DNA of 56,160 nt from Desulfobulbus sp. Lineage in GTDB: Bacteria > Desulfobacterota > Desulfobulbia > Desulfobulbales > Desulfobulbaceae. Location: contig JAQUEZ010000019.1 in NCBI GenBank assembly GCA_028684915.1, positions 1 to 56,160 on the forward strand, written 5' to 3'. The position numbers and the translations under genes are program-made. Positions 1 through 56,160 of this stretch are shown in pieces (position 1 is the first letter of the stretch; the number at the start of each line of letters is the position of its first letter). The notes under the pieces were generated by a model, which ran no database searches, was not told the DNA's origin, and saw only the letters and a list, made by a program, of their open reading frames with translations.

Positions 1-1
1 T

Positions 2-301
2 CAGCAGCAACAACAACAGTTGCAGCGGCAACAACAAAACGACCAGCGACGTCAGCAGCAACAGGAGATGCAGCGTCGGCAGCAAGATGACCAGCGACGT
101 CAGCAGCAACAGGAGATGCAGCGTCGGCAGCAGGATGATCAACGGCGTCAACAACAGCAGCAGTTGCAGCGGCAACAAAATGACCAGCGTCGTCAACACC
201 AGCCGCAAGCGCAACAGGGGAATCGCAACCAAAATCAACAGCCTCAGCAGCGACATAAACGGCCAACTCCTGAAGAAGAGTTGCAAAAGCAGCAGAATTA
301 A
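2..301 (+). CDS. Gln/Arg-rich tandem-repeat protein, C-terminal part
   Basis: The frame is open from the window edge, so only the last 99 codons of a longer protein are seen. Almost every residue is Gln, Arg, Asp or Met. A 16-residue unit (core DQRRQQQQEMQRRQQ) recurs with its DNA at 41, 89 and 137, spaced 48 bp, and a degenerate 45-bp spaced copy begins at 182. The tail changes to a charged, Pro-containing segment (RHKRPTPEEE) before the stop. Such sequences form charged coiled or disordered regions and are common C-terminal to secreted or envelope proteins. I do not recognise the family, and the N-terminus that would define it lies outside the window. The near-identity of the 48-bp units suggests recent expansion or active length variation. 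Confidence 0.6.
   Translation, partial: QQQQQQLQRQQQNDQRRQQQQEMQRRQQDDQRRQQQQEMQRRQQDDQRRQQQQQLQRQQNDQRRQHQPQAQQGNRNQNQQPQQRHKRPTPEEELQKQQN
41..226 (+). repeat. 48-bp coding tandem repeat
   Basis: Units begin at 41, 89, 137 and 182. The first two are nearly identical over 48 bp, the third carries mainly silent differences, and the fourth is divergent and 45 bp downstream of the third. The repeat keeps the reading frame of the Gln/Arg-rich protein. Confidence 0.75.
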
Positions 302-337
302 GCAAATGGCCAACCTGATTTGTCCGGGGCAGAGCCG

Positions 338-1273
338 ATGATAAACAACGCTTTTTCACCGGCTCTGCTTACCTCCTGCACCCTTTGTCCCCGGCAGTGT
401 GGGGGAGATCGCCGTCAAGGCACCAAAGGCTATTGCCGTATCGGTGAAGATTTGGCGATTGCCTCCATTACCCTGCACCGTGGAGAGGAGCCAGTTTTAA
501 GTGGTACCAGGGGGATCTGTAATGTCTTCTTCGCCCATTGCAATCTACGCTGTCTCTACTGTCAGAATGTACAGATTTCACGTAACGAGACTGCGCTCCA
601 ACACGGCGATTGGTCGCTGCCCCAGGTGGTCGACCGGATCGCATCCATCCTTGATACCGGTGTCAATCGGCTTGGTTTTGTTTCGCCTTCGCACATGGCC
701 CAGCAGATGGTGAGCATTGTCCAGGCGCTGCATCAGCGGGGTTACCATCCGGTGGTGGTGTACAACTCCAACGGGTATGATCGGGTGAAAACGTTGCGGG
801 CACTGGAGCCGTGGGTTGATGTTTATCTTCCGGACTATAAATACAGTGATCCGTTCCTGGCCGGTCAGTGGTCAGGGGCGGTAGAGTATCCCGAAGTTGC
901 CGCCGCAGCCCTGAAGGAGATGTACCGGCAGAAGGGTAATCTGCTCCATCTTGACGATGAGGGGTTGGCGCTACGCGGACTCATTGTCCGGCACCTGGTC
1001 TTGCCGGGTGCGGTGGGTAATAGTCTTGGGGTGCTCCGTTTTCTTGCTGAGGAGCTCTCCAGTCGCATAACCCTTTCCCTGATGTCCCAATACCAGCCCA
1101 TCGCCGAGGTGGCTGCTATGGAACTTCTGGGGCGTACTCTTCTTCCCGAAGAGTACGCACTGGTAGTGGCTGAGATGGATCAGCTTGGGTTTGAAAACGG
1201 GTGGGTGCAGGAATTTGCCAGTGCTGCGTATTACAACCCTGATTTTAGTCGAGCTACACCCTTTGGTGAATAA
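338..1273 (+). CDS. Radical SAM protein, PflX/COG1313-like
   Basis: The 311-residue product carries the radical SAM cluster motif CNLRCLYC (CxxxCxxC), which binds a 4Fe-4S cluster and S-adenosylmethionine. It also has an N-terminal Cys-rich segment (CTLCPRQCGGDR) followed by GYCRIG, typical of the PflX group of pyruvate-formate-lyase-activating-enzyme homologues. These are predicted to make glycyl or other protein radicals or to modify a protein; the substrate of PflX-type members is unknown. A TTG at 320 would add six residues. I prefer the ATG at 338 because a GGGG/GAG stretch sits just upstream. A terminator-like hairpin follows the stop immediately, so the gene ends its transcript. The upstream Gln/Arg-rich gene stops 36 bases earlier and may be co-transcribed. 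Confidence 0.85.
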   Translation: MINNAFSPALLTSCTLCPRQCGGDRRQGTKGYCRIGEDLAIASITLHRGEEPVLSGTRGICNVFFAHCNLRCLYCQNVQISRNETALQHGDWSLPQVVDRIASILDTGVNRLGFVSPSHMAQQMVSIVQALHQRGYHPVVVYNSNGYDRVKTLRALEPWVDVYLPDYKYSDPFLAGQWSGAVEYPEVAAAALKEMYRQKGNLLHLDDEGLALRGLIVRHLVLPGAVGNSLGVLRFLAEELSSRITLSLMSQYQPIAEVAAMELLGRTLLPEEYALVVAEMDQLGFENGWVQEFASAAYYNPDFSRATPFGE

Positions 1274-1299
1274 GTTCCCTCGGAGGAACGCTCTTTTTT
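1274..1299 (+). terminator. Rho-independent terminator after radical SAM gene
   Basis: GTTCC (1274-1278) pairs with GGAAC (1285-1289), followed within five bases by a run of six T. The hairpin begins at the base after the stop codon. Confidence 0.65.
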
Positions 1300-1394
1300 G
1301 GGCTGGCATCCCATTTGACGCCGTCATTCTCGGCGCGTATACTAATTTCTAATCGTCGTCCTTGCACAAACACGCGAAAACAACGCCGTATGTT

Positions 1395-1558
1395 TGATGA
1401 CGTCGTAAAAACTTCGATCTACGGCGTCGCAGCCTTTTTTCCAACGCTCGACATGCCGTATGTATGCCTTCGAGCCGGTAAAAACACCGCTCCTTCTGTA
1501 TCTGTGTTTTTACCTAGCCATCCCTTAGGCTGTGATGGACTTTTTACGAGTCCATCAT
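1395..1558 (+). repeat. Dispersed ~160-bp hairpin element, copy A
   Basis: This is the best full-length copy of an element also seen at 13442, 23057, 30764, 41587, 43117 (reverse) and 43648 (reverse). An outer inverted repeat pairs the first ~17 bases (GATG..GTCGTAAAAAC) with GTTTTTACCTAGCCATC at 1506-1522. A second perfect hairpin closes the element: GATGGACT (1534-1541) and AGTCCATC (1549-1556) around a 7-base loop. It codes for no plausible protein. It lies just upstream of the kinase gene, whose own ribosome site is outside it. It resembles a REP/MITE-like non-autonomous element. Confidence 0.85.
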
Positions 1559-1622
1559 GATTTGGAGTTCTCTGTTTTCGTGTTTCTGCCCCAGGTTTCC
1601 TCTATGTGGTTTAGGAGGTCCC

Positions 1623-4544
1623 ATGAGCAAGCTCTCGGACAACAAAGCGTTGCCCGCTTCAGGCGATCAAGATGTGCAATCTCTGATCAAAGCAGCTGAT
1701 CTCGGCTTGCAGCCTGGATATACTTCACCAGCTGCAGTAGCCCCCAATTTCCAGATCATAGTGGATGCCATGGAGGCGCCTTTTTTCCTCGTTGATGGAT
1801 CTGGAGCCCTTCTCTTTGCCAATCGTCAAGCACGGGATGGAGTCTTGTTGGAATACGCTCAGTCCGAATCCTGTGCCCCTTCTCTTGCAAGTATTTTTTC
1901 TTACCAACAAGGCAAAGATCTGCTGCATCTTGTGCAAGAGGTCTTAGCTACCAATGTTTCGGCCGCGTATGCGTTGGAACTGCCCAGCCCGATTCATGGT
2001 AAGCGCTGGTTTGAGCTCAGGATTGTTCCAGTCAGTCTTGAGCCGCAAGCCCAGGTAGGGCTATTTTTTAAGGATGTAACCGAAAATAAGTGCCATCAGG
2101 AGGGGCGTAAGGCCCAGTTGTATCTGCTGGAAAACAGTAAATGTTGGTCTATGCCCCAATTGCTACAAGCCACATTGGATAAGGTGGGCGAACTGACTGG
2201 CAGCCCGATTGGCTTTTATCATTTTGTCAATGAGGCGGAGGGGACCCTGTCCCTGCAGATGTGGTCCACCGCCACCTTGGCAAATTTTTGTCGTATCGGT
2301 GGCAAGAGTGGTGCGGCCTACCCGATTGAAGAGGGCGGAGTCTGGCTTGATTGTCTGCGCCAGCGACAGACGGTGATCCACAATAACTATGCCGAGCTTC
2401 CCCATAAACGAGGGGTTCCCGAGGGGCATGTGCCTGTTATCCGTGAGCTGGTTACGCCCATTTTTCGCGATCAGGAAATTGTCGCCATATTAGGCGTCGG
2501 TAACAAAAACTGTGCGTATACCGAAGACGATGCCGCCTTGGTTCAACACTTTGCCGATATGGCCTGGGACTTGGTGGCGCATAAGCGAATAGCGGAGGAG
2601 CAAAACGAGGCTCGTCGCAAGCTCAACGACCTGATCAGTAATCTGCCCGGAATGGCTTTTAGCAGTGAGACAAACGATGAGCGCACGCTGCATTTCGTCA
2701 GCGAGGGGTGCTTCAAATTGACCGGTTATTCGGCAGAGGAATTACTTTCCGCTGACCATGGTGTGTTCGCCGAGTTGATTCATCCACTGGACTTGGCCAA
2801 AGTCCACGAAATCGTGCGCGTGGCCATGGGAAGTCGACAGCCCTATGAGGTGGAATACCGTCTGCGTGCAGCCGATGGCCAGGAGCGGATCGTGCTTGAA
2901 CGAGGGGTCACTGTTACTTGTGAAGGGTGCGATCCAGGGCTGATCGAAGGGTTTGCCATTGATGTTACCGACCAGAAAAACACTGCCGAGCGAATTGCCG
3001 ATTCCCAGAAGCAGTTGCTGACTATTCTCGACAGCATCGAAGCGCAGATATTTGTCGCCGATATGGCCAGTCATGAGGTGCTCTTCGTTAATCAGAAGAA
3101 GAAAGAGGCCTTTGGCGGCAACTGGCAGAGCGAACCCTGTTACCGGGTTTTCCAGAACAAGGAGGCTCCCTGCGAGTTCTGCACCCATAAGCAGTTGCTG
3201 GATAGCCAGGGGGAGCCAGGTCCGGTCTGCCAATGGGAGAGTTGCAACCCGGTGAACGGTCGCTGGTATGTCAATTATGACAAGGCGGTGCGCTGGCTCG
3301 ACGGGCGGATGGTGCACATGCAAGTGGCCTTTGATAACACCGACCGCAAGGAGTCGGAGTTAAAGCTGCGGCGAATGCAGAAGATGGAAGCCATGGGCCT
3401 TTTGGCCAGCGGCGTGGCCCATGACTTCAATAATATCCTCTCAGTGATTCTTGGCTATGCCACCATGGCGCTTGACGAGATCGGCGAAAGCGGTTCACGC
3501 ATCCGCCGCGATGTGCTGCAGATCCAGAAGGCGGGCCTGCGCGCTCGTGATCTAGTGAAACAGATCCTCTCCTTTTGTCATCAGTCCGAGGAACATTATA
3601 AGCCGCTCAAGCTACATCTGATCGTCAAAGAGGTGATCAAGATGTTGCGTTCTTCTCTGCCTTCGACCATCCATGTCACCGCCCAACTCACCGGGGTGGA
3701 AAACCTGGTGCTGGCCAATCCCTCGCAGATTCACCAGGTGCTGATGAATCTCTGCACCAATGCCCATCATGCGATGAAAGAGGGCGGAGAGCTGGTGATC
3801 GGTCTGGATCAGGTGATGATTGACGAACGACAGACACAGCAGGAACTGCACGACCTCACCGAGGGCAGCTACCTCCGTCTCAGTGTCAAAGATACGGGGA
3901 GCGGTATTCCGCAGGAGATTTTGGATAAGATTTTTGATCCTTTCTTCACTACCAAAGACGAAGGCGAGGGGACCGGGTTGGGGCTCGCGGTAGTGCAGGG
4001 GATTATTGCTGCGCACAAAGGGGCGATTACGGTCAAGAGTCGCCCCGGTGAGGGGACCACCGTTGCCGTTTATTTGCCCGAAGTGCTCCATCGGCGGGTG
4101 GAGGAAGATGGGGACGCGTTGGCGGAGATTCCAGGAGGGAAAGAAAAAATCCTGATCGTGGATGACGAGTCGGCTGTGGCCCTGGTGATTGGGCGGATGC
4201 TGAGCTCGCTGGGTTACGCCACCGAGATCTTTACCGACAGTGCCAAGGCCCTGGAGGCCTATGCACGTAACTCGAAAAAAATTGATCTTGTTATCACCGA
4301 TATGACCATGCCCAAGTTCACCGGCATGGCCCTTGCCCAAGCCATGCGTGCCCTGCGGCCCGACCAACCGATCATTATTTGTACCGGCTACAGCGAGCAT
4401 CTTACCGCGGTCGAGGCCAAAGCCAAGGGAATCCGAGCCTTTCTCGATAAACCTGTTTCCCAGGTAACGCTCGCTCTTGCCGTCCGGCGTGCTCTGGACG
4501 AGGCCGAAGAACAGCCTGGAGATGCCTTGGCTACCGCAGGCTGA
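1623..4544 (+). CDS. Hybrid sensor histidine kinase (PAS-GAF-PAS-PAS-HisKA-HATPase-REC)
   Basis: A 973-residue cytoplasmic sensor without membrane segments. In order: a PAS domain (about 42-150), a GAF domain (about 165-325), two further PAS domains (about 335-460 and 470-590; the last contains CEFCTHKQ), the HisKA phospho-acceptor (GVAHDFNNILS), the ATPase with N box (NLCTNAHHAM) and G boxes (DTGSGIP, GTGLGLAVV), and a C-terminal receiver (ILIVDDES, phospho-Asp in VITDMTMP, Lys in LDKPVS). It probably senses a small ligand or redox state and passes phosphate to its own receiver and then to an unknown partner. The start is the ATG at 1623, preceded by AGGAGG. An ATG at 1557 lies inside the end of the hairpin element and is unlikely. 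The gene converges on a PAS-LuxR regulator with a 14-base overlap. Confidence 0.93.
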   Translation: MSKLSDNKALPASGDQDVQSLIKAADLGLQPGYTSPAAVAPNFQIIVDAMEAPFFLVDGSGALLFANRQARDGVLLEYAQSESCAPSLASIFSYQQGKDLLHLVQEVLATNVSAAYALELPSPIHGKRWFELRIVPVSLEPQAQVGLFFKDVTENKCHQEGRKAQLYLLENSKCWSMPQLLQATLDKVGELTGSPIGFYHFVNEAEGTLSLQMWSTATLANFCRIGGKSGAAYPIEEGGVWLDCLRQRQTVIHNNYAELPHKRGVPEGHVPVIRELVTPIFRDQEIVAILGVGNKNCAYTEDDAALVQHFADMAWDLVAHKRIAEEQNEARRKLNDLISNLPGMAFSSETNDERTLHFVSEGCFKLTGYSAEELLSADHGVFAELIHPLDLAKVHEIVRVAMGSRQPYEVEYRLRAADGQERIVLERGVTVTCEGCDPGLIEGFAIDVTDQKNTAERIADSQKQLLTILDSIEAQIFVADMASHEVLFVNQKKKEAFGGNWQSEPCYRVFQNKEAPCEFCTHKQLLDSQGEPGPVCQWESCNPVNGRWYVNYDKAVRWLDGRMVHMQVAFDNTDRKESELKLRRMQKMEAMGLLASGVAHDFNNILSVILGYATMALDEIGESGSRIRRDVLQIQKAGLRARDLVKQILSFCHQSEEHYKPLKLHLIVKEVIKMLRSSLPSTIHVTAQLTGVENLVLANPSQIHQVLMNLCTNAHHAMKEGGELVIGLDQVMIDERQTQQELHDLTEGSYLRLSVKDTGSGIPQEILDKIFDPFFTTKDEGEGTGLGLAVVQGIIAAHKGAITVKSRPGEGTTVAVYLPEVLHRRVEEDGDALAEIPGGKEKILIVDDESAVALVIGRMLSSLGYATEIFTDSAKALEAYARNSKKIDLVITDMTMPKFTGMALAQAMRALRPDQPIIICTGYSEHLTAVEAKAKGIRAFLDKPVSQVTLALAVRRALDEAEEQPGDALATAG

Positions 4545-5385
4545 GTAGGTAGGTACGCAGGTTAACGCTTCTTTTGCTCAGGCCAAGTTTCCGCCGTAGT
4601 TTTTTACGATGAAAACTGATCGTGGCGACTGCAACCCCAAGAACATCGGCGATATCCTGGCTACTTTTGCCTTGGCGGACCAGGGTGGCGACCTCGATCT
4701 CCTGGGGGGTGAGGAGGAGATTGACGGTGGAGAGGCGGTTGAGAAAGGGTGACACCACCTCGTTTAAGTGGTTGTGAATGATATCCACCAGGGTCAGTTG
4801 GCGCTCGCTCAGCGAACTTTGTTGCAGCTTTTCTAGCGCAGGAACGGCTAGTTCACGGATATTGGCAACAATTCTCTCCTCCATCTGTTCCCGGTCCCGT
4901 TGGCGCTGCTCCAGTAGCACCTTGAGGGCAATGTTGGTTTCCTCCAGTTTTTCCGTTTTGTGGTGCAGTTCCTCTTCCTGCTGCCGTAATTTCTCCTGGG
5001 CGAGCATAATCGGGGTGATGTTTTCATGGGTAACGATCACCCGTCTGGCGAGGCTGTCGCGATAAGGAACGACTCGCAAGCTGTACCAGCGTTTTTCCTG
5101 GGGTGAGTGGCAAGGATACTGGGTAAGGAATTCCTCGATCTCCCCGGTGATGACCTGGCGGATTGCGCGGCTGATCAGGTGGCTTTCCCCTTCGTCGCAG
5201 GTGCCGACCTCGCAGGTGGCCAGGTAATTCAGACCAACGCAGTCCACTGGTTCGGGCATGCCGTTATTGCGGGCAAATTCTTGCCAGGCACGATTGGTTT
5301 CCACAATCACCCCGTTTTCATCAAGAACGGCAACATGGGTGGAGAGCGAGTCGACGATTACCCGGTGCATTGTATCAACAGCCAT
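4531..5385 (-). CDS. PAS-LuxR transcriptional regulator
   Basis: 284 residues: an N-terminal PAS domain (about 5-130, HVAVLDENGVIVETNRAW), a Gln/Glu-rich coiled coil (about 135-190), and a C-terminal LuxR helix-turn-helix (LTPQEIEVATLVRQGKSSQD, followed by SFHRKKLRRKLGL). There is no receiver domain, so it probably senses a signal through PAS or takes it from another protein. I chose the ATG at 5385 because GGAG lies five bases upstream; a longer frame to 5493 lacks a ribosome site. It is divergent from the hydrogenase operon, with a 25-bp palindrome between them, and so is a candidate regulator of that operon. Its 3' end overlaps the hybrid kinase gene by 14 bases. Confidence 0.88.
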   Translation of the reverse strand: MAVDTMHRVIVDSLSTHVAVLDENGVIVETNRAWQEFARNNGMPEPVDCVGLNYLATCEVGTCDEGESHLISRAIRQVITGEIEEFLTQYPCHSPQEKRWYSLRVVPYRDSLARRVIVTHENITPIMLAQEKLRQQEEELHHKTEKLEETNIALKVLLEQRQRDREQMEERIVANIRELAVPALEKLQQSSLSERQLTLVDIIHNHLNEVVSPFLNRLSTVNLLLTPQEIEVATLVRQGKSSQDIADVLGVAVATISFHRKKLRRKLGLSKRSVNLRTYLLSLR

Positions 5386-5459
5386 GCGTACTCCGATGTG
5401 GTTGTTTCCCTTAGTCACATTGATCGATCGTAAGATCGAGATCCGTTCGCCCACTGCAT

Positions 5460-5484
5460 TTTGCCCTTGCCAAAATTGGGCAAA
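5460..5484. promoter_or_regulatory. Palindrome in divergent LuxR/hydrogenase intergenic region
   Basis: TTTGCCC (5460-5466) and GGGCAAA (5478-5484) form perfect 7-bp arms around 11 bases. A nested alternative is TTGCC/GGCAA at 5467-5483. It is a plausible operator for the neighbouring PAS-LuxR protein, but it could also fold as RNA near the protease start. Confidence 0.4.
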
Positions 5485-5486
5485 TA

Positions 5487-6065
5487 ATGGCATGTTGTCA
5501 CATTATGCATATCTCGCACAAAAAGAAAGATAGTGTCAACCTGCCTGAGCTGGTGATCCTGGGCTGCGGCAACGCCCTGCTCGGCGACGATGGTTTTGGT
5601 CCGGCAGTGATTGAGCGGCTGGAGCAGACCGGGCTGCCGCAGCAGGTACAGGCAATTGATGTCGGCACCTCGGTCCGTGAACACTTGCTTGACTATTTAA
5701 TGGCGCCCAATCTTCGTCCGTCATCGCTGATTATTGTTGATGCGACCTACCTCGATGGGCAGCAACCAGGGACGGTGTCGCAATGCCGACCTGCGGATCT
5801 GGCGAGCTGCAAGGTACACGATTTTTCTCTGCATCAGTTTCCCACGGTCAACCTGCTGAGCGAGTTGCAGCTGGAAACCGGAATCGATGTGGTGTTGCTG
5901 TTGGCCCAGGCGGCCACCGTGCCTGAGGAGATCGCACCGGGACTGACCCCGGCCATGGCGCAGGCAGTGGAGAGGGCAACCGAGATGATACTGCATCGAA
6001 TCTCCCCATATGTCACCCCTTTTTCCAGCGGCACCCCTGTTGCCGCTGCGGAGAGTATTTCATGA
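5487..6065 (+). CDS. [NiFe] hydrogenase maturation protease
   Basis: This 192-residue HycI/FrcD-type endopeptidase cuts the C-terminal extension from the hydrogenase large subunit after nickel insertion. The signature GCGNALLGDDGFGP, with the nickel-sensing acidic residue, is at the N-terminus, and the later VHDFSLHQFP matches the conserved His-Ser/Leu-His region. Its likely substrate is the MvhA protein at 11986-13431, which ends with a removable tail after its active-site motif. Two ATGs are possible (5487 and 5505) and neither has a strong ribosome site. The stop overlaps the next start as ATGA, which indicates translational coupling and makes this the first gene of the hydrogenase operon. 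Confidence 0.88.
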   Translation: MACCHIMHISHKKKDSVNLPELVILGCGNALLGDDGFGPAVIERLEQTGLPQQVQAIDVGTSVREHLLDYLMAPNLRPSSLIIVDATYLDGQQPGTVSQCRPADLASCKVHDFSLHQFPTVNLLSELQLETGIDVVLLLAQAATVPEEIAPGLTPAMAQAVERATEMILHRISPYVTPFSSGTPVAAAESIS

Positions 6066-7534
6066 TTTACGAGGCCAAGGTCAATGATTTGGCCGATGAG
6101 TTCGGCGTCCACCGCAATACCATCCGTAACTGGATCAACTCCGGCGTGCTTCCGGCCCAGGAGGGCCCAGGTCGTCGCTACCTGATTCAGTGGGAGGATT
6201 ACAAGCGCCTTTGCGACAAGTACGGGCGGGAGCCGCGCATCTCTCCGGACCCAGGCGTTGCCGGTGAGACTGCCCAGCCGATAAACGGCAATGTGCCCAT
6301 GGCGGTACGTCTGGAGTCCAAGTCCAACCCGCTGTATTCCGCACCGCTGTTGGCCGATGTCTGCCTGACCTGCGGTTCCTGCGCCGGAGCCTGCCCTATT
6401 TCCGGGGTTGATGATCTGGATCCGCGCAAGATCATTCGCATGGCCTTTTTCGGTATGGAAGAGGAACTGGTGGAGAGCGACTGGCCGTGGAAGTGTACCA
6501 TGTGCGGCAAGTGCGAGGTGGTCTGCCCGATGAACGTGGAGATTTTGCAGCTGATGCGCCGTATCCGTGCCCGCCGTGATCGGGACAAGGTGCCGGTGGC
6601 GATCCAGAAGGGGGTGGTCACCTGTCTGGAGAAGGGCAATAATCTTGGCATTCCCAAGGATGATTTTTTAGGGTTGATGAAAGACCTTGGCCAAGAACTG
6701 GCTGAGGACAGCTGCCCTGGATTTGTCACCCCCATTGATGTCCGTGGTGCCCGGCTGCTGGTGACTGTTAACTCCAAACTGCCCTTTGCCGAACCCGAGA
6801 CCTTGACCTGGTGGTGGAAAATTTTTCATGCTGCCGGTGAATCCTGGACCATCTCCTCGGAGTATTGGGAGGGGGTCAACTGGGCGTTGCACTCCGGCGA
6901 TTACAGCGCCATGCGTACCATTGTCAAGCGCATCATCGATAACATCGAGCGACTCAACTGCAAGGCCTTGCTCCTGCCTGAGTGCGGCCACGCCTACTAT
7001 GCCACCCGCTACGCCCTGGAGCGATGGTTTCCGGAATCCCTGCAGCAGTTCAAGGTTTACACCGTTTTTGATCTGTTGCTTGAGTATGTCAATCAGCGGC
7101 GGATCATTCTTGAACCCTCACTGAATACCAAGCTGACGACCTTCCACGACTCCTGCAATTACGGGCGTAAGTCGCTGAGGACCTTTGGTCACGGCTATTT
7201 CGACGAGGCCCGGACCCTGACCCGCGCCTGTTGCCCTAACTATGTCGACCTGATCCCGGACCGAGAGGAAAATTTCTGCTGTGGTGCCGGCGGCGGTGCC
7301 TGGGCCAGCCCTTTTGGTGCCGAACGGGTGTTCCACGGGCGGATGAAGGCTCGTCAGATCAGTGAATCCGGGGCAAAAGTCGTGGTTACTGCCTGTCAGA
7401 ACTGCCGCGATCAGCTGCAGGTGTCACTCAATCGTGAATTTAACCTCAATATTGAGGTCTGCTTTTTATGGGAGCTGGTGGCGAAATCACTGATTATGCC
7501 CAAGCGAATCGTAGGAGAGGTGCAGCATGGCTGA
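6062..7534 (+). CDS. HTH-HdrC-HdrB (HdrD-like) fusion protein
   Basis: 490 residues. Residues 1-60 form a MerR/excisionase-type helix-turn-helix (DEFGVHRNTIRNWINSGVLP). Next come two 4Fe-4S ferredoxin motifs (CLTCGSCAGACP about 101-112 and CTMCGKCEVVCP about 142-153) as in HdrC, then an HdrB-type CCG region (FHDSCNYGRK, NFCCGAGGG, TACQNCRDQL). Only the second CCG cluster is complete; the first half keeps only isolated Cys. HdrB/HdrC subunits carry electrons from the flavin bifurcation site of HdrA to the disulfide (or DsrC-like) acceptor. The next gene is a matching HdrA. The DNA-binding-type domain on an electron-transfer subunit is odd: it could be a protein-docking module or a true regulator. 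The ATG overlaps the protease stop, and its own stop overlaps the HdrA start by 8 bases. Confidence 0.85.
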   Translation: MIYEAKVNDLADEFGVHRNTIRNWINSGVLPAQEGPGRRYLIQWEDYKRLCDKYGREPRISPDPGVAGETAQPINGNVPMAVRLESKSNPLYSAPLLADVCLTCGSCAGACPISGVDDLDPRKIIRMAFFGMEEELVESDWPWKCTMCGKCEVVCPMNVEILQLMRRIRARRDRDKVPVAIQKGVVTCLEKGNNLGIPKDDFLGLMKDLGQELAEDSCPGFVTPIDVRGARLLVTVNSKLPFAEPETLTWWWKIFHAAGESWTISSEYWEGVNWALHSGDYSAMRTIVKRIIDNIERLNCKALLLPECGHAYYATRYALERWFPESLQQFKVYTVFDLLLEYVNQRRIILEPSLNTKLTTFHDSCNYGRKSLRTFGHGYFDEARTLTRACCPNYVDLIPDREENFCCGAGGGAWASPFGAERVFHGRMKARQISESGAKVVVTACQNCRDQLQVSLNREFNLNIEVCFLWELVAKSLIMPKRIVGEVQHG

Positions 7535-10500
7535 TCAGTCCATGAACGGCTCGGTCTTGGTGGTCGGCGGTGGAATATCGGGTATGCAGGCCGCGCTCGA
7601 CCTGGCCGACTCGGGATTTTTTGTTTATCTGGTGGAGAAATCAGGGGCCATCGGCGGTGCTATGCCCCAGTATAACAAGGTCTTTCCCACCAACGACTGC
7701 TCGATGTGCATCATCGCGCCCAAGCTGGTCGAGTGTGGTCGTCATCCTAATATCCGCATCATGACCCTGTCCACGGTCCAGGACGTCACCGGCAAGGCTG
7801 GCAACTTCACCGTACGAGTCATTGAGCATCCCCGCTATGTGGATATGAATAAGTGTATCGCCTGCGGACAGTGCACCGGTGTCTGTCCCAAAAGCGTGGA
7901 CGACTCGTTCAACTCCAACATCGCCAAGCGCAAGGCTATCTACATCAAGTATCCGCAGGCGGTGCCGCTCAAGTATCAGATCGATCCCCAGGCCTGTATC
8001 CGGCTGAAACATCCCGGGAAATGCGGGGCCTGTGCCGAAATCTGTCCGCCTGGGGCAATTGACTTCAACGACCGGGAGCGCGAGCACATCATCCAGGTGG
8101 GTTCGGTGGTCATGGCGCTTGGTTTTCAGACCTTTGATCCTTCCAAGTCCAAGGTCTGGGGCTATGGGGTCTATCCCAATGTGATCACCTCGCTTCAGTT
8201 CGAGCGCTACCTCTCTCCGGATGGCCCCACCGACGGCCAGCTTACTCGACCCTCGGACCGCAAACCGGTGCGGCGGGTGGCCTTTTTGCAGTGCATCGGC
8301 AGTCGCGATAAGAATCGCTGTAACAACGAGTACTGTTCCACCGTCTGCTGCATGTATGCCATCAAGGAGGCGATGACGATCAAGGAGACCAACCCGGAGT
8401 TGGAAGTGACCATTTTCTACATGGACATGCGTACTCCGGGCAAGGAATTCGATCGTTATTTTGAGCGGGCAAAAAATGAATACGGGGTCCGGTTCATCCG
8501 TTCCCGCATCCATGGAGTCGAGCCTAAGGGGCCTAAGGGCGATCTGCGCCTGCATTATATCAACGGGCAGGGGAAGCAGGTCGAGGAGATCGTTGATCTG
8601 GTGGTGTTGTCGGTCGGTCTGGAAACCCCGGAATCCATGGTGCGTCTGGCCGAGCGGATCGGCATCCATATGACTCCGGATCGTTTTGCCTCGATTTCGG
8701 CCTTTATGCCGGTGCACACCTCTAAACGGGGCGTTTTCACCTGCGGCGCCTTTAACGGGCCGCGAGACATCCCGCAGTCGGTTACCGGGGGATCGGCTGC
8801 GGCGGCCAGTGTTGCCGCTCTATTGACCTCGGTGCGTCACACCCAGACCCGCACGCTGTTGCCGCCGGTGGAACAGAATATCAGCGGCGAGGAGCCCCGG
8901 ATCGGCGTTTTTGTCTGCCACTGCGGCACCAACATTGCCGGAGTGGTGGATGTAGAAGAGGTGGCGACCTATGCCGCGAGTCTGCCCCAGGTGGTGCACG
9001 TGGCCCGAAACCTGTTCACCTGTTCCCAGGATACCCAGGATCGAATCGTCCAGGAAATCCAGGATAAGAGGCTCAACCGCATTGTCGTTGCCGCGTGTAC
9101 CCCACGAACCCACGAACCGCTCTTTCGTAAAACCCTTAAATCGGCCGGGATCAACGAGTACCTGATCGAAATGGCCAATATTCGTAACCAGAATTCCTGG
9201 GTGCACCATCAGGAACCCGAAGTGGCCACGGAAAAAGCCAAGGATCTGGTGCGGATGGCTGTGGTCAAGGTCAGTACCCAGGCTGCACGCAAACCGATCA
9301 GGATTCAAATCTCCCCTTCGGTTCTAGTTATCGGTGGCGGGGTGGCGGGAATGACCGCTGCGCTCAATCTGGCCGACCAGGGCTTTCAGGTGCATCTGGT
9401 CGAAAAAACCACCCAATTGGGCGGCAATGCGCTCCATCTTTTTCAGACATGGAACGGTGAACACGTGCCCCGGTTTCTCAAGGATCTCAAGGAAAAGGTG
9501 CAGCAGAACCCGTTGATCGATGTCGCCTATACCAGCACCGTGCTTTCGGTCGATGGCCATGTGGGTAACTTTTCCACTACCATCCGTACCGGGTCCAGCC
9601 GTAAGCGGGTCATTAACCACGGGGCGGTGATTATTACCACCGGGGCCAAGCGCTATATCCCGGAGGAATTCGAGTACGGCAAAATCCCCAAGGTTGTAGC
9701 CTCGATCGAGTTTGACAAGTTGCACATGCACAACGAGACCCGGGTGGCTAACGGTAAATCTTTTGTCTTTATCCAGTGCGTGGGCTCGCGTAACCAGGAG
9801 CGTCCCTATTGTTCCAAATCCTGCTGCACCCATTCGATCCAAAGCGCGATCAAGCTAAAGAAAGAGGCACCCTCACGCCAGATTTACATTCTCTATCGCG
9901 AGATTCGCACCTATGGCCAACGGGAGCGTATCTACAACCAGGCTCGGGAGTTGGGCATTGTCTTTATCAACTACGAGATGCATGGGCCGCCGCAGATAAA
10001 AAAGGCGGACAACGGGGTTCTGGTCGAGGTTTGGGATCATGTGCTCCATCGGCCCTTGGAGATCAAGGCGGATGTGGTCATCCTCGCTGCCGCCACCCTG
10101 GCCAGCCCGGATGCGATGAATCTGGCCAATCTCTTTAAGATTCCGCTTAACGCCGACGGTTTTTTTCAGGAGGCCCACGTCAAGCTGCGGCCAGTGGAGT
10201 TTAACGTTGACGGCGTCTTTGTTGCCGGGCTGGCCCACTATCCCAAGCCTTTGGAAGAATCGATTTCCCAGGCCCTGGCCGCCGCAGCCAAAGCCGGCCG
10301 GTTGCTGGCGCGCAAAGAGATTAATCTGGAGCCCAATACCGCCTTGGTCGATCCAGTCCACTGCGACGGTTGCGGTCTGTGTATCGAGGTTTGTCCGTAT
10401 CGGGCGATCACTTTGGTTGAATATCAGGGTGAGGACGGTAGTCTGCTGAAGACAGTGCATATCGATCCGGTGCTCTGTAAAGGCTGTGGTATCTGTCAGG

Positions 10501-10610
10501 GGACCTGCCCTAAACGGGGCGTGGATGTGGACGGTTTTACCTATGCCCAGCTTGAGGCCCAGATCGATGCTGCGCTTGAAGAAAGCAAGCCGGTGGAGGT
10601 GAAATTATGA
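7527..10610 (+). CDS. hdrA: Heterodisulfide reductase subunit A, double-length (HdrA-HdrA fusion)
   Basis: 1027 residues, compared with about 650 for a standard HdrA. The first half has a dinucleotide fold at the N-terminus (VLVVGGGISGMQAA), the HdrA Cys insert (NDCSMCIIAPKLVECG), and 4Fe-4S motifs CIACGQCTGVCP and CGACAEICPPGAID. From about residue 450 a second, complete HdrA follows: VCHCGTNIAGVVDV, TPRTHEPLF, a second FAD fold (VLVIGGGVAGMTAA near 597), and two C-terminal ferredoxin clusters (CDGCGLCIEVCP, CKGCGICQGTCP). HdrA carries the bifurcating FAD that couples endergonic ferredoxin reduction to exergonic disulfide reduction. The start has a GGAGAGG ribosome site. The gene overlaps both neighbours by 4-8 bases, so HdrCB, HdrA and MvhD are made stoichiometrically. 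Confidence 0.93.
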   Translation: MADQSMNGSVLVVGGGISGMQAALDLADSGFFVYLVEKSGAIGGAMPQYNKVFPTNDCSMCIIAPKLVECGRHPNIRIMTLSTVQDVTGKAGNFTVRVIEHPRYVDMNKCIACGQCTGVCPKSVDDSFNSNIAKRKAIYIKYPQAVPLKYQIDPQACIRLKHPGKCGACAEICPPGAIDFNDREREHIIQVGSVVMALGFQTFDPSKSKVWGYGVYPNVITSLQFERYLSPDGPTDGQLTRPSDRKPVRRVAFLQCIGSRDKNRCNNEYCSTVCCMYAIKEAMTIKETNPELEVTIFYMDMRTPGKEFDRYFERAKNEYGVRFIRSRIHGVEPKGPKGDLRLHYINGQGKQVEEIVDLVVLSVGLETPESMVRLAERIGIHMTPDRFASISAFMPVHTSKRGVFTCGAFNGPRDIPQSVTGGSAAAASVAALLTSVRHTQTRTLLPPVEQNISGEEPRIGVFVCHCGTNIAGVVDVEEVATYAASLPQVVHVARNLFTCSQDTQDRIVQEIQDKRLNRIVVAACTPRTHEPLFRKTLKSAGINEYLIEMANIRNQNSWVHHQEPEVATEKAKDLVRMAVVKVSTQAARKPIRIQISPSVLVIGGGVAGMTAALNLADQGFQVHLVEKTTQLGGNALHLFQTWNGEHVPRFLKDLKEKVQQNPLIDVAYTSTVLSVDGHVGNFSTTIRTGSSRKRVINHGAVIITTGAKRYIPEEFEYGKIPKVVASIEFDKLHMHNETRVANGKSFVFIQCVGSRNQERPYCSKSCCTHSIQSAIKLKKEAPSRQIYILYREIRTYGQRERIYNQARELGIVFINYEMHGPPQIKKADNGVLVEVWDHVLHRPLEIKADVVILAAATLASPDAMNLANLFKIPLNADGFFQEAHVKLRPVEFNVDGVFVAGLAHYPKPLEESISQALAAAAKAGRLLARKEINLEPNTALVDPVHCDGCGLCIEVCPYRAITLVEYQGEDGSLLKTVHIDPVLCKGCGICQGTCPKRGVDVDGFTYAQLEAQIDAALEESKPVEVKL

Positions 10611-11038
10611 GCAGTACCCCAAAAGTCATAGCGTTTTGCTGCAATTGGTGCTCATACGCCGCTGCCGATCTTGCCGGAATTTCCAGGCTGCAGTACCCAG
10701 GATCTGTGCGTATTATCCGGGTAATGTGTTCGGGTATGGTTCACCCGGAGATGGTGCTGCATGCGCTGAACAAGGGCGCAGAAGGGGTGATGATCATCGG
10801 CTGTCACCTGGGGGAATGCCATTATATTAACGGGAACGAGATGGCTCTGGCCCGGGCGGAGGTGATTTCCGAAACCCTGGAAGATATGGGCTATGAGAGC
10901 GAACGATTCCAAATTACCTGGGTCTCCTCTGCTGAGCCGGAGCGATTGGCCGAAGCCTTTCGTGCTTTTTGCGGACGTTTGGCCATTCTTCGCGGCGAGG
11001 GCGCAGATGCGACCGCTGCCGAGGGCACAGCCTCTTGA
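10607..11038 (+). CDS. mvhD: Hydrogenase iron-sulfur subunit MvhD
   Basis: 143 residues with the MvhD 2Fe-2S domain: FCCNWCSYAAAD near the N-terminus and later MCSGMV and GCHLGECHY, together giving the conserved Cys set. MvhD is the electron connector between the MvhAG hydrogenase and HdrA. The start overlaps the HdrA stop (ATGA) and follows GGAGG. The C-terminus is a short Ala/Glu-rich tail. The stop overlaps the TTG start of the small subunit. All Cys positions are coded as Cys here, not Sec. Confidence 0.93.
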   Translation: MSSTPKVIAFCCNWCSYAAADLAGISRLQYPGSVRIIRVMCSGMVHPEMVLHALNKGAEGVMIIGCHLGECHYINGNEMALARAEVISETLEDMGYESERFQITWVSSAEPERLAEAFRAFCGRLAILRGEGADATAAEGTAS

Positions 11039-11952
11039 TCCTGCCCAGGCTCAGTTGTGAGTGGCTGCACGCCTGCTGCGGTTGTGAGGTTTCTCTGTTG
11101 GATGCAGGGCCGAAATTGATTGCCCTGCTTTCGCGGGTGGAAGTGGTTCATTTCCCTCTGTTGATGGATCATAAATACCAGGAGGTGCACGACGTAACCG
11201 GGTCACCTCTGCCCGAGGCAGAGATCGGGGTGGTTTCCGGAGGTGTGGCCTCGGAAGAACAGTTGGCGTTGGTCCAGGCGATGCGGGCCAGCTGTCGCAT
11301 CCTGGTGGCCCTTGGAACCTGCGCCACTCATGGCGGCATTCCGGCCATGCGCAACCAGTGGACCGCCCAGGAAACGCTGCAGACGGTCTATGCCTACGGT
11401 ACAGACGAACTGGTCTTAATACCGGCGGAGATTTCCAAGCCGCTAGATCGGGTCTACAGTGTGGACGAAAAGGTCAAGGTCGACTGTTTGCTCCCGGGTT
11501 GTCCACCGGCTGCAGAGGCCATTGTCGATGTGTTGATTGGTCTGGTTGAAGATCGCACGGTGGTGACCACCGGTAAAAGTGTCTGCGAGACCTGTCCTAC
11601 CCGGCGAAGTGGCAAAGGGCAGGGCGGGGTACGGCGTTTTCTCGAAAATGCCGAAGGTGATCCCGAGGCGCCGCTTGCGGAAATGGTCTGCCTGCTCGAG
11701 CAGGGCCTTCTCTGCCAGGGGCCGGTCACCGCCGGTGGATGTGGCGGCAAGGGGACGCCGCTTTGTCTACGGGCACGGGTTCCCTGCCGCGGCTGTTACG
11801 GGCCGGTACGGGCGGGGAGTAATCCGCTTTTGGATATGTTGGGTGCCCTGGCTAGCAACGGCATTGATTACCGCTCCATGCTTGACCGCAAATCCCTGCT
11901 CAGGTTCAGCGGTGCCCACGGCCTGCTAAAACCGCTGCGCAAGCGAGCCTGA
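11035..11952 (+). CDS. mvhG: [NiFe] hydrogenase small subunit MvhG
   Basis: 305 residues. Like other small subunits it should bind the proximal and two further 4Fe-4S clusters. Seen are CCGCEVSLLD at the N-terminus, ALGTCATHGGIP, LLPGCPPAAE, a C-terminal ferredoxin-like region (VTAGGCGGKGTPLCL) and CRGCYGPV. I place the start at the TTG at 11035, overlapping the MvhD stop as TTGA, because homology begins at LPRLSCEWLHACCGCE. The frame remains open upstream to 10969, but that part duplicates MvhD coding sequence in another frame. No twin-arginine signal is present, so the enzyme is cytoplasmic as expected for a group 3 Mvh hydrogenase. Confidence 0.9.
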   Translation: MILPRLSCEWLHACCGCEVSLLDAGPKLIALLSRVEVVHFPLLMDHKYQEVHDVTGSPLPEAEIGVVSGGVASEEQLALVQAMRASCRILVALGTCATHGGIPAMRNQWTAQETLQTVYAYGTDELVLIPAEISKPLDRVYSVDEKVKVDCLLPGCPPAAEAIVDVLIGLVEDRTVVTTGKSVCETCPTRRSGKGQGGVRRFLENAEGDPEAPLAEMVCLLEQGLLCQGPVTAGGCGGKGTPLCLRARVPCRGCYGPVRAGSNPLLDMLGALASNGIDYRSMLDRKSLLRFSGAHGLLKPLRKRA

Positions 11953-11985
11953 ACGTGTTTAAAGAAGTTTGCTAAAGGAAGGCAT

Positions 11986-13431
11986 ATGTCCCAGGTTCTA
12001 TCGATTCATCCGGTCACCCGTATTGAGGGGCATGCCCGTATAGATCTTCACTTGGACGAATCCGGCCGGGTGCGTGATGCCCGGGTGGCCATTTCGGCGC
12101 TGCGGGGCTTTGAGCAGTTTGTCATTGGTCGTCCGGCAGAGGAAATTCCGCGGATCGTTACTCGGATTTGCGGTATCTGTCCCTGGATGCACCATTTGGC
12201 GGCGGTCAAGGCGATTGACGGCTGTTTTGGCACGCAACCGACTGCCAGCGGTCATCTCCTGCGCGAGCTCTGTCAAATTCTGGCCCATATCCACGACAAG
12301 ATCCTTCATTTTTTCTTTCTCGCAGCGCCTGATTTTGTTCTTGATCCCAAAGCGGATCTTTCGGTACGCAATATTATGGGGCTGGTGCGCCAGGAGCCGG
12401 AGTTGGCGGCGCGGGTGGTCGAAATGCGCCAGTTGGCCCAGCTGATGCTGGCCCGTTTTGCCGGTAAGGCCATTCATCCGGTGGCTGCGGTGGTGGGTGG
12501 TTTTTCCAAGCCCATGCTTGAGGAAGAGCGCACGTCCCTGCTGGTCGATGCCCATCGGCTGCTCGATTTTGCCGCTTATGCCCTGGAGTTTGCCAAGAAG
12601 CGGGTTTTTGGTCGTCTGGTGAATGAGTTTGCCGATTTAGGCACGATCACCACCGGTTTTTTGGGCACTGTGGACGACAAAGGGCGTCTGCGTCTCTATG
12701 ACGGACGGTTGCGGCTGATGGAGGCAAGCGGCGACTATGTGGATTTTGCGGCAAAGGAATACGAACAGTATCTGGGCGAGCACGTGGAGCCTTGGTCTTC
12801 GGCCAAAATGGTTTATGCCAAGTGCTGGGAGGAGGGTTTTTCCCTCAATCCCGAGCATCCCAGTGGTGTGTACCGGGTCAATACCCTAGCCCGCTTGAAT
12901 GTCTGTGAATCCATGGCCACTCCCAGGGCTCAGGTGGAACTCGAAGAATTCCGTCACCATTTTGGACGCCCGGCCCAGGCAACCCTGCTCTATCACTGGG
13001 CCCGGCTCATCGAGTTGGTCTATGCCTGTGAGCGCAGTGTGGAGTTGCTCAGTGATCCCGGCATCACCGATCCCCTGGTACGCAATGCGGCCAAGCCGGG
13101 TGCCGGTCGCGGTATCGGCCATGTCGAGGCCCCGCGCGGAACCCTTATCCACGATTACACGACCGATGATAACGGCTGTATCACCCGGGCTAATCTTATT
13201 GTCGGTACCACCCACAATATCGCGCCAATGAACCTGAGTGTGCACCGGGCGGCGGCCTCGCTGATCAGCGAAGGGGAGGTCGATGATGAAATCCTTAACC
13301 GTATTGAGATGGCGGTTCGCGCCTATGACCCGTGAATTTCCTGTGCTACGCACCGCCTGGATGGCGGGCTCCCCTTGGCCCTGAACCTGATCGACCATCT
13401 TGGTCAACCGATTCGTACCCTGCGTCGCTAA
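11986..13431 (+). CDS. mvhA: [NiFeSe] hydrogenase large subunit MvhA, selenoprotein (TGA read through)
   Basis: The frame appears to stop at TGA 13333-13335 after YDP, but translation continued through it gives DP-U-ISCATHRL and a further tail, ending at TAA 13429-13431. That is the universal C-terminal nickel motif DPCxxCxxH with Sec (U) in place of the first Cys, so the true protein is 481 residues with Sec at 450. The N-terminal motif RICGICPWMHHL supplies the other two nickel-ligating Cys. The 25 residues after the motif His would be the peptide removed by the protease encoded at 5487. Stopping at the TGA would delete a nickel ligand and give a dead enzyme. A hairpin suited to a bacterial SECIS lies 17 bases after the TGA. 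The start follows AAGGAAGG. Together with MvhDG and HdrABC it should form the H2-dependent electron-bifurcating complex. Confidence 0.93.
13333..13370 (+). promoter_or_regulatory. Selenocysteine TGA codon and candidate bacterial SECIS hairpin
   Basis: TGA at 13333-13335 is followed by a perfect 5-bp stem, CCGCC (13353-13357) with GGCGG (13363-13367), and a loop TGGAT with G in its second and third positions. The spacing from the TGA to the apical loop is 22 bases, within the range known for bacterial SelB-binding elements. Selenocysteine insertion genes are not in this window. Confidence 0.75.
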
Positions 13432-13441
13432 GACAAGGAAT

Positions 13442-13603
13442 TGATGACGTCGTAAAAACTTCGATCTCCTGCGTCGTAGCGTTTTCCCCGACGCTCAACA
13501 TACCTTCTGTATGCCTTCGAGCCGGGAAAAACACTGTTTCTTGTATATCTGTGTTTTTACCTAGTCATCTTTTGGAGTGTGATGGACATTTTACGAGTCC
13601 ATC
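13442..13603 (+). repeat. Dispersed hairpin element, copy B
   Basis: Same architecture as copy A (TGATGACGTCGTAAAAAC start, GTTTTTACCTAGTCATC arm). The terminal hairpin arms GATGGAC and GTCCATC flank a slightly changed loop. It begins ten bases after the true mvhA stop and may end the hydrogenase transcript. Confidence 0.83.
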
Positions 13604-13628
13604 TGAATTGATTTCCTCATATTGATTT

Positions 13629-13889
13629 ATGCCCATGAAGAGTAACAGTGAAGAACAGCATCGTAAAATAGTCCGGGTGGAAGCGCCCAACTGCGCCTGT
13701 GGGTTTGTCGGGCACATGACCGCGGATGAGCTTAAGCAGCGGGCCGCCCATGACGACATGGATCTTTCCTGTCCGGTCTGCGGTCTGATTCACCTCAGTC
13801 GCGAAGAGATAGAGGATCTGGAGAAGCAAAAAGTGGTGAATTCAAAACGATATCGGGAAATTTTGCGTCAGGCTGAGGCCGATGTGTAG
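13629..13889 (+). CDS. Small zinc-ribbon-like hypothetical protein
   Basis: 86 residues with two Cys pairs, CACGF (about 23-27) and CPVCG (about 49-53), spaced as in a zinc ribbon, then a charged helix (SREEIEDLEKQKVVNSKRYR). I do not recognise the family. No strong ribosome site precedes the ATG at 13629 or the alternative ATG at 13635. The gene sits between the hydrogenase operon and the hyp genes in the same direction, about 170 bases before hypF. A role in metal handling is possible from context only. Confidence 0.6.
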   Translation: MPMKSNSEEQHRKIVRVEAPNCACGFVGHMTADELKQRAAHDDMDLSCPVCGLIHLSREEIEDLEKQKVVNSKRYREILRQAEADV

Positions 13890-14059
13890 GTATCGGTTTT
13901 AATTGATTACCCTTTTGCGCTTCGCTGTGCCAATTGGTCCAGTTGGTCGTGTGTTGAAAAATATGGTGCAAATGGTCACTTGCTGCTAGAGTGGCGGACA
14001 CCTGTGATGATACTTCCGCCTACCCTAGTACTCTTGACTCTAACCTATATGAGGACTGC

Positions 14060-16381
14060 ATGAGTTTGGCCATGCACCCAGCCCCCATCAAAACTATTGC
14101 TCTGTGCATACATGTGCGTGGCATTGTGCAAGGGGTGGGCTTTCGCCCCTTTGTTTATCGTCTGGCCCATGAGTGGAATCTGGCTGGCACGGTGATCAAT
14201 GACGGCGATGGCGTGGAAATCTATCTGGCCGGTGCGGAAGCAGAGTTGCAGTCCTTTGTCAACCGGCTGCGTCTTGAGGCTCCGCCTGCAGCCCGTATTG
14301 TCCATTTAGATGTGCAGCCAACCGAGGTTGCTCCTGAAATCGATTCTTTTAGCATTCTTCCCAGCCGCTCCAGTCAGCGCGCCTCCACCCAGATCGCCCC
14401 GGACATGGCCTGCTGTAGCGACTGTCTGGCCGAGATTGGTGATCCTGCCGACCGCCGATACCGCTATCCCTTTACCAACTGCACCAATTGCGGCCCTCGT
14501 TTCTCCATTGTTGAACACATCCCCTACGACCGTCCCAACACCTCGATGCGGGCCTTTGTCTTGTGCGAGTCCTGCAACCGCGAGTACAACGATCCGCTGG
14601 ATCGACGTTTTCATGCCCAGCCCAATGCCTGTTCGATCTGCGGTCCGCAGTTGAGCTGGCATGATGGTTCAGGTGCGGTGATCGATGGAGACTGTTTGCA
14701 GCATTGTGCCCAGGCTTTGTCTACGGGCAGGGTGGTGGCGATCAAGGGCTTGGGTGGCTTTCACCTGGCTGTAAACGGTGCCGATGAAGCAGCGGTTGGG
14801 TTGCTTAGAGAGCGTAAGCATCGTCCGGCCAAGCCGCTTGCTATCATGGTCAGGGACCTGGAACGCGCAAAGCGTTTTTGCCGCATTTCAGAAGCTGAGG
14901 CCAAGCTGCTTCAGTCGCCTGAACATCCGATTGTCTTGGTTGATCGCTCTCGCGGAGGGGTAATCGCTGATTCCGTGGCTCCGGGTCTGGATGTGATCGG
15001 CCTGATGCTGCCCTACACGCCGCTGCACCATCTGCTGCTCAGTGAAACCGATGCTCCGGAAATTCTGGTGATGACCAGCGGCAACCGTGGCGGCGAGCCG
15101 ATCTGTACCGGTAACGAAGAGGCCCTGCGTCGTTTGCACGGATTGGCCGATTTTTTTCTTCTCCATAATCGCGATATCGTCACTCGGGTCGATGATTCGG
15201 TGGCCCGGATAATGGATGGCAAGGTGCGGCTCCTGCGAAGGGCACGTGGTTACTCGCCGGTGCCGATTTTGTTGAACCAACCCACCGACGATATCCTTGC
15301 CTGCGGTGGCGAGATGAAAAATTCCTTCTGCATCGTCCGTGGGCAGGAGGCCTATCTGAGCCAGCATATCGGCGAGTTGGTCAATACCGAGAGTTTCGTT
15401 TTTTATCGGGAGAGCATCCACCATCTGCAAGCGGTGCTTGAATTGGTGCCCGAGCGCGTTGCCTGCGATCTTCATCCCGATTACCTGAGCACCCGTTACG
15501 CCCGTGGACGCAGTCAGGATTGCCGCATGGTGCAGCACCATCATGCCCATGTAGGAGCGGTACTGGCGGAACAGCAGCTCAAAGGCCCTGTCTTGGGTGT
15601 GATTTTAGACGGCACCGGCTACGGGATAGATGGTTCAATTTTTGGTGGAGAGATCTATCAGGCCGACAGAAGCATGTTCACCCGCCGTGGCCATTTGGCT
15701 GGCCTTGATTTGCCTGGTGGTGACCGCGCGACCCAGGAGCCCTGGCGTATGGCGCTCTCTCTGCTCTACAGTCATCTCGGTGCAGAAGCTCTGAAAGCGG
15801 AAAATCAACCGCCGGCACTGCACGGGGTTGCGGAGGCCAAAAAACAGCTTCTCGGCCAGATGTTGGTGAAAAAAGTGAACTGCCCATCCACCTCGAGTTG
15901 TGGTCGGCTCTTTGACGGGATATCTGCCCTGGTTGGGCTTTGCTTGGTCAGCCAGTATGAAGGGCAGGCAGCCATGCTTCTGGAGCAGCAGGCCATGCAG
16001 GCCGAGGATGCCCCCGCTATCGGGCGGTATCCGGTCGACTGCAGATCCATGGACAACCAGATGGTGATTCACTCAAGAGGCCTTGTTGCCGAACTGCTTG
16101 CCGATATCGGTAAAGGCACACCCATTCCGGTGATGGCCCGAGCCTTTCATCTGTGGCTGGTGGATGCGTTTGTGCACAGCCTGGTGCAGCTTCGCGATAC
16201 GACCTGTCTTGATCAGGTGGTTCTTGCCGGTGGTTGCATGCAGAATAGATTGTTGTTTGAACGGCTTTCCCGTTCCCTGCGTGAGCACGGCTTTGCCGTC
16301 CATGGTGGAGAGATGGTGCCAATGAATGATGGTGGCCTCGCCTTGGGGCAGGCCTATATAGGAGGTTTTTCATGTGTTTAG
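14060..16381 (+). CDS. hypF: Carbamoyltransferase HypF
   Basis: 773 residues. HypF activates carbamoyl phosphate and transfers the carbamoyl group to the C-terminal Cys of HypE, the first step in making the cyanide ligands of the NiFe site. Domains in order: acylphosphatase (VRGIVQGVGFRPFVYRLA, about 12-100); two Zn fingers (CCSDC..CTNC and CESC..CSIC, about 115-205); YrdC-like (about 210-395); and a Kae1-like domain with the metal-binding HHHAHVGAVLAE and VLDGTGYG. I place the start at ATG 14060, with GAGG six bases upstream. The open frame to 13991 adds 23 residues without family similarity. The 3' end overlaps hypC by 10 bases. Confidence 0.95.
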   Translation: MSLAMHPAPIKTIALCIHVRGIVQGVGFRPFVYRLAHEWNLAGTVINDGDGVEIYLAGAEAELQSFVNRLRLEAPPAARIVHLDVQPTEVAPEIDSFSILPSRSSQRASTQIAPDMACCSDCLAEIGDPADRRYRYPFTNCTNCGPRFSIVEHIPYDRPNTSMRAFVLCESCNREYNDPLDRRFHAQPNACSICGPQLSWHDGSGAVIDGDCLQHCAQALSTGRVVAIKGLGGFHLAVNGADEAAVGLLRERKHRPAKPLAIMVRDLERAKRFCRISEAEAKLLQSPEHPIVLVDRSRGGVIADSVAPGLDVIGLMLPYTPLHHLLLSETDAPEILVMTSGNRGGEPICTGNEEALRRLHGLADFFLLHNRDIVTRVDDSVARIMDGKVRLLRRARGYSPVPILLNQPTDDILACGGEMKNSFCIVRGQEAYLSQHIGELVNTESFVFYRESIHHLQAVLELVPERVACDLHPDYLSTRYARGRSQDCRMVQHHHAHVGAVLAEQQLKGPVLGVILDGTGYGIDGSIFGGEIYQADRSMFTRRGHLAGLDLPGGDRATQEPWRMALSLLYSHLGAEALKAENQPPALHGVAEAKKQLLGQMLVKKVNCPSTSSCGRLFDGISALVGLCLVSQYEGQAAMLLEQQAMQAEDAPAIGRYPVDCRSMDNQMVIHSRGLVAELLADIGKGTPIPVMARAFHLWLVDAFVHSLVQLRDTTCLDQVVLAGGCMQNRLLFERLSRSLREHGFAVHGGEMVPMNDGGLALGQAYIGGFSCV

Positions 16382-16650
16382 CTATACCCATGCAGGTGGT
16401 CGAACTTCGCGGCGGCAGTGACGAGCTGCTTGATCCCCAGGTCGCGATGGTCGAGAGCGATGGTATCCGCAAAGAGATTCGCCTAGAGATGGCCGATCGG
16501 GTTCCGGAAGTCGGGGAATATGTGATCATCCATGCCGGGTTTGCCATCCGCACCCTCAGCGAGGAGGAGGCGGAGATCAATCTGGGCCTGATGCGGCAGA
16601 TGGCCGAGGCCCTGGAACGGGAAGGCCGTTTGCCTGGAGCCCCGGAATGA
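16372..16650 (+). CDS. hypC: Hydrogenase assembly chaperone HypC
   Basis: 92 residues beginning MCLAIPMQV, with the essential Cys2. HypC partners HypD during Fe(CN)2CO assembly and delivers the iron centre to the hydrogenase large subunit. The start lies within the hypF 3' end, preceded by GGAGG, and the stop overlaps the hypD start as ATGA. The length is typical. Confidence 0.95.
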   Translation: MCLAIPMQVVELRGGSDELLDPQVAMVESDGIRKEIRLEMADRVPEVGEYVIIHAGFAIRTLSEEEAEINLGLMRQMAEALEREGRLPGAPE

Positions 16651-17762
16651 AATGTGCGGATGAGTTCCGTTCCAAGGCGGTGACCTCGCCGCTGGTGGAG
16701 GAGATCGGCCGCAGCCTGGAAAAACCTCTCCGGATCATGGAGGTCTGCGGCACCCACACCATGTCGATTTTTCGCCATGGGATTCGCTCCTTGCTGCCCG
16801 CTGGTATCACCTTGCTCTCCGGTCCCGGCTGTCCGGTCTGTGTTACTCCGGCCGGGCATATCGATGCCTTTCTTGCCGCAGCCGAACGGTCGGAGGTGAC
16901 CATTGCCACCTTTGGCGATCTCATTCGGGTTCCGGGTAGTCATGGTTCGCTGGCTGCCGCCCGGGCCCAGGGGGCACGGGTGGAGATTGTCTACTCGCCT
17001 ATTGATGCCCTCATGATGGCCCAAAAGGAGCCGGAGCGGATTGTCCTCTTTCCGGCTATCGGTTTTGAGACCACGGCGCCGACCATCGCTGCCACAATTC
17101 TCCAGGCCGAACGTCTCGGGATTGAGAATTTTGTCATTATCGCGGCCTGTAAGACCATGCCCCATGCCTTGGAAACCCTCATGGTCGATCCGGATCTGCA
17201 TATCGACGGTTTGCTCTGTCCCGGTCATGTCAGTGCCATTATCGGCAGCGATGCCTATCTGCCCTTTGCCGAGCGTCATCATCTGGCCTGTGCCGTGGCC
17301 GGCTTTGAACCGGCCGATATTCTCGCCGGTCTGTTGAGTTTGATGCGCCAGATCAATAGAGGTGAGCCGAGGGTGGAGAACTGTTACACCCGAGCGGTCA
17401 CCTCCGAAGGCAACAAAAATGCGCAAAAATTGATGAATCAGGTATTCCAAGCGGCGGACAGCCCTTGGCGTGGCCTGGGGACCATTCCTGGCAGCGGCCT
17501 GGTGCTGCGGCCGCAGTATCAGCGTTTTGATGCCATGATCCGCTTGGGGCTCACCGTGCAGCCGACCCTGGAGCCCAAAGGGTGTCGCTGCGGCGAGATC
17601 CTCAAGGGCCGGTTGTTGCCGCCGGACTGCCCGCTCTACGGTACAGCCTGCACGCCGTTGAATCCGGTCGGCCCTTGTATGGTCTCCAATGAAGGTACCT
17701 GCGCCGCCTATTACCGCTACAGCGGCCAGAAACGACGAACAGAACAAGCCGTATCATTGTAA
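16647..17762 (+). CDS. hypD: Hydrogenase iron-centre assembly protein HypD
   Basis: 371 residues. HypD is the 4Fe-4S scaffold on which Fe(CN)2CO is built. Conserved segments visible: MEVCGTHTMSIFRHG (about 30-45), SGPGCPVCVTP, FETTAPT, LCPGHVSAIIG, and the C-terminal Cys region CRCGEILKG..PPDCPLYG..CTP..GPCMVSNEGTC. It is translationally coupled to hypC, and hypE follows after 20 bases. Confidence 0.95.
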   Translation: MKCADEFRSKAVTSPLVEEIGRSLEKPLRIMEVCGTHTMSIFRHGIRSLLPAGITLLSGPGCPVCVTPAGHIDAFLAAAERSEVTIATFGDLIRVPGSHGSLAAARAQGARVEIVYSPIDALMMAQKEPERIVLFPAIGFETTAPTIAATILQAERLGIENFVIIAACKTMPHALETLMVDPDLHIDGLLCPGHVSAIIGSDAYLPFAERHHLACAVAGFEPADILAGLLSLMRQINRGEPRVENCYTRAVTSEGNKNAQKLMNQVFQAADSPWRGLGTIPGSGLVLRPQYQRFDAMIRLGLTVQPTLEPKGCRCGEILKGRLLPPDCPLYGTACTPLNPVGPCMVSNEGTCAAYYRYSGQKRRTEQAVSL

Positions 17763-17782
17763 AAACCCCACGTAAGGATCCC

Positions 17783-18799
17783 ATGAAAGCAGACTCGATT
17801 ATCAGTCTTGACCACGGCAGTGGCGGTTTAGCCAGCCAGAACCTGATCAGTGGCCTGTTCCTCAGGTATTTGCGCTCTCCCCAGCTGCATGATTTGGAAG
17901 ACTGTGCGATGCTTGGCGAATATGCCGGTCGTATCGCCTTTTCCACCGACAGTTATGTGGTGGACCCGCTCTTTTTCCCGGGCGGCGATATCGGCAAGTT
18001 GGCAGTTCACGGCACCATCAACGACTTGGCCATGCGCGGTGCCCGGCCCATTGCCCTGAGTCTTGCCCTGATCATCGAAGAGGGCTTTCCCTATGCCGAT
18101 CTGGAGCGGGTGATCGCCTCGGTTGCCGAGTGTTCCGAGGAGGCAGGCGTGGCCATTGTCACCGGTGACACCAAGGTGGTGCCTCGGGGTAAGGTGGATA
18201 AAATTTTCGTCAATACCAGCGGTATCGGTATTGCCTCGCACCGCCATGATATCTCCGGTAAGAAGGCGGCGCCCGGTGATGCGGTGATCATTTCCGGCAC
18301 CTTGGCAGATCATGGGATCACCATCATGAGCGCCCAGGCGGGCATGGCTATTGACGGTGATATCAAAAGCGACACCCAACCCCTGCATCGCTTGGTCGGT
18401 GCCATTCTGGAGGAGGGGAGCGGTTTAGTCCATGTGCTGCGCGATCCCACTCGGGGCGGTTTGGCGACCACTTTATGCGAGATTGCCCGTTCTTCCGGGG
18501 TGGATATTGTGCTGGAGGAAGAGCGGTTGCCCATCCGTGCTGCGGTGAACACCGCCTGCGAGATGATCGGCCTGGATCCGCTTTACCTGGCCAACGAGGG
18601 CAAGATGCTCATCATCTGTGACCGTGACGGAGCCGAGGAAATGCTGCAGTTGATTCGGCGCATGCCAGAGGGCCGCGAGGCCGCTCTCATCGGTTGGGTT
18701 GGGGAGCGAAGCGAGGGGCGGCTTAGCCTGATCACGCGTATCGGCGGATCTCGGCAACTGGAACCTCTTACTGGCCACCCTTTGCCGCGCATCTGTTAA
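17783..18799 (+). CDS. hypE: Thiocarboxamide dehydratase HypE
   Basis: 338 residues of the PurM/SelD-like fold. HypE accepts the carbamoyl group from HypF on its C-terminal Cys and dehydrates it with ATP to thiocyanate. The diagnostic tail PRIC with terminal Cys is present. Other conserved segments are LDHGSGG at the N-terminus, ATP-binding DSYVV and the GD region VTGDTKVV, and DPTRGGLAT. The tail distinguishes it from selenophosphate synthetase, which shares this fold and would otherwise fit the nearby selenoprotein. Ribosome site AAGGA. Confidence 0.95.
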   Translation: MKADSIISLDHGSGGLASQNLISGLFLRYLRSPQLHDLEDCAMLGEYAGRIAFSTDSYVVDPLFFPGGDIGKLAVHGTINDLAMRGARPIALSLALIIEEGFPYADLERVIASVAECSEEAGVAIVTGDTKVVPRGKVDKIFVNTSGIGIASHRHDISGKKAAPGDAVIISGTLADHGITIMSAQAGMAIDGDIKSDTQPLHRLVGAILEEGSGLVHVLRDPTRGGLATTLCEIARSSGVDIVLEEERLPIRAAVNTACEMIGLDPLYLANEGKMLIICDRDGAEEMLQLIRRMPEGREAALIGWVGERSEGRLSLITRIGGSRQLEPLTGHPLPRIC

Positions 18800-18827
18800 G
18801 TAGCTTTTTTAAGGAGATAATTTTAAC

Positions 18828-19214
18828 ATGCATGAACTATCGCTTGCGCAAAGTCTGCTCGATCAGTTGCTGAGCCTGGCCCGGGAACACCAGGCAGAGC
18901 GCATTCATCGGGTCTCGGTGACCATCGGCCCCTTTTCCGGCATTGTCCGCGACAGCTTTGAGTTCGGCTTCAATATTCTCAAAGAATCCCTGCCGCAAAC
19001 CAAGGACGCTGTTTTAGCGGTGGAAACGCCAGATCCGATATACGTCTGCCTGGACTGCAACAAGGTTTCGGTGATACCCTTTGCTCAACCCGGCGAATCC
19101 TCTGAAATGATCCTTGGCGGTGCCTACCCGAAAAAATGTCCCTGGTGCTGCTTAAACCGGCTTTCCCCCAAAGGGGGAACCGAACTCATCCTGAATCAAG
19201 TAGAAATGGAGTAG
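18828..19214 (+). CDS. hypA: Nickel-insertion protein HypA
   Basis: 128 residues. The start MHELSLAQSL carries the nickel ligand His2, and the Zn site is formed by CLDC and CPWC (VCLDCNKVS, KKCPWCCLN). HypA takes nickel from HypB for insertion into the large subunit. It is preceded by AAGGAGA and followed four bases later by hypB. It is slightly longer than common HypA (about 115) because of the loop between the two Cys pairs. Confidence 0.94.
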   Translation: MHELSLAQSLLDQLLSLAREHQAERIHRVSVTIGPFSGIVRDSFEFGFNILKESLPQTKDAVLAVETPDPIYVCLDCNKVSVIPFAQPGESSEMILGGAYPKKCPWCCLNRLSPKGGTELILNQVEME

Positions 19215-19218
19215 ACAC

Positions 19219-19929
19219 ATGTGTGATACCTGCGGCTGTCAATTGCACGAACATCATCAGCACGACACCAAGGTGGTCGAGGTGAACCGGAGCCTGCTGG
19301 AAGCCAATCAAAAACAGGCCCATTCCAATCGCCACCACATTGAATCGATGGGTGCCCTGGCCATCAACATGATTTCAAGCCCCGGCTCAGGCAAGACCAC
19401 TCTTCTTGAGCGAACCATCGAGGTGCTCAAAGATACGGTCAAGATTGGGGTGATTGAAGGGGATATCGAAACCGAGCGCGATGCCGACCGCATCCGCGCC
19501 AAGGGCATTCCAGCGGTGCAGCTGACCACCGGCGGGGCCTGTCATCTCGATGCCCCCATGGTCCACGGCGGACTGCATGTGCTTGAGCATTTAGGCAAAG
19601 GCGAGGGGTTTGACCTGATTTTTATTGAGAACGTGGGCAACCTGGTTTGTCCGTCCACCTTTGACCTGGGCGAGCACCGGCGGATAATTTTGCTCTCCGT
19701 GCCCGAGGGATCCGATAAGCCGGCCAAGTATCCGGCCACCTTTCGCGGGGCTGATCTGGTGCTGATCACCAAGGTGGACCTGTTGCCTCATTTTGATTTT
19801 TCCATGGCAGAGGCGAGGAAGGAAACCCAGACTCTCAAACCCGACGTGCCGATCATTGAGCTGTCCTCCACCACCGGCGAGGGTTTTGATCAATGGATCG
19901 AGTACCTGAAACAGATGCTGCGCAAATAA
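19219..19929 (+). CDS. hypB: Nickel-incorporation GTPase HypB
   Basis: 236 residues. The N-terminus MCDTCGCQLHEHHQHD holds the high-affinity nickel-site CxxCGC and extra His. The GTPase has a P-loop SSPGSGKT, Walker B-like IENVGNLVCP, and the base-specificity motif TKVDLL. It releases nickel to the hydrogenase with GTP hydrolysis. It is the last gene of the hypFCDEAB run; a strong hairpin follows. Confidence 0.95.
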   Translation: MCDTCGCQLHEHHQHDTKVVEVNRSLLEANQKQAHSNRHHIESMGALAINMISSPGSGKTTLLERTIEVLKDTVKIGVIEGDIETERDADRIRAKGIPAVQLTTGGACHLDAPMVHGGLHVLEHLGKGEGFDLIFIENVGNLVCPSTFDLGEHRRIILLSVPEGSDKPAKYPATFRGADLVLITKVDLLPHFDFSMAEARKETQTLKPDVPIIELSSTTGEGFDQWIEYLKQMLRK

Positions 19930-19951
19930 GCTGTTTTTAGAGGCTGTAGAT

Positions 19952-19990
19952 AACAACGGAACCATTGCGCTTGGCGATGGTTCCGTTGTT
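19952..19990. terminator. Bidirectional terminator between hypB and the DUF6515 gene
   Basis: A perfect 14-bp stem, AACAACGGAACCAT (19952-19965) with ATGGTTCCGTTGTT (19977-19990), and an 11-base loop. The T-rich flank is short, but the position between convergent genes fits a shared terminator. Confidence 0.7.
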
Positions 19991-20054
19991 GTTTGGGTAG
20001 GGTTTCTTGCTCCTTTTGCAGGAAGAGCAAAGGTGAGGCTGAGGTGCGTGTTCT

Positions 20055-20744
20055 TTATTGGGGGGTATTCTCCGGTAAGCCTGGGGCCAGTTGCTGTTCG
20101 GTCGGCAATCGGTCGTAGATCTCGCCGTTGGGGCCGATCCAGCGGTGACCATTGCGTTTAAGCACCACCGGAACCGCCCTGTTTGCTCCCCGGTGAGCCT
20201 GTATGGTCACCATGTCCGGGAGATCAAAGAGAGGTCTTGGTGGTGGAGGTGGCGGCATGGGCATTGGGTTGACAGGCGAGGGGACAACCTCATAACCCGA
20301 GTGTTCGTTTGTTTGCCGCCGATAAAAGACCTCTTCAAAGACAAAGAACGTCTCTGCGCCAACGGTTATGGTGGTGAAGCCCTCCGGTAAGGTGGCAATG
20401 AGCGCTCCTAACGGAGGAGGGACCACCTCGTACCGATCATCAATCCATGTATAAAAAAGGCCCTTGCTGAAGTAATAGCGCGGGGTTTGTAACGTTACTT
20501 CCTTGGCATCTTCCGGCAATATCAGGACGCTTCGCAGCGGATTGGTTGAGCATTTTCCTGCGGCAAAATGTTTTCCCGGTGGTGGTGGCATTGGCCCTGT
20601 ATCGGGTTCCGGCATGTAACTCAAGTCCTGTTCCGGTCCGAGTTCTCGACCCAGTGGATGGGCTGCGGTAATTGCAGGCCCGTTTAAAAGCAACGCCAGC
20701 CCCAGGCTGAGTACGCAGGCGGTCTGCGGTCGTCTGTGCTTCAT
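20055..20744 (-). CDS. Secreted DUF6515-like protein
   Basis: 229 residues with an N-terminal signal peptide (about 1-28, KHRRPQTACVLSLGLALLLN then AITAA). A central segment has the aromatic, Pro-rich pattern of DUF6515 proteins: YYFSKGLFYTW, YEVVPPPLGALIATLPEGFT, VFEEVFYRR, YEVVPSP. This is followed by a poly-Pro linker (MPMPPPPPPRP) and a short C-terminal domain. Function of the family is unknown; envelope or periplasmic location is predicted. It is preceded by AAGGAGG about ten bases from the ATG. Assigned by pattern only. Confidence 0.75.
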   Translation of the reverse strand: MKHRRPQTACVLSLGLALLLNGPAITAAHPLGRELGPEQDLSYMPEPDTGPMPPPPGKHFAAGKCSTNPLRSVLILPEDAKEVTLQTPRYYFSKGLFYTWIDDRYEVVPPPLGALIATLPEGFTTITVGAETFFVFEEVFYRRQTNEHSGYEVVPSPVNPMPMPPPPPPRPLFDLPDMVTIQAHRGANRAVPVVLKRNGHRWIGPNGEIYDRLPTEQQLAPGLPENTPQ

Positions 20745-20889
20745 AAATATCCTGCCTCCTTGCAGTCCTAAAGTTCACCCTCCCTTTTCCATCCCTGGAG
20801 AGAAAGGAATAGAGCGTATACTAAGGTTTTGTGGTGGTCGTCTTCAAGGGGGTATTTGTTCTAATATGCTTAAATAACGTAAAATTTTG

Positions 20890-20994
20890 TTATCCCCTTC
20901 GGGGGGAATCTCCAGTTTTCCCGGTCACAGGAGAGACGCTAGTAAAAAACGGCAGGGACAACAGGGGCTTCTGCTTGGCCCCACATCTTCCCTG
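20890..20994 (+). other. Candidate structured leader RNA
   Basis: The 318-base gap between 20745 and 21062 contains a run of hairpins on the + strand: CCCC-TTC-GGGG near 20893-20904, TCTCC/GGAGA around 20909-20935, and a two-tier stem CAGGGA (20953-20958)/TCCCTG (20989-20994) enclosing GGGGC (20964-20968)/GCCCC (20978-20982) with an asymmetric internal loop. It ends about 70 bases before the small gene at 21063. I match it to no known riboswitch. Confidence 0.4.
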
Positions 20995-21062
20995 TGGTAT
21001 AGACAGCGCGTACGCATTTGCAGTCTTTGCACGAGAACTAGGTCCAGAAAAGGAGTAGGGAG

Positions 21063-21395
21063 ATGGAGATTCATAAAATTGTCGTCACCGATCTCATCAT
21101 GAGCGGACGACTGTTTACGGAAGAAGGCTACGATTTGGAACAGAGCGCGGATAATCTTGCCGATATCAAGGGGCAGATTATCATGAATTTTATGCAGGAA
21201 CATTACCCCAAGGTTGAGGTCTATGCCGATATTGCAATCCAGAAGGAAGACCAGGGAAATCGTCCTTTAGAGGTTATGGCCTACAATGAGGGAGGGGAGA
21301 TTATTCGTGCGGCCTCTGAGGCGATTGCACAGCAACTTTCTACCCTGATTGCCGATGGGATTGCCGATGGTGCCTGGGTGGTGAGAGTGCAGTAA
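21063..21395 (+). CDS. Small conserved-looking protein of unknown function
   Basis: 110 residues, soluble and slightly acidic, with no Cys, signal peptide or membrane span. The composition and alternating pattern (IIMNFMQEHYPKVEVYADIA, then a long C-terminal helix) suggest a compact alpha/beta domain. I do not recognise it. The ATG has a strong GGAGTAGGAG ribosome site, and a structured leader lies upstream. It converges with the porin gene downstream. The good ribosome site and normal codon use make it a real gene. Confidence 0.72.
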   Translation: MEIHKIVVTDLIMSGRLFTEEGYDLEQSADNLADIKGQIIMNFMQEHYPKVEVYADIAIQKEDQGNRPLEVMAYNEGGEIIRAASEAIAQQLSTLIADGIADGAWVVRVQ

Positions 21396-21497
21396 TACGC
21401 GAAAAACAGGAGTTTTATCGGTTCTTCGAAACGTCGTTTTCGTGAAACAGCCGCGATAACGGCGTTTTGAACTTTGGCAATATGGTCCTTAGGGCTG

Positions 21498-22676
21498 TTA
21501 GAACTGAAAACCGATTTTTGTGGTGATGCTGTAGGCTTGGTCATCATCAAGGCCGTTACCCGTAGAATAGGTCCTGTCTTGATAGTATTCCAGGGAGAAG
21601 ATGGTGCGGTTGCGAAGCAGAATTGAGGCTCTGGTGGTGTAGCGTTCCTCGGGTAGAAAATGACAGAGGGTTTCGGAGGATCTCAAGTATCCCACCGCAA
21701 AGGTTGCGGGACGGCTGAGAAACTCGGTGCTGTAGGCCAGTTGGCTACTCCAGGCTGTCGGGTCGTTGTCCAGGCCGTTTTGTGAAAAATTTGCCATGCT
21801 GTCCCGACCTTCGATGGCATGGATATAGCCGCCGGTAAGGGTAAGTGCGTGGAAGTTGTAGCCCAGGGTCAGATTGACCGCGCCGACCTTCTCTGAGGTA
21901 TCGTATCCGGCCTGGGCAAAGGCTTGGGACATGCCGGTGGTATCGGCAATATCGTAAATCCAGCCCACGCCGGCGATGAAGCCCGTCTCCCGGTCCATGT
22001 CGTAGCGGTAGGAGAAGGGAGTTGACTCAAGTCCTGAATCGGTGGCAAGTAATTGCTCAAAGGCCGAGCCGGTTTTCCCCCCATCCAACCAATTCTGTTC
22101 GCTCAGCCAGGATGCGGTGCCTTGGGGCACTTCACCCACGCTAAGGTAAGAAGTCCGGCCCAAAGGGGTGAAAAATTGTTTGAACAACGGTGTGTAACCG
22201 CCTAAATACAGTTGAATCGGCTGAATAACGAGTTGCAAGCCGAACTCATCTTCCACATCGGTAAAGGGATGTTCGGTGAATCCGACTGGCACTTCCTCGC
22301 CGTCCCCAAAGGCCCATTGCAGCTGTTGATCACTGGCCAGGCAGCCATTGCGGCTGGGATCAATCGCCGAGCCGGTGAATTCGAATTCGTCGCGACAAAT
22401 TAAAGTATCATCGACGATTCGTCGACTGAGCTGGACAAATCGGCTGAAAGGACCTTTTTTGCGCCGAATATGTTTGCGGGATATTTTGGTGCGTGCGGGG
22501 GGGGGCGATGGACGATTGAAGCCAGGTGGGGCAGCCATAGGTGCATCTTGAGCAATACGTGCCTCAATTTGCTTTGGCGGACCATTTTTCGCCCATCCCG
22601 CGAAAGGAAACGCGAAGGACAACACCAGCCAACTCAGAGCAAGCGTTACAGACAACCGGAAAGTTCGTTTTGCCAT
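21498..22676 (-). CDS. Outer-membrane beta-barrel protein, LbtU-type porin-like
   Basis: 392 residues with a clear signal peptide (about 1-30, SVTLALSWLVLSFAFP, cleavage after GWA). The C-terminal half alternates aromatic and hydrophobic residues in short strands (VNLTLGYNFHALTLTGGYIH, ATFAVGYLRSS, RTIFSLEYYQDRTY) and the protein ends in Phe (TTKIGFQF), as outer-membrane barrels do. The barrel region and phrase PATFAVGY resemble LbtU-family siderophore porins, a tentative match. The N-terminal 120 residues are Pro/Arg-rich and may form a periplasmic linker. The ATG at 22676 is preferred over a TTG 27 bases upstream. Confidence 0.75.
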   Translation of the reverse strand: MAKRTFRLSVTLALSWLVLSFAFPFAGWAKNGPPKQIEARIAQDAPMAAPPGFNRPSPPPARTKISRKHIRRKKGPFSRFVQLSRRIVDDTLICRDEFEFTGSAIDPSRNGCLASDQQLQWAFGDGEEVPVGFTEHPFTDVEDEFGLQLVIQPIQLYLGGYTPLFKQFFTPLGRTSYLSVGEVPQGTASWLSEQNWLDGGKTGSAFEQLLATDSGLESTPFSYRYDMDRETGFIAGVGWIYDIADTTGMSQAFAQAGYDTSEKVGAVNLTLGYNFHALTLTGGYIHAIEGRDSMANFSQNGLDNDPTAWSSQLAYSTEFLSRPATFAVGYLRSSETLCHFLPEERYTTRASILLRNRTIFSLEYYQDRTYSTGNGLDDDQAYSITTKIGFQF

Positions 22677-22750
22677 CAGAATGTTTATTCCTAAACCTCG
22701 CAACCTGCGAATGAGGCAGGAAAATGTTTCATTTGCAACTCATTGCATGG

Positions 22751-23650
22751 TGATGGATTCGTAAAAAGCCAAAAACCACGAAGTGGCAGAGCGTAAAGAC
22801 AGTACTTTACAAAGATCGAAACCTTATTTACGAGGCGTTTTACGAAAACGACCAATGCAGGATAGATATTTTTTCTCCAGAATGCAAGCTCTGCCCTTGG
22901 AAAAGCGTTGCCCCCTCGTTCCACGGCCCCTCTTTTTTTGCAAAAAGGCGTTGCTTCAAGATTGATTTTTTTTTTTGAACAAGACCCTGCGGGCGGAGAA
23001 TGCGCATTCAAGGTAGCTAAAAGCTCCAAGTTGCGGTAAGGATAGCAGGTGCGATGTGATGGCGGCGTAAAAACTTTGATCGATTGCGTTGCCGCGTTTT
23101 TTCCGACGCTTGCTTGCCTCATGTGTGCCTTCGCGCCTGGCAAAATCTACTCCTGTATATCTGTGTTTTTACCTCGCCATATCTTAGAGTGTGATAGACT
23201 CGTAAAAGGGTGAAATCCGTGAAGTCCCGTATGATGGACAGGTAAAAAGCCTATCGCCATGCTGTGCTCATGACTAAGAACGCTCATTAAAGCGCCAGCC
23301 AGGGAGATTATCTGGAGGCGGCTTTTACCCTATTGACCGCGATGAGAAAGTGGCTCGGGTCAAAGAGATTGCCAAGCGGCGCGATAGGCGTGCATCGTCG
23401 ATGCCCAAGAGTCGAGTGACTCGTTTGATCCAGTATGCCGCCTATATTGCCCACTGCCCTCGGGGCGGGATAACCTGGGATGCAGGATTCGGGTATGACT
23501 GTACGACCGCCTGCGCACCCCTAACCGTGCGAGCGGCATCGGCCACCACCGGATTCGCAATTGGCTGAGAATAACAGCTCAATCTTCGTAATATACTGTA
23601 TTTGCAATATATATCACCTCGGATAGTGACTTTTTACGAGGCCATTCTAA
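22751..23650. repeat. Composite repeat region between porin and hydrolase genes
   Basis: A thousand bases without a convincing gene. It opens with GATGGATTCGTAAAAAGCC at 22753, contains element copy C at 23057-23215, then GATGGACAGGTAAAAAGCC near 23233, and ends with GACTTTTTACGAGGCCATT near 23628. These are diverged forms of the terminal arms of the dispersed element in both orientations, so the stretch looks like nested or decayed copies. An 83-residue Arg-rich frame at 23341-23568 has no ribosome site and no recognisable similarity. Confidence 0.6.
23057..23215 (+). repeat. Dispersed hairpin element, copy C
   Basis: Full 5' and central parts (TGATGGCGGCGTAAAAAC, GTTTTTACCTCGCCATAT). The terminal hairpin is damaged: it reads GATAGACTCGTAAAAGG, with the loop in the inverse orientation compared with the other copies. 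Confidence 0.75.
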
Positions 23651-23682
23651 TTCATTACCCCCACATTTAGAACATTACTTCC

Positions 23683-24528
23683 ATGGATCGTCCTGAAATT
23701 ACCCAACTCCTTTTCCACCCTGTCAAAGTTGCACAAAACACACCTCCTGAAGGGGTGATTGATTTTTCCGTCCCCATCGAAGATGAGGTGAATATCGCCT
23801 GTAGGTTGCACCACCACTCTCTGGAGCGTCCGACCCTAATTTTTTTTCATGGGAACGGTGAAATTATCCCCGACTACGACGAGGTCGGGCCTTGTTATGT
23901 CCAGGAAGGGATGAACTTTCTCGTGGCCGAGTACCGTGGCTACGGCTGGAGTACCGGCACTCCTCTGACCAGCACCTTCCTTCCGGACAGTAATGCAATT
24001 TTTCTCTTTGCCGCCAACTGGCTCAAAGAGCAGGGATACACCGGGGCAATTTTTGTCATGGGCCGTTCTCTGGGCAGTGCCTGCGCCATTGATGTGGCCG
24101 TTAATCACATCGACATGCTCTGCGGCCTGATCATTGATTCCGGTTTTGCCCGTACCTTGCCGCTTGCCAAAATGCTTGGGGTTGATCTTGAGGCCATGGG
24201 GATCTCGGAAGAAGAGAGCTTCAACAACGGCGGGAAGATCGGTGCGTTCACCAAACCCACCTTCATTTTTCACGGTCAGTACGACCAGTTGATTCCGTTG
24301 TGGCAGGCGGAAACCCTGCAGGCCGAGTGTGGCGCCAGGAGCAAGGAGTTCCAGATCATACCCGGGGCGGATCACAATTCGCTCATTGCCATGATCGGAC
24401 AGCTGTATTTCCAGGCAATCAAGAAATTTGTCGAACAGGCAGCCGGGCTTGCTCCCGACTGGCGACAACGTCGGCGTCAATTCAAGGCCGAGCAGGCCGC
24501 GAAAAACGAGGAACTCAATGGTCGGTAA
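23683..24528 (+). CDS. Alpha/beta hydrolase
   Basis: 281 residues with the serine hydrolase fold: oxyanion region FFHGNGE (about 49-55), nucleophile elbow GRSLGS (Ser near 129), acid in HGQYDQLIP and catalytic His in PGADHNSLI. No signal peptide, so cytoplasmic. It resembles FrsA/BAAT-type or COG1073 hydrolases; the substrate is unknown. The C-terminal 35 residues are charged and helical (RQRRRQFKAEQAAKNEE). The stop lies inside the start of the dCMP deaminase gene, suggesting coupled translation. Confidence 0.85.
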   Translation: MDRPEITQLLFHPVKVAQNTPPEGVIDFSVPIEDEVNIACRLHHHSLERPTLIFFHGNGEIIPDYDEVGPCYVQEGMNFLVAEYRGYGWSTGTPLTSTFLPDSNAIFLFAANWLKEQGYTGAIFVMGRSLGSACAIDVAVNHIDMLCGLIIDSGFARTLPLAKMLGVDLEAMGISEEESFNNGGKIGAFTKPTFIFHGQYDQLIPLWQAETLQAECGARSKEFQIIPGADHNSLIAMIGQLYFQAIKKFVEQAAGLAPDWRQRRRQFKAEQAAKNEELNGR

Positions 24529-25012
24529 ACGGGAAGGCTACCTCTCCTGGGACGAATACTTCATGTCGGTTGCCATTCTCTCCGGCAAACGCTCGAAAGA
24601 TCCCAACACCCAGGTCGGTGCCTGCGTGGCCAATAGTCAGAATAAAATTGTTGGGGTGGGCTACAATGGCTTTCCCTGGGGGTGTTCGGATGATGAACTC
24701 CCCTGGGCACGCGAAGGCGAGTATCTCGATACCAAATATCCCTACGTCTGCCATGCCGAACTGAATGCAGTCTTGAATTCGATTACCTATGATCTGCGCG
24801 ATTGCCGACTTTATGTGGCCCTGTTTCCATGCAATGAATGCACCAAGGTCATCATCCAGGCCGGTATTCGCGAAATCATTTACCTCTCGGACAAATACAA
24901 GGAGAGCGATTCTGTCCGGGCCTCTAAAATAATGCTCGAAAAGTCCAAGACCATCTATCGCCAATTTACCCCCTCTCGGGAATCAATCGTCCTCCACTTT
25001 ACTGTGGAATGA
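24518..25012 (+). CDS. Deoxycytidylate (dCMP) deaminase
   Basis: 164 residues of the zinc cytidine-deaminase fold: Zn ligands His in CHAEL with catalytic Glu, and PCNEC. The segment SKDPNTQVGACV and YNGFPWGCSD is typical of dCMP deaminases, which make dUMP for thymidylate synthesis. The start is the ATG at 24518, 5 bases after GAGGAA and overlapping the hydrolase stop. A longer frame to 24428 only covers hydrolase sequence. Confidence 0.9.
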   Translation: MVGKREGYLSWDEYFMSVAILSGKRSKDPNTQVGACVANSQNKIVGVGYNGFPWGCSDDELPWAREGEYLDTKYPYVCHAELNAVLNSITYDLRDCRLYVALFPCNECTKVIIQAGIREIIYLSDKYKESDSVRASKIMLEKSKTIYRQFTPSRESIVLHFTVE

Positions 25013-25162
25013 TCCCAACGACTTTGCCGAGTACCGTTTATTGGTGAGACCTCTCAACTCATCTTCTTGGAGAAGCTGTTTTGTGTAACCGACTACTGGA
25101 TCAATGCTCGATACCGATCCAACACTTCCAGCCTCTCCATGCAGAGAAAACAAGGAAACTGA

Positions 25163-26491
25163 ATGCGATTTGAAGAACTGGCATTGCCAGAACCCCTCGG
25201 CAAGGGTATTGCCGAAGCAGGCTTTATTGAATGCACCCCCATCCAGGAAATGTCCCTTCCTATTACCCTCACCGGCCGCGATATTGCCGGTAAGGGCCAG
25301 ACAGGTACCGGCAAGACTGCCGCGTTTCTCATCACCCTCTTTCAAAAACTCCTACGCAATCCCGAAGGCAACGATAAGCAACAACCGCGGGCCCTGATTC
25401 TCGCGCCTACCCGCGAATTGGTCGTGCAAATCGAGCAGGATGCCCGACAACTGGGCAGCCACTGTAATTTTACCATTCAGGCCGTATACGGTGGGGTCGA
25501 TTACGAGAAACAGCGGAACGGACTCAAGCAAGGGGTGGATATCCTGATCGGCACGCCGGGACGGCTGATCGACTACCTCAAGCAAAAGGTCTACAGCCTT
25601 TCTCAGGTGGAGATGCTGGTGATCGATGAGGCAGACCGGATGTTTGATCTCGGCTTTATCGCTGATCTCCGTTTCCTCCTGCGCCGCTTGCCACCCTATG
25701 ACCAGCGTCAGAATCTGATGTTTTCCGCTACTCTTAATCATCGGGTAATGGAACTGGCCTACGAGTTTATGAATATGCCGGAGAAGGTCAGTGTTGGTGG
25801 CGATACAGTGACCGTAGATAGGGTGGAGGAGGTCCTCTATCATGTCGGCAGTGGGGAAAAATTTTCCCTGCTCCTCGGCCTGCTTAAACGGGAACAGATG
25901 AAGCGGATCATGATCTTCATCAACACCAAGCGCCAAGGGGAGCGGCTCCAGGAACTAATGGAGGCCAATGGTTTTGCCAGCCGGATCATTTCCGGGGATG
26001 TGGCCCAGATGAAACGGCTTAAAATAATGCGTGACTTCAAAGAGGGCAATCTTCCCTGCCTGATAGCCACAGATGTTGCGTCCCGAGGGTTGCACATTGA
26101 AGGCGTCAGCCATGTGGTCAATTATGATCTTCCTGAGGATCCCGAGGATTACGTACACCGGATCGGCCGAACTGCCCGCGCCGGGGCCGAGGGGAGGGCG
26201 ATCTCTTTTGCCGATGAGCAAGGCGCACTGAACCTGGAGGGCATTGAGACCTATATCTGTCATGCCATTCCCACTGAGTGGGCCAACGACGATCTGTTTG
26301 TGAACGAGTATGTACGGCCGAGCCGAAGCAAGCACAGTAAACGGAAGAGTAGCCGACCGGCAAGAAAAACGCAGTCATCGAGTGGAGAAGCAACGGCAGG
26401 ATCGGCTGAAACAGGTGGGGGAGAAACGAAAAGCGGTCCGTCCAAGCCGAGGCCAAGGCGGAGAAACAGCAATAAAAAAATCCCCAACTAA
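25163..26491 (+). CDS. DEAD-box ATP-dependent RNA helicase, RhlB-like
   Basis: 442 residues. All helicase motifs are present: Q motif (FIECTPIQ), I GQTGTGKT, Ia PTRELV, Ib GTPGRL, II DEADRMFDLGF, III SATL, IV IIF-type MIFINTKRQ, V ATDVASRGLHI, VI HRIGRTARAG. The sequence around motif II (RMFDLGFIADLRFLLRRLPP) is closest to RhlB, which remodels RNA with the degradosome. The C-terminal 70 residues are basic and low-complexity (SRSKHSKRKSSRPARK), a likely RNA-binding tail. Ribosome site AAGGAAA. A 150-base gap separates it from the deaminase gene. Confidence 0.92.
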   Translation: MRFEELALPEPLGKGIAEAGFIECTPIQEMSLPITLTGRDIAGKGQTGTGKTAAFLITLFQKLLRNPEGNDKQQPRALILAPTRELVVQIEQDARQLGSHCNFTIQAVYGGVDYEKQRNGLKQGVDILIGTPGRLIDYLKQKVYSLSQVEMLVIDEADRMFDLGFIADLRFLLRRLPPYDQRQNLMFSATLNHRVMELAYEFMNMPEKVSVGGDTVTVDRVEEVLYHVGSGEKFSLLLGLLKREQMKRIMIFINTKRQGERLQELMEANGFASRIISGDVAQMKRLKIMRDFKEGNLPCLIATDVASRGLHIEGVSHVVNYDLPEDPEDYVHRIGRTARAGAEGRAISFADEQGALNLEGIETYICHAIPTEWANDDLFVNEYVRPSRSKHSKRKSSRPARKTQSSSGEATAGSAETGGGETKSGPSKPRPRRRNSNKKIPN

Positions 26492-26674
26492 GGACTGAAA
26501 CTTCTACACCCAATAGCTTCCAATTCCCGCAAAAATTGCGTTATTGAACTACCAAGTTACCGAGCGAGGAATGTCGTTTTCGCGATCTTTGAGAGAACGA
26601 CAACCTAGAGACAAACTTCAGTCTTTAACCGGGGATATCCAATCAGGCTGAGCCTGCATTGAAAAACTGTGAGC

Positions 26675-26971
26675 TCAGTGCATAGGTACTGACATCTGCA
26701 TCGGGCTCGCAGGAACATTTTTCCGGGCAGTCGCAGGCGCTTTCTGCTCAAAGCTGATACCGTACCAAGGTTGTTGGTTCATCAGGCCGACTGCATGCCG
26801 CTCCGCCTTACCTTGACCGGTTCTCTTCTCAATGAAATCCATCCATTCGACCGCCTGCAGACGGGTGGGGAAAGGTCCAGCAACCATGATGTCATGGTGC
26901 TCGATACCTTTAGATTCAAGATACTTGTTGATCTGCTCCTGCTCCTGAAAAATTCCCAGTTGTAATTTCAC
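26675..26971 (-). CDS. Small hypothetical protein, SPOR-like fold possible
   Basis: 98 residues from a GTG at 26971, which has AGG eight bases upstream; a TTG at 26992 is the alternative. The pattern KLQLGIFQEQEQINKYLESK followed by VAGPFPTRLQAVEWMDFI resembles the beta-alpha-beta of SPOR-type domains, where GPF and a following helix are typical. No signal peptide or membrane span is visible. It is last in the leftward run of stress genes, 65 bases after the next gene. The assignment is tentative. Confidence 0.5.
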   Translation of the reverse strand: MKLQLGIFQEQEQINKYLESKGIEHHDIMVAGPFPTRLQAVEWMDFIEKRTGQGKAERHAVGLMNQQPWYGISFEQKAPATARKNVPASPMQMSVPMH

Positions 26972-27036
26972 GCTGTGTACCTGTTGTTTCAATGATTTGA
27001 TCTGATTGATATTTTTATTGCATCAGTAAATCGGAC

Positions 27037-27324
27037 TCAACAACTCATGCTGGCCCGGGATCGACGCTTGCTTTGACGGTTTGCATACACGGCCTGCGGC
27101 GTTTGGATGTCATCCTTGACTGCATTTCTTGGTACGGATTCGGAACCGGTAAGCGCGGAACAGGAGAAAAAACAGTACCAGTCGCTGCGGTGCCCCGGCT
27201 GACGTGCCTGATCATCAAGAACACTTTTTGCCGAAAAAGTGCCTACCGAGCGACCAACCACGCCGGCCAGATGGATTGCGCAGACCAAAACCACTAATTC
27301 CGTAAATAACTGACTCAGTTCCAT
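27037..27324 (-). CDS. Small hypothetical membrane-associated protein
   Basis: 95 residues from the ATG at 27324, which has a strong GGGAGG site five bases upstream. One hydrophobic helix is seen at about residues 6-25 (LFTELVVLVCAIHLAGVVGR), then a polar tail rich in Ser and Arg. I do not recognise it. It lies downstream of the universal stress gene in the same direction. The upstream extension to 27411 lacks a ribosome site. Confidence 0.55.
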   Translation of the reverse strand: MELSQLFTELVVLVCAIHLAGVVGRSVGTFSAKSVLDDQARQPGHRSDWYCFFSCSALTGSESVPRNAVKDDIQTPQAVYANRQSKRRSRASMSC

Positions 27325-27469
27325 GCGATCCTCCCTGTGGTTTAAGGAAAAGTGAAAGGTTGTTGCTTTTTGGTTTGTGCAGATGTTTTTATCGTCATCA
27401 AGATCGAGCAATGGTTGACGCTTTTTAAACAGGAATCCGTGCCGGATGAATGGTCACGGATATCCGGGC

Positions 27470-28354
27470 TTAAACCAAATCTCGTACGCCGTTTTTCCCC
27501 AGACGTTTGACGACCAGGGTCGGCCGTGCCGAAATCATGGCCACACGCTCGACAACACTGCCAAGCAGGATTTTGGCCATGGCAGAACGACCATAGGTGC
27601 CGAGAACAATGAGATCGATATCGTGTTTCTCGCTGTACTGGACAATGATTTCAGAGGGTGATCCGTGGACAATATCCTTGGTCACCTTGATTCCGAAACG
27701 TTCCCCTTGGCCGATTAAGGTTTCCAGCGGCGGAAAACTGTCCTGTCGAGCCGATTCAAGCACCCCATAGAGAAAACTGCGTTCCATGGGGATATCTAAA
27801 ACTGTCAGGGCATGCACCTCGCCACCGAAGGCCAGGGCCAGCTCGAGTGCTCGCTGTCCGGCCTCCATGCTGTAGCGAGATCCATCTATGCCCACCATGA
27901 TCCGAGAAAACCCAATCTCTGCCCCTTCGGGGATCATGAGTACATCACAGGGGCTGTAGCCAATTACCTTTGTGGTGGTTTGCCCGAGAATTGCCCGCTC
28001 GATCCGGGATCGTTTGGGGTAGCCCATGATGAGCAGCCCCACATTTTCATCTTCCGCTGCGCGGATAATTTCTTCGACCGGATCGCCTATAACATGGATG
28101 GTGCGGACCTTCTGTCCCTGCTCTTCCCCGTATTGTTTCAGCTCTGCCAGGCATTGCTCAAAGGGCTGGCTAAGTTTTTCATCGGCGTTGCTGATCTTCC
28201 ACCGGTTCATGTTGCCCTCGTAGCGGGGCGTAACCGAGATGGCGATCAATTCGGCCTTAACGAACTGGGCCATGCGCAGGGCCTGTTGAAAGGCCCCCTT
28301 GCTTGCATCGCTCGGATCAACAGCAACTAGGATGGTAGAAACAGTCTCGGGCAT
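27470..28354 (-). CDS. Tandem universal stress protein
   Basis: 294 residues containing two UspA domains (about 1-145 and 150-294). Each has the ATP-binding signature late in the domain: GYPKRSRIERAILGQTTTKV in the first and GTYGRSAMAKILLGSVVERV in the second. Such proteins bind ATP and support survival under stress or anaerobic growth arrest. I start at the ATG at 28354, with GAGG six bases upstream. A GTG at 28366 would add four residues. It is 22 bases after the TauE/SafE gene in the same operon. Confidence 0.92.
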   Translation of the reverse strand: MPETVSTILVAVDPSDASKGAFQQALRMAQFVKAELIAISVTPRYEGNMNRWKISNADEKLSQPFEQCLAELKQYGEEQGQKVRTIHVIGDPVEEIIRAAEDENVGLLIMGYPKRSRIERAILGQTTTKVIGYSPCDVLMIPEGAEIGFSRIMVGIDGSRYSMEAGQRALELALAFGGEVHALTVLDIPMERSFLYGVLESARQDSFPPLETLIGQGERFGIKVTKDIVHGSPSEIIVQYSEKHDIDLIVLGTYGRSAMAKILLGSVVERVAMISARPTLVVKRLGKNGVRDLV

Positions 28355-28376
28355 ACCGTACCTCACTCAAGGTTAA

Positions 28377-29438
28377 TCAGACGTTGCTAGCGGCAGTTTT
28401 TTCCATGCTGCGCGCTTTGAACAGGTTGGTGAGGATGATTGTCGCGCCGATCAAGAGCGCACAGACCATGATGATAAAACTGACCTGGGTCAGGATTTTT
28501 ACCAAGTCATCACTCAAGGAAAGAACTTGCAGTTGGGTCAAATACTTAGGCATGGCGAAGAAGCGGCTGACGGCGACGATCAGCATGATGGTGGCCATGA
28601 CATATTTGATCATGTATTCCTTAACATAGGTGGTACCGATGGCGCCAAGCTGTACGCCGAAGAGCGAACCGGCCAGGATGAGCATAACCAGGCGAATATC
28701 AACCATGCCGTAGTAGGCCCAGATCAAGGTGCCGCCAAGGCCCATGACAAAGGCGATAACCAGCTCGGTGGCCGAGGCAACGATGGCGGAGGCACCAATG
28801 ACATACATCAGGCCGGGTACGCCGATAAACCCGCCAACGGCGATAGTGGCAGCCAGCATACCGGTGGCAATAGATACCGGAATCAAAAACCACATGCTGA
28901 TCCGCAGATTGGCTGTTTTTAACGTAATCATCGGCCAGAGTTCGATCTTCTGCAGCCGTTTGGCCAAAGTGGGACCGGCACTAGGTTGGTCATCGGGCGC
29001 ATTTTTCATTTTCATGGCGTCACGCATAACAAAAGAACCTACGATGACGAGTACACAGACAAAGACAAAGCTGACGTAGAGGTTAGAGCCGGCCGGGCCC
29101 CATTCGTCGAGAATGTATTTTTGTACCTGGATACCAATTTGGACACCAATTTCGGCAAAAAGCCCCATGATAACACCGAGTTTGATGTCAACCTGGCCGT
29201 ATTTAAACCGTTTGATGGATCCGACCAGGGCTTTGGGGAATTTGTGGCACATGTTACTGGCAACGGCCACGGTACCGGGAACGCCGAGGCTCATCATGCC
29301 CGGTGTGAGCACGAACGCGCCACCAGAACCGATGAAACCGGAAACCAGACCGCCGATGAAGCCGACGATGAAAAGAAAGACAATAGTATAAGTGTTGAGG
29401 TCGATGAAGTTGATTGCCTCAGTAATTGGTCCGTGCAT
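28377..29438 (-). CDS. TauE/SafE-family sulfite/organosulfonate exporter
   Basis: 353 residues and about eight to nine membrane helices. Its two repeated halves each carry the family pattern: GGLVSGFIGSGGAFVLTPGM in the first and MLAATIAVGGFIGVPGLMYV in the second. TauE/SafE proteins export sulfite, sulfonates or related anions. A cytoplasmic loop (about 150-180) is charged and precedes the second half. It starts at an ATG with AAAGGAG upstream. It sits between two universal stress genes, which suggests a stress-related anion export role. Confidence 0.92.
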   Translation of the reverse strand: MHGPITEAINFIDLNTYTIVFLFIVGFIGGLVSGFIGSGGAFVLTPGMMSLGVPGTVAVASNMCHKFPKALVGSIKRFKYGQVDIKLGVIMGLFAEIGVQIGIQVQKYILDEWGPAGSNLYVSFVFVCVLVIVGSFVMRDAMKMKNAPDDQPSAGPTLAKRLQKIELWPMITLKTANLRISMWFLIPVSIATGMLAATIAVGGFIGVPGLMYVIGASAIVASATELVIAFVMGLGGTLIWAYYGMVDIRLVMLILAGSLFGVQLGAIGTTYVKEYMIKYVMATIMLIVAVSRFFAMPKYLTQLQVLSLSDDLVKILTQVSFIIMVCALLIGATIILTNLFKARSMEKTAASNV

Positions 29439-29521
29439 TGTAAACTCCTTTGTTCAGTCTCTTTGAAGAAGGATTTCAACCGGGCCGCCCGACTATGACG
29501 GCCATACTGGCATTTGCCTGA

Positions 29522-30361
29522 TCAGGCGTTAACCTGGGCTCGGGGACGGGTGTCGGGACGTGGGGCAACCACTTTTCGATCGGTCTCGACTGCTTTTTTG
29601 CCGGCTGTCTTGGAGGCTTCAATGCCGAGCATGGACCAGAAGGAGCTGGTGAAATTGCCGTGGAGATAGGAAACCGCAAAAACGGTCGCAACCGGCAGCA
29701 GCGCATAGACGCCACCCTTTGTCCAATACTTCATGACAACATCCGAGTGGGTGAACACTGCCGCATAGAGGCCGGCGGTGAGAGCGCCAAAGACGATACA
29801 GTTTTTAACGTGGTGTGCTTTGCTGATAGTGGACATAGCGAATACTCCTTTTCCTTTGGTGATATGAAAAATGGTCTTGCTACTTTGACCTGCTTTGGTC
29901 GTAATGACCGGAAAGACGGGCACCGGAGAACCTTTGGCCACTGAGGCCAAGCGAATTCCCTTATCGATTACCACGAACTCGATACGTTTTTTGGCATGGC
30001 ACAATCTGTCGATCACGCTGGAGATTTTTCCCAGTTCGGCAACATGTTCGACAATGACACCCTGAGACTGGGCCTTGCCCTGAAAGATCTGCTCGCTTTC
30101 TTGCATACCCGAGGCAAAAAGTTTGCTCCGTTTTCCTCGGTCGCTGAAAAAAGGCAGAGTGTCGACATGGACGGCAAGAATGTTGTACTGCAGACGGTGG
30201 GCAACGTTGAGAGCGTAGTCCATTACATGTTCGGACATGTGACCATTACGGGTAACAGCCAGAATAAACGGTCGCTCCTTTTGTCGTTTTCCCTGAACTG
30301 CTGTACCGTTTTCTCGGCATTCAGCGGAATAGAGTGATGAAGGGGCTGTTGGGGTTTGCAT
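29522..30361 (-). CDS. Universal-stress domain fused to small membrane domain
   Basis: 279 residues from the ATG at 30361. Residues about 30-170 resemble a UspA half (RPFILAVTRNGHMSEHVMDY, then VVIDKGIRLASVAKGSPVPV). From residue 176 a short membrane module begins (MSTISKAHHVKNCIVFGALT, GGVYALLPVATVFAVSYLHG) with two spans and a basic tail. The codons just before MSTISK include an AAGGAG site eight bases upstream of that ATG (29836), so the membrane part may also be made alone as a 104-residue protein. A sigma-54-like promoter lies 50-64 bases upstream of the start. It is the first gene of the stress operon, 83 bases before the TauE/SafE gene. Confidence 0.78.
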   Translation of the reverse strand: MQTPTAPSSLYSAECRENGTAVQGKRQKERPFILAVTRNGHMSEHVMDYALNVAHRLQYNILAVHVDTLPFFSDRGKRSKLFASGMQESEQIFQGKAQSQGVIVEHVAELGKISSVIDRLCHAKKRIEFVVIDKGIRLASVAKGSPVPVFPVITTKAGQSSKTIFHITKGKGVFAMSTISKAHHVKNCIVFGALTAGLYAAVFTHSDVVMKYWTKGGVYALLPVATVFAVSYLHGNFTSSFWSMLGIEASKTAGKKAVETDRKVVAPRPDTRPRAQVNA

Positions 30362-30409
30362 AGAGTGTTGTGTTCCGTTTATTGTTTTTGATGCTTGTGT
30401 CCCCTTGGT

Positions 30410-30425
30410 TACAACATCTGTGCCA
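30410..30425 (-). promoter_or_regulatory. Sigma-54-like promoter of the stress operon
   Basis: Reading leftward: TGGCAC (30425-30420), five bases, TTGTA (30414-30410), against the consensus TGGCAC-N5-TTGCA. Only the -12 C is changed, and GG to -12 spacing is exact. Predicted transcription begins near 30400, about 40 bases before the start codon at 30361. Confidence 0.55.
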
Positions 30426-30502
30426 GTCACCCATTTTGGTGGTAAATAATTGAAATCATAAGATTTGTAATAGTTTTATGATTGAACATTCATTTATTTT
30501 GA

Positions 30503-30519
30503 CGTTGCATATCGCAACG
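30503..30519. promoter_or_regulatory. Enhancer-like palindrome, proximal
   Basis: CGTTGC and GCAACG arms around ATATC. Together with the site at 30556 it lies about 80-160 bases upstream of the sigma-54-like promoter, as expected for an NtrC-type activator site. Confidence 0.45.
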
Positions 30520-30555
30520 ATCGAACAGCAATCGTGTGGCTAAGTGGCATTTAGC

Positions 30556-30570
30556 GTTGCATTATGCAAC
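30556..30570. promoter_or_regulatory. Enhancer-like palindrome, distal
   Basis: A perfect 15-bp palindrome, GTTGCAT-T-ATGCAAC. Its centre is 52 bases from that of the proximal site, five helical turns, so both face the same side of the DNA. The neighbouring NtrC-type regulator (33090-34451) is the natural candidate to bind. Confidence 0.5.
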
Positions 30571-30763
30571 TTGACCGATGGGCGGTGTTGCACCGAGCAA
30601 CAACGCTCGTGTGAAAAAGGAGGGTGGGGCGAAGAACTCAGGGGGAGGGGTGGGCGAACCGGGATAAAAAGAGGGGGAAGCCAGCGGATATGTTTGGGAA
30701 AGAAGGTATTGTTTTTGCAAAAGTTATTTGTTTAGATTCCCACAGAGAGCCCTTTGGTATGAC

Positions 30764-30854
30764 TGATGGCGCTGGGAAAAACATTGCGCCTTGTATATCT
30801 GTGTTTTTACCTCGCCCTTCTTTTAGAGTGTGACGGACTCTGTACGAGTCCATC
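30764..30854 (+). repeat. Dispersed hairpin element, copy D (5'-truncated)
   Basis: Only the 3' half is intact: CTTGTATATCTGTGTTTTTAC, then CTTTTAGAGTGTGACGGACT and a terminal hairpin with one mismatch (GACGGACT..AGTCCATC). It lies just before the lon-type gene. Confidence 0.7.
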
Positions 30855-30930
30855 CTCTTTATGCACACCAATACCGATGGGTGCCTTCAACTGTAAGCAT
30901 CGACGTACCTCGGAGAGAAAGGATACCATC

Positions 30931-32961
30931 ATGTTCTTTAAGCGAAAATACGAACCGGTCGAAGAACGTCCCCCGCAGCAGGAGACCTCCCACTCCCCTT
31001 TACAAATGCTTCGCCAAAAGATCGACGAGGCCCAGTTGCCGCCACAAGTTCTGAAGACTCTAAATAATGAGCTGGAAAAACTTGATAAAACTGATTCGTC
31101 CGTTGCGGAATACTCGGTGGGGTTCAACTACATCGAACTCGTCCTGGCCCTGCCGTGGAATACATCGACCTCGTGCAAGCTCGATATTATCCGAGCCCAG
31201 GCCGTGCTCAACGCTCGCCATTACGGTTTGCAACAGGTTAAGGAACGCATCCTTGAGTTTCTTGCCGCAAAAACGCTGTGCAGTAAGGCTCAGCAGACGA
31301 TTCTCTTGGTTGACGACGAGGAGATTGCCCGGTCCAATATGGACCATGTCCTGCGTAAGGAGGGCTACACCTGCCACTGTGCCGCCAACGGAGCAGAGGC
31401 CCTGGAGGTCATGGCGCGGGAAGATGTCGACCTGGTGGTTACCGACCTGAAGATGGAACAGATGGACGGCATTGAACTGCTGCAGCAAATCAACCGGACC
31501 AATCCGGAGATTCCGGTGATCATGGTCACCGGCTTTGCAACGGTCAGCTCCGCAGTGGATGCGCTCAAGCAGGGGGCTGCCCACTATCTGGGCAAACCAG
31601 TCAATCTTGATGAACTGCGTAAAACCGTACGTGAAGTGCTGGAGAAAAAGCTCTTTGTGCAGATGGGCAAGGGACCTATCCTCTGCTTCACCGGTCCTCC
31701 AGGAACCGGAAAAACCTCGGTGGGCAAGGCTATTGCCGAGGCCCTGCAGCGTAAATTTATTCGGGTGTCGCTCGCTGGCCTTCGCGACGAGGCCGAACTT
31801 CGCGGCCACCGGCGGACCTATGTCGGTGCTCTACCTGGCCGAATCATCAACGAACTCAAACGGGCCGAAGTGAACAACCCGGTGTTTATGCTCGATGAGA
31901 TCGATAAAATCGGCCAGGATTTTCGCGGCGATCCAGCCTCTGCCCTGCTCGAGATTCTCGATCCGGAGCAGAATGTCCATTTCACCGATCATTATTTAGA
32001 GCTTCCCTTTGATCTCTCTCGGATCATGTTTATTGCCACGGCCAACGACTTGAGCAAACTGCCGGGCCCTCTTTTGGATCGCATGGAATGCATTGAATTT
32101 TCCGGATACACCGAGAAGGAAAAGTTGGAAATCGGGCAGCAGTATATCGTTCCCCGCCAGTTGAAGGTCGCAGGGTTGTTGCGCTCAGCAGTCAACTTCT
32201 CCGATGAGGCCCTGATGCGAGTGATCAGCGATTATACCCGCGAGTCGGGGCTGCGGAACCTCGAACGGCAGGTTGCCGATGTCTGTCGTAAAATTGCGAT
32301 GATGTATCTCCAGTCTGGGAGCAGCCGTGACGAACAGGTGTTGATCGACGGACCTTCGGTGCGCAAATTGCTTGGACCGCGCAAGTTTTACCGGGATGCT
32401 GCCGAGGCCGATCCTCAAATCGGCATTGCCACCGGCATGGTCTGGGCGGAAACCGGCGGGGAGATCATCAGTGTTGAGTCTGCGGTGATGACTGGTTCCG
32501 GCACGCTGTTGCTCACCGGGTCTCTTGGGGAGGTCCTGCGCGAATCAGCGCAGACGGTGCTGAGCTTTTTACGCAGTAATGCTGAACTGTTCGATATAGC
32601 AGATAATTTTTTTTGCAACACCGATATTCACATCCACTTTCCCTCGGGCGCGGTTTCCAAGGATGGGCCTTCAGCAGGGGTCACTATCTTTGCATCCTTG
32701 CTTTCCCTGCTCACGAAACGGCCTGCCAGGCGAGATGTGGCCCTGACCGGCGAGATGACCCTGACCGGGCGGATTTTACCGGTAAGTGGAATTCGCGAAA
32801 AGGTGCTGGCCGCCAAACGGGCAGGAGTGCAGACCGTGGTTTTACCCTATGCCAATCGGGAGGTGGTCGAAGCCCTGGATGGTGATGTCAGCGAAGGGCT
32901 CCAAATAGTGTTGGTATCCAATGTCCATGAGATCATAGAACATCTTTTCGTGACCTCTTGA
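30931..32961 (+). CDS. Lon-type protease with an internal receiver (REC) domain
   Basis: 676 residues. The usual N-terminal LON substrate domain is missing. Residues about 40-118 match the helical stretch before the Lon ATPase (ELEKLDKTD, LALPWNTS, HYGLQQVKERILEFLA). A complete receiver domain follows at about 122-238: acidic pair D128/D129, phospho-Asp D172, T200 and K222 all present. AAA+ then resumes with Walker A GPPGTGKT (255-262) and Walker B FMLDEIDKIG. The Lon-type peptidase has Ser581 (DGPSAGVT) and Lys624 (GIREKVLAAK), 43 apart as in E. coli Lon. The receiver sits exactly between helical lead-in and ATPase, so phosphorylation could control unfolding. Start ATG 30931 follows GAAAGGAT; the open frame to 30766 lies in element D. 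It converges on an NtrC-type regulator and kinase. Confidence 0.93.
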   Translation: MFFKRKYEPVEERPPQQETSHSPLQMLRQKIDEAQLPPQVLKTLNNELEKLDKTDSSVAEYSVGFNYIELVLALPWNTSTSCKLDIIRAQAVLNARHYGLQQVKERILEFLAAKTLCSKAQQTILLVDDEEIARSNMDHVLRKEGYTCHCAANGAEALEVMAREDVDLVVTDLKMEQMDGIELLQQINRTNPEIPVIMVTGFATVSSAVDALKQGAAHYLGKPVNLDELRKTVREVLEKKLFVQMGKGPILCFTGPPGTGKTSVGKAIAEALQRKFIRVSLAGLRDEAELRGHRRTYVGALPGRIINELKRAEVNNPVFMLDEIDKIGQDFRGDPASALLEILDPEQNVHFTDHYLELPFDLSRIMFIATANDLSKLPGPLLDRMECIEFSGYTEKEKLEIGQQYIVPRQLKVAGLLRSAVNFSDEALMRVISDYTRESGLRNLERQVADVCRKIAMMYLQSGSSRDEQVLIDGPSVRKLLGPRKFYRDAAEADPQIGIATGMVWAETGGEIISVESAVMTGSGTLLLTGSLGEVLRESAQTVLSFLRSNAELFDIADNFFCNTDIHIHFPSGAVSKDGPSAGVTIFASLLSLLTKRPARRDVALTGEMTLTGRILPVSGIREKVLAAKRAGVQTVVLPYANREVVEALDGDVSEGLQIVLVSNVHEIIEHLFVTS

Positions 32962-33089
32962 GTGACCGGTGGGCTGGTCAGGGACAGCTTACACCACCTT
33001 GCCGAGCCGAAATTTGGTCGGAGCCCCATGGGGTGCACTGCCCTGTGAATTCTGGGGATTATGTTCTCTCTGGAAGTGGTGTGGCGCTC

Positions 33090-34451
33090 TCAGGCGTCTG
33101 GATTTTCCAGACCGTAGCGTTTGATTTTTCGCCACAGGGAAACCCGGTCGATGCCGAGAATTTTGACCGCGGCGGATTTGTTGCCCTCAACCTCGTCGAG
33201 CACATCTAAGATGTACTGCTTTTCGTGTTCGGCTAAGGTCGGCCATTCCTGGCGGTTGTCGCGGATGCTGAGCCATTCGGTGTCGCCAAAGACCGCAGCA
33301 ATGTGCTGCGGTTCGACCACATCCCCATCACAGGCGATGAGTATACGTTGGGCGATGTTTTCGAGCTCCCTGATATTCCCAGGATATTCATAGGACATCA
33401 GACGTCGTTCCGCATCAGGGGAGAGTCGGGGGAGGGTTCGGCCGGTATGGGCGTATTTGGCAAGAAAATGGTGGGTGAGGAGGGAGATGTCTTCTCGGCG
33501 TTCAGCCAGGGAGGGGGCATTGATGGTGAGCACATCAAGGCGGTAAAAAAGGTCGGAGCGAAAGGCCCCGGTTTCGGTTTCCCGCTTGAGGTCCTTGTTG
33601 GTGGCTGCCAACACCCGGAAATCGACTGAAATTTCCTGGGTACCCCCGACCCGCATCACGGTTCGTTCCTGAAGCACCCGCAGCAGTTTGACCTGCATCG
33701 AGAGCGGCAACTCGCCAACCTCGTCAAAGAAGACCGTGCCGCCTTCGGCCATTTCCAGGAGTCCTTTTTTCGCCTTATTGGCCCCAGTAAAGGCACCCCG
33801 TTCATACCCGAAGAGTTCGCTGGCGATCAACTCTTCGGTAAAAACCCCGCAGTTGAAGGCCACAAAGCGCTTTTTGCAGCGCGGACTCAATTCGTGGATG
33901 GTGCGGGCAATCAATTCTTTGCCGGTGCCGGTCTCGCCCTGGATGAGTACGTTGCAGTCGAGCTGGGAAACCTGGTGGATCGTTTCGCGCAGAGCCTGGA
34001 TCTTGGGGCTTTGGCCGACAATGCGCCGCGTATCGCTCTGGGTGTCGACCTGCTCGCGTAATTCCTTGATCTGTCGACGGAGCTGGTTTTTCTCCAGCGC
34101 CTTTTCCACGATCATCCGCAGTTCATTGATCTTGAACGGCTTGGCCACGTAGTCATAGGCTCCGCGACGCATGGCCTCAACCGCCGTATCCACCGTGGCA
34201 TGGCCCGTGATGACCACCACCTCGATATCCGGCCACAACTGCTTGGCCTCGTCCAACACCGCCATGCCGTCCTTGCCTTTCATGCACAGGTCGGTCAGAA
34301 TCAGGTTGATCTCTTCCTGCCTGAGGATACTGACGGCCTCTTCGCCATCTGCGGCCACCCACGTTTGGTAGCCGTCCTTGCTGATGATATGGTCCAGGTT
34401 GTCGCGGGCGATGGGTTCATCGTCCACGATGAGAATTTTTAAGTTATTCAT
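33090..34451 (-). CDS. NtrC-family sigma-54 response regulator
   Basis: 453 residues: receiver (about 1-120; ILIVDDEP, phospho-Asp in ILTDLCMK, Thr in VITGHA, Lys in VAKPFK), AAA+ activator domain (about 145-385; Walker A GETGTGKE, sigma-54 contact loop GAFTGA, Walker B GTVFFDEVGEL) and a Fis-type helix-turn-helix (NKSAAVKILGIDRVSLWRKI). Its receiver strongly resembles that of the Lon-type protease (VDDE-IAR-N-DH and TDL in both). It follows the sensor kinase gene by nine bases and so is its partner. Predicted targets are the palindromes at 30503 and 30556 ahead of the stress operon. Confidence 0.95.
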   Translation of the reverse strand: MNNLKILIVDDEPIARDNLDHIISKDGYQTWVAADGEEAVSILRQEEINLILTDLCMKGKDGMAVLDEAKQLWPDIEVVVITGHATVDTAVEAMRRGAYDYVAKPFKINELRMIVEKALEKNQLRRQIKELREQVDTQSDTRRIVGQSPKIQALRETIHQVSQLDCNVLIQGETGTGKELIARTIHELSPRCKKRFVAFNCGVFTEELIASELFGYERGAFTGANKAKKGLLEMAEGGTVFFDEVGELPLSMQVKLLRVLQERTVMRVGGTQEISVDFRVLAATNKDLKRETETGAFRSDLFYRLDVLTINAPSLAERREDISLLTHHFLAKYAHTGRTLPRLSPDAERRLMSYEYPGNIRELENIAQRILIACDGDVVEPQHIAAVFGDTEWLSIRDNRQEWPTLAEHEKQYILDVLDEVEGNKSAAVKILGIDRVSLWRKIKRYGLENPDA

Positions 34452-34460
34452 GCCCTTGCT

Positions 34461-35894
34461 CTAGGAGTGATCCTTCTCGCCGGGAAAGGGAAGGCGAATA
34501 AAGAAGGATGTACCCTGACCGAGTTCGCTTTGCACGGTAATTGTGCCCTGATGACTTTGAATAATGCCGTAAACCACCGAAAGTCCTAGCCCCGTTCCCT
34601 GGCCTTCTTCTTTGGTCGTGAAGAAAGGATCAAAGATTTTCACCTGATTTTCCTCAGGGATTCCCGATCCTGTATCTCTTACCTCAATCACCACATCCTT
34701 GGTGGTAAAGTCGAGGGTCGCAGTAATGGCAATTTCTCCCTGGCGTTCGATTGCCTGAGCCGCGTTAATGATCAGATTGATGAACACCTCCTGCATCCGT
34801 TGCACATCAATATAAAAAATCAAATCCTCCGGGATATCGATGGTCATGGCGATGTTGGGCGGGACTTGGCTTTTGGCCAACAAGACCGCTTTTTTCACCA
34901 CATCGGAGAGCTGAATTTCTCTTAGGCAGAAATCCTGGGAGCGGGAGAATTCAAGCAGACTTTTGACAACATCTCGTGCTCGTAGGGTTTCCTGATCGAT
35001 ATTGTTGAGCATTTTTTTCATGAAAAGGACATCGCCACCGTCAAATTCATCAATCGCTATCTGGCAAGAGGTGGAGATGTTGTTGAGCGGATTATTGAGC
35101 TGGTGGGCCACACCCGCGGTCAGGGTTCCCAGGGAGGAAAGTTTTTCTGCCTGGATGAGTTGATCTTGGCGCCGTTCAAGTTCGGAGACCATGATGTTGA
35201 AGGCCTCCATCACCTGTTGGATCTCGTCGCGGGTGTTGATGACCTCAATTTTGCGGAATTTCCCTTGGGCAATATCCACGGTGGCCTTTTTGATGACCGA
35301 CAGCGGTTTGAAAATAAAATAAACGATCAAGATAGAGAGAACAATGCCGATACAAATCGCCACCGACGACCAGGAAATGAGCTGGCCGCGCAGGAGCGAG
35401 ATCATGAGATGGATCTGATTTTTTTCGAAAATAACAATTTCTTCACTGATTTCCGAGATGACCTTGCCCTGATGGCGGATGGTGTCGGCAATCTCGGTGT
35501 TGCTCAGGTCGTTGGTGTTGCTAATTGCCTGCAATTCACCAATGGTTTGGAGATAGGTACTAATCTCCCGTTCGAGTTCCTTGAGCTTGGGATTGACCGC
35601 CAGATTTTTATCGGTGCTGAAAATGCGTTTCCCCAGATCCAGCGCATCACTGAGCATACGCTTGTTTTCTTCCAGGGCCTCTTTATGGCCGTAAAGGAAG
35701 TAATTTTTTTCAAATCGGCGGGCCTCGAGCACGATGTTGTGAATGCCGTAGGAAAACTCGAGGATACCGATTTTCTTCTCCGTGGTCACCAAGTCGTCAT
35801 AGCTGACATAGGCCATCATGGAAATGGCACTAATATAAAAAATCAGCACGGTGAGAATTTTGGAACTCAGGCCAAAGGAAAATTGTTTTAACAT
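34461..35894 (-). CDS. Membrane sensor histidine kinase
   Basis: 477 residues: a transmembrane helix at about 10-30 (KILTVLIFYISAISMMAYVS), a helical extracytoplasmic sensor of about 140 residues, a second helix near 172-195 (SVAICIGIVLSILIVYFIF), HAMP, then HisKA (GTLTAGVAHQLNNPLNNIS) and ATPase (N box INLIINAAQAIE, DTGSGIPEEN, GTGLGLSVVYG). The four-helix-bundle type sensor has no recognisable ligand motif. The ATG has AAGGAG upstream. It is the first gene of the kinase/regulator operon; the regulator follows after nine bases. The DNA upstream (35895-36059) shows no clear promoter to me. Confidence 0.94.
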   Translation of the reverse strand: MLKQFSFGLSSKILTVLIFYISAISMMAYVSYDDLVTTEKKIGILEFSYGIHNIVLEARRFEKNYFLYGHKEALEENKRMLSDALDLGKRIFSTDKNLAVNPKLKELEREISTYLQTIGELQAISNTNDLSNTEIADTIRHQGKVISEISEEIVIFEKNQIHLMISLLRGQLISWSSVAICIGIVLSILIVYFIFKPLSVIKKATVDIAQGKFRKIEVINTRDEIQQVMEAFNIMVSELERRQDQLIQAEKLSSLGTLTAGVAHQLNNPLNNISTSCQIAIDEFDGGDVLFMKKMLNNIDQETLRARDVVKSLLEFSRSQDFCLREIQLSDVVKKAVLLAKSQVPPNIAMTIDIPEDLIFYIDVQRMQEVFINLIINAAQAIERQGEIAITATLDFTTKDVVIEVRDTGSGIPEENQVKIFDPFFTTKEEGQGTGLGLSVVYGIIQSHQGTITVQSELGQGTSFFIRLPFPGEKDHS

Positions 35895-36059
35895 AAAAGC
35901 TCCTTAGGATCAGGGGGGGCACAGGTCCGTTCTGTTCTGGGGTGGGCAAGCTTGCTCGATGCAGTTTTCAAGCAAAATCCACACCGATTTTGGCGGTCAA
36001 AGCCTTGGGGGAGGGGGCTGTGGCGAAGCAACAGCGTTCCGGTGTGGACCACATGGGGA

Positions 36060-37166
36060 TCAGTACATTCGGTGGCGGAAAAGCCAGGTGGCTAGGCTGA
36101 GGGTGACCAGGGCGATGATCGACATCGGCCAGAGGTCATTGATAAAGTATTCGATTCCCGCGCCTTCCAGGAACACCCGGCGGACAATGGTGAGGAAGTA
36201 GCGCATCGGATCGAGGTAGGTCAGGGTCTGCATGAAATCCGGCATATTGGCGATAGGGGTGGAAAAGCCGGAAAGGATAACCGCCGGGACGATAAACAAA
36301 AAGGCGCCGAGCAGGGCCTGCTGCAGGGTGGTGGAAAAGGAGGAAATCATCAGGCCGACTCCGATAATGGAAAGCACGTAGATGATGAGGGCTGGGTAGA
36401 GGACGCTCAGCTTGCCTACCAACGGGATCTTGAACCAGAACACCGCCACTGCAATGATGAGGGTGGCCTCACCCACCCCGACAATCAACCCCGGCATGGC
36501 CTTGCCGATCAGGATTTCCCAGGGGCGCAGTGGGGTCACCAGCAGTTGATCAAAGGTGCCCGCCTCGCGCTCACGAGCCACGGACAGGGCGGTCACGATT
36601 AGGGTGACGATCATGGCGAGGAGCGCAATAATCCCCGGAACGATAAACCAGCGGCTTTCCAGGTTGGGGTTAAACCAGGCGCGCATGGTCAGCTGTGCGG
36701 GAAGGCCCGATCCTTTGAGTGCGGCCTTTTCCTGGTTGAATTCGGTGACAATGGTACGCACATAATTCAGCGCCAGCATGGCGGTGTTGGAGTTGCGACC
36801 ATCAATCAGCACCTGAACGGGGCAGCTTTCGCCCTGGGCCACCTGTTGGGAACATTGCTCGCCGATGCGCAGCACCAGTAGGGCCTTCTGGCTATCGATC
36901 AGCGGCGAGATTTGCGTTTCCGAGTGAAGGTACCCAACCACGTCAAAGCCCGAGGAATGTTCAAATCGGGCGGCCAATTCGCGGGAGAAGTTGTCGTTGT
37001 CCTCGTTGAAGATGGCCAAAGGGGCGTGTTCCAGATCAAAGGTGGCCGCATAGCCGAAAATAAGCAGTTGTAGGATCGGTGGCACAATGACCGCCATTCG
37101 GCTTTTTTTGTCTCGAAACAGCGCGAGGAATTCCTTGATGATCAGCGCCAGCAGTCGTCCGCCCAT
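36060..37166 (-). CDS. ABC-2 type transporter permease
   Basis: 368 residues with the YhhJ/YbhR-type layout: a first helix near 20-40 (MAVIVPPILQLLIFGYAATF), a large extracytoplasmic domain (about 45-170), then five membrane helices, ending LSLATWLFRHRMY. The segment REREAGTFDQLLVTPLRPWE before the third helix is the conserved coupling region of drug and membrane-disrupting ABC exporters. It lies last in a leftward three-gene operon, 85 bases after the other permease. Confidence 0.9.
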   Translation of the reverse strand: MGGRLLALIIKEFLALFRDKKSRMAVIVPPILQLLIFGYAATFDLEHAPLAIFNEDNDNFSRELAARFEHSSGFDVVGYLHSETQISPLIDSQKALLVLRIGEQCSQQVAQGESCPVQVLIDGRNSNTAMLALNYVRTIVTEFNQEKAALKGSGLPAQLTMRAWFNPNLESRWFIVPGIIALLAMIVTLIVTALSVAREREAGTFDQLLVTPLRPWEILIGKAMPGLIVGVGEATLIIAVAVFWFKIPLVGKLSVLYPALIIYVLSIIGVGLMISSFSTTLQQALLGAFLFIVPAVILSGFSTPIANMPDFMQTLTYLDPMRYFLTIVRRVFLEGAGIEYFINDLWPMSIIALVTLSLATWLFRHRMY

Positions 37167-37251
37167 GGAGTGTACACCCTATTGATAAAAGAAAATGATC
37201 AGTACGTTAAGACGTTCGTGTCTGTTCGTGCCCGCGCTTCAGCGTCCCTCT

Positions 37252-38376
37252 TTACTCCAGCTTTTTGCGGGTTTTTCGATAGACAATGCCATGGAAGAAC
37301 AGCCCCATAATGATCAGGGCCGCACCGTTGGGTAGAAGTACACTCCATACATCGCCCACGAGAAAAAGCGTCTGCAGGATGGATACATAATAACGGGCCG
37401 CGATAAGGTGGGTCAGCCACTGAATAACGGCTGGCATGGAGCGGATATCAAAGATAAAACCCGAGAGAATAAAGGCCGGAAGGAAGGTGGACACCATGGC
37501 CACCAGCGCGGCCACGAACTGCGACTTAAACACCGTGGAAATAAAAAAGCCCATGCCCAGGGCCACCCAAAGAAACAGGGCAGAGGCGCCAAGCAGCAGC
37601 CAGAGCGAGCCCCGCATCGGCACATGAAACTGGTACCGGGCCATGGCCAAAGAGAGCAGCAGGCCGCCCATGCCGAGCACGAAATAAGGTATCAGCTTGC
37701 CCAGTAAAATTTCCGGGGCGGAGATGCGTGAGACCAACAAGGCCTCCATTGTGCCGCGTTCCCACTCGCGAGCAATGACCAGCGCAGTGAGCAGGGCGCC
37801 GATCAGAGTCATGATCACCGCCAAGACCCCGGGGACAAGAAAGTCGGTGGAACGGACCTCCGGATTATACCAAATGCGTTGTTCCAACTGCACCGGCGAG
37901 CGGAACTTGGTGCCTGATCGCTCCGCCTGTTGCTCCAGCCAGGAAACCCAGATTCCCTGTACATACCCCTCGATCAGTCGGGCGGTATTGGCATCGACCC
38001 CGTTGACGATCAGTCCGATGGGCGGCGACTCCTTGCTGTGGTAATCGCGGCCAAAGTTGTGGCGCAGCCAAACAATGCCGTCTATTTTGGCTGCGCGCAT
38101 GGCATCTTCGGCCTCCTGGATCGAATGAAAGGTGGTGGGGCGAAAATACGGCGTCTGCTCAAAGCCGCCGACAAAACTTTGTGAGGGGCCATCGGCTTGT
38201 TCCGCCACCAGGCCGACCCGCACATCCTTGGCATCCAGGCTGACCCCGTACCCAAAAATAAGTAGCAACAGGACCGGCAGAAAAAAGGCAATGGCAATAC
38301 TGGAGGGATCGCGAATCACCTGCAGCCACTCCTTGCGCATCATGCCCTTGAGGCGCATCATTCGTCCCGGTTTCAT
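37252..38376 (-). CDS. ABC-2 type transporter permease
   Basis: 374 residues, parallel to the neighbouring permease: a first helix near 25-45 (SIAIAFFLPVLLLLIFGYGV), an extracytoplasmic loop (about 50-175), and five C-terminal helices, with coupling segment REWERGTMEALLVSRISAPE. The two permeases would pair as a heterodimer. Its ATG overlaps the ATPase stop by four bases, so the two are translationally coupled. Confidence 0.9.
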   Translation of the reverse strand: MKPGRMMRLKGMMRKEWLQVIRDPSSIAIAFFLPVLLLLIFGYGVSLDAKDVRVGLVAEQADGPSQSFVGGFEQTPYFRPTTFHSIQEAEDAMRAAKIDGIVWLRHNFGRDYHSKESPPIGLIVNGVDANTARLIEGYVQGIWVSWLEQQAERSGTKFRSPVQLEQRIWYNPEVRSTDFLVPGVLAVIMTLIGALLTALVIAREWERGTMEALLVSRISAPEILLGKLIPYFVLGMGGLLLSLAMARYQFHVPMRGSLWLLLGASALFLWVALGMGFFISTVFKSQFVAALVAMVSTFLPAFILSGFIFDIRSMPAVIQWLTHLIAARYYVSILQTLFLVGDVWSVLLPNGAALIIMGLFFHGIVYRKTRKKLE

Positions 38377-40166
38377 TGCTTGCCTCCATGGTCTTGTTTG
38401 TTTGCCTCCAACAGGCCGATAAAGGCATCCTCCATGGTGGTCTCCCGACCATCGGCTCCGTCAAATCCTTCCTTCATCGATTCGGGTGTGCCTTCGGCCA
38501 AAACTCGGCCATCGGCCATGATGACCAAGCGATCGCAGTATTCGGCCTCCTCCATGAAATGGGTGGTGACCAGCACTGTTACTCCCTGGTCGGCCAGGGA
38601 GTTGATCTGCACCCAGAATTCGCGTCGCGCCAGGGGATCGACACCGGAGGTGGGTTCGTCGAGAAACAGGACCTCCGGCTCGTGCATCAGGGCCACGGCC
38701 AAGGCCAAGCGTTGCTTGAACCCGAGTGGCAGTGATTGACTCTCCGAACTGGAAAATTCGCTCAGATCAAAGGTATCCAGGGCCCAGTCGATCTGGTGCT
38801 GTCGCTTGGAGCCACGCAGTCCATAAGCGCTGCTAAAGAATTTGAGGTTCTGCATCACGCTCAAGTTGCCGTAGAGGGAAAATTTTTGCGCCATGTAGCC
38901 GATACGGGCCCGGGCGGCCGCAGCAGCGGTGTGCAGGTTCATGCCGGCCACGGTACATGTACCGCTGGAGAAGGGTAACAGGCCGCAGAGCATGCGAAAG
39001 GTGGTGGTTTTACCGGCACCGTTGGCTCCGAGTAGACCGAAGATCTCCCCGTGGCGAACGTGGAAGCTGACCTGATCGACCGCGTAAAAGTCGCCGAACC
39101 GCCGGACTAAGTTATCCACTGTGATTACTTTTTCCCCGGCATTACGATCGTTGGTCTGGGCCAGGGTGATGTGGCCGTTGCCGTTGGTTACAGCGTGGTC
39201 TTCTTTGAGCGTGGCGACAAAATAGTCTTCAAATCGGGGGGGCACCTGGGTTATGGAAACTTCTGTTTCCTGGGACAATTGAGGAAGCTGCAAGGGGGTG
39301 GCCTCGCGGCTGACCACCCGGATCGCCTTGCCGAGGATCAGGGCATCGAGTACGGCCGGATCTTGGCTCAGCCTTCGTTGTAGGGTGCGTTTAGGCAGGG
39401 CCGGAGCACGAACCATCCAGGTGCGGTCCGCGACCTGATCACTGAAAAGCTGCGGTTTCTGATGGCCTAGGATGCGTCCTTGGTGGATCAGTACAACCTC
39501 GGCGCAACGCTCGGCCTCGTCGAGATAGGCCGTGCTGAGCAAAACGGTCATCCCCTCTGCCTCGACCAGATGATAGACGATCTGCCAGAGTTCGCGCCGC
39601 GAAACCGGATCGACCCCGACCGTGGGTTCATCGAGCAGCAGCAGGCGGGGAGGGCGCACCAGGGTGCAGACCAGGCCGAGTTTTTGTTTCATTCCCCCCG
39701 ACAGCCGCCCTGTCAGACGAGTGCGGAAATGTTCCAAACCGGCCATGGCCAACAACTGGTTGTAGCGTTCCGACCGTGCTGCAACCTCCACGCCCTGAAG
39801 ATCTGCATAGAGATCGAGATTTTCCTGGACCGAAAGATCCTCATAGAGGCCAAATCTTTGCGGCATATAGCCCACACTGGCCTGTACCAGAAGTGGCTCG
39901 CGGACGACATCGATATCAAGGGCCCTAAGGCTGCCGCTGTCCGGAGAGAGTAGGCCGCTGCAGAGCCGCATTAGGGTGGTTTTGCCCGCACCGTCCGGCC
40001 CGATTAGGCCGGTTACCATTTTGGGCCGGATAGCGCAGCTCACCTCGCGCAAGGCCTTAATACGCTGTTTTTCAATGGTAAAAGATTTGCTAACCCCTTT
40101 CAGGATCAGGGCAGGCTTAGGGGTGTCGGCGGGCGGTGGTGGCGGGAATGGAGAAATCTCTGTCAT
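38373..40166 (-). CDS. ABC transporter ATPase with two nucleotide-binding domains
   Basis: 597 residues, YbhF-like. The first ATPase (about 20-250) has Walker A GPDGAGKTT, signature LSGGMKQKL and Walker B LLLLDEPTVGVDP; the second (about 345-590) has GANGAGKTTT, signature SLPLGFKQRLALA (LSGG altered to LPLG) and VLFLDEPTSGVDP. A Pro-rich start (FPPPPPADTPKP) precedes the first domain. With the two ABC-2 permeases it makes a complete exporter. The HlyD-type periplasmic adaptor that usually accompanies ybhFSR operons is absent from this window. This is the first gene of the operon. Confidence 0.92.
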   Translation of the reverse strand: MTEISPFPPPPPADTPKPALILKGVSKSFTIEKQRIKALREVSCAIRPKMVTGLIGPDGAGKTTLMRLCSGLLSPDSGSLRALDIDVVREPLLVQASVGYMPQRFGLYEDLSVQENLDLYADLQGVEVAARSERYNQLLAMAGLEHFRTRLTGRLSGGMKQKLGLVCTLVRPPRLLLLDEPTVGVDPVSRRELWQIVYHLVEAEGMTVLLSTAYLDEAERCAEVVLIHQGRILGHQKPQLFSDQVADRTWMVRAPALPKRTLQRRLSQDPAVLDALILGKAIRVVSREATPLQLPQLSQETEVSITQVPPRFEDYFVATLKEDHAVTNGNGHITLAQTNDRNAGEKVITVDNLVRRFGDFYAVDQVSFHVRHGEIFGLLGANGAGKTTTFRMLCGLLPFSSGTCTVAGMNLHTAAAAARARIGYMAQKFSLYGNLSVMQNLKFFSSAYGLRGSKRQHQIDWALDTFDLSEFSSSESQSLPLGFKQRLALAVALMHEPEVLFLDEPTSGVDPLARREFWVQINSLADQGVTVLVTTHFMEEAEYCDRLVIMADGRVLAEGTPESMKEGFDGADGRETTMEDAFIGLLEANKQDHGGKQ

Positions 40167-40426
40167 GGGTAGCCAAGCCGGCGGGCCACCGGACAGCGTA
40201 AAAAGGGGAGACTACCCGGAGGATGAGAACATGATTTGATGGAATCGAAACGAACCATGGAAGCTCCTGGATGATCGGCTAAGAACAATAAAATTACGCG
40301 TCATCATACCACAGATGTTTGTAATTGCTCAATCTCTCTGCGGAAAAATAGAAAGGGAGGGGGATGATAGCGATGTTGTGCCTGCAAGGGCAAGGAGTTG
40401 TTTTTTCCGTCATACGCCATGACATT

Positions 40427-40711
40427 CCCTCGTTCCTACGCTCCAGCGTGGGAACGCCCCTTTGACGTTCCTGCGTCAGAATGTTGCATCGCAACCGAAC
40501 TGGCAGAAGTCGCACCGTCGTAACCAAACGCTGTTCAACCCGCACGTGCAGCGGCCGAATCCGAGAGCATGAAATAAATGAAAGAGACGCTGGAGCGTCA
40601 GGTGCACCAATCCAACGCAGAGCGTGGGAACGAGATCCAAATAGACGTGCAGGGCAGATGTTGTCGGTATCGCCTGCTACTACAGCAGGTTGTTGTTGCT
40701 ACCAGCGTTTG
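40427..40711. repeat. 285-bp tandem duplication, unit 1
   Basis: The unit begins with the hairpin CGTTCCTACGCT/AGCGTGGGAACG. It also contains GACGCTGGAGCGTC and AACGCAGAGCGTGGGAACG, short palindromes related to the common GTTCCCACGCT-type REP sequences. It is about 96% identical to the adjacent unit by direct reading. Confidence 0.85.
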
Positions 40712-40996
40712 CCCTCGTTCCTACGCTCCAGCGTGGGAACGCCCCTTTGACGTTCCTGCGTCAGAATGTTGCAGCACAATCGAACTGGCAGAAGTCGCAC
40801 CGTCGTAACCAAACGCTGTTCAACCCGCGCGTGCAGCGGCCGAATCCGAGAGCATGAAATAAATGAAAGAGACGCTGGAGCGTCAGGTGCACCAATCCAA
40901 CGCAGAGCGTGGGAACGAGACCCAAATAGACGGGCTGGGTAGATGTTGTCGGTATCGCCTGCTGCTACAGCAGGTTGTTGTTGCTACCAGCGTTTG
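40712..40996. repeat. 285-bp tandem duplication, unit 2
   Basis: The last 13 bases of this unit are the final codons and stop of the membrane protein gene (Lys-Arg-Trp-stop) read leftward, so the duplicated block includes that gene's 3' end. The 260 bases before unit 1 (40167-40426) hold the promoter region of the ABC operon and nothing else I can name. Confidence 0.83.
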
Positions 40997-41532
40997 AAAA
41001 AATTTTGTTGCTGCGGATTGTTTTCCGGTGATGGTGGTGGTGGCGGAGGCTGCGGATTGTGCTGCTGCGATGCCTCCAGCTCCTGTTTCAATTGATCATT
41101 TTTCGCTCGTTCCCGAGCCAACTTGTCGGTCAGGTCCTGGATCTCAACCTGGGAAGGTGCAAGGGCGGTTGTCGTTGTCGGGGGCGTGCTCTGGTCGGCA
41201 TAGGCGGAAGCCGGAGCAAAAAGGTTCAAGGCCTGTGGCGGTTTGGATGGAGCCCCAGCCGTCGCATCTGCGGCCAGATTGGCGGTGCCGAAGCCGACCA
41301 CAAAGATCACCAGTGAGTTAAGCACCCAGTAAATCCCTTTCTGCACCATCGGTGCCCGGCCCTCCAACTCGGAAAACCAGACCACCGATCCAATTAGAAA
41401 ACTAAGAAACAAGGCAGCATAACGCATGGGCAGTTCTGGAAACTGGCAGCCGATACCGTTGACCAGAAACATCATCAGGGAGCCGGCCACCCCCGGAGTG
41501 AGCATGGATTTCGGGTTGAGAAATTCATTCAT
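40984..41532 (-). CDS. Small membrane protein with coiled-coil, Pro-rich tail
   Basis: 182 residues. Three hydrophobic helices are seen at about 12-28, 38-54 and 66-84 (SLVIFVVGFGTANLAADATA), then a Thr/Pro-rich linker, a short coiled coil (QDLTDKLARERAKNDQLKQE) and a Gln/Pro tail (PQPPPPPPSPENNPQQQ). I do not recognise the family. A strong AGGAGGTGACC ribosome site precedes the ATG. The stop codon lies within a 285-bp tandem duplication. Confidence 0.75.
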   Translation of the reverse strand: MNEFLNPKSMLTPGVAGSLMMFLVNGIGCQFPELPMRYAALFLSFLIGSVVWFSELEGRAPMVQKGIYWVLNSLVIFVVGFGTANLAADATAGAPSKPPQALNLFAPASAYADQSTPPTTTTALAPSQVEIQDLTDKLARERAKNDQLKQELEASQQHNPQPPPPPPSPENNPQQQNFFKRW

Positions 41533-41586
41533 CGGTCACCTCCTGTGCTGGTCGCGGGGTCGGGTTCCTGCCATCGGTTCAAATCA

Positions 41587-41745
41587 TGATGGCGTTGTAA
41601 AAACTTCGATCTCTTGCGTCGCGACGTTTTTTCCGACGCTCGATATACCTTATCTATGCCTTCGAGCCGGTAAAACTGATCCTTGTATATCTGTGTTTTT
41701 ACCTAGCCATCTCTTAGAGTGTGATGGACTTTTTACGAATCCATC
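41587..41745 (+). repeat. Dispersed hairpin element, copy E
   Basis: Full-length: TGATGGCGTTGTAAAAAC start, GTTTTTACCTAGCCATC arm, terminal hairpin GATGGACT..AATCCATC with one mismatch. The 310 bases after it (41746-42058) contain only a weak 63-codon frame at 41811-42001 with no ribosome site. Confidence 0.83.
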
Positions 41746-42058
41746 AAATCATAATAACTCCATATTTTTACAATTAAAAAAAGATGGCAAGAAAGGCAAG
41801 GAATATAAAATGGGGGAAAAAAGCATAGGAAATGTATCCATTGTGAGAACGGAACGTGCACTGAGCCTGCAAACGGTTCGCATTGATCCTTCCGATACTT
41901 TATGTGGAAACGGAGAACAGGCCTGCCTGCGAGGTTGCGTGCTGTTCATGCATATCCCTTGGGGCGGCCAATTCCGGAAACGTAAGCATGTGCCTCTGTA
42001 GATATTGAGATGTGTGTCTAACTATTTGATATTCAATTGAATGTAATATTTATTGATG

Positions 42059-42075
42059 TGGCATTTTTACTGCAA
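42059..42075 (+). promoter_or_regulatory. Sigma-54-like promoter of the PEP-CTERM gene
   Basis: TGGCAT, five bases, CTGCAA, with GG and GC exactly ten bases apart. Transcription from near 42085 would leave a 5' untranslated region of about 160 bases before the ATG at 42244. Sigma-54 control is an established feature of PEP-CTERM/exosortase systems in several bacteria. Confidence 0.55.
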
Positions 42076-42243
42076 ATACATTGAGTGTGTCCCAATGTCG
42101 TGGCTTCGTGAAACGTCAAAAAAACTGAACCTCAGGGATGGTGAAATCAGTACGTTACGATGCTTGAAACGTCGTTCACGTGGTTCTCTACGAAGAGGGC
42201 ATGAGCACAATCAATTACGTTGAATACATTCAGGAGGCATAAA

Positions 42244-42852
42244 ATGAAGAAAATGTTGCTGGGTAGTGTAACTGGCTTGGCTTTACTTGGTATATCGGTT
42301 GGCGCACAGGCTTCTACCATATTGGTCGATCAGGGGGCCTCATGGTCGTACACCGTTTTGCAAACAGACCTGTGGAGTAACTGGGGGAGCGTCACCCATG
42401 ATTCTGTTGTTTGGGAGGCTGCCTCATGGCAATCCGGGGACGCGGCATTCGGTAATCTTTATAGCCTAAAGTATAATACCGATTGGACGGCAAACACTGA
42501 TTTGGCTCTTGAGAAAACCTTCGATATTACAGGACTCCTGTCGTCTCCTGTTACACTCAATGTTGCCGTGGACAATGGCTTCATTGTGTTTATCAACGGC
42601 GTTCAGGTGGCCAAGGAGAATGCTGAAGGGTATACCAACTATTGGGAGTATACCCTGCAGATAGATCAGAAATGGTTTACAACTGGGGAAAATACGATCC
42701 AGGTCTTGGCCGAGGATCATGGTGGCGCAACCTTTTTTGACCTGAAGATGACTGCAGACGTCACCCCGATCCCGGAACCGGCCTCCCTGCTTCTTTTGGG
42801 TGCAGGATTGGTAAGCCTTGCTGGAATGGCCCGGAGAAAAATGATTGTCTGA
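42244..42852 (+). CDS. PEP-CTERM sorting-domain protein
   Basis: 202 residues: a signal peptide (about 1-24, KKMLLGSVTGLALLGISVGA), a beta-rich secreted domain of about 150 residues with Trp-rich segments (SWSYTVLQTDLWSNW) and a carbohydrate-binding-like pattern (NVAVDNGFIVFINGVQVAKE), then the C-terminal sorting signal IPEPASLLLLGAGLVSLAG followed by a basic tail (MARRKMIV). Exosortase cuts at PEP and releases the protein to the surface or biofilm matrix. No exosortase is in this window. The ATG at 42244 follows GGAGG. A strong terminator follows, so it is a single-gene transcript. Confidence 0.92.
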   Translation: MKKMLLGSVTGLALLGISVGAQASTILVDQGASWSYTVLQTDLWSNWGSVTHDSVVWEAASWQSGDAAFGNLYSLKYNTDWTANTDLALEKTFDITGLLSSPVTLNVAVDNGFIVFINGVQVAKENAEGYTNYWEYTLQIDQKWFTTGENTIQVLAEDHGGATFFDLKMTADVTPIPEPASLLLLGAGLVSLAGMARRKMIV

Positions 42853-42918
42853 TTGTGGGAGATCTACATCGATAGCTCCTGAAAAACGTGTCGTCCTTTC
42901 GGTTTATTCTCCAACTCT

Positions 42919-42957
42919 AAACGCCGTTCTCGATCCCCTTCAACGAGAACGGCGTTT
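42919..42957 (+). terminator. Terminator after the PEP-CTERM gene
   Basis: A perfect 14-bp stem, AAACGCCGTTCTCG (42919-42932) with CGAGAACGGCGTTT (42944-42957), and an 11-base loop, 66 bases after the stop. Confidence 0.8.
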
Positions 42958-43116
42958 GTGCTTCCCGTGCAGCACCCAGTATGAGGCCTGCCGCTTCTAA
43001 TCACCGCGCTACCTGAACGGAAATCTCCCCATTTCTCTGTACTCAGCAGGGCTTTCCTGCTGCGGGTATTGCCCGTTCCCATGTGTCGAGTGGAACAGCC
43101 CGCTGTCGCCCCGGCG

Positions 43117-43267
43117 AGAAAGTCCATCGCACTCTGGAATAGAGAGCTGAGTAAAAACAAAGATATACAGTGAGTAGTGTTGTTTCGGCGCGAAAGCTTA
43201 CATCAGGTATACCAAGTGCCGAGAAAAACGCTACGACGCAGTAGATCAAAGTTTTTCGACGCCATCA
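43117..43267 (-). repeat. Dispersed hairpin element, copy F (reverse)
   Basis: Read leftward: TGATGGCGTCGAAAAAC, GATCTACTGCGTCGTAGCG, then GTATATCTTTGTTTTTAC and GATGGACTTTC. The terminal hairpin is lost at the left end. Confidence 0.72.
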
Positions 43268-43578
43268 TTTTTACGAGAAGTGCATTTCCTCTGTAAAAAA
43301 GTGTTTAAAAGGAGTTGGCAAGAAAGGCAAGAGAAAGAAAGTGGAGTGAAAAGGGATAGGTACTCTATACAGCGTTCTGAAAATGATATACGGCGGGACC
43401 GACCCGGAAGCTCCAGCAGAAGAACCGGTCGCGCCGATGCTCACATCCGCTCTGAACCCTGTATAGCAAGATATAATGAAAAAACTGATCTATAGGGGGG
43501 CTTGACAAAGAGATTCCTCACATTCGTTGGGATGATATCGTATTGCGGGGCAATCAGAAGAGTTTGGCACCACCTGGG

Positions 43579-43610
43579 TGTCACCTCGACCGAAGGGAGA
43601 GATCTCCTTT
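43579..43610. repeat. REP-like sequence of the TGTCA-TTTCGACCGAAGG type
   Basis: TGTCACCTCGACCGAAGGGA followed by GAGATCTCCTTTGG closely resembles a short dispersed repeat known to me from many unrelated bacterial genomes, and it can fold on itself (CCGAAGG../CCTTTGG). The rest of 43268-43647 holds no supported gene. Confidence 0.4.
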
Positions 43611-43647
43611 GGTAGTAATCATTAAATAAATGAAGAACACCAACCTC

Positions 43648-43730
43648 TGATGGACTCGTAAAAAGTCCACACACTCTAAGAGATGGCTAAGGAAAGACAC
43701 AGATATACAAGGAATAGTATTTTTCCCGGC
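43648..43730 (-). repeat. Dispersed hairpin element, copy G (reverse, truncated)
   Basis: The 3' half only, read leftward: CCGGGAAAAATACTATTCC, TTGTATATCTGTG, AGCCATCTCTTAGAGTG and an intact end TGGACTTTTTACGAGTCCA. Copies E, F and G bracket the PEP-CTERM gene in inverted orientation. Confidence 0.75.
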
Positions 43731-43814
43731 GTGGTGCACCGTAACCAGCCTGGAGGGCTTGCAGTTCCACAGTTCTATGTTCCCTGGAAATGTAATCTAA
43801 AATCACAATGTGGT

Positions 43815-43841
43815 TGTTAGGGGGCGATATATTGCCTAACA
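43815..43841. promoter_or_regulatory. Palindromic operator candidate upstream of the cas/WYL unit
   Basis: TGTTAGG (43815-43821) and CCTAACA (43835-43841) are perfect 7-bp arms around an AT-rich centre. It lies about 150 bases upstream of the WYL regulator gene and could be its own binding site. The remaining 43731-43992 shows no gene. Confidence 0.45.
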
Positions 43842-43992
43842 CTTTGAAAAATAACGATTATCCGGTTGTTTGGGGCTGTAATCTGTGGTAGGGCCAAAAA
43901 GATTCTCCGCAAAGCGTGTGGCTCTCGCTTGGCCTTTTCCGTATTTTTTTCGGCTGGTTATTCTCTAACCTCATCCCGCCGGGGTGGACTCA

Positions 43993-44982
43993 ATGGCTCA
44001 GATTGACCGAATACACGAACTCCTTTCCATCTTTTATGCTCGGCGTTACCCTATCAAATTCAACGACCTCCTTGCCCTGGTCGATTATTCCGAACCAACC
44101 CTAAAGCGATATATCCGTAAATTGCGGGAACACGGCGCGCCACTCCGCTATGATTTCCCTACTCAAGGCTACATACTCGACACGTCCGACGATGACGCCT
44201 TCCAACTTCCCGGCCTCTGGTTCAATGTTTCCGAACTCCATTCCCTGCTGACCATCCATGAGTTGATTGATCAGCTCGATCCGGACCTGCTCAAGCTCGA
44301 ACTTTTGCCGCTGCGGCAGCGCATCGAACAACGGTTATCGGCCCGTGGCATCAAGACCGGCGAACTTAGCCGACGTATTCAACTGGTTGGGGTCGGCATT
44401 CGTCTGTGCTGCCCGCTCGCCTTTCGCACCACCGCCACTGCGTTGATAGAGCGCAAACGGCTTAAACTCAGTTATCACAGCCGCTCGGAAGACAAAATCA
44501 GCACTCGCCAGGTTTCCCCGCAACGGCTGCTCTATTACCGGGGCAACTGGTATCTGGCAGCCTATTGCCATACCCGGCGCGCTTTGCGCATCCTCGCCCT
44601 GGAGCGGATGAGCGAGATCGTGCCCCAGGAGGGCGAGTGTCTGGAAATCGACGAGGAGCAGCTGCGCGACTTTTGCACAGGTTCTTTCGGTATTTTTGCC
44701 GGAAGCCCAAAGCAGGAGGCGGTGCTGGTGTTTACCAAGGAGAGCGCTCGCTGGGTGGCTGAGGAACGATGGCACCCCAACCAGCAGAACCGCTGGCTTG
44801 CCGATGGTACCTTTGAATTGCGCCTGCCCTATGCCGACCAACGCGAACTGGTGATGGAGATCCTTCGATATGGCCCCGATGTTCGGGTTATTGCCCCGCC
44901 CGAGTTGCAACAGGCGGTGCGGGAGAGACTGCGGTCGGCGCTTGTGCAGTATGAAGAAAAAATGCAGATCGAGAAAAAATAA
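43993..44982 (+). CDS. WYL-domain transcriptional regulator
   Basis: 329 residues: an N-terminal winged helix (about 1-60; FNDLLALVDYSEPTLKRYIR) and a WYL domain (about 135-215; QRLLYYRGNWYLAAYCHTRR, LRILALERMSEI), followed by a WCX-type C-terminal segment. WYL proteins bind nucleic-acid-like ligands and frequently regulate CRISPR-Cas or other defence genes. It lies 99 bases upstream of cas3 in the same direction. I start at the ATG at 43993, six bases after GGGGTGG; a GTG at 43984 is possible. Confidence 0.92.
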   Translation: MAQIDRIHELLSIFYARRYPIKFNDLLALVDYSEPTLKRYIRKLREHGAPLRYDFPTQGYILDTSDDDAFQLPGLWFNVSELHSLLTIHELIDQLDPDLLKLELLPLRQRIEQRLSARGIKTGELSRRIQLVGVGIRLCCPLAFRTTATALIERKRLKLSYHSRSEDKISTRQVSPQRLLYYRGNWYLAAYCHTRRALRILALERMSEIVPQEGECLEIDEEQLRDFCTGSFGIFAGSPKQEAVLVFTKESARWVAEERWHPNQQNRWLADGTFELRLPYADQRELVMEILRYGPDVRVIAPPELQQAVRERLRSALVQYEEKMQIEKK

Positions 44983-45081
44983 TTGGCTCAGGATCAATAT
45001 TTGACCCTGCGGGGTGGTAGGGTGATGGCGATGGGGAACCCCCTTTAACAGTACGACCATTTTTCAGGAGGTGGAACAGAG

Positions 45082-47714
45082 ATGTCTTTTGCTGATTTTT
45101 TTCAAGCTGCTACCGGCGGCAACGTTCCTTTCAGCTATCAATGCCGAATTGCCTGCGGCGACCAAGCCGACCCCGCTAAGCCCGATACATTGACAGGCGG
45201 AACCGACTGCGCTTCTCGCCTGATTTCCATTCCCACAGGACTCGGCAAAACTGCTGCAGTCGTCCTTGCTTGGCTGTGGAATCGTGTTGTGCTTGGCAAA
45301 GAAGACTGGCCGCGCCGCCTGGTCTATTGTTTGCCGATGCGCACCCTTGTGGAACAAACACGAGATGAAGTTGCACGGTGGATCAATGCCCTCTTAAAGG
45401 AATATCCTGGCAATTCAGACCTTGAATGGCTTGCAAAGTATTCTCCGGTCATCCTCATGGGCGGAGAAGAAAACGACCCTGCCCGTCGCGAATGGGACAT
45501 CCACCCTGAAAAGCCCGCGATCCTTATCGGTACGCAGGACATGCTCCTCTCCCGTGCTCTCAATCGAGGCTATGGCATGTCCCGCGCCCGTTGGCCCATG
45601 CACTTTGGGTTGTTGAACAACGATGCCTTGTGGGTGATGGATGAAACGCAATTGATGGATGTTGGCCTTGCGACTTCTGCACAACTCCAGGCGTTTCGCA
45701 ACGATGACCAGCAAAGAATTTTTCACCCCGCATACACTTGGTGGATGAGCGCAACACTGCAACCTGATTGGTTAAAAACTCCTGAGACTGCTTCATATAT
45801 TCCAGCATTAAAAGACAAGATCCTCGAAACAGCCGCGACTGATCGCTTTGGCCGTCTCTGGGAGGGCGTAAACAAAATCCTGCAACTTGAAAATGTACGG
45901 GAAGAAAAACAACTTGCAGGATTTGCGATTGAAAAAACGAATGACGCTCAAACAACCCTCATTATTGTCAATACCGTCAAGCGTGCTATCGCGGTTTATG
46001 ATGCTCTTGTCAAAAACAAGCAGGTGCAGGCGAGTCGAGATATCCATCTGGTGCATTCTCGCTTCCGCCCTTGCGACAGGACAAAGTGGCGTGATTCTTT
46101 TTTGCGTAAGGATGCTCCAGTCAATAAACCCCGTATCATTGTTGCCACACAAGTTGTCGAAGCGGGCGTTGATATTTCAGCGGATGTGTTGATCACCGAC
46201 CTTGCCCCCTGGACGAGTCTTGTTCAACGCTTTGGCCGGGCTGCCCGATATGGCGGCCAAGCCCATGTTTATGTAATCGATATTGAGGAAGAAAAGAAAG
46301 CCGCTCCTTATAACTACGCCGAACTAGAGGCCGCGCGCATCGAGCTGAAAGATTTGCCGGACGTTTCCATTCAATCGCTGGAAAATTTTGAAAAGTCGCT
46401 TGCACCCGAACGGAAACGTGAGCTGTATCCCTATGCGCCAGCTTTTCTGCTGTTGCGGCGGGAAATAGAGGAACTCTTTGATACTTCCGCCGACCTCACC
46501 GGCGCGGATTTGGATGTTTCCCGTTTTATCCGAAGTGGCGAGGATAACGATTGTCAAATTGCCTGGATACAGTTGGGCAAAGACGAAACACCCTCTGTGG
46601 ATTACCAACCCTCCCGTGAAGAACTGTGCGCAATTCCCATCGGTGATACCCGAAAATTCACCAAAGACAAAAGAGGGATGGTCTGGAAGTGGGACTATCT
46701 CGACAAAACTTGGACACAAGCAAACGAGCGAGACATATATCCAGGTATGACTCTTTTGGCCGATGCCGAGGCGGGCGGATATGACCCCAAACGAGGCCTA
46801 GATCTTTCAATAAAAAAATCAGTGCCTTGCTTGGTCGCACGGGTTCCCGTCTCGTCTGCTTCGGCTGCTGATGGGGCTGAAGACGATGAATCTTTATCGG
46901 AAGTGAACGATTGGCAAACTATTGCCGAACATGGGCAACAGGCGGCGGCAATTCTGCAAGCCATGAATCTTGCGGCCAAACCACTTACGCCTCTTCTTGA
47001 TGCCGCTGCCCGCTGGCATGACCTTGGCAAAGCACATCCTGCCTTTGTCTCGATTCTCAAACCTGATGCTTCGGGCCACCCCGGTGGAGATATAGCCAAA
47101 GCGCCCCGAGGTGCATGGCTGAAACCTCCGCGGTATAAAGTAACCGATATCGACCCTCGCCCTGGTTTTCGCCATGAACTTGCGTCATCCCTTGCGCTCA
47201 TTGATCTCCTGAAACAGTGTGCGCCGCACCATCAAGCTCTGCTTGGGCCTTGGGCGAATTATTTGAATCATGGGCAAGCTGCAACAGTACAACCAACCAA
47301 CGACGCCACACCCATTCAAAACCATCTTGTTCAGTTTTCGGCGGACGAGTTCAACTTGCTCCTCTATTTGATCGCCGCACATCACGGCAAAGTCCGCTTT
47401 AGTATGCAGGCATCTCCAGCCGATCAAAAGCATCCGGTGGCGAAAACAGGCGATGCCATGCCAATTCGGGGTGTTGTTGAAGGCGATACCATCCCAGCAA
47501 TACAGCTCACCATGCCGGGTGGTGCCTCTGCACCCATACCCGCAACACACATGACGCTTGAACCCGCGAAGATTGGCCTGTCTGAGCAGACCGGAGCAAG
47601 CTGGGCGGAACGCTGCGCCACGCTGCTTGAACAATATGGCCCATTTAGTCTTGCTTGGCTTGAAACGCTTATCCGTGCCGCAGACGCCCAGGCTTCAAGG
47701 GAGGGGAACAAACA

Positions 47715-47718
<4 letters not shown>
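45082..47718 (+). CDS. cas3: Cas3 helicase-nuclease, type I-G (C-terminal HD)
   Basis: 878 residues. The SF2 helicase comes first: motif I IPTGLGKTAA (about 50-60), motif II VMDETQLMDVG, motif III MSATLQ, motif V/VI VVEAGVDISADV and QRFGRAARYG. The HD nuclease is at the C-terminus (ARWHDLGKAHPAF near 645-657, then HELASSLAL and LIAAHHGKVR), the reverse of most Cas3 and typical of type I-G/I-U. Cas3 degrades the target DNA opened by Cascade. The ATG follows AGGAGGTGG. It overlaps csx17 by four bases (ATGA). Confidence 0.94.
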
Positions 47719-50856
<3,138 letters not shown>

Positions 50857-50865
50857 GGAGCCAGT

Positions 50866-52446
50866 ATGCCCACGCTTTCCATCCGTTTTACCGGCGGGCA
50901 CTACCACGCCACACCGTGGAATAAGGCTCAAAACGAAGGAGCCGTCGAATGGCCGCCGTCGCCCTGGCGTATTTTGCGCGCACTGATTGCCACAGGCTAT
51001 GCCAAAATGGCCGAGTGGCAAAATGGTCTTGTCCCTGAGAGAGCGAAAATGCTCATCGAAAAACTGGCTTCGGTGGTTCCCTCATACCGTTTACCTGAGG
51101 CCACAGGTACCCATTCACGGCACTATATGCCCATCAAAGGAAAAACAACCCTTGTCCTTGATGCACGGGCGGTTGTTGGTGTCAATCATGAGCAGCTCCT
51201 TGTGCATTGGGATATCGAACTGGCGCCGGAAGAAGAAAATCTTCTCTCCGAACTTGCGGCCCGTCTCGGCTACCTTGGCCGCGCCGAATCCTGGACAGAA
51301 TGCGCGTTGGTAGAAGATGTGCCCATAACTGGTGACTGGGTTCGGCCCTGCGAGAATGTCCCCCCGGAAAAAATTGGCCATGGTTGGGAACAAATTCCGC
51401 TTATGGCTCCTGTTTCTTCACCAGCCTACCAAACATGGCGGCAGGCGGCCTTTGACAAGGAGTTTGGCGACAAGAAACCAAAAGCGAGCGAGTTGAAAAA
51501 ATTCAATGCGCTGTACCCCACCGACCTGCTGGCCTGTCTTCAGGTAGAAACTGGCTGGCTGCAAAGCAAGGGATGGAGCCAACCTCCGGGGGCGCACCTG
51601 GTATTGTATTGGCGTCCGGCGCGAAACGCGCTTGGCGTTGCTCCGCCGGTTCTGGTGCAGCGGCAACCTCGCAAACCTGTGCCCTTTGCCTTGCTGGCGC
51701 TTGCCACAAATGCCCGCAGCCGTTCCCCTATGCCGCTTGCCAAGCGAACCCTGCCACAGGCGGAATTGCTCCACCGCACCATTGCAAGTTTTGTCGGTAA
51801 AACAGGAAGTGCGCAAGCTGCCGCTGAACTGCTGGGTTTTGATGAGCAACGCAAGCCACTTACCGGGCACCGCCACGGCCATGCCCATATTCTGCCACTT
51901 TGTTTGCTCAAAGATGACCACCATCTGGACCATATTCTGATATGGGCTCCTGGTGGATTAAGTGACATTTCGCAGGATATTTTGCGCCGCATCCGTGAAA
52001 CCTACATGAAAGGCGGCGTGGGCACACTTGCTGTTCGTTTCGCTGGGGCAGGGACGGCGGAAGACTTCGCCGCAATACCGGCGCTGCGTCCGATGATAAG
52101 TGCCTCCAGCGTTTGGCAATCACTCTCGCCGCTTGTCTTGCCTCGCCATCGTAAAGCCAAGGGTAAAGATACGCCAGATGGTCAAATCGTTGCCGAACTT
52201 GCATCGCGTGGCCTTCCGGCACCGGAAATAATTGAATGGCTTCGAGTTGAAAGCATTGCGATGCGCCATCATGTACGTTCCCGCCGTAATGGAGCCTCAC
52301 CGCCCGAAGACTACGGTTATGCACTGCGTCTTACCTTTGCCGAACCAATAACCGGTCCAATCTGCTTGGGGTATGCCTCCCACTTCGGCCTCGGCTTATT
52401 CGCACCAGTACCTGCCGGATCACCAACCCAAAGAAACGAAACATGA
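50866..52446 (+). CDS. csb2: Csb2 (GSU0054), Cas5-Cas6 fusion
   Basis: 526 residues. The N-terminal Cas5-like part begins LSIRFTGGHYHATPWNKA and EWPPSPWRILRALIA. The C-terminal part resembles Cas6 (HAHILPLCLLKDDHHLDHIL, then GPICLGYASHFGLGLFAPV, a Gly-rich loop with nearby His). In type I-G this one protein caps the crRNA 5' end and processes pre-crRNA. Ribosome site AAGGAG. The last codon overlaps the next start as ATGA. Confidence 0.91.
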   Translation: MPTLSIRFTGGHYHATPWNKAQNEGAVEWPPSPWRILRALIATGYAKMAEWQNGLVPERAKMLIEKLASVVPSYRLPEATGTHSRHYMPIKGKTTLVLDARAVVGVNHEQLLVHWDIELAPEEENLLSELAARLGYLGRAESWTECALVEDVPITGDWVRPCENVPPEKIGHGWEQIPLMAPVSSPAYQTWRQAAFDKEFGDKKPKASELKKFNALYPTDLLACLQVETGWLQSKGWSQPPGAHLVLYWRPARNALGVAPPVLVQRQPRKPVPFALLALATNARSRSPMPLAKRTLPQAELLHRTIASFVGKTGSAQAAAELLGFDEQRKPLTGHRHGHAHILPLCLLKDDHHLDHILIWAPGGLSDISQDILRRIRETYMKGGVGTLAVRFAGAGTAEDFAAIPALRPMISASSVWQSLSPLVLPRHRKAKGKDTPDGQIVAELASRGLPAPEIIEWLRVESIAMRHHVRSRRNGASPPEDYGYALRLTFAEPITGPICLGYASHFGLGLFAPVPAGSPTQRNET

Positions 52447-53903
52447 ACACATTATTCCCACCCAGCGAAGGCATCGCTCTCGAATACAAGGAAGCGGCGG
52501 ACAGCCTGCCGAAGAACTTCTTTGAAACCGTGTGCGCCTTTCTCAATCGCGATGGCGGCCTTATCGTCCTTGGTGTTGCCGATGACGGCACGATTACCGG
52601 CATCAACCCCGGTGCCGTCGGGCGCATCAGGGCCGACATCGCCAACCTCTCCAACAATCCGCAGAAACTGGACCCGCCGTACCTGCTTTTCCCACATGAG
52701 GAAACCGTTGACGGCAAAGTTATCATCCGCGTTCAGGTGCCGTGCAGTTCGCAGGTGCATCGCAGCGGCGGTGAGGTGTTTCTGCGCAGTGAGGATGGCG
52801 ATTATCGGCTCAAAGACCCGTATCAGATCGCGGGGCTGGTCAACCGGAAACTGAGTTTCTATACCGAACAGCGCGTTATCCCTTGGCTGGGCATGGAGGA
52901 CTTGAATCCTGCGCTTTTTGACCGTAGCCGCGAGTTGTTTCGGCAACATCACAGCAGCCATCCTTGGCTTGGGTTGGACAATGAAGGCCTCCTGCGCACC
53001 GGCGGGTTCATCCGCAAAGATCCGCTTTCGGCGGAAACCGGCTATACACTTGCTGCTGCGCTGATGTTCGGCAGCGATGCCACCATCGGCCAAGTGGCCC
53101 CGGCCATGTCGTTTGACGCCCTGCTGCGCCGCCGCAATCTTGACCGCTATGATGACCGCCTGCTCCTGCACACCAACCTGATCGACACTTTTGATCTGCT
53201 GATGGGCTTTGTAGAGAAACACCTCGACGATCCGTTTTTCATGGAGGGGACTCAGCGGGTGAATCTGCGCGACCGCATTTTCCGCGAACTCGTTTCCAAC
53301 CTCATCGCCCATCGAGAGTACACCAGCGCTGCGCCAGCCTCGGTGACGATTTATGCAGACCAGGTTGTGTTCAAAAACCCGCATGTGCCGCATATTCTCG
53401 GCCGCCTCGACCCTGCCAATTTTACCCCTTTTCCTAAAAATCCGGTCATTTGCAACTTCATGCTCCATATTGGTCGCTATGAGCAGGCGGGGTCAGGCGT
53501 CCACAATGTCAGCAAATATCTGCCGCAGTATACACCCAATGCGGTTCCGTTTTTTGAGGAATTGAACGACATCTTTTCGGCAACCATCCCCTTGCCGGGG
53601 AAAGGGGAGACCCCCGAAGTCACCCCCGAAGTCACCCCCGAAGTCACCCCCGAAGTCACCCCCGAAGTCACCCCCGAAGTCGTCGAGCTGCTTCGGGTCA
53701 TGGAGGGCGAGATGAACCGGCGGGAAATCATGGATCTATTGGGCCTCAAGGACGAAAAACATTTCCGGGAGCACTACCAGCAACGGGCCATCAAGGCTGG
53801 AGTCATCGAGTTGACCATTCCTGATAAACCCACCAGTCGGCTGCAGAAATATCGGCTTACAGCTCTGGGACGAACAATTATACAAACGCATCGAAAGCCA
53901 TGA
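52443..53903 (+). CDS. AlbA_2/HATPase-like regulator embedded in the cas operon
   Basis: 486 residues. An N-terminal Schlafen-AlbA_2 domain (about 1-135; LEYKEAADSLPKNFFETVCA, DGGLIVLGVADDGTITGI) is followed by a HATPase_c_4-type module (about 250-370; FRELVSNLIAHREYTSAAPA, GRYEQAGSGVHNV), then a linker of six TPEV units (390-413) and a C-terminal winged helix (about 415-480; EMNRREIMDLLGLKDEKHFR). Family members are DNA-binding regulators or RecG-like proteins. It overlaps both csb2 and cas4-cas1 by four bases, so it is translated with them. It is not a standard cas gene. It could regulate the operon or be a coupled defence component; a function is not established. Confidence 0.88.
   Translation: MNTLFPPSEGIALEYKEAADSLPKNFFETVCAFLNRDGGLIVLGVADDGTITGINPGAVGRIRADIANLSNNPQKLDPPYLLFPHEETVDGKVIIRVQVPCSSQVHRSGGEVFLRSEDGDYRLKDPYQIAGLVNRKLSFYTEQRVIPWLGMEDLNPALFDRSRELFRQHHSSHPWLGLDNEGLLRTGGFIRKDPLSAETGYTLAAALMFGSDATIGQVAPAMSFDALLRRRNLDRYDDRLLLHTNLIDTFDLLMGFVEKHLDDPFFMEGTQRVNLRDRIFRELVSNLIAHREYTSAAPASVTIYADQVVFKNPHVPHILGRLDPANFTPFPKNPVICNFMLHIGRYEQAGSGVHNVSKYLPQYTPNAVPFFEELNDIFSATIPLPGKGETPEVTPEVTPEVTPEVTPEVTPEVVELLRVMEGEMNRREIMDLLGLKDEKHFREHYQQRAIKAGVIELTIPDKPTSRLQKYRLTALGRTIIQTHRKP
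53610..53681 (+). repeat. 12-bp coding tandem repeat (six TPEV units)
   Basis: Six identical 12-base units (ACCCCCGAAGTC) in frame. A change in copy number would alter the linker by four residues without a frameshift. Confidence 0.9.
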
Positions 53904-55585
53904 ACGAAACTATCACCACTCCCCTCATCCCTGTCCGCATGGTTAACGAGTATGTCTATTGTCCGCGTCTGGCCTACATGATGTGGGTACAGGGGGAGTT
54001 TGCCCACAGTGCCGACACGGTGGAAGGGGCCATTCGCCACAAGCGGGTGGACAAGGAGGGCGGCAAACTGCCGGTTGAGACCCCCGCTGAACCGGAAATC
54101 ATTCACGCCCGCTCGGTGTCGCTCAGCTCCGAAGCCCTGGGCATAACTGCCAAGATTGATCTGGTGGAGGGCGTCGGCGTCGAGGTACAGCCGGTGGACT
54201 ACAAAAAAGGCAAGCGGCCCCATGTACCTGCCGGTGCCTATGCGCCGGAACGGGTCCAGGTTTGCGCCCAGGGACTGCTGCTGCGGGAGCATGGCTATGA
54301 GGTGGACCATGGATTTCTCTACTTTATCGGCTCAAAGGAGCGTGTCAGGGTGGCCTTTGACGAGGAGTTGCTTGGCGAAACCCTGGCCGCCATTGAGGGC
54401 TTACGTGGCCTCAGCCAGGAGGACACATCACCGCTGCCCCTGGTCGACAGTCCCAAATGCGGCCGTTGCTCGCTGATCGGCATCTGTCTGCCCGACGAGG
54501 TCGGTTTGCTCACCCAGCAGCGCATCGATGTGCGCCCCATCTATCCACAGGTTGAAACCGCTCTGCCACTCTACGTACAGTCACCGGCCAGCTATGTGCG
54601 CAAGGATGGCGAGCAGTTGATCATCGAGGAAAACCGGGAAAGGGTGGCCGAGGCCCGGTTGATGGACACCTCTCAGGTGGTGCTCTTTGGCCATTGCGGC
54701 ATGAGCACCCCAGCGCTGCACGAGTGCTGCAAACGGCAAATTCCTGTCACCTTCATGAGTTATGGTGGCTGGTTTATCGGTCACTGCGTTGGTACCGGCC
54801 ATCATAATGTGCAAAACCGCACTGCCCAATACCGAACCAGTTTTGACGAAACCGCCTGTCTGCACCTGGCGCGACGGCTGGTCACCGCCAAAATTCAGAA
54901 TTGCCGCACCCTGTTGCGGAGGAACTGGAAGGGCGGCGACGAAGAGGGGGAAAAGGCTCCGGCTGACGTCTTGATCGGCCTGAAAAACGATATGCTGCAA
55001 TCAGCGCGGACCCATTCGTTGCAGACGCTGCTGGGAGTAGAGGGAAACGCCGCCCGGCGTTACTTTGAGCACCTTAGCGCCATGATCTCCGTGGAAAAAC
55101 GAGCCGTGGCCGGTGGGTTCGATTTCAACGGTCGCAACCGTCGCCCTCCCAAGGATCCGATCAATGCGTTGCTTTCCTTTGCCTATGCGATGCTGACCAG
55201 GGAGTGGACCGTCACCTTGTCTGCGGTGGGGTTGGACCCGTATCGCGGCTTTTATCATCAGATGCGCTTTGCCCGCCCGGCCCTGGCCCTGGACATGATG
55301 GAGCCATTTCGGCCGCTGGTGGCCGATTCAGCGGTGATCACCGCCATCAATAACGGCGAGGTCAGGCAAGAGGATTTCATCATCGCCTCCACCGGATGCA
55401 ATCTGAAGGCACCCGGGCGCAAGCGGTTTATAGCCGCTTTTGAACGGCGCATGAACCAGGAGGTCACCCACCCGATATTCAACTATCGGCTCAGCTATCG
55501 GCGACTGTTCGAGGTGCAGGCCCGGTTGCTGACTCGTTTCCTGAGCGGGGAGATTCCCCGCTATCCAACCTTTGTGACCCGGTGA
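53900..55585 (+). CDS. cas4-cas1: Cas4-Cas1 fusion, type I-G
   Basis: 561 residues. Cas4 (about 1-205): Cys in YVYCPRLAYM and three in CGRCSLIGIC make the 4Fe-4S site; the nuclease core includes VDYKKGKRP and QVCAQGLLL. Cas1 (about 215-561) has all three metal ligands: Glu in LLGVEGNAARRYF, His in GFYHQMRF, Asp in LALDMMEPFRP. Cas4 trims prespacers at the PAM end and Cas1-Cas2 integrates them. The fusion is characteristic of type I-G. Overlap of four bases with the upstream regulator; cas2 follows after ten bases. Confidence 0.95.
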   Translation: MNETITTPLIPVRMVNEYVYCPRLAYMMWVQGEFAHSADTVEGAIRHKRVDKEGGKLPVETPAEPEIIHARSVSLSSEALGITAKIDLVEGVGVEVQPVDYKKGKRPHVPAGAYAPERVQVCAQGLLLREHGYEVDHGFLYFIGSKERVRVAFDEELLGETLAAIEGLRGLSQEDTSPLPLVDSPKCGRCSLIGICLPDEVGLLTQQRIDVRPIYPQVETALPLYVQSPASYVRKDGEQLIIEENRERVAEARLMDTSQVVLFGHCGMSTPALHECCKRQIPVTFMSYGGWFIGHCVGTGHHNVQNRTAQYRTSFDETACLHLARRLVTAKIQNCRTLLRRNWKGGDEEGEKAPADVLIGLKNDMLQSARTHSLQTLLGVEGNAARRYFEHLSAMISVEKRAVAGGFDFNGRNRRPPKDPINALLSFAYAMLTREWTVTLSAVGLDPYRGFYHQMRFARPALALDMMEPFRPLVADSAVITAINNGEVRQEDFIIASTGCNLKAPGRKRFIAAFERRMNQEVTHPIFNYRLSYRRLFEVQARLLTRFLSGEIPRYPTFVTR

Positions 55586-55595
55586 AGGTGAGCTT

Positions 55596-55883
55596 ATGGA
55601 TCACGTCTACCTTGTCTGCTACGACATTACCCAGCCGAAACGATGGCGGAAAATCTACAAAACCATGAAAGGCTATGGCGTTTGGCTGCAGTTGTCGGTT
55701 TTTCAATGTCGCCTGAACCGGCAAAATCTCCTGCGCATGACCGACACCTTGACGGAGTTGATGAATGCTGATGAAGATCATGTGATGATTATTGATGTCG
55801 GCCCGGCCGAGAGTATTACGATTCGAGTAGAGAGCTTCGGCCGGTCATTCCGCCCCATTGAACGACGAGCGGTTATTGTGTGA
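55596..55883 (+). CDS. cas2: Cas2
   Basis: 95 residues: beta1 with the metal-site Asp (VYLVCYDITQPKRWRKIYK), VWLQLSVFQC and MIIDVGPAES. It forms the Cas1-Cas2 integrase. It is the last gene of the operon. Confidence 0.95.
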   Translation: MDHVYLVCYDITQPKRWRKIYKTMKGYGVWLQLSVFQCRLNRQNLLRMTDTLTELMNADEDHVMIIDVGPAESITIRVESFGRSFRPIERRAVIV

Positions 55884-56030
55884 TAACTTTCGCCGAAGAC
55901 AAACGAGCGCTGTGGTGGTGCACAAAACACCGGCAGCGCTCGCAACGGCTATGTTCTTTGAAAAGTGGATAAATATTGAAAGGAAGTTTTTTCGGAGTAC
56001 AATGAGAAATTCTTTGTTGGCAGCGTTGTA
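55884..56030 (+). promoter_or_regulatory. CRISPR leader-like region (interrupted)
   Basis: AT-rich, gene-free DNA directly downstream of cas2, where a leader and array are expected. It ends at an insertion sequence, and no repeat unit is seen before that. The designation as leader rests on position and composition only. Confidence 0.45.
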
Positions 56031-56160
56031 CCACTATAGTGGACCCCATATTCTAGACAGTAAATTAAGCTGTGCGCCATCATGAGGAGAACGAGGGGCT
56101 ATGAGCGAAGCGAAGAAAAGGAAGGTTCACACACCAGAGTTCAAGGCAAAGGTTGGGCTG
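56031..56160 (+). mobile_element. IS3-family insertion sequence, left end (truncated by window)
   Basis: An IR-like end (TATAGTGGACCCC) precedes an OrfA-type transposase start. The exact left boundary (between about 56020 and 56040) cannot be fixed without the right end. Confidence 0.6.
56101..56160 (+). CDS. IS3-family transposase OrfA, N-terminal fragment
   Basis: The 20 codons seen (MSEAKKRKVHTPEFKAKVGL) match the start of the helix-turn-helix OrfA of IS3-family elements, which binds the inverted repeats. Ribosome site GAGGGG six bases upstream. Continues beyond the window. Confidence 0.8.
   Translation, partial: MSEAKKRKVHTPEFKAKVGL

What the first reader, a model, noticed from the sequence alone, without database searches (positions are those of the whole stretch)
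30931..32961. Lon-type protease carrying a receiver domain in front of its ATPase
A complete REC domain (D128/D129, D172, T200, K222) lies between the helical lead-in and Walker A, while the normal LON substrate domain is missing. The peptidase Ser581 and Lys624 are 43 residues apart, as in E. coli Lon, so both halves look functional. Standard Lon has no receiver. Phosphorylation could gate the ATPase and make proteolysis a direct two-component output.
Basis: partly seen in the sequence, partly recalled or inferred. Interest (0 to 1): 0.88.

Follow-up and report, generated by a model that had tools for sequence, protein, structure and literature searches.

The report
Lon protease with built-in receiver domain
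A bacterial protein-destroying machine (Lon) carries a signal-receiving domain inside its motor and sits beside a sensor kinase and a gene regulator, so a signal could control protein destruction directly; the design was noted in a sulfate-reducing bacterium in 2011, and no test of how it works turned up here.

Summary
In detail: 30931-32961 (+) encodes an uninterrupted 676-aa LonA-type protease with a complete receiver (REC) and no LON domain. The REC interrupts the AAA+ module just before the Walker A strand. The 347 proteins listed by three homologue searches all keep D128/D129/D172/T200/K222; 345 share one insert length. REC-Lon occurs in 56 of 144 and 64 of 149 genomes of two class samples; each of 33 REC-Lon genomes searched also holds a separate Lon without receiver. 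It often lies near a histidine kinase, a sigma54 regulator and a Usp/TauE gene group, shares kinase-contact segments with that regulator, and has palindromes TTGCN5GCAA upstream. It is not new: Rajeev 2011 (PMC3333781, passages) describes DVU3303-3305 of Desulfovibrio vulgaris as a 'three-component system' with a Lon-containing response regulator that may need phosphorylation; PMC10102598 (passage) reports cofitness above 0.9. Best reading: one kinase drives transcription and phospho-gated proteolysis. Phosphotransfer, direction of gating and substrates are untested, and the chlorate data do not fit simple activation of the divergent genes.

The parts
30931..32961 (+). REC-Lon protease gene (676 aa)
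   Evidence: conserved start
30994..31281 (+). helical lead-in (residues 22-117: three-helix region plus first AAA+ helix), homologous to residues 8-103 of the 3m6a sequence; the usual LON substrate domain is absent
31294..31650 (+). REC domain (residues 122-240) inserted in the AAA+ module; phospho-acceptor D172 at 31444-31446
31669..32106 (+). AAA+ alpha/beta core (residues 247-392): Walker A 255-262, Walker B D322/E323, pore-loop Y297, sensor N372, R384
   Evidence: roles of Y297, N372 and R384 assigned from family knowledge (recalled)
32413..32952 (+). Lon peptidase domain (residues 495-674), Ser581 (32671-32673), Lys624 (32800-32802)
33090..34451 (-). partner response regulator: REC, sigma54 activator (GAFTGA), Fis-type DNA-binding helix
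34461..35894 (-). histidine kinase: HAMP, HisKA, HATPase
30505..30517 (.). palindrome TTGCN5GCAA (candidate regulator site 1)
30557..30569 (.). palindrome TTGCN5GCAA (candidate regulator site 2)
30588..30600 (.). palindrome TTGCN5GCAA (candidate regulator site 3)
30704..30719 (+). weak sigma54-like -24/-12 element before REC-Lon (tentative)
   Evidence: score 8.5; a second candidate at 30773 scores 9.2
29522..30430 (-). divergent gene 1: Usp-like protein with C-terminal membrane helices (no Pfam hit; start uncertain)
   Evidence: Usp likeness and membrane helices judged by eye
28377..29438 (-). divergent gene 2: TauE/SafE family transporter
27470..28366 (-). divergent gene 3: double universal stress protein

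Best explanation
REC-Lon is the proteolytic arm of a three-gene stress system. The histidine kinase (34461-35894) phosphorylates two receivers: that of the sigma54 regulator (33090-34451), which controls REC-Lon and the divergent Usp/TauE genes through TTGCN5GCAA sites, and D172 of REC-Lon. The REC sits inside the AAA+ module, its helix alpha5 running into the strand that carries the Walker A loop. Phosphorylation at D172 would shift the T200/Y219 switch and the alpha4-beta5-alpha5 face, and so license ATP hydrolysis or ring assembly. The result is a Lon that is made and made active only under signal and degrades a specific set of proteins; house-keeping degradation stays with the separate canonical Lon. 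Shown: architecture, conservation, synteny, sites, canonical Lon in related genomes. Inferred: phosphotransfer from this kinase, site function, gating, its direction (activation favoured), the substrates.
For: Phospho-site and Walker A residues invariant (347 of 347 for D128, D129, E130, D172, T200, K222, G255, G260, K261, T262; Y219 345 of 347), insert length 129 in 345 of 347. Model: REC alpha5 226-246 leads to AAA+ beta1 250-254 (mean pLDDT 83.8, 74 for residues 241-250). Kinase-contact segments (alpha1 + beta5-alpha5) of Lon-REC match the same-locus regulator at 0.54 against 0.35 on average for 24 other regulators, 22 of 22 pairs; the middle of the domain (144-220) hardly differs (0.45 against 0.42, 14 of 22). 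Partner regulator in 53 of 56 REC-Lon genomes against 36 of 88 others (Fisher p 1e-11), within 20 kb in 43 of 56. TTGCN5GCAA: the three copies in the window all lie between REC-Lon and the divergent genes; 20 of 34 upstream regions carry it, 0.21 expected by shuffling; it lies at the start of the kinase gene in 6 of 8 relatives without REC-Lon in the stretch held. Print: DVU3305 regulates DVU3303-3305 and DVU3302-3298; cofitness above 0.9 of the three genes.
Against: No biochemistry found. Direction of gating is a guess. In chlorate, loss of DVU3303-3305 helps D. vulgaris while loss of the target DVU3299 hurts; this does not fit simple activation of the divergent genes by the system. The cofitness may reflect polarity, as the three genes are one operon there. 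Regulators of other REC-Lon loci are nearly as close to Lon-REC as the cognate one (0.49; cognate closer in 13 of 22), and the cognate exceeds the best of the 24 others in only 10 of 22: a shared kinase is not proven. 13 of 56 REC-Lon genomes have no regulator within 20 kb, 3 none at that threshold, and the threshold also admits a Lon-less paralogue. 14 of 34 upstream regions lack the palindrome. Sigma54 elements are weak (7 of 34; shuffled mean 2.0, maximum 6). Six REC-Lon rows list a stop inside; only one was looked at.
Confidence: 0.55

Rival explanations
1. REC as built-in adaptor: the REC replaces the lost LON domain as substrate-docking platform, and phosphorylation changes which substrates bind rather than ATPase activity, like free-standing receiver adaptors of ClpXP (RssB, CpdR; recalled) fused to their protease.
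For: LON substrate domain absent; REC is the only extra module found; NCBIfam lists RssB and CpdR among the REC hits, as it does many other receivers.
Against: The insert is inside the AAA+ core with nearly fixed length (345 of 347), which a docking module would not need. The REC as a whole is about as conserved as the peptidase domain (0.56 against 0.58), which speaks neither for nor against.
Confidence: 0.2
2. Negative feedback: phosphorylated REC-Lon degrades the kinase or the regulator, or its REC drains phosphate from the kinase, switching the system off.
For: REC-Lon appears to be a target of the regulator, the usual layout of feedback; similar kinase-contact segments.
Against: In D. [quoted passage not shown] PMC10102598, passage read), whereas a brake should be opposite; polarity could explain this.
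Confidence: 0.17
3. The REC is a structural relic: it is retained for folding or oligomerisation, and proteolysis does not depend on phosphorylation.
For: Canonical Lon works without it (recalled); no activity data.
Against: A relic should lose the acceptor site; 347 of 347 listed homologues keep the five phospho-site residues, and 35 of 35 in a more diverse set (that set was partly picked by REC patterns).
Confidence: 0.05

Closest known systems
DVU3303 (with HK DVU3304 and RR DVU3305) of Desulfovibrio vulgaris Hildenborough, Rajeev et al. 2011, PMC3333781
   Same: Response regulator containing a Lon protease, kinase and sigma54 regulator next to it, neighbouring operon of membrane and UspA-type proteins regulated by the RR, suggested phospho-activation. 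Nitratidesulfovibrio, the genus that now holds D. vulgaris, has the same architecture in N. liaohensis, 51% identical to the window protein (P0269).
   Different: In the window kinase and regulator lie on the strand opposite to the Lon gene (convergent). The DVU3303 sequence itself was not fetched.
Canonical LonA (E. coli 6u5z, B. subtilis 3m6a, 4ypl)
   Different: LON domain missing; REC inserted in the AAA+ module; a canonical-type Lon exists besides it in 33 of 33 REC-Lon genomes.
LonB (archaeal)
   [quoted passage not shown] PMC9569914, passages read).
   Different: Here the insert is a REC; the active site is A-type (Pro-Ser).
NtrC-type regulators (4l4u, 1ny5) and other receivers
   Same: REC plus AAA+ in one chain; the partner regulators of this kind are among the nearest receivers in the tree. 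By sequence the top solved receiver is Spo0F (6ifh).
   Different: There the REC precedes the AAA+ domain, and the output is transcription, not proteolysis.

Membership tests
LonA-type Lon protease (S16) | curated Lon model above cut-off; Lon_C, AAA and Lon lid domains | tested here: met
   TIGR00763 716.6 bits against 608; Pfam
LonA-type Lon protease (S16) | Ser-Lys dyad 42 residues apart, Pro before Ser (PMC9569914, passages) | tested here: met
   S581, K624, P580; in 347 listed homologues S in 333 (9 gaps, 5 other), K in 331 (11 gaps, 5 other), P in 329
LonA-type Lon protease (S16) | N-terminal LON domain (PF02190) and extended N-region | tested here: not met
   no PF02190; none in the precomputed Pfam lists; the protein starts about 21 residues before the helical lead-in
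Receiver (REC) domain, phosphorylatable | acidic pair, acceptor Asp, Thr, Lys, aromatic switch residue | tested here: met
   Pfam E 9e-32; residues 347 of 347, Y219 345 of 347 with F in 2
Receiver (REC) domain, phosphorylatable | is actually phosphorylated | not testable with these tools
   needs a phosphotransfer assay
DVU3303-3305 three-component system | Lon-REC with kinase, sigma54 RR and a neighbouring Usp/membrane-protein gene group | tested here: met
   printed description
DVU3303-3305 three-component system | RR binds the promoters of Lon-REC and the Usp group | tested here: inconclusive
   palindromes in place, but DVU3305's printed motif (Figure 8, Table S9) could not be read as letters
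DVU3303-3305 three-component system | sequence orthology to DVU3303 itself | not tested
   sequence not fetched; same-genus homologue P0269 51% identical
LonB | membrane-anchoring insert in the AAA+ module | tested here: not met
   the insert is a REC domain

The most novel reading that the evidence does not exclude
An AAA+ protease whose motor is switched by Asp phosphorylation through a receiver built into the nucleotide-binding module (REC alpha5 to Walker A strand), so that one histidine kinase drives transcription and regulated proteolysis in parallel: a proteolytic output class for two-component systems, found here in samples of two bacterial classes and one further phylum.
Probability: 0.45. 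Interest if true: 0.8.

Novelty: new member of a known kind. Interest (0 to 1): 0.47.

Why it matters
Two-component outputs are mostly transcription or second messengers (general knowledge); a receiver that directly commands an ATP-dependent protease would be a different kind of output and a natural phosphorylation-controlled Lon. The family is common in the two classes sampled (56 of 144 and 64 of 149 genomes), one of them the class to which the genetically used Desulfovibrio vulgaris belongs (that the sample is that class is inferred from its Desulfocurvus centre), so the 2011 suggestion is directly testable. The insertion point found here says where to look for the coupling.

Tried and rejected
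Frameshift or gene fusion by misassembly: rejected. Degenerate receiver: rejected. Search of the window's own genome for a canonical Lon: not possible, no genome held; relatives used instead. Sigma54 promoter conserved across loci: not established; strict scan 7 of 34 against a shuffled mean of 2.0 and maximum of 6; the window's candidates are weak. Origin of the Lon receiver from the partner regulator: the tree puts 31 of 35 Lon receivers in one set (support 95) and four, all of Nitrospirota, near the partner regulators, but those forks are open and columns few, so neither a single origin nor the donor is settled. Place of the REC in the hexamer: no coordinates available, not attempted. Earlier print: eight literature searches (one search found no paper); in these listings of open-licence papers I saw no biochemical study of a REC-Lon, which does not exclude one elsewhere. 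The 2008 survey of serine proteases (PMC2605481, passages) and the 2022 Lon subfamily paper (PMC9569914, passages) have no occurrence of 'receiver' or 'response regulator' in the main text. The passages shown of PMC12471899, PMC8846402, PMC3431258 and PMC12579266 hold nothing on it. No direct repeats of 20 bases or more in the last 761 bases of the window.

Selection effects: the homologue sets are the best 120 rows of three searches with 7,828, 7,889 and 7,990 scored hits, so they favour close relatives. In one search, 22 of 35 REC-Lon loci had a near-full-length partner regulator in the held stretch; the 24 'other' regulators are those left of the 34 non-partner ones after I set aside ten by hand as Lon-less relatives of the partner (L037-L043, L046, L054, L063). 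Two regulator rows without usable sequence were dropped before the tree and the comparison (93 rows, 91).

Full report

Conservation. Three homologue searches list 347 different proteins, the window's own included, some of them fragments. All 347 keep D128, D129, E130, D172, T200, K222 and the four Walker A residues tested; Y219 is Y in 345 and F in 2; the insert is 129 long in 345, 128 and 130 in one each; Ser581 is S in 333 (9 gaps, 5 other) and Lys624 K in 331 (11 gaps, 5 other). These are the best rows of each search, hence mostly close relatives. In 35 more diverse copies (window, L001, L004-L036; down to 51% identity, two cut at their 3' end before the active site, one lacking the part before the receiver) the REC residues are kept in 35 of 35, and Ser and Lys in the 33 that reach so far; insert length is 129 in 31, 128 in 2, 130 in 2. 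That set was found with patterns in the receiver, so it partly selects for those residues.

Distribution. At E <= 1e-180, a level that plain Lons did not reach with this query (best 3e-161), 56 of 144 genomes sampled from the class of L004's genome (a Desulfoprunum MAG), 64 of 149 from the class of L018's (a Desulfocurvus MAG) and 19 of 148 from the phylum of L026's (a Nitrospirae MAG) hold a REC-Lon. Of 35 genomes searched, 33 hold a REC-Lon (G020 only a contig-edge piece) and all 33 also hold at least one further Lon whose match begins only at the AAA+ domain (in G011 a partial match at a contig edge); the other two hold only such Lons. L016's genome was not held. So REC-Lon is an accessory Lon. 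The window's own genome is not held, so this could not be checked there.

Neighbourhood. In the window a kinase (HAMP, HisKA, HATPase) and a sigma54 regulator with a receiver lie downstream on the opposite strand; upstream, divergent, are a Usp-like protein with apparent membrane helices, a TauE/SafE transporter and a double Usp. A TauE relative at 59% identity or more is in 23 of 33 loci L004-L036 (divergent in 21; several loci are short contigs; L027 has one at 33%) and a near-full-length partner regulator in 21 of 33. In the class sample of 144 genomes a regulator match (E <= 1e-118) is in 53 of 56 REC-Lon genomes and in 36 of 88 others (p 1e-11); it is within 20 kb of REC-Lon in 43 of 56 and within 1 kb in 17. 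That threshold also admits a Lon-less paralogue of the regulator, so 53 is an upper count for the true partner. Kinase-regulator pairs without a REC-Lon in the held stretch exist (L037-L046), though the genome of L037 has a REC-Lon elsewhere.

Shared kinase? Receivers choose their kinase mainly through helix alpha1 and the beta5-alpha5 loop (established knowledge, recalled). Over 22 loci with both proteins, these segments are 0.54 identical between Lon-REC and the regulator of the same locus, against 0.35 on average with 24 other regulators (22 of 22 loci higher); residues 144-220 give 0.45 against 0.42 (14 of 22), the whole domain 0.47 against 0.40 (20 of 22). Against this: the best of the 24 others equals or beats the cognate in 12 of 22, and regulators of other REC-Lon loci are nearly as close (0.49; cognate closer in 13 of 22). 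The data support a common kinase type for both, not pair-by-pair co-evolution.

Control of expression. TTGCN5GCAA occurs three times in the 56,160-base window, all at 30505-30600, between REC-Lon and the divergent genes. Upstream regions (620 bases) of 20 of 34 REC-Lon genes carry it (34 copies in 21,080 bases; 24 copies in the other 523,829 bases of these loci; shuffling of single bases gives 0.21 regions). In 8 of the 34 two copies lie 87-91 bases apart; some of these loci are close relatives, and the window's own spacings are 52 and 31. Of eight loci with the kinase-regulator pair but no REC-Lon in the stretch (L037-L043, L046), six have a copy at the start of the kinase gene (L038, L039, L041, L042, L043, L046), as expected of an autoregulator's site; L037 has none and L040 one inside the regulator gene; the more distant L044 and L045 have none. 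I take it as the regulator's binding site; that is inference. The sigma54 promoter is not clear: L004 and L005 have aligned TGGAATN5TTGCA elements, the window only weak ones.

What is already in print. Rajeev et al. 2011 (PMC3333781, passages read) describe in D. vulgaris Hildenborough 'a three-component system' of kinase DVU3304, sigma54 regulator DVU3305 and DVU3303, 'another RR ... [quoted passage not shown] DVU3305 regulates its own operon and DVU3302-3298 (membrane and hypothetical proteins, some with UspA domains); one or both operons are upregulated in high pH, heat shock and stationary phase; [quoted passage not shown] orthologues of DVU3305 occur in D. baculatum, D. retbaense, Thermodesulfovibrio and others, in most of them associated with the Lon RR. 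PMC4641369 (passage) repeats the targets. PMC10102598 (passage) reports that the three genes are detrimental in chlorate with all pairwise cofitness above 0.9, and that the target DVU3299, a putative anion transporter, is important there. The window's system is of this kind: same genes, same neighbouring Usp/transporter group, 51% identity to a copy in Nitratidesulfovibrio, the genus that now holds D. vulgaris. The finding is thus a new member of a known, little studied kind. Not in the passages I read are the insertion inside the AAA+ module, the near-fixed insert length, the keeping of the phospho-site across hundreds of relatives, the second Lon in the same genomes and the similar kinase-contact segments.

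Mechanism. I favour activation: a protease made under signal, from a promoter controlled by the same kinase, makes most sense if phosphorylation also licenses it, and in D. vulgaris the protease and the regulator have the same fitness direction. The last point is weakened by possible polarity. One printed result speaks against a simple scheme: losing the system helps in chlorate although losing its target DVU3299 hurts, so the system may hold that operon down rather than switch it on, or act through the protease in a way not foreseen here. Rivals are a docking role for the receiver (0.2), negative feedback or phosphate sink (0.17) and an inert receiver (0.05).

Noticed in passing
window 45082-55585 (+): CRISPR-Cas genes of type I-G (Cas3-type helicase, Csb1/Cas7g by TIGR02570, Cas4-Cas1 fusion) with a Schlafen AlbA_2 plus Fic-like C-terminal protein (52443-53903) inside the gene row; the large proteins 47715-49886 and 50866-52446 have no Pfam hit at 1e-6. 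No direct repeats of 20 bases or more in the last 761 bases.
   Followed up: partly
L036:7548-9563 (= G032); also G011:C59, G049:C73, G365:C1, G333:C2, G371:C91: Six REC-Lon rows list one stop (TAG or TGA) inside the matched stretch. In L036 the TAG lies at the junction between the lead helix and the receiver; the place of the others was not looked at and may be the natural end. Decay, error or recoding not distinguished.
   Followed up: partly
L001 (IMG/VR contig IMGVR_UViG_2834727745_000003): A contig filed as viral begins with a complete REC-Lon (53% identical), followed by repressor-like, transposase-like and AAA genes that resemble, by eye, a Mu-type element; probably a host gene beside an insertion.
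   Followed up: no
window 29522-30430 (-): Conserved Usp-like protein whose C-terminal part (two apparent membrane helices) matches in many loci where the N-terminal part does not, and which has no Pfam or NCBIfam hit; the GTG start is probably too far upstream.
   Followed up: partly
G001, G079, G120 and others: Several genomes hold, besides the partner regulator, a second relative of it scoring about 430 bits against the window's regulator; some of these rows list one stop, whose place was not looked at.
   Followed up: no
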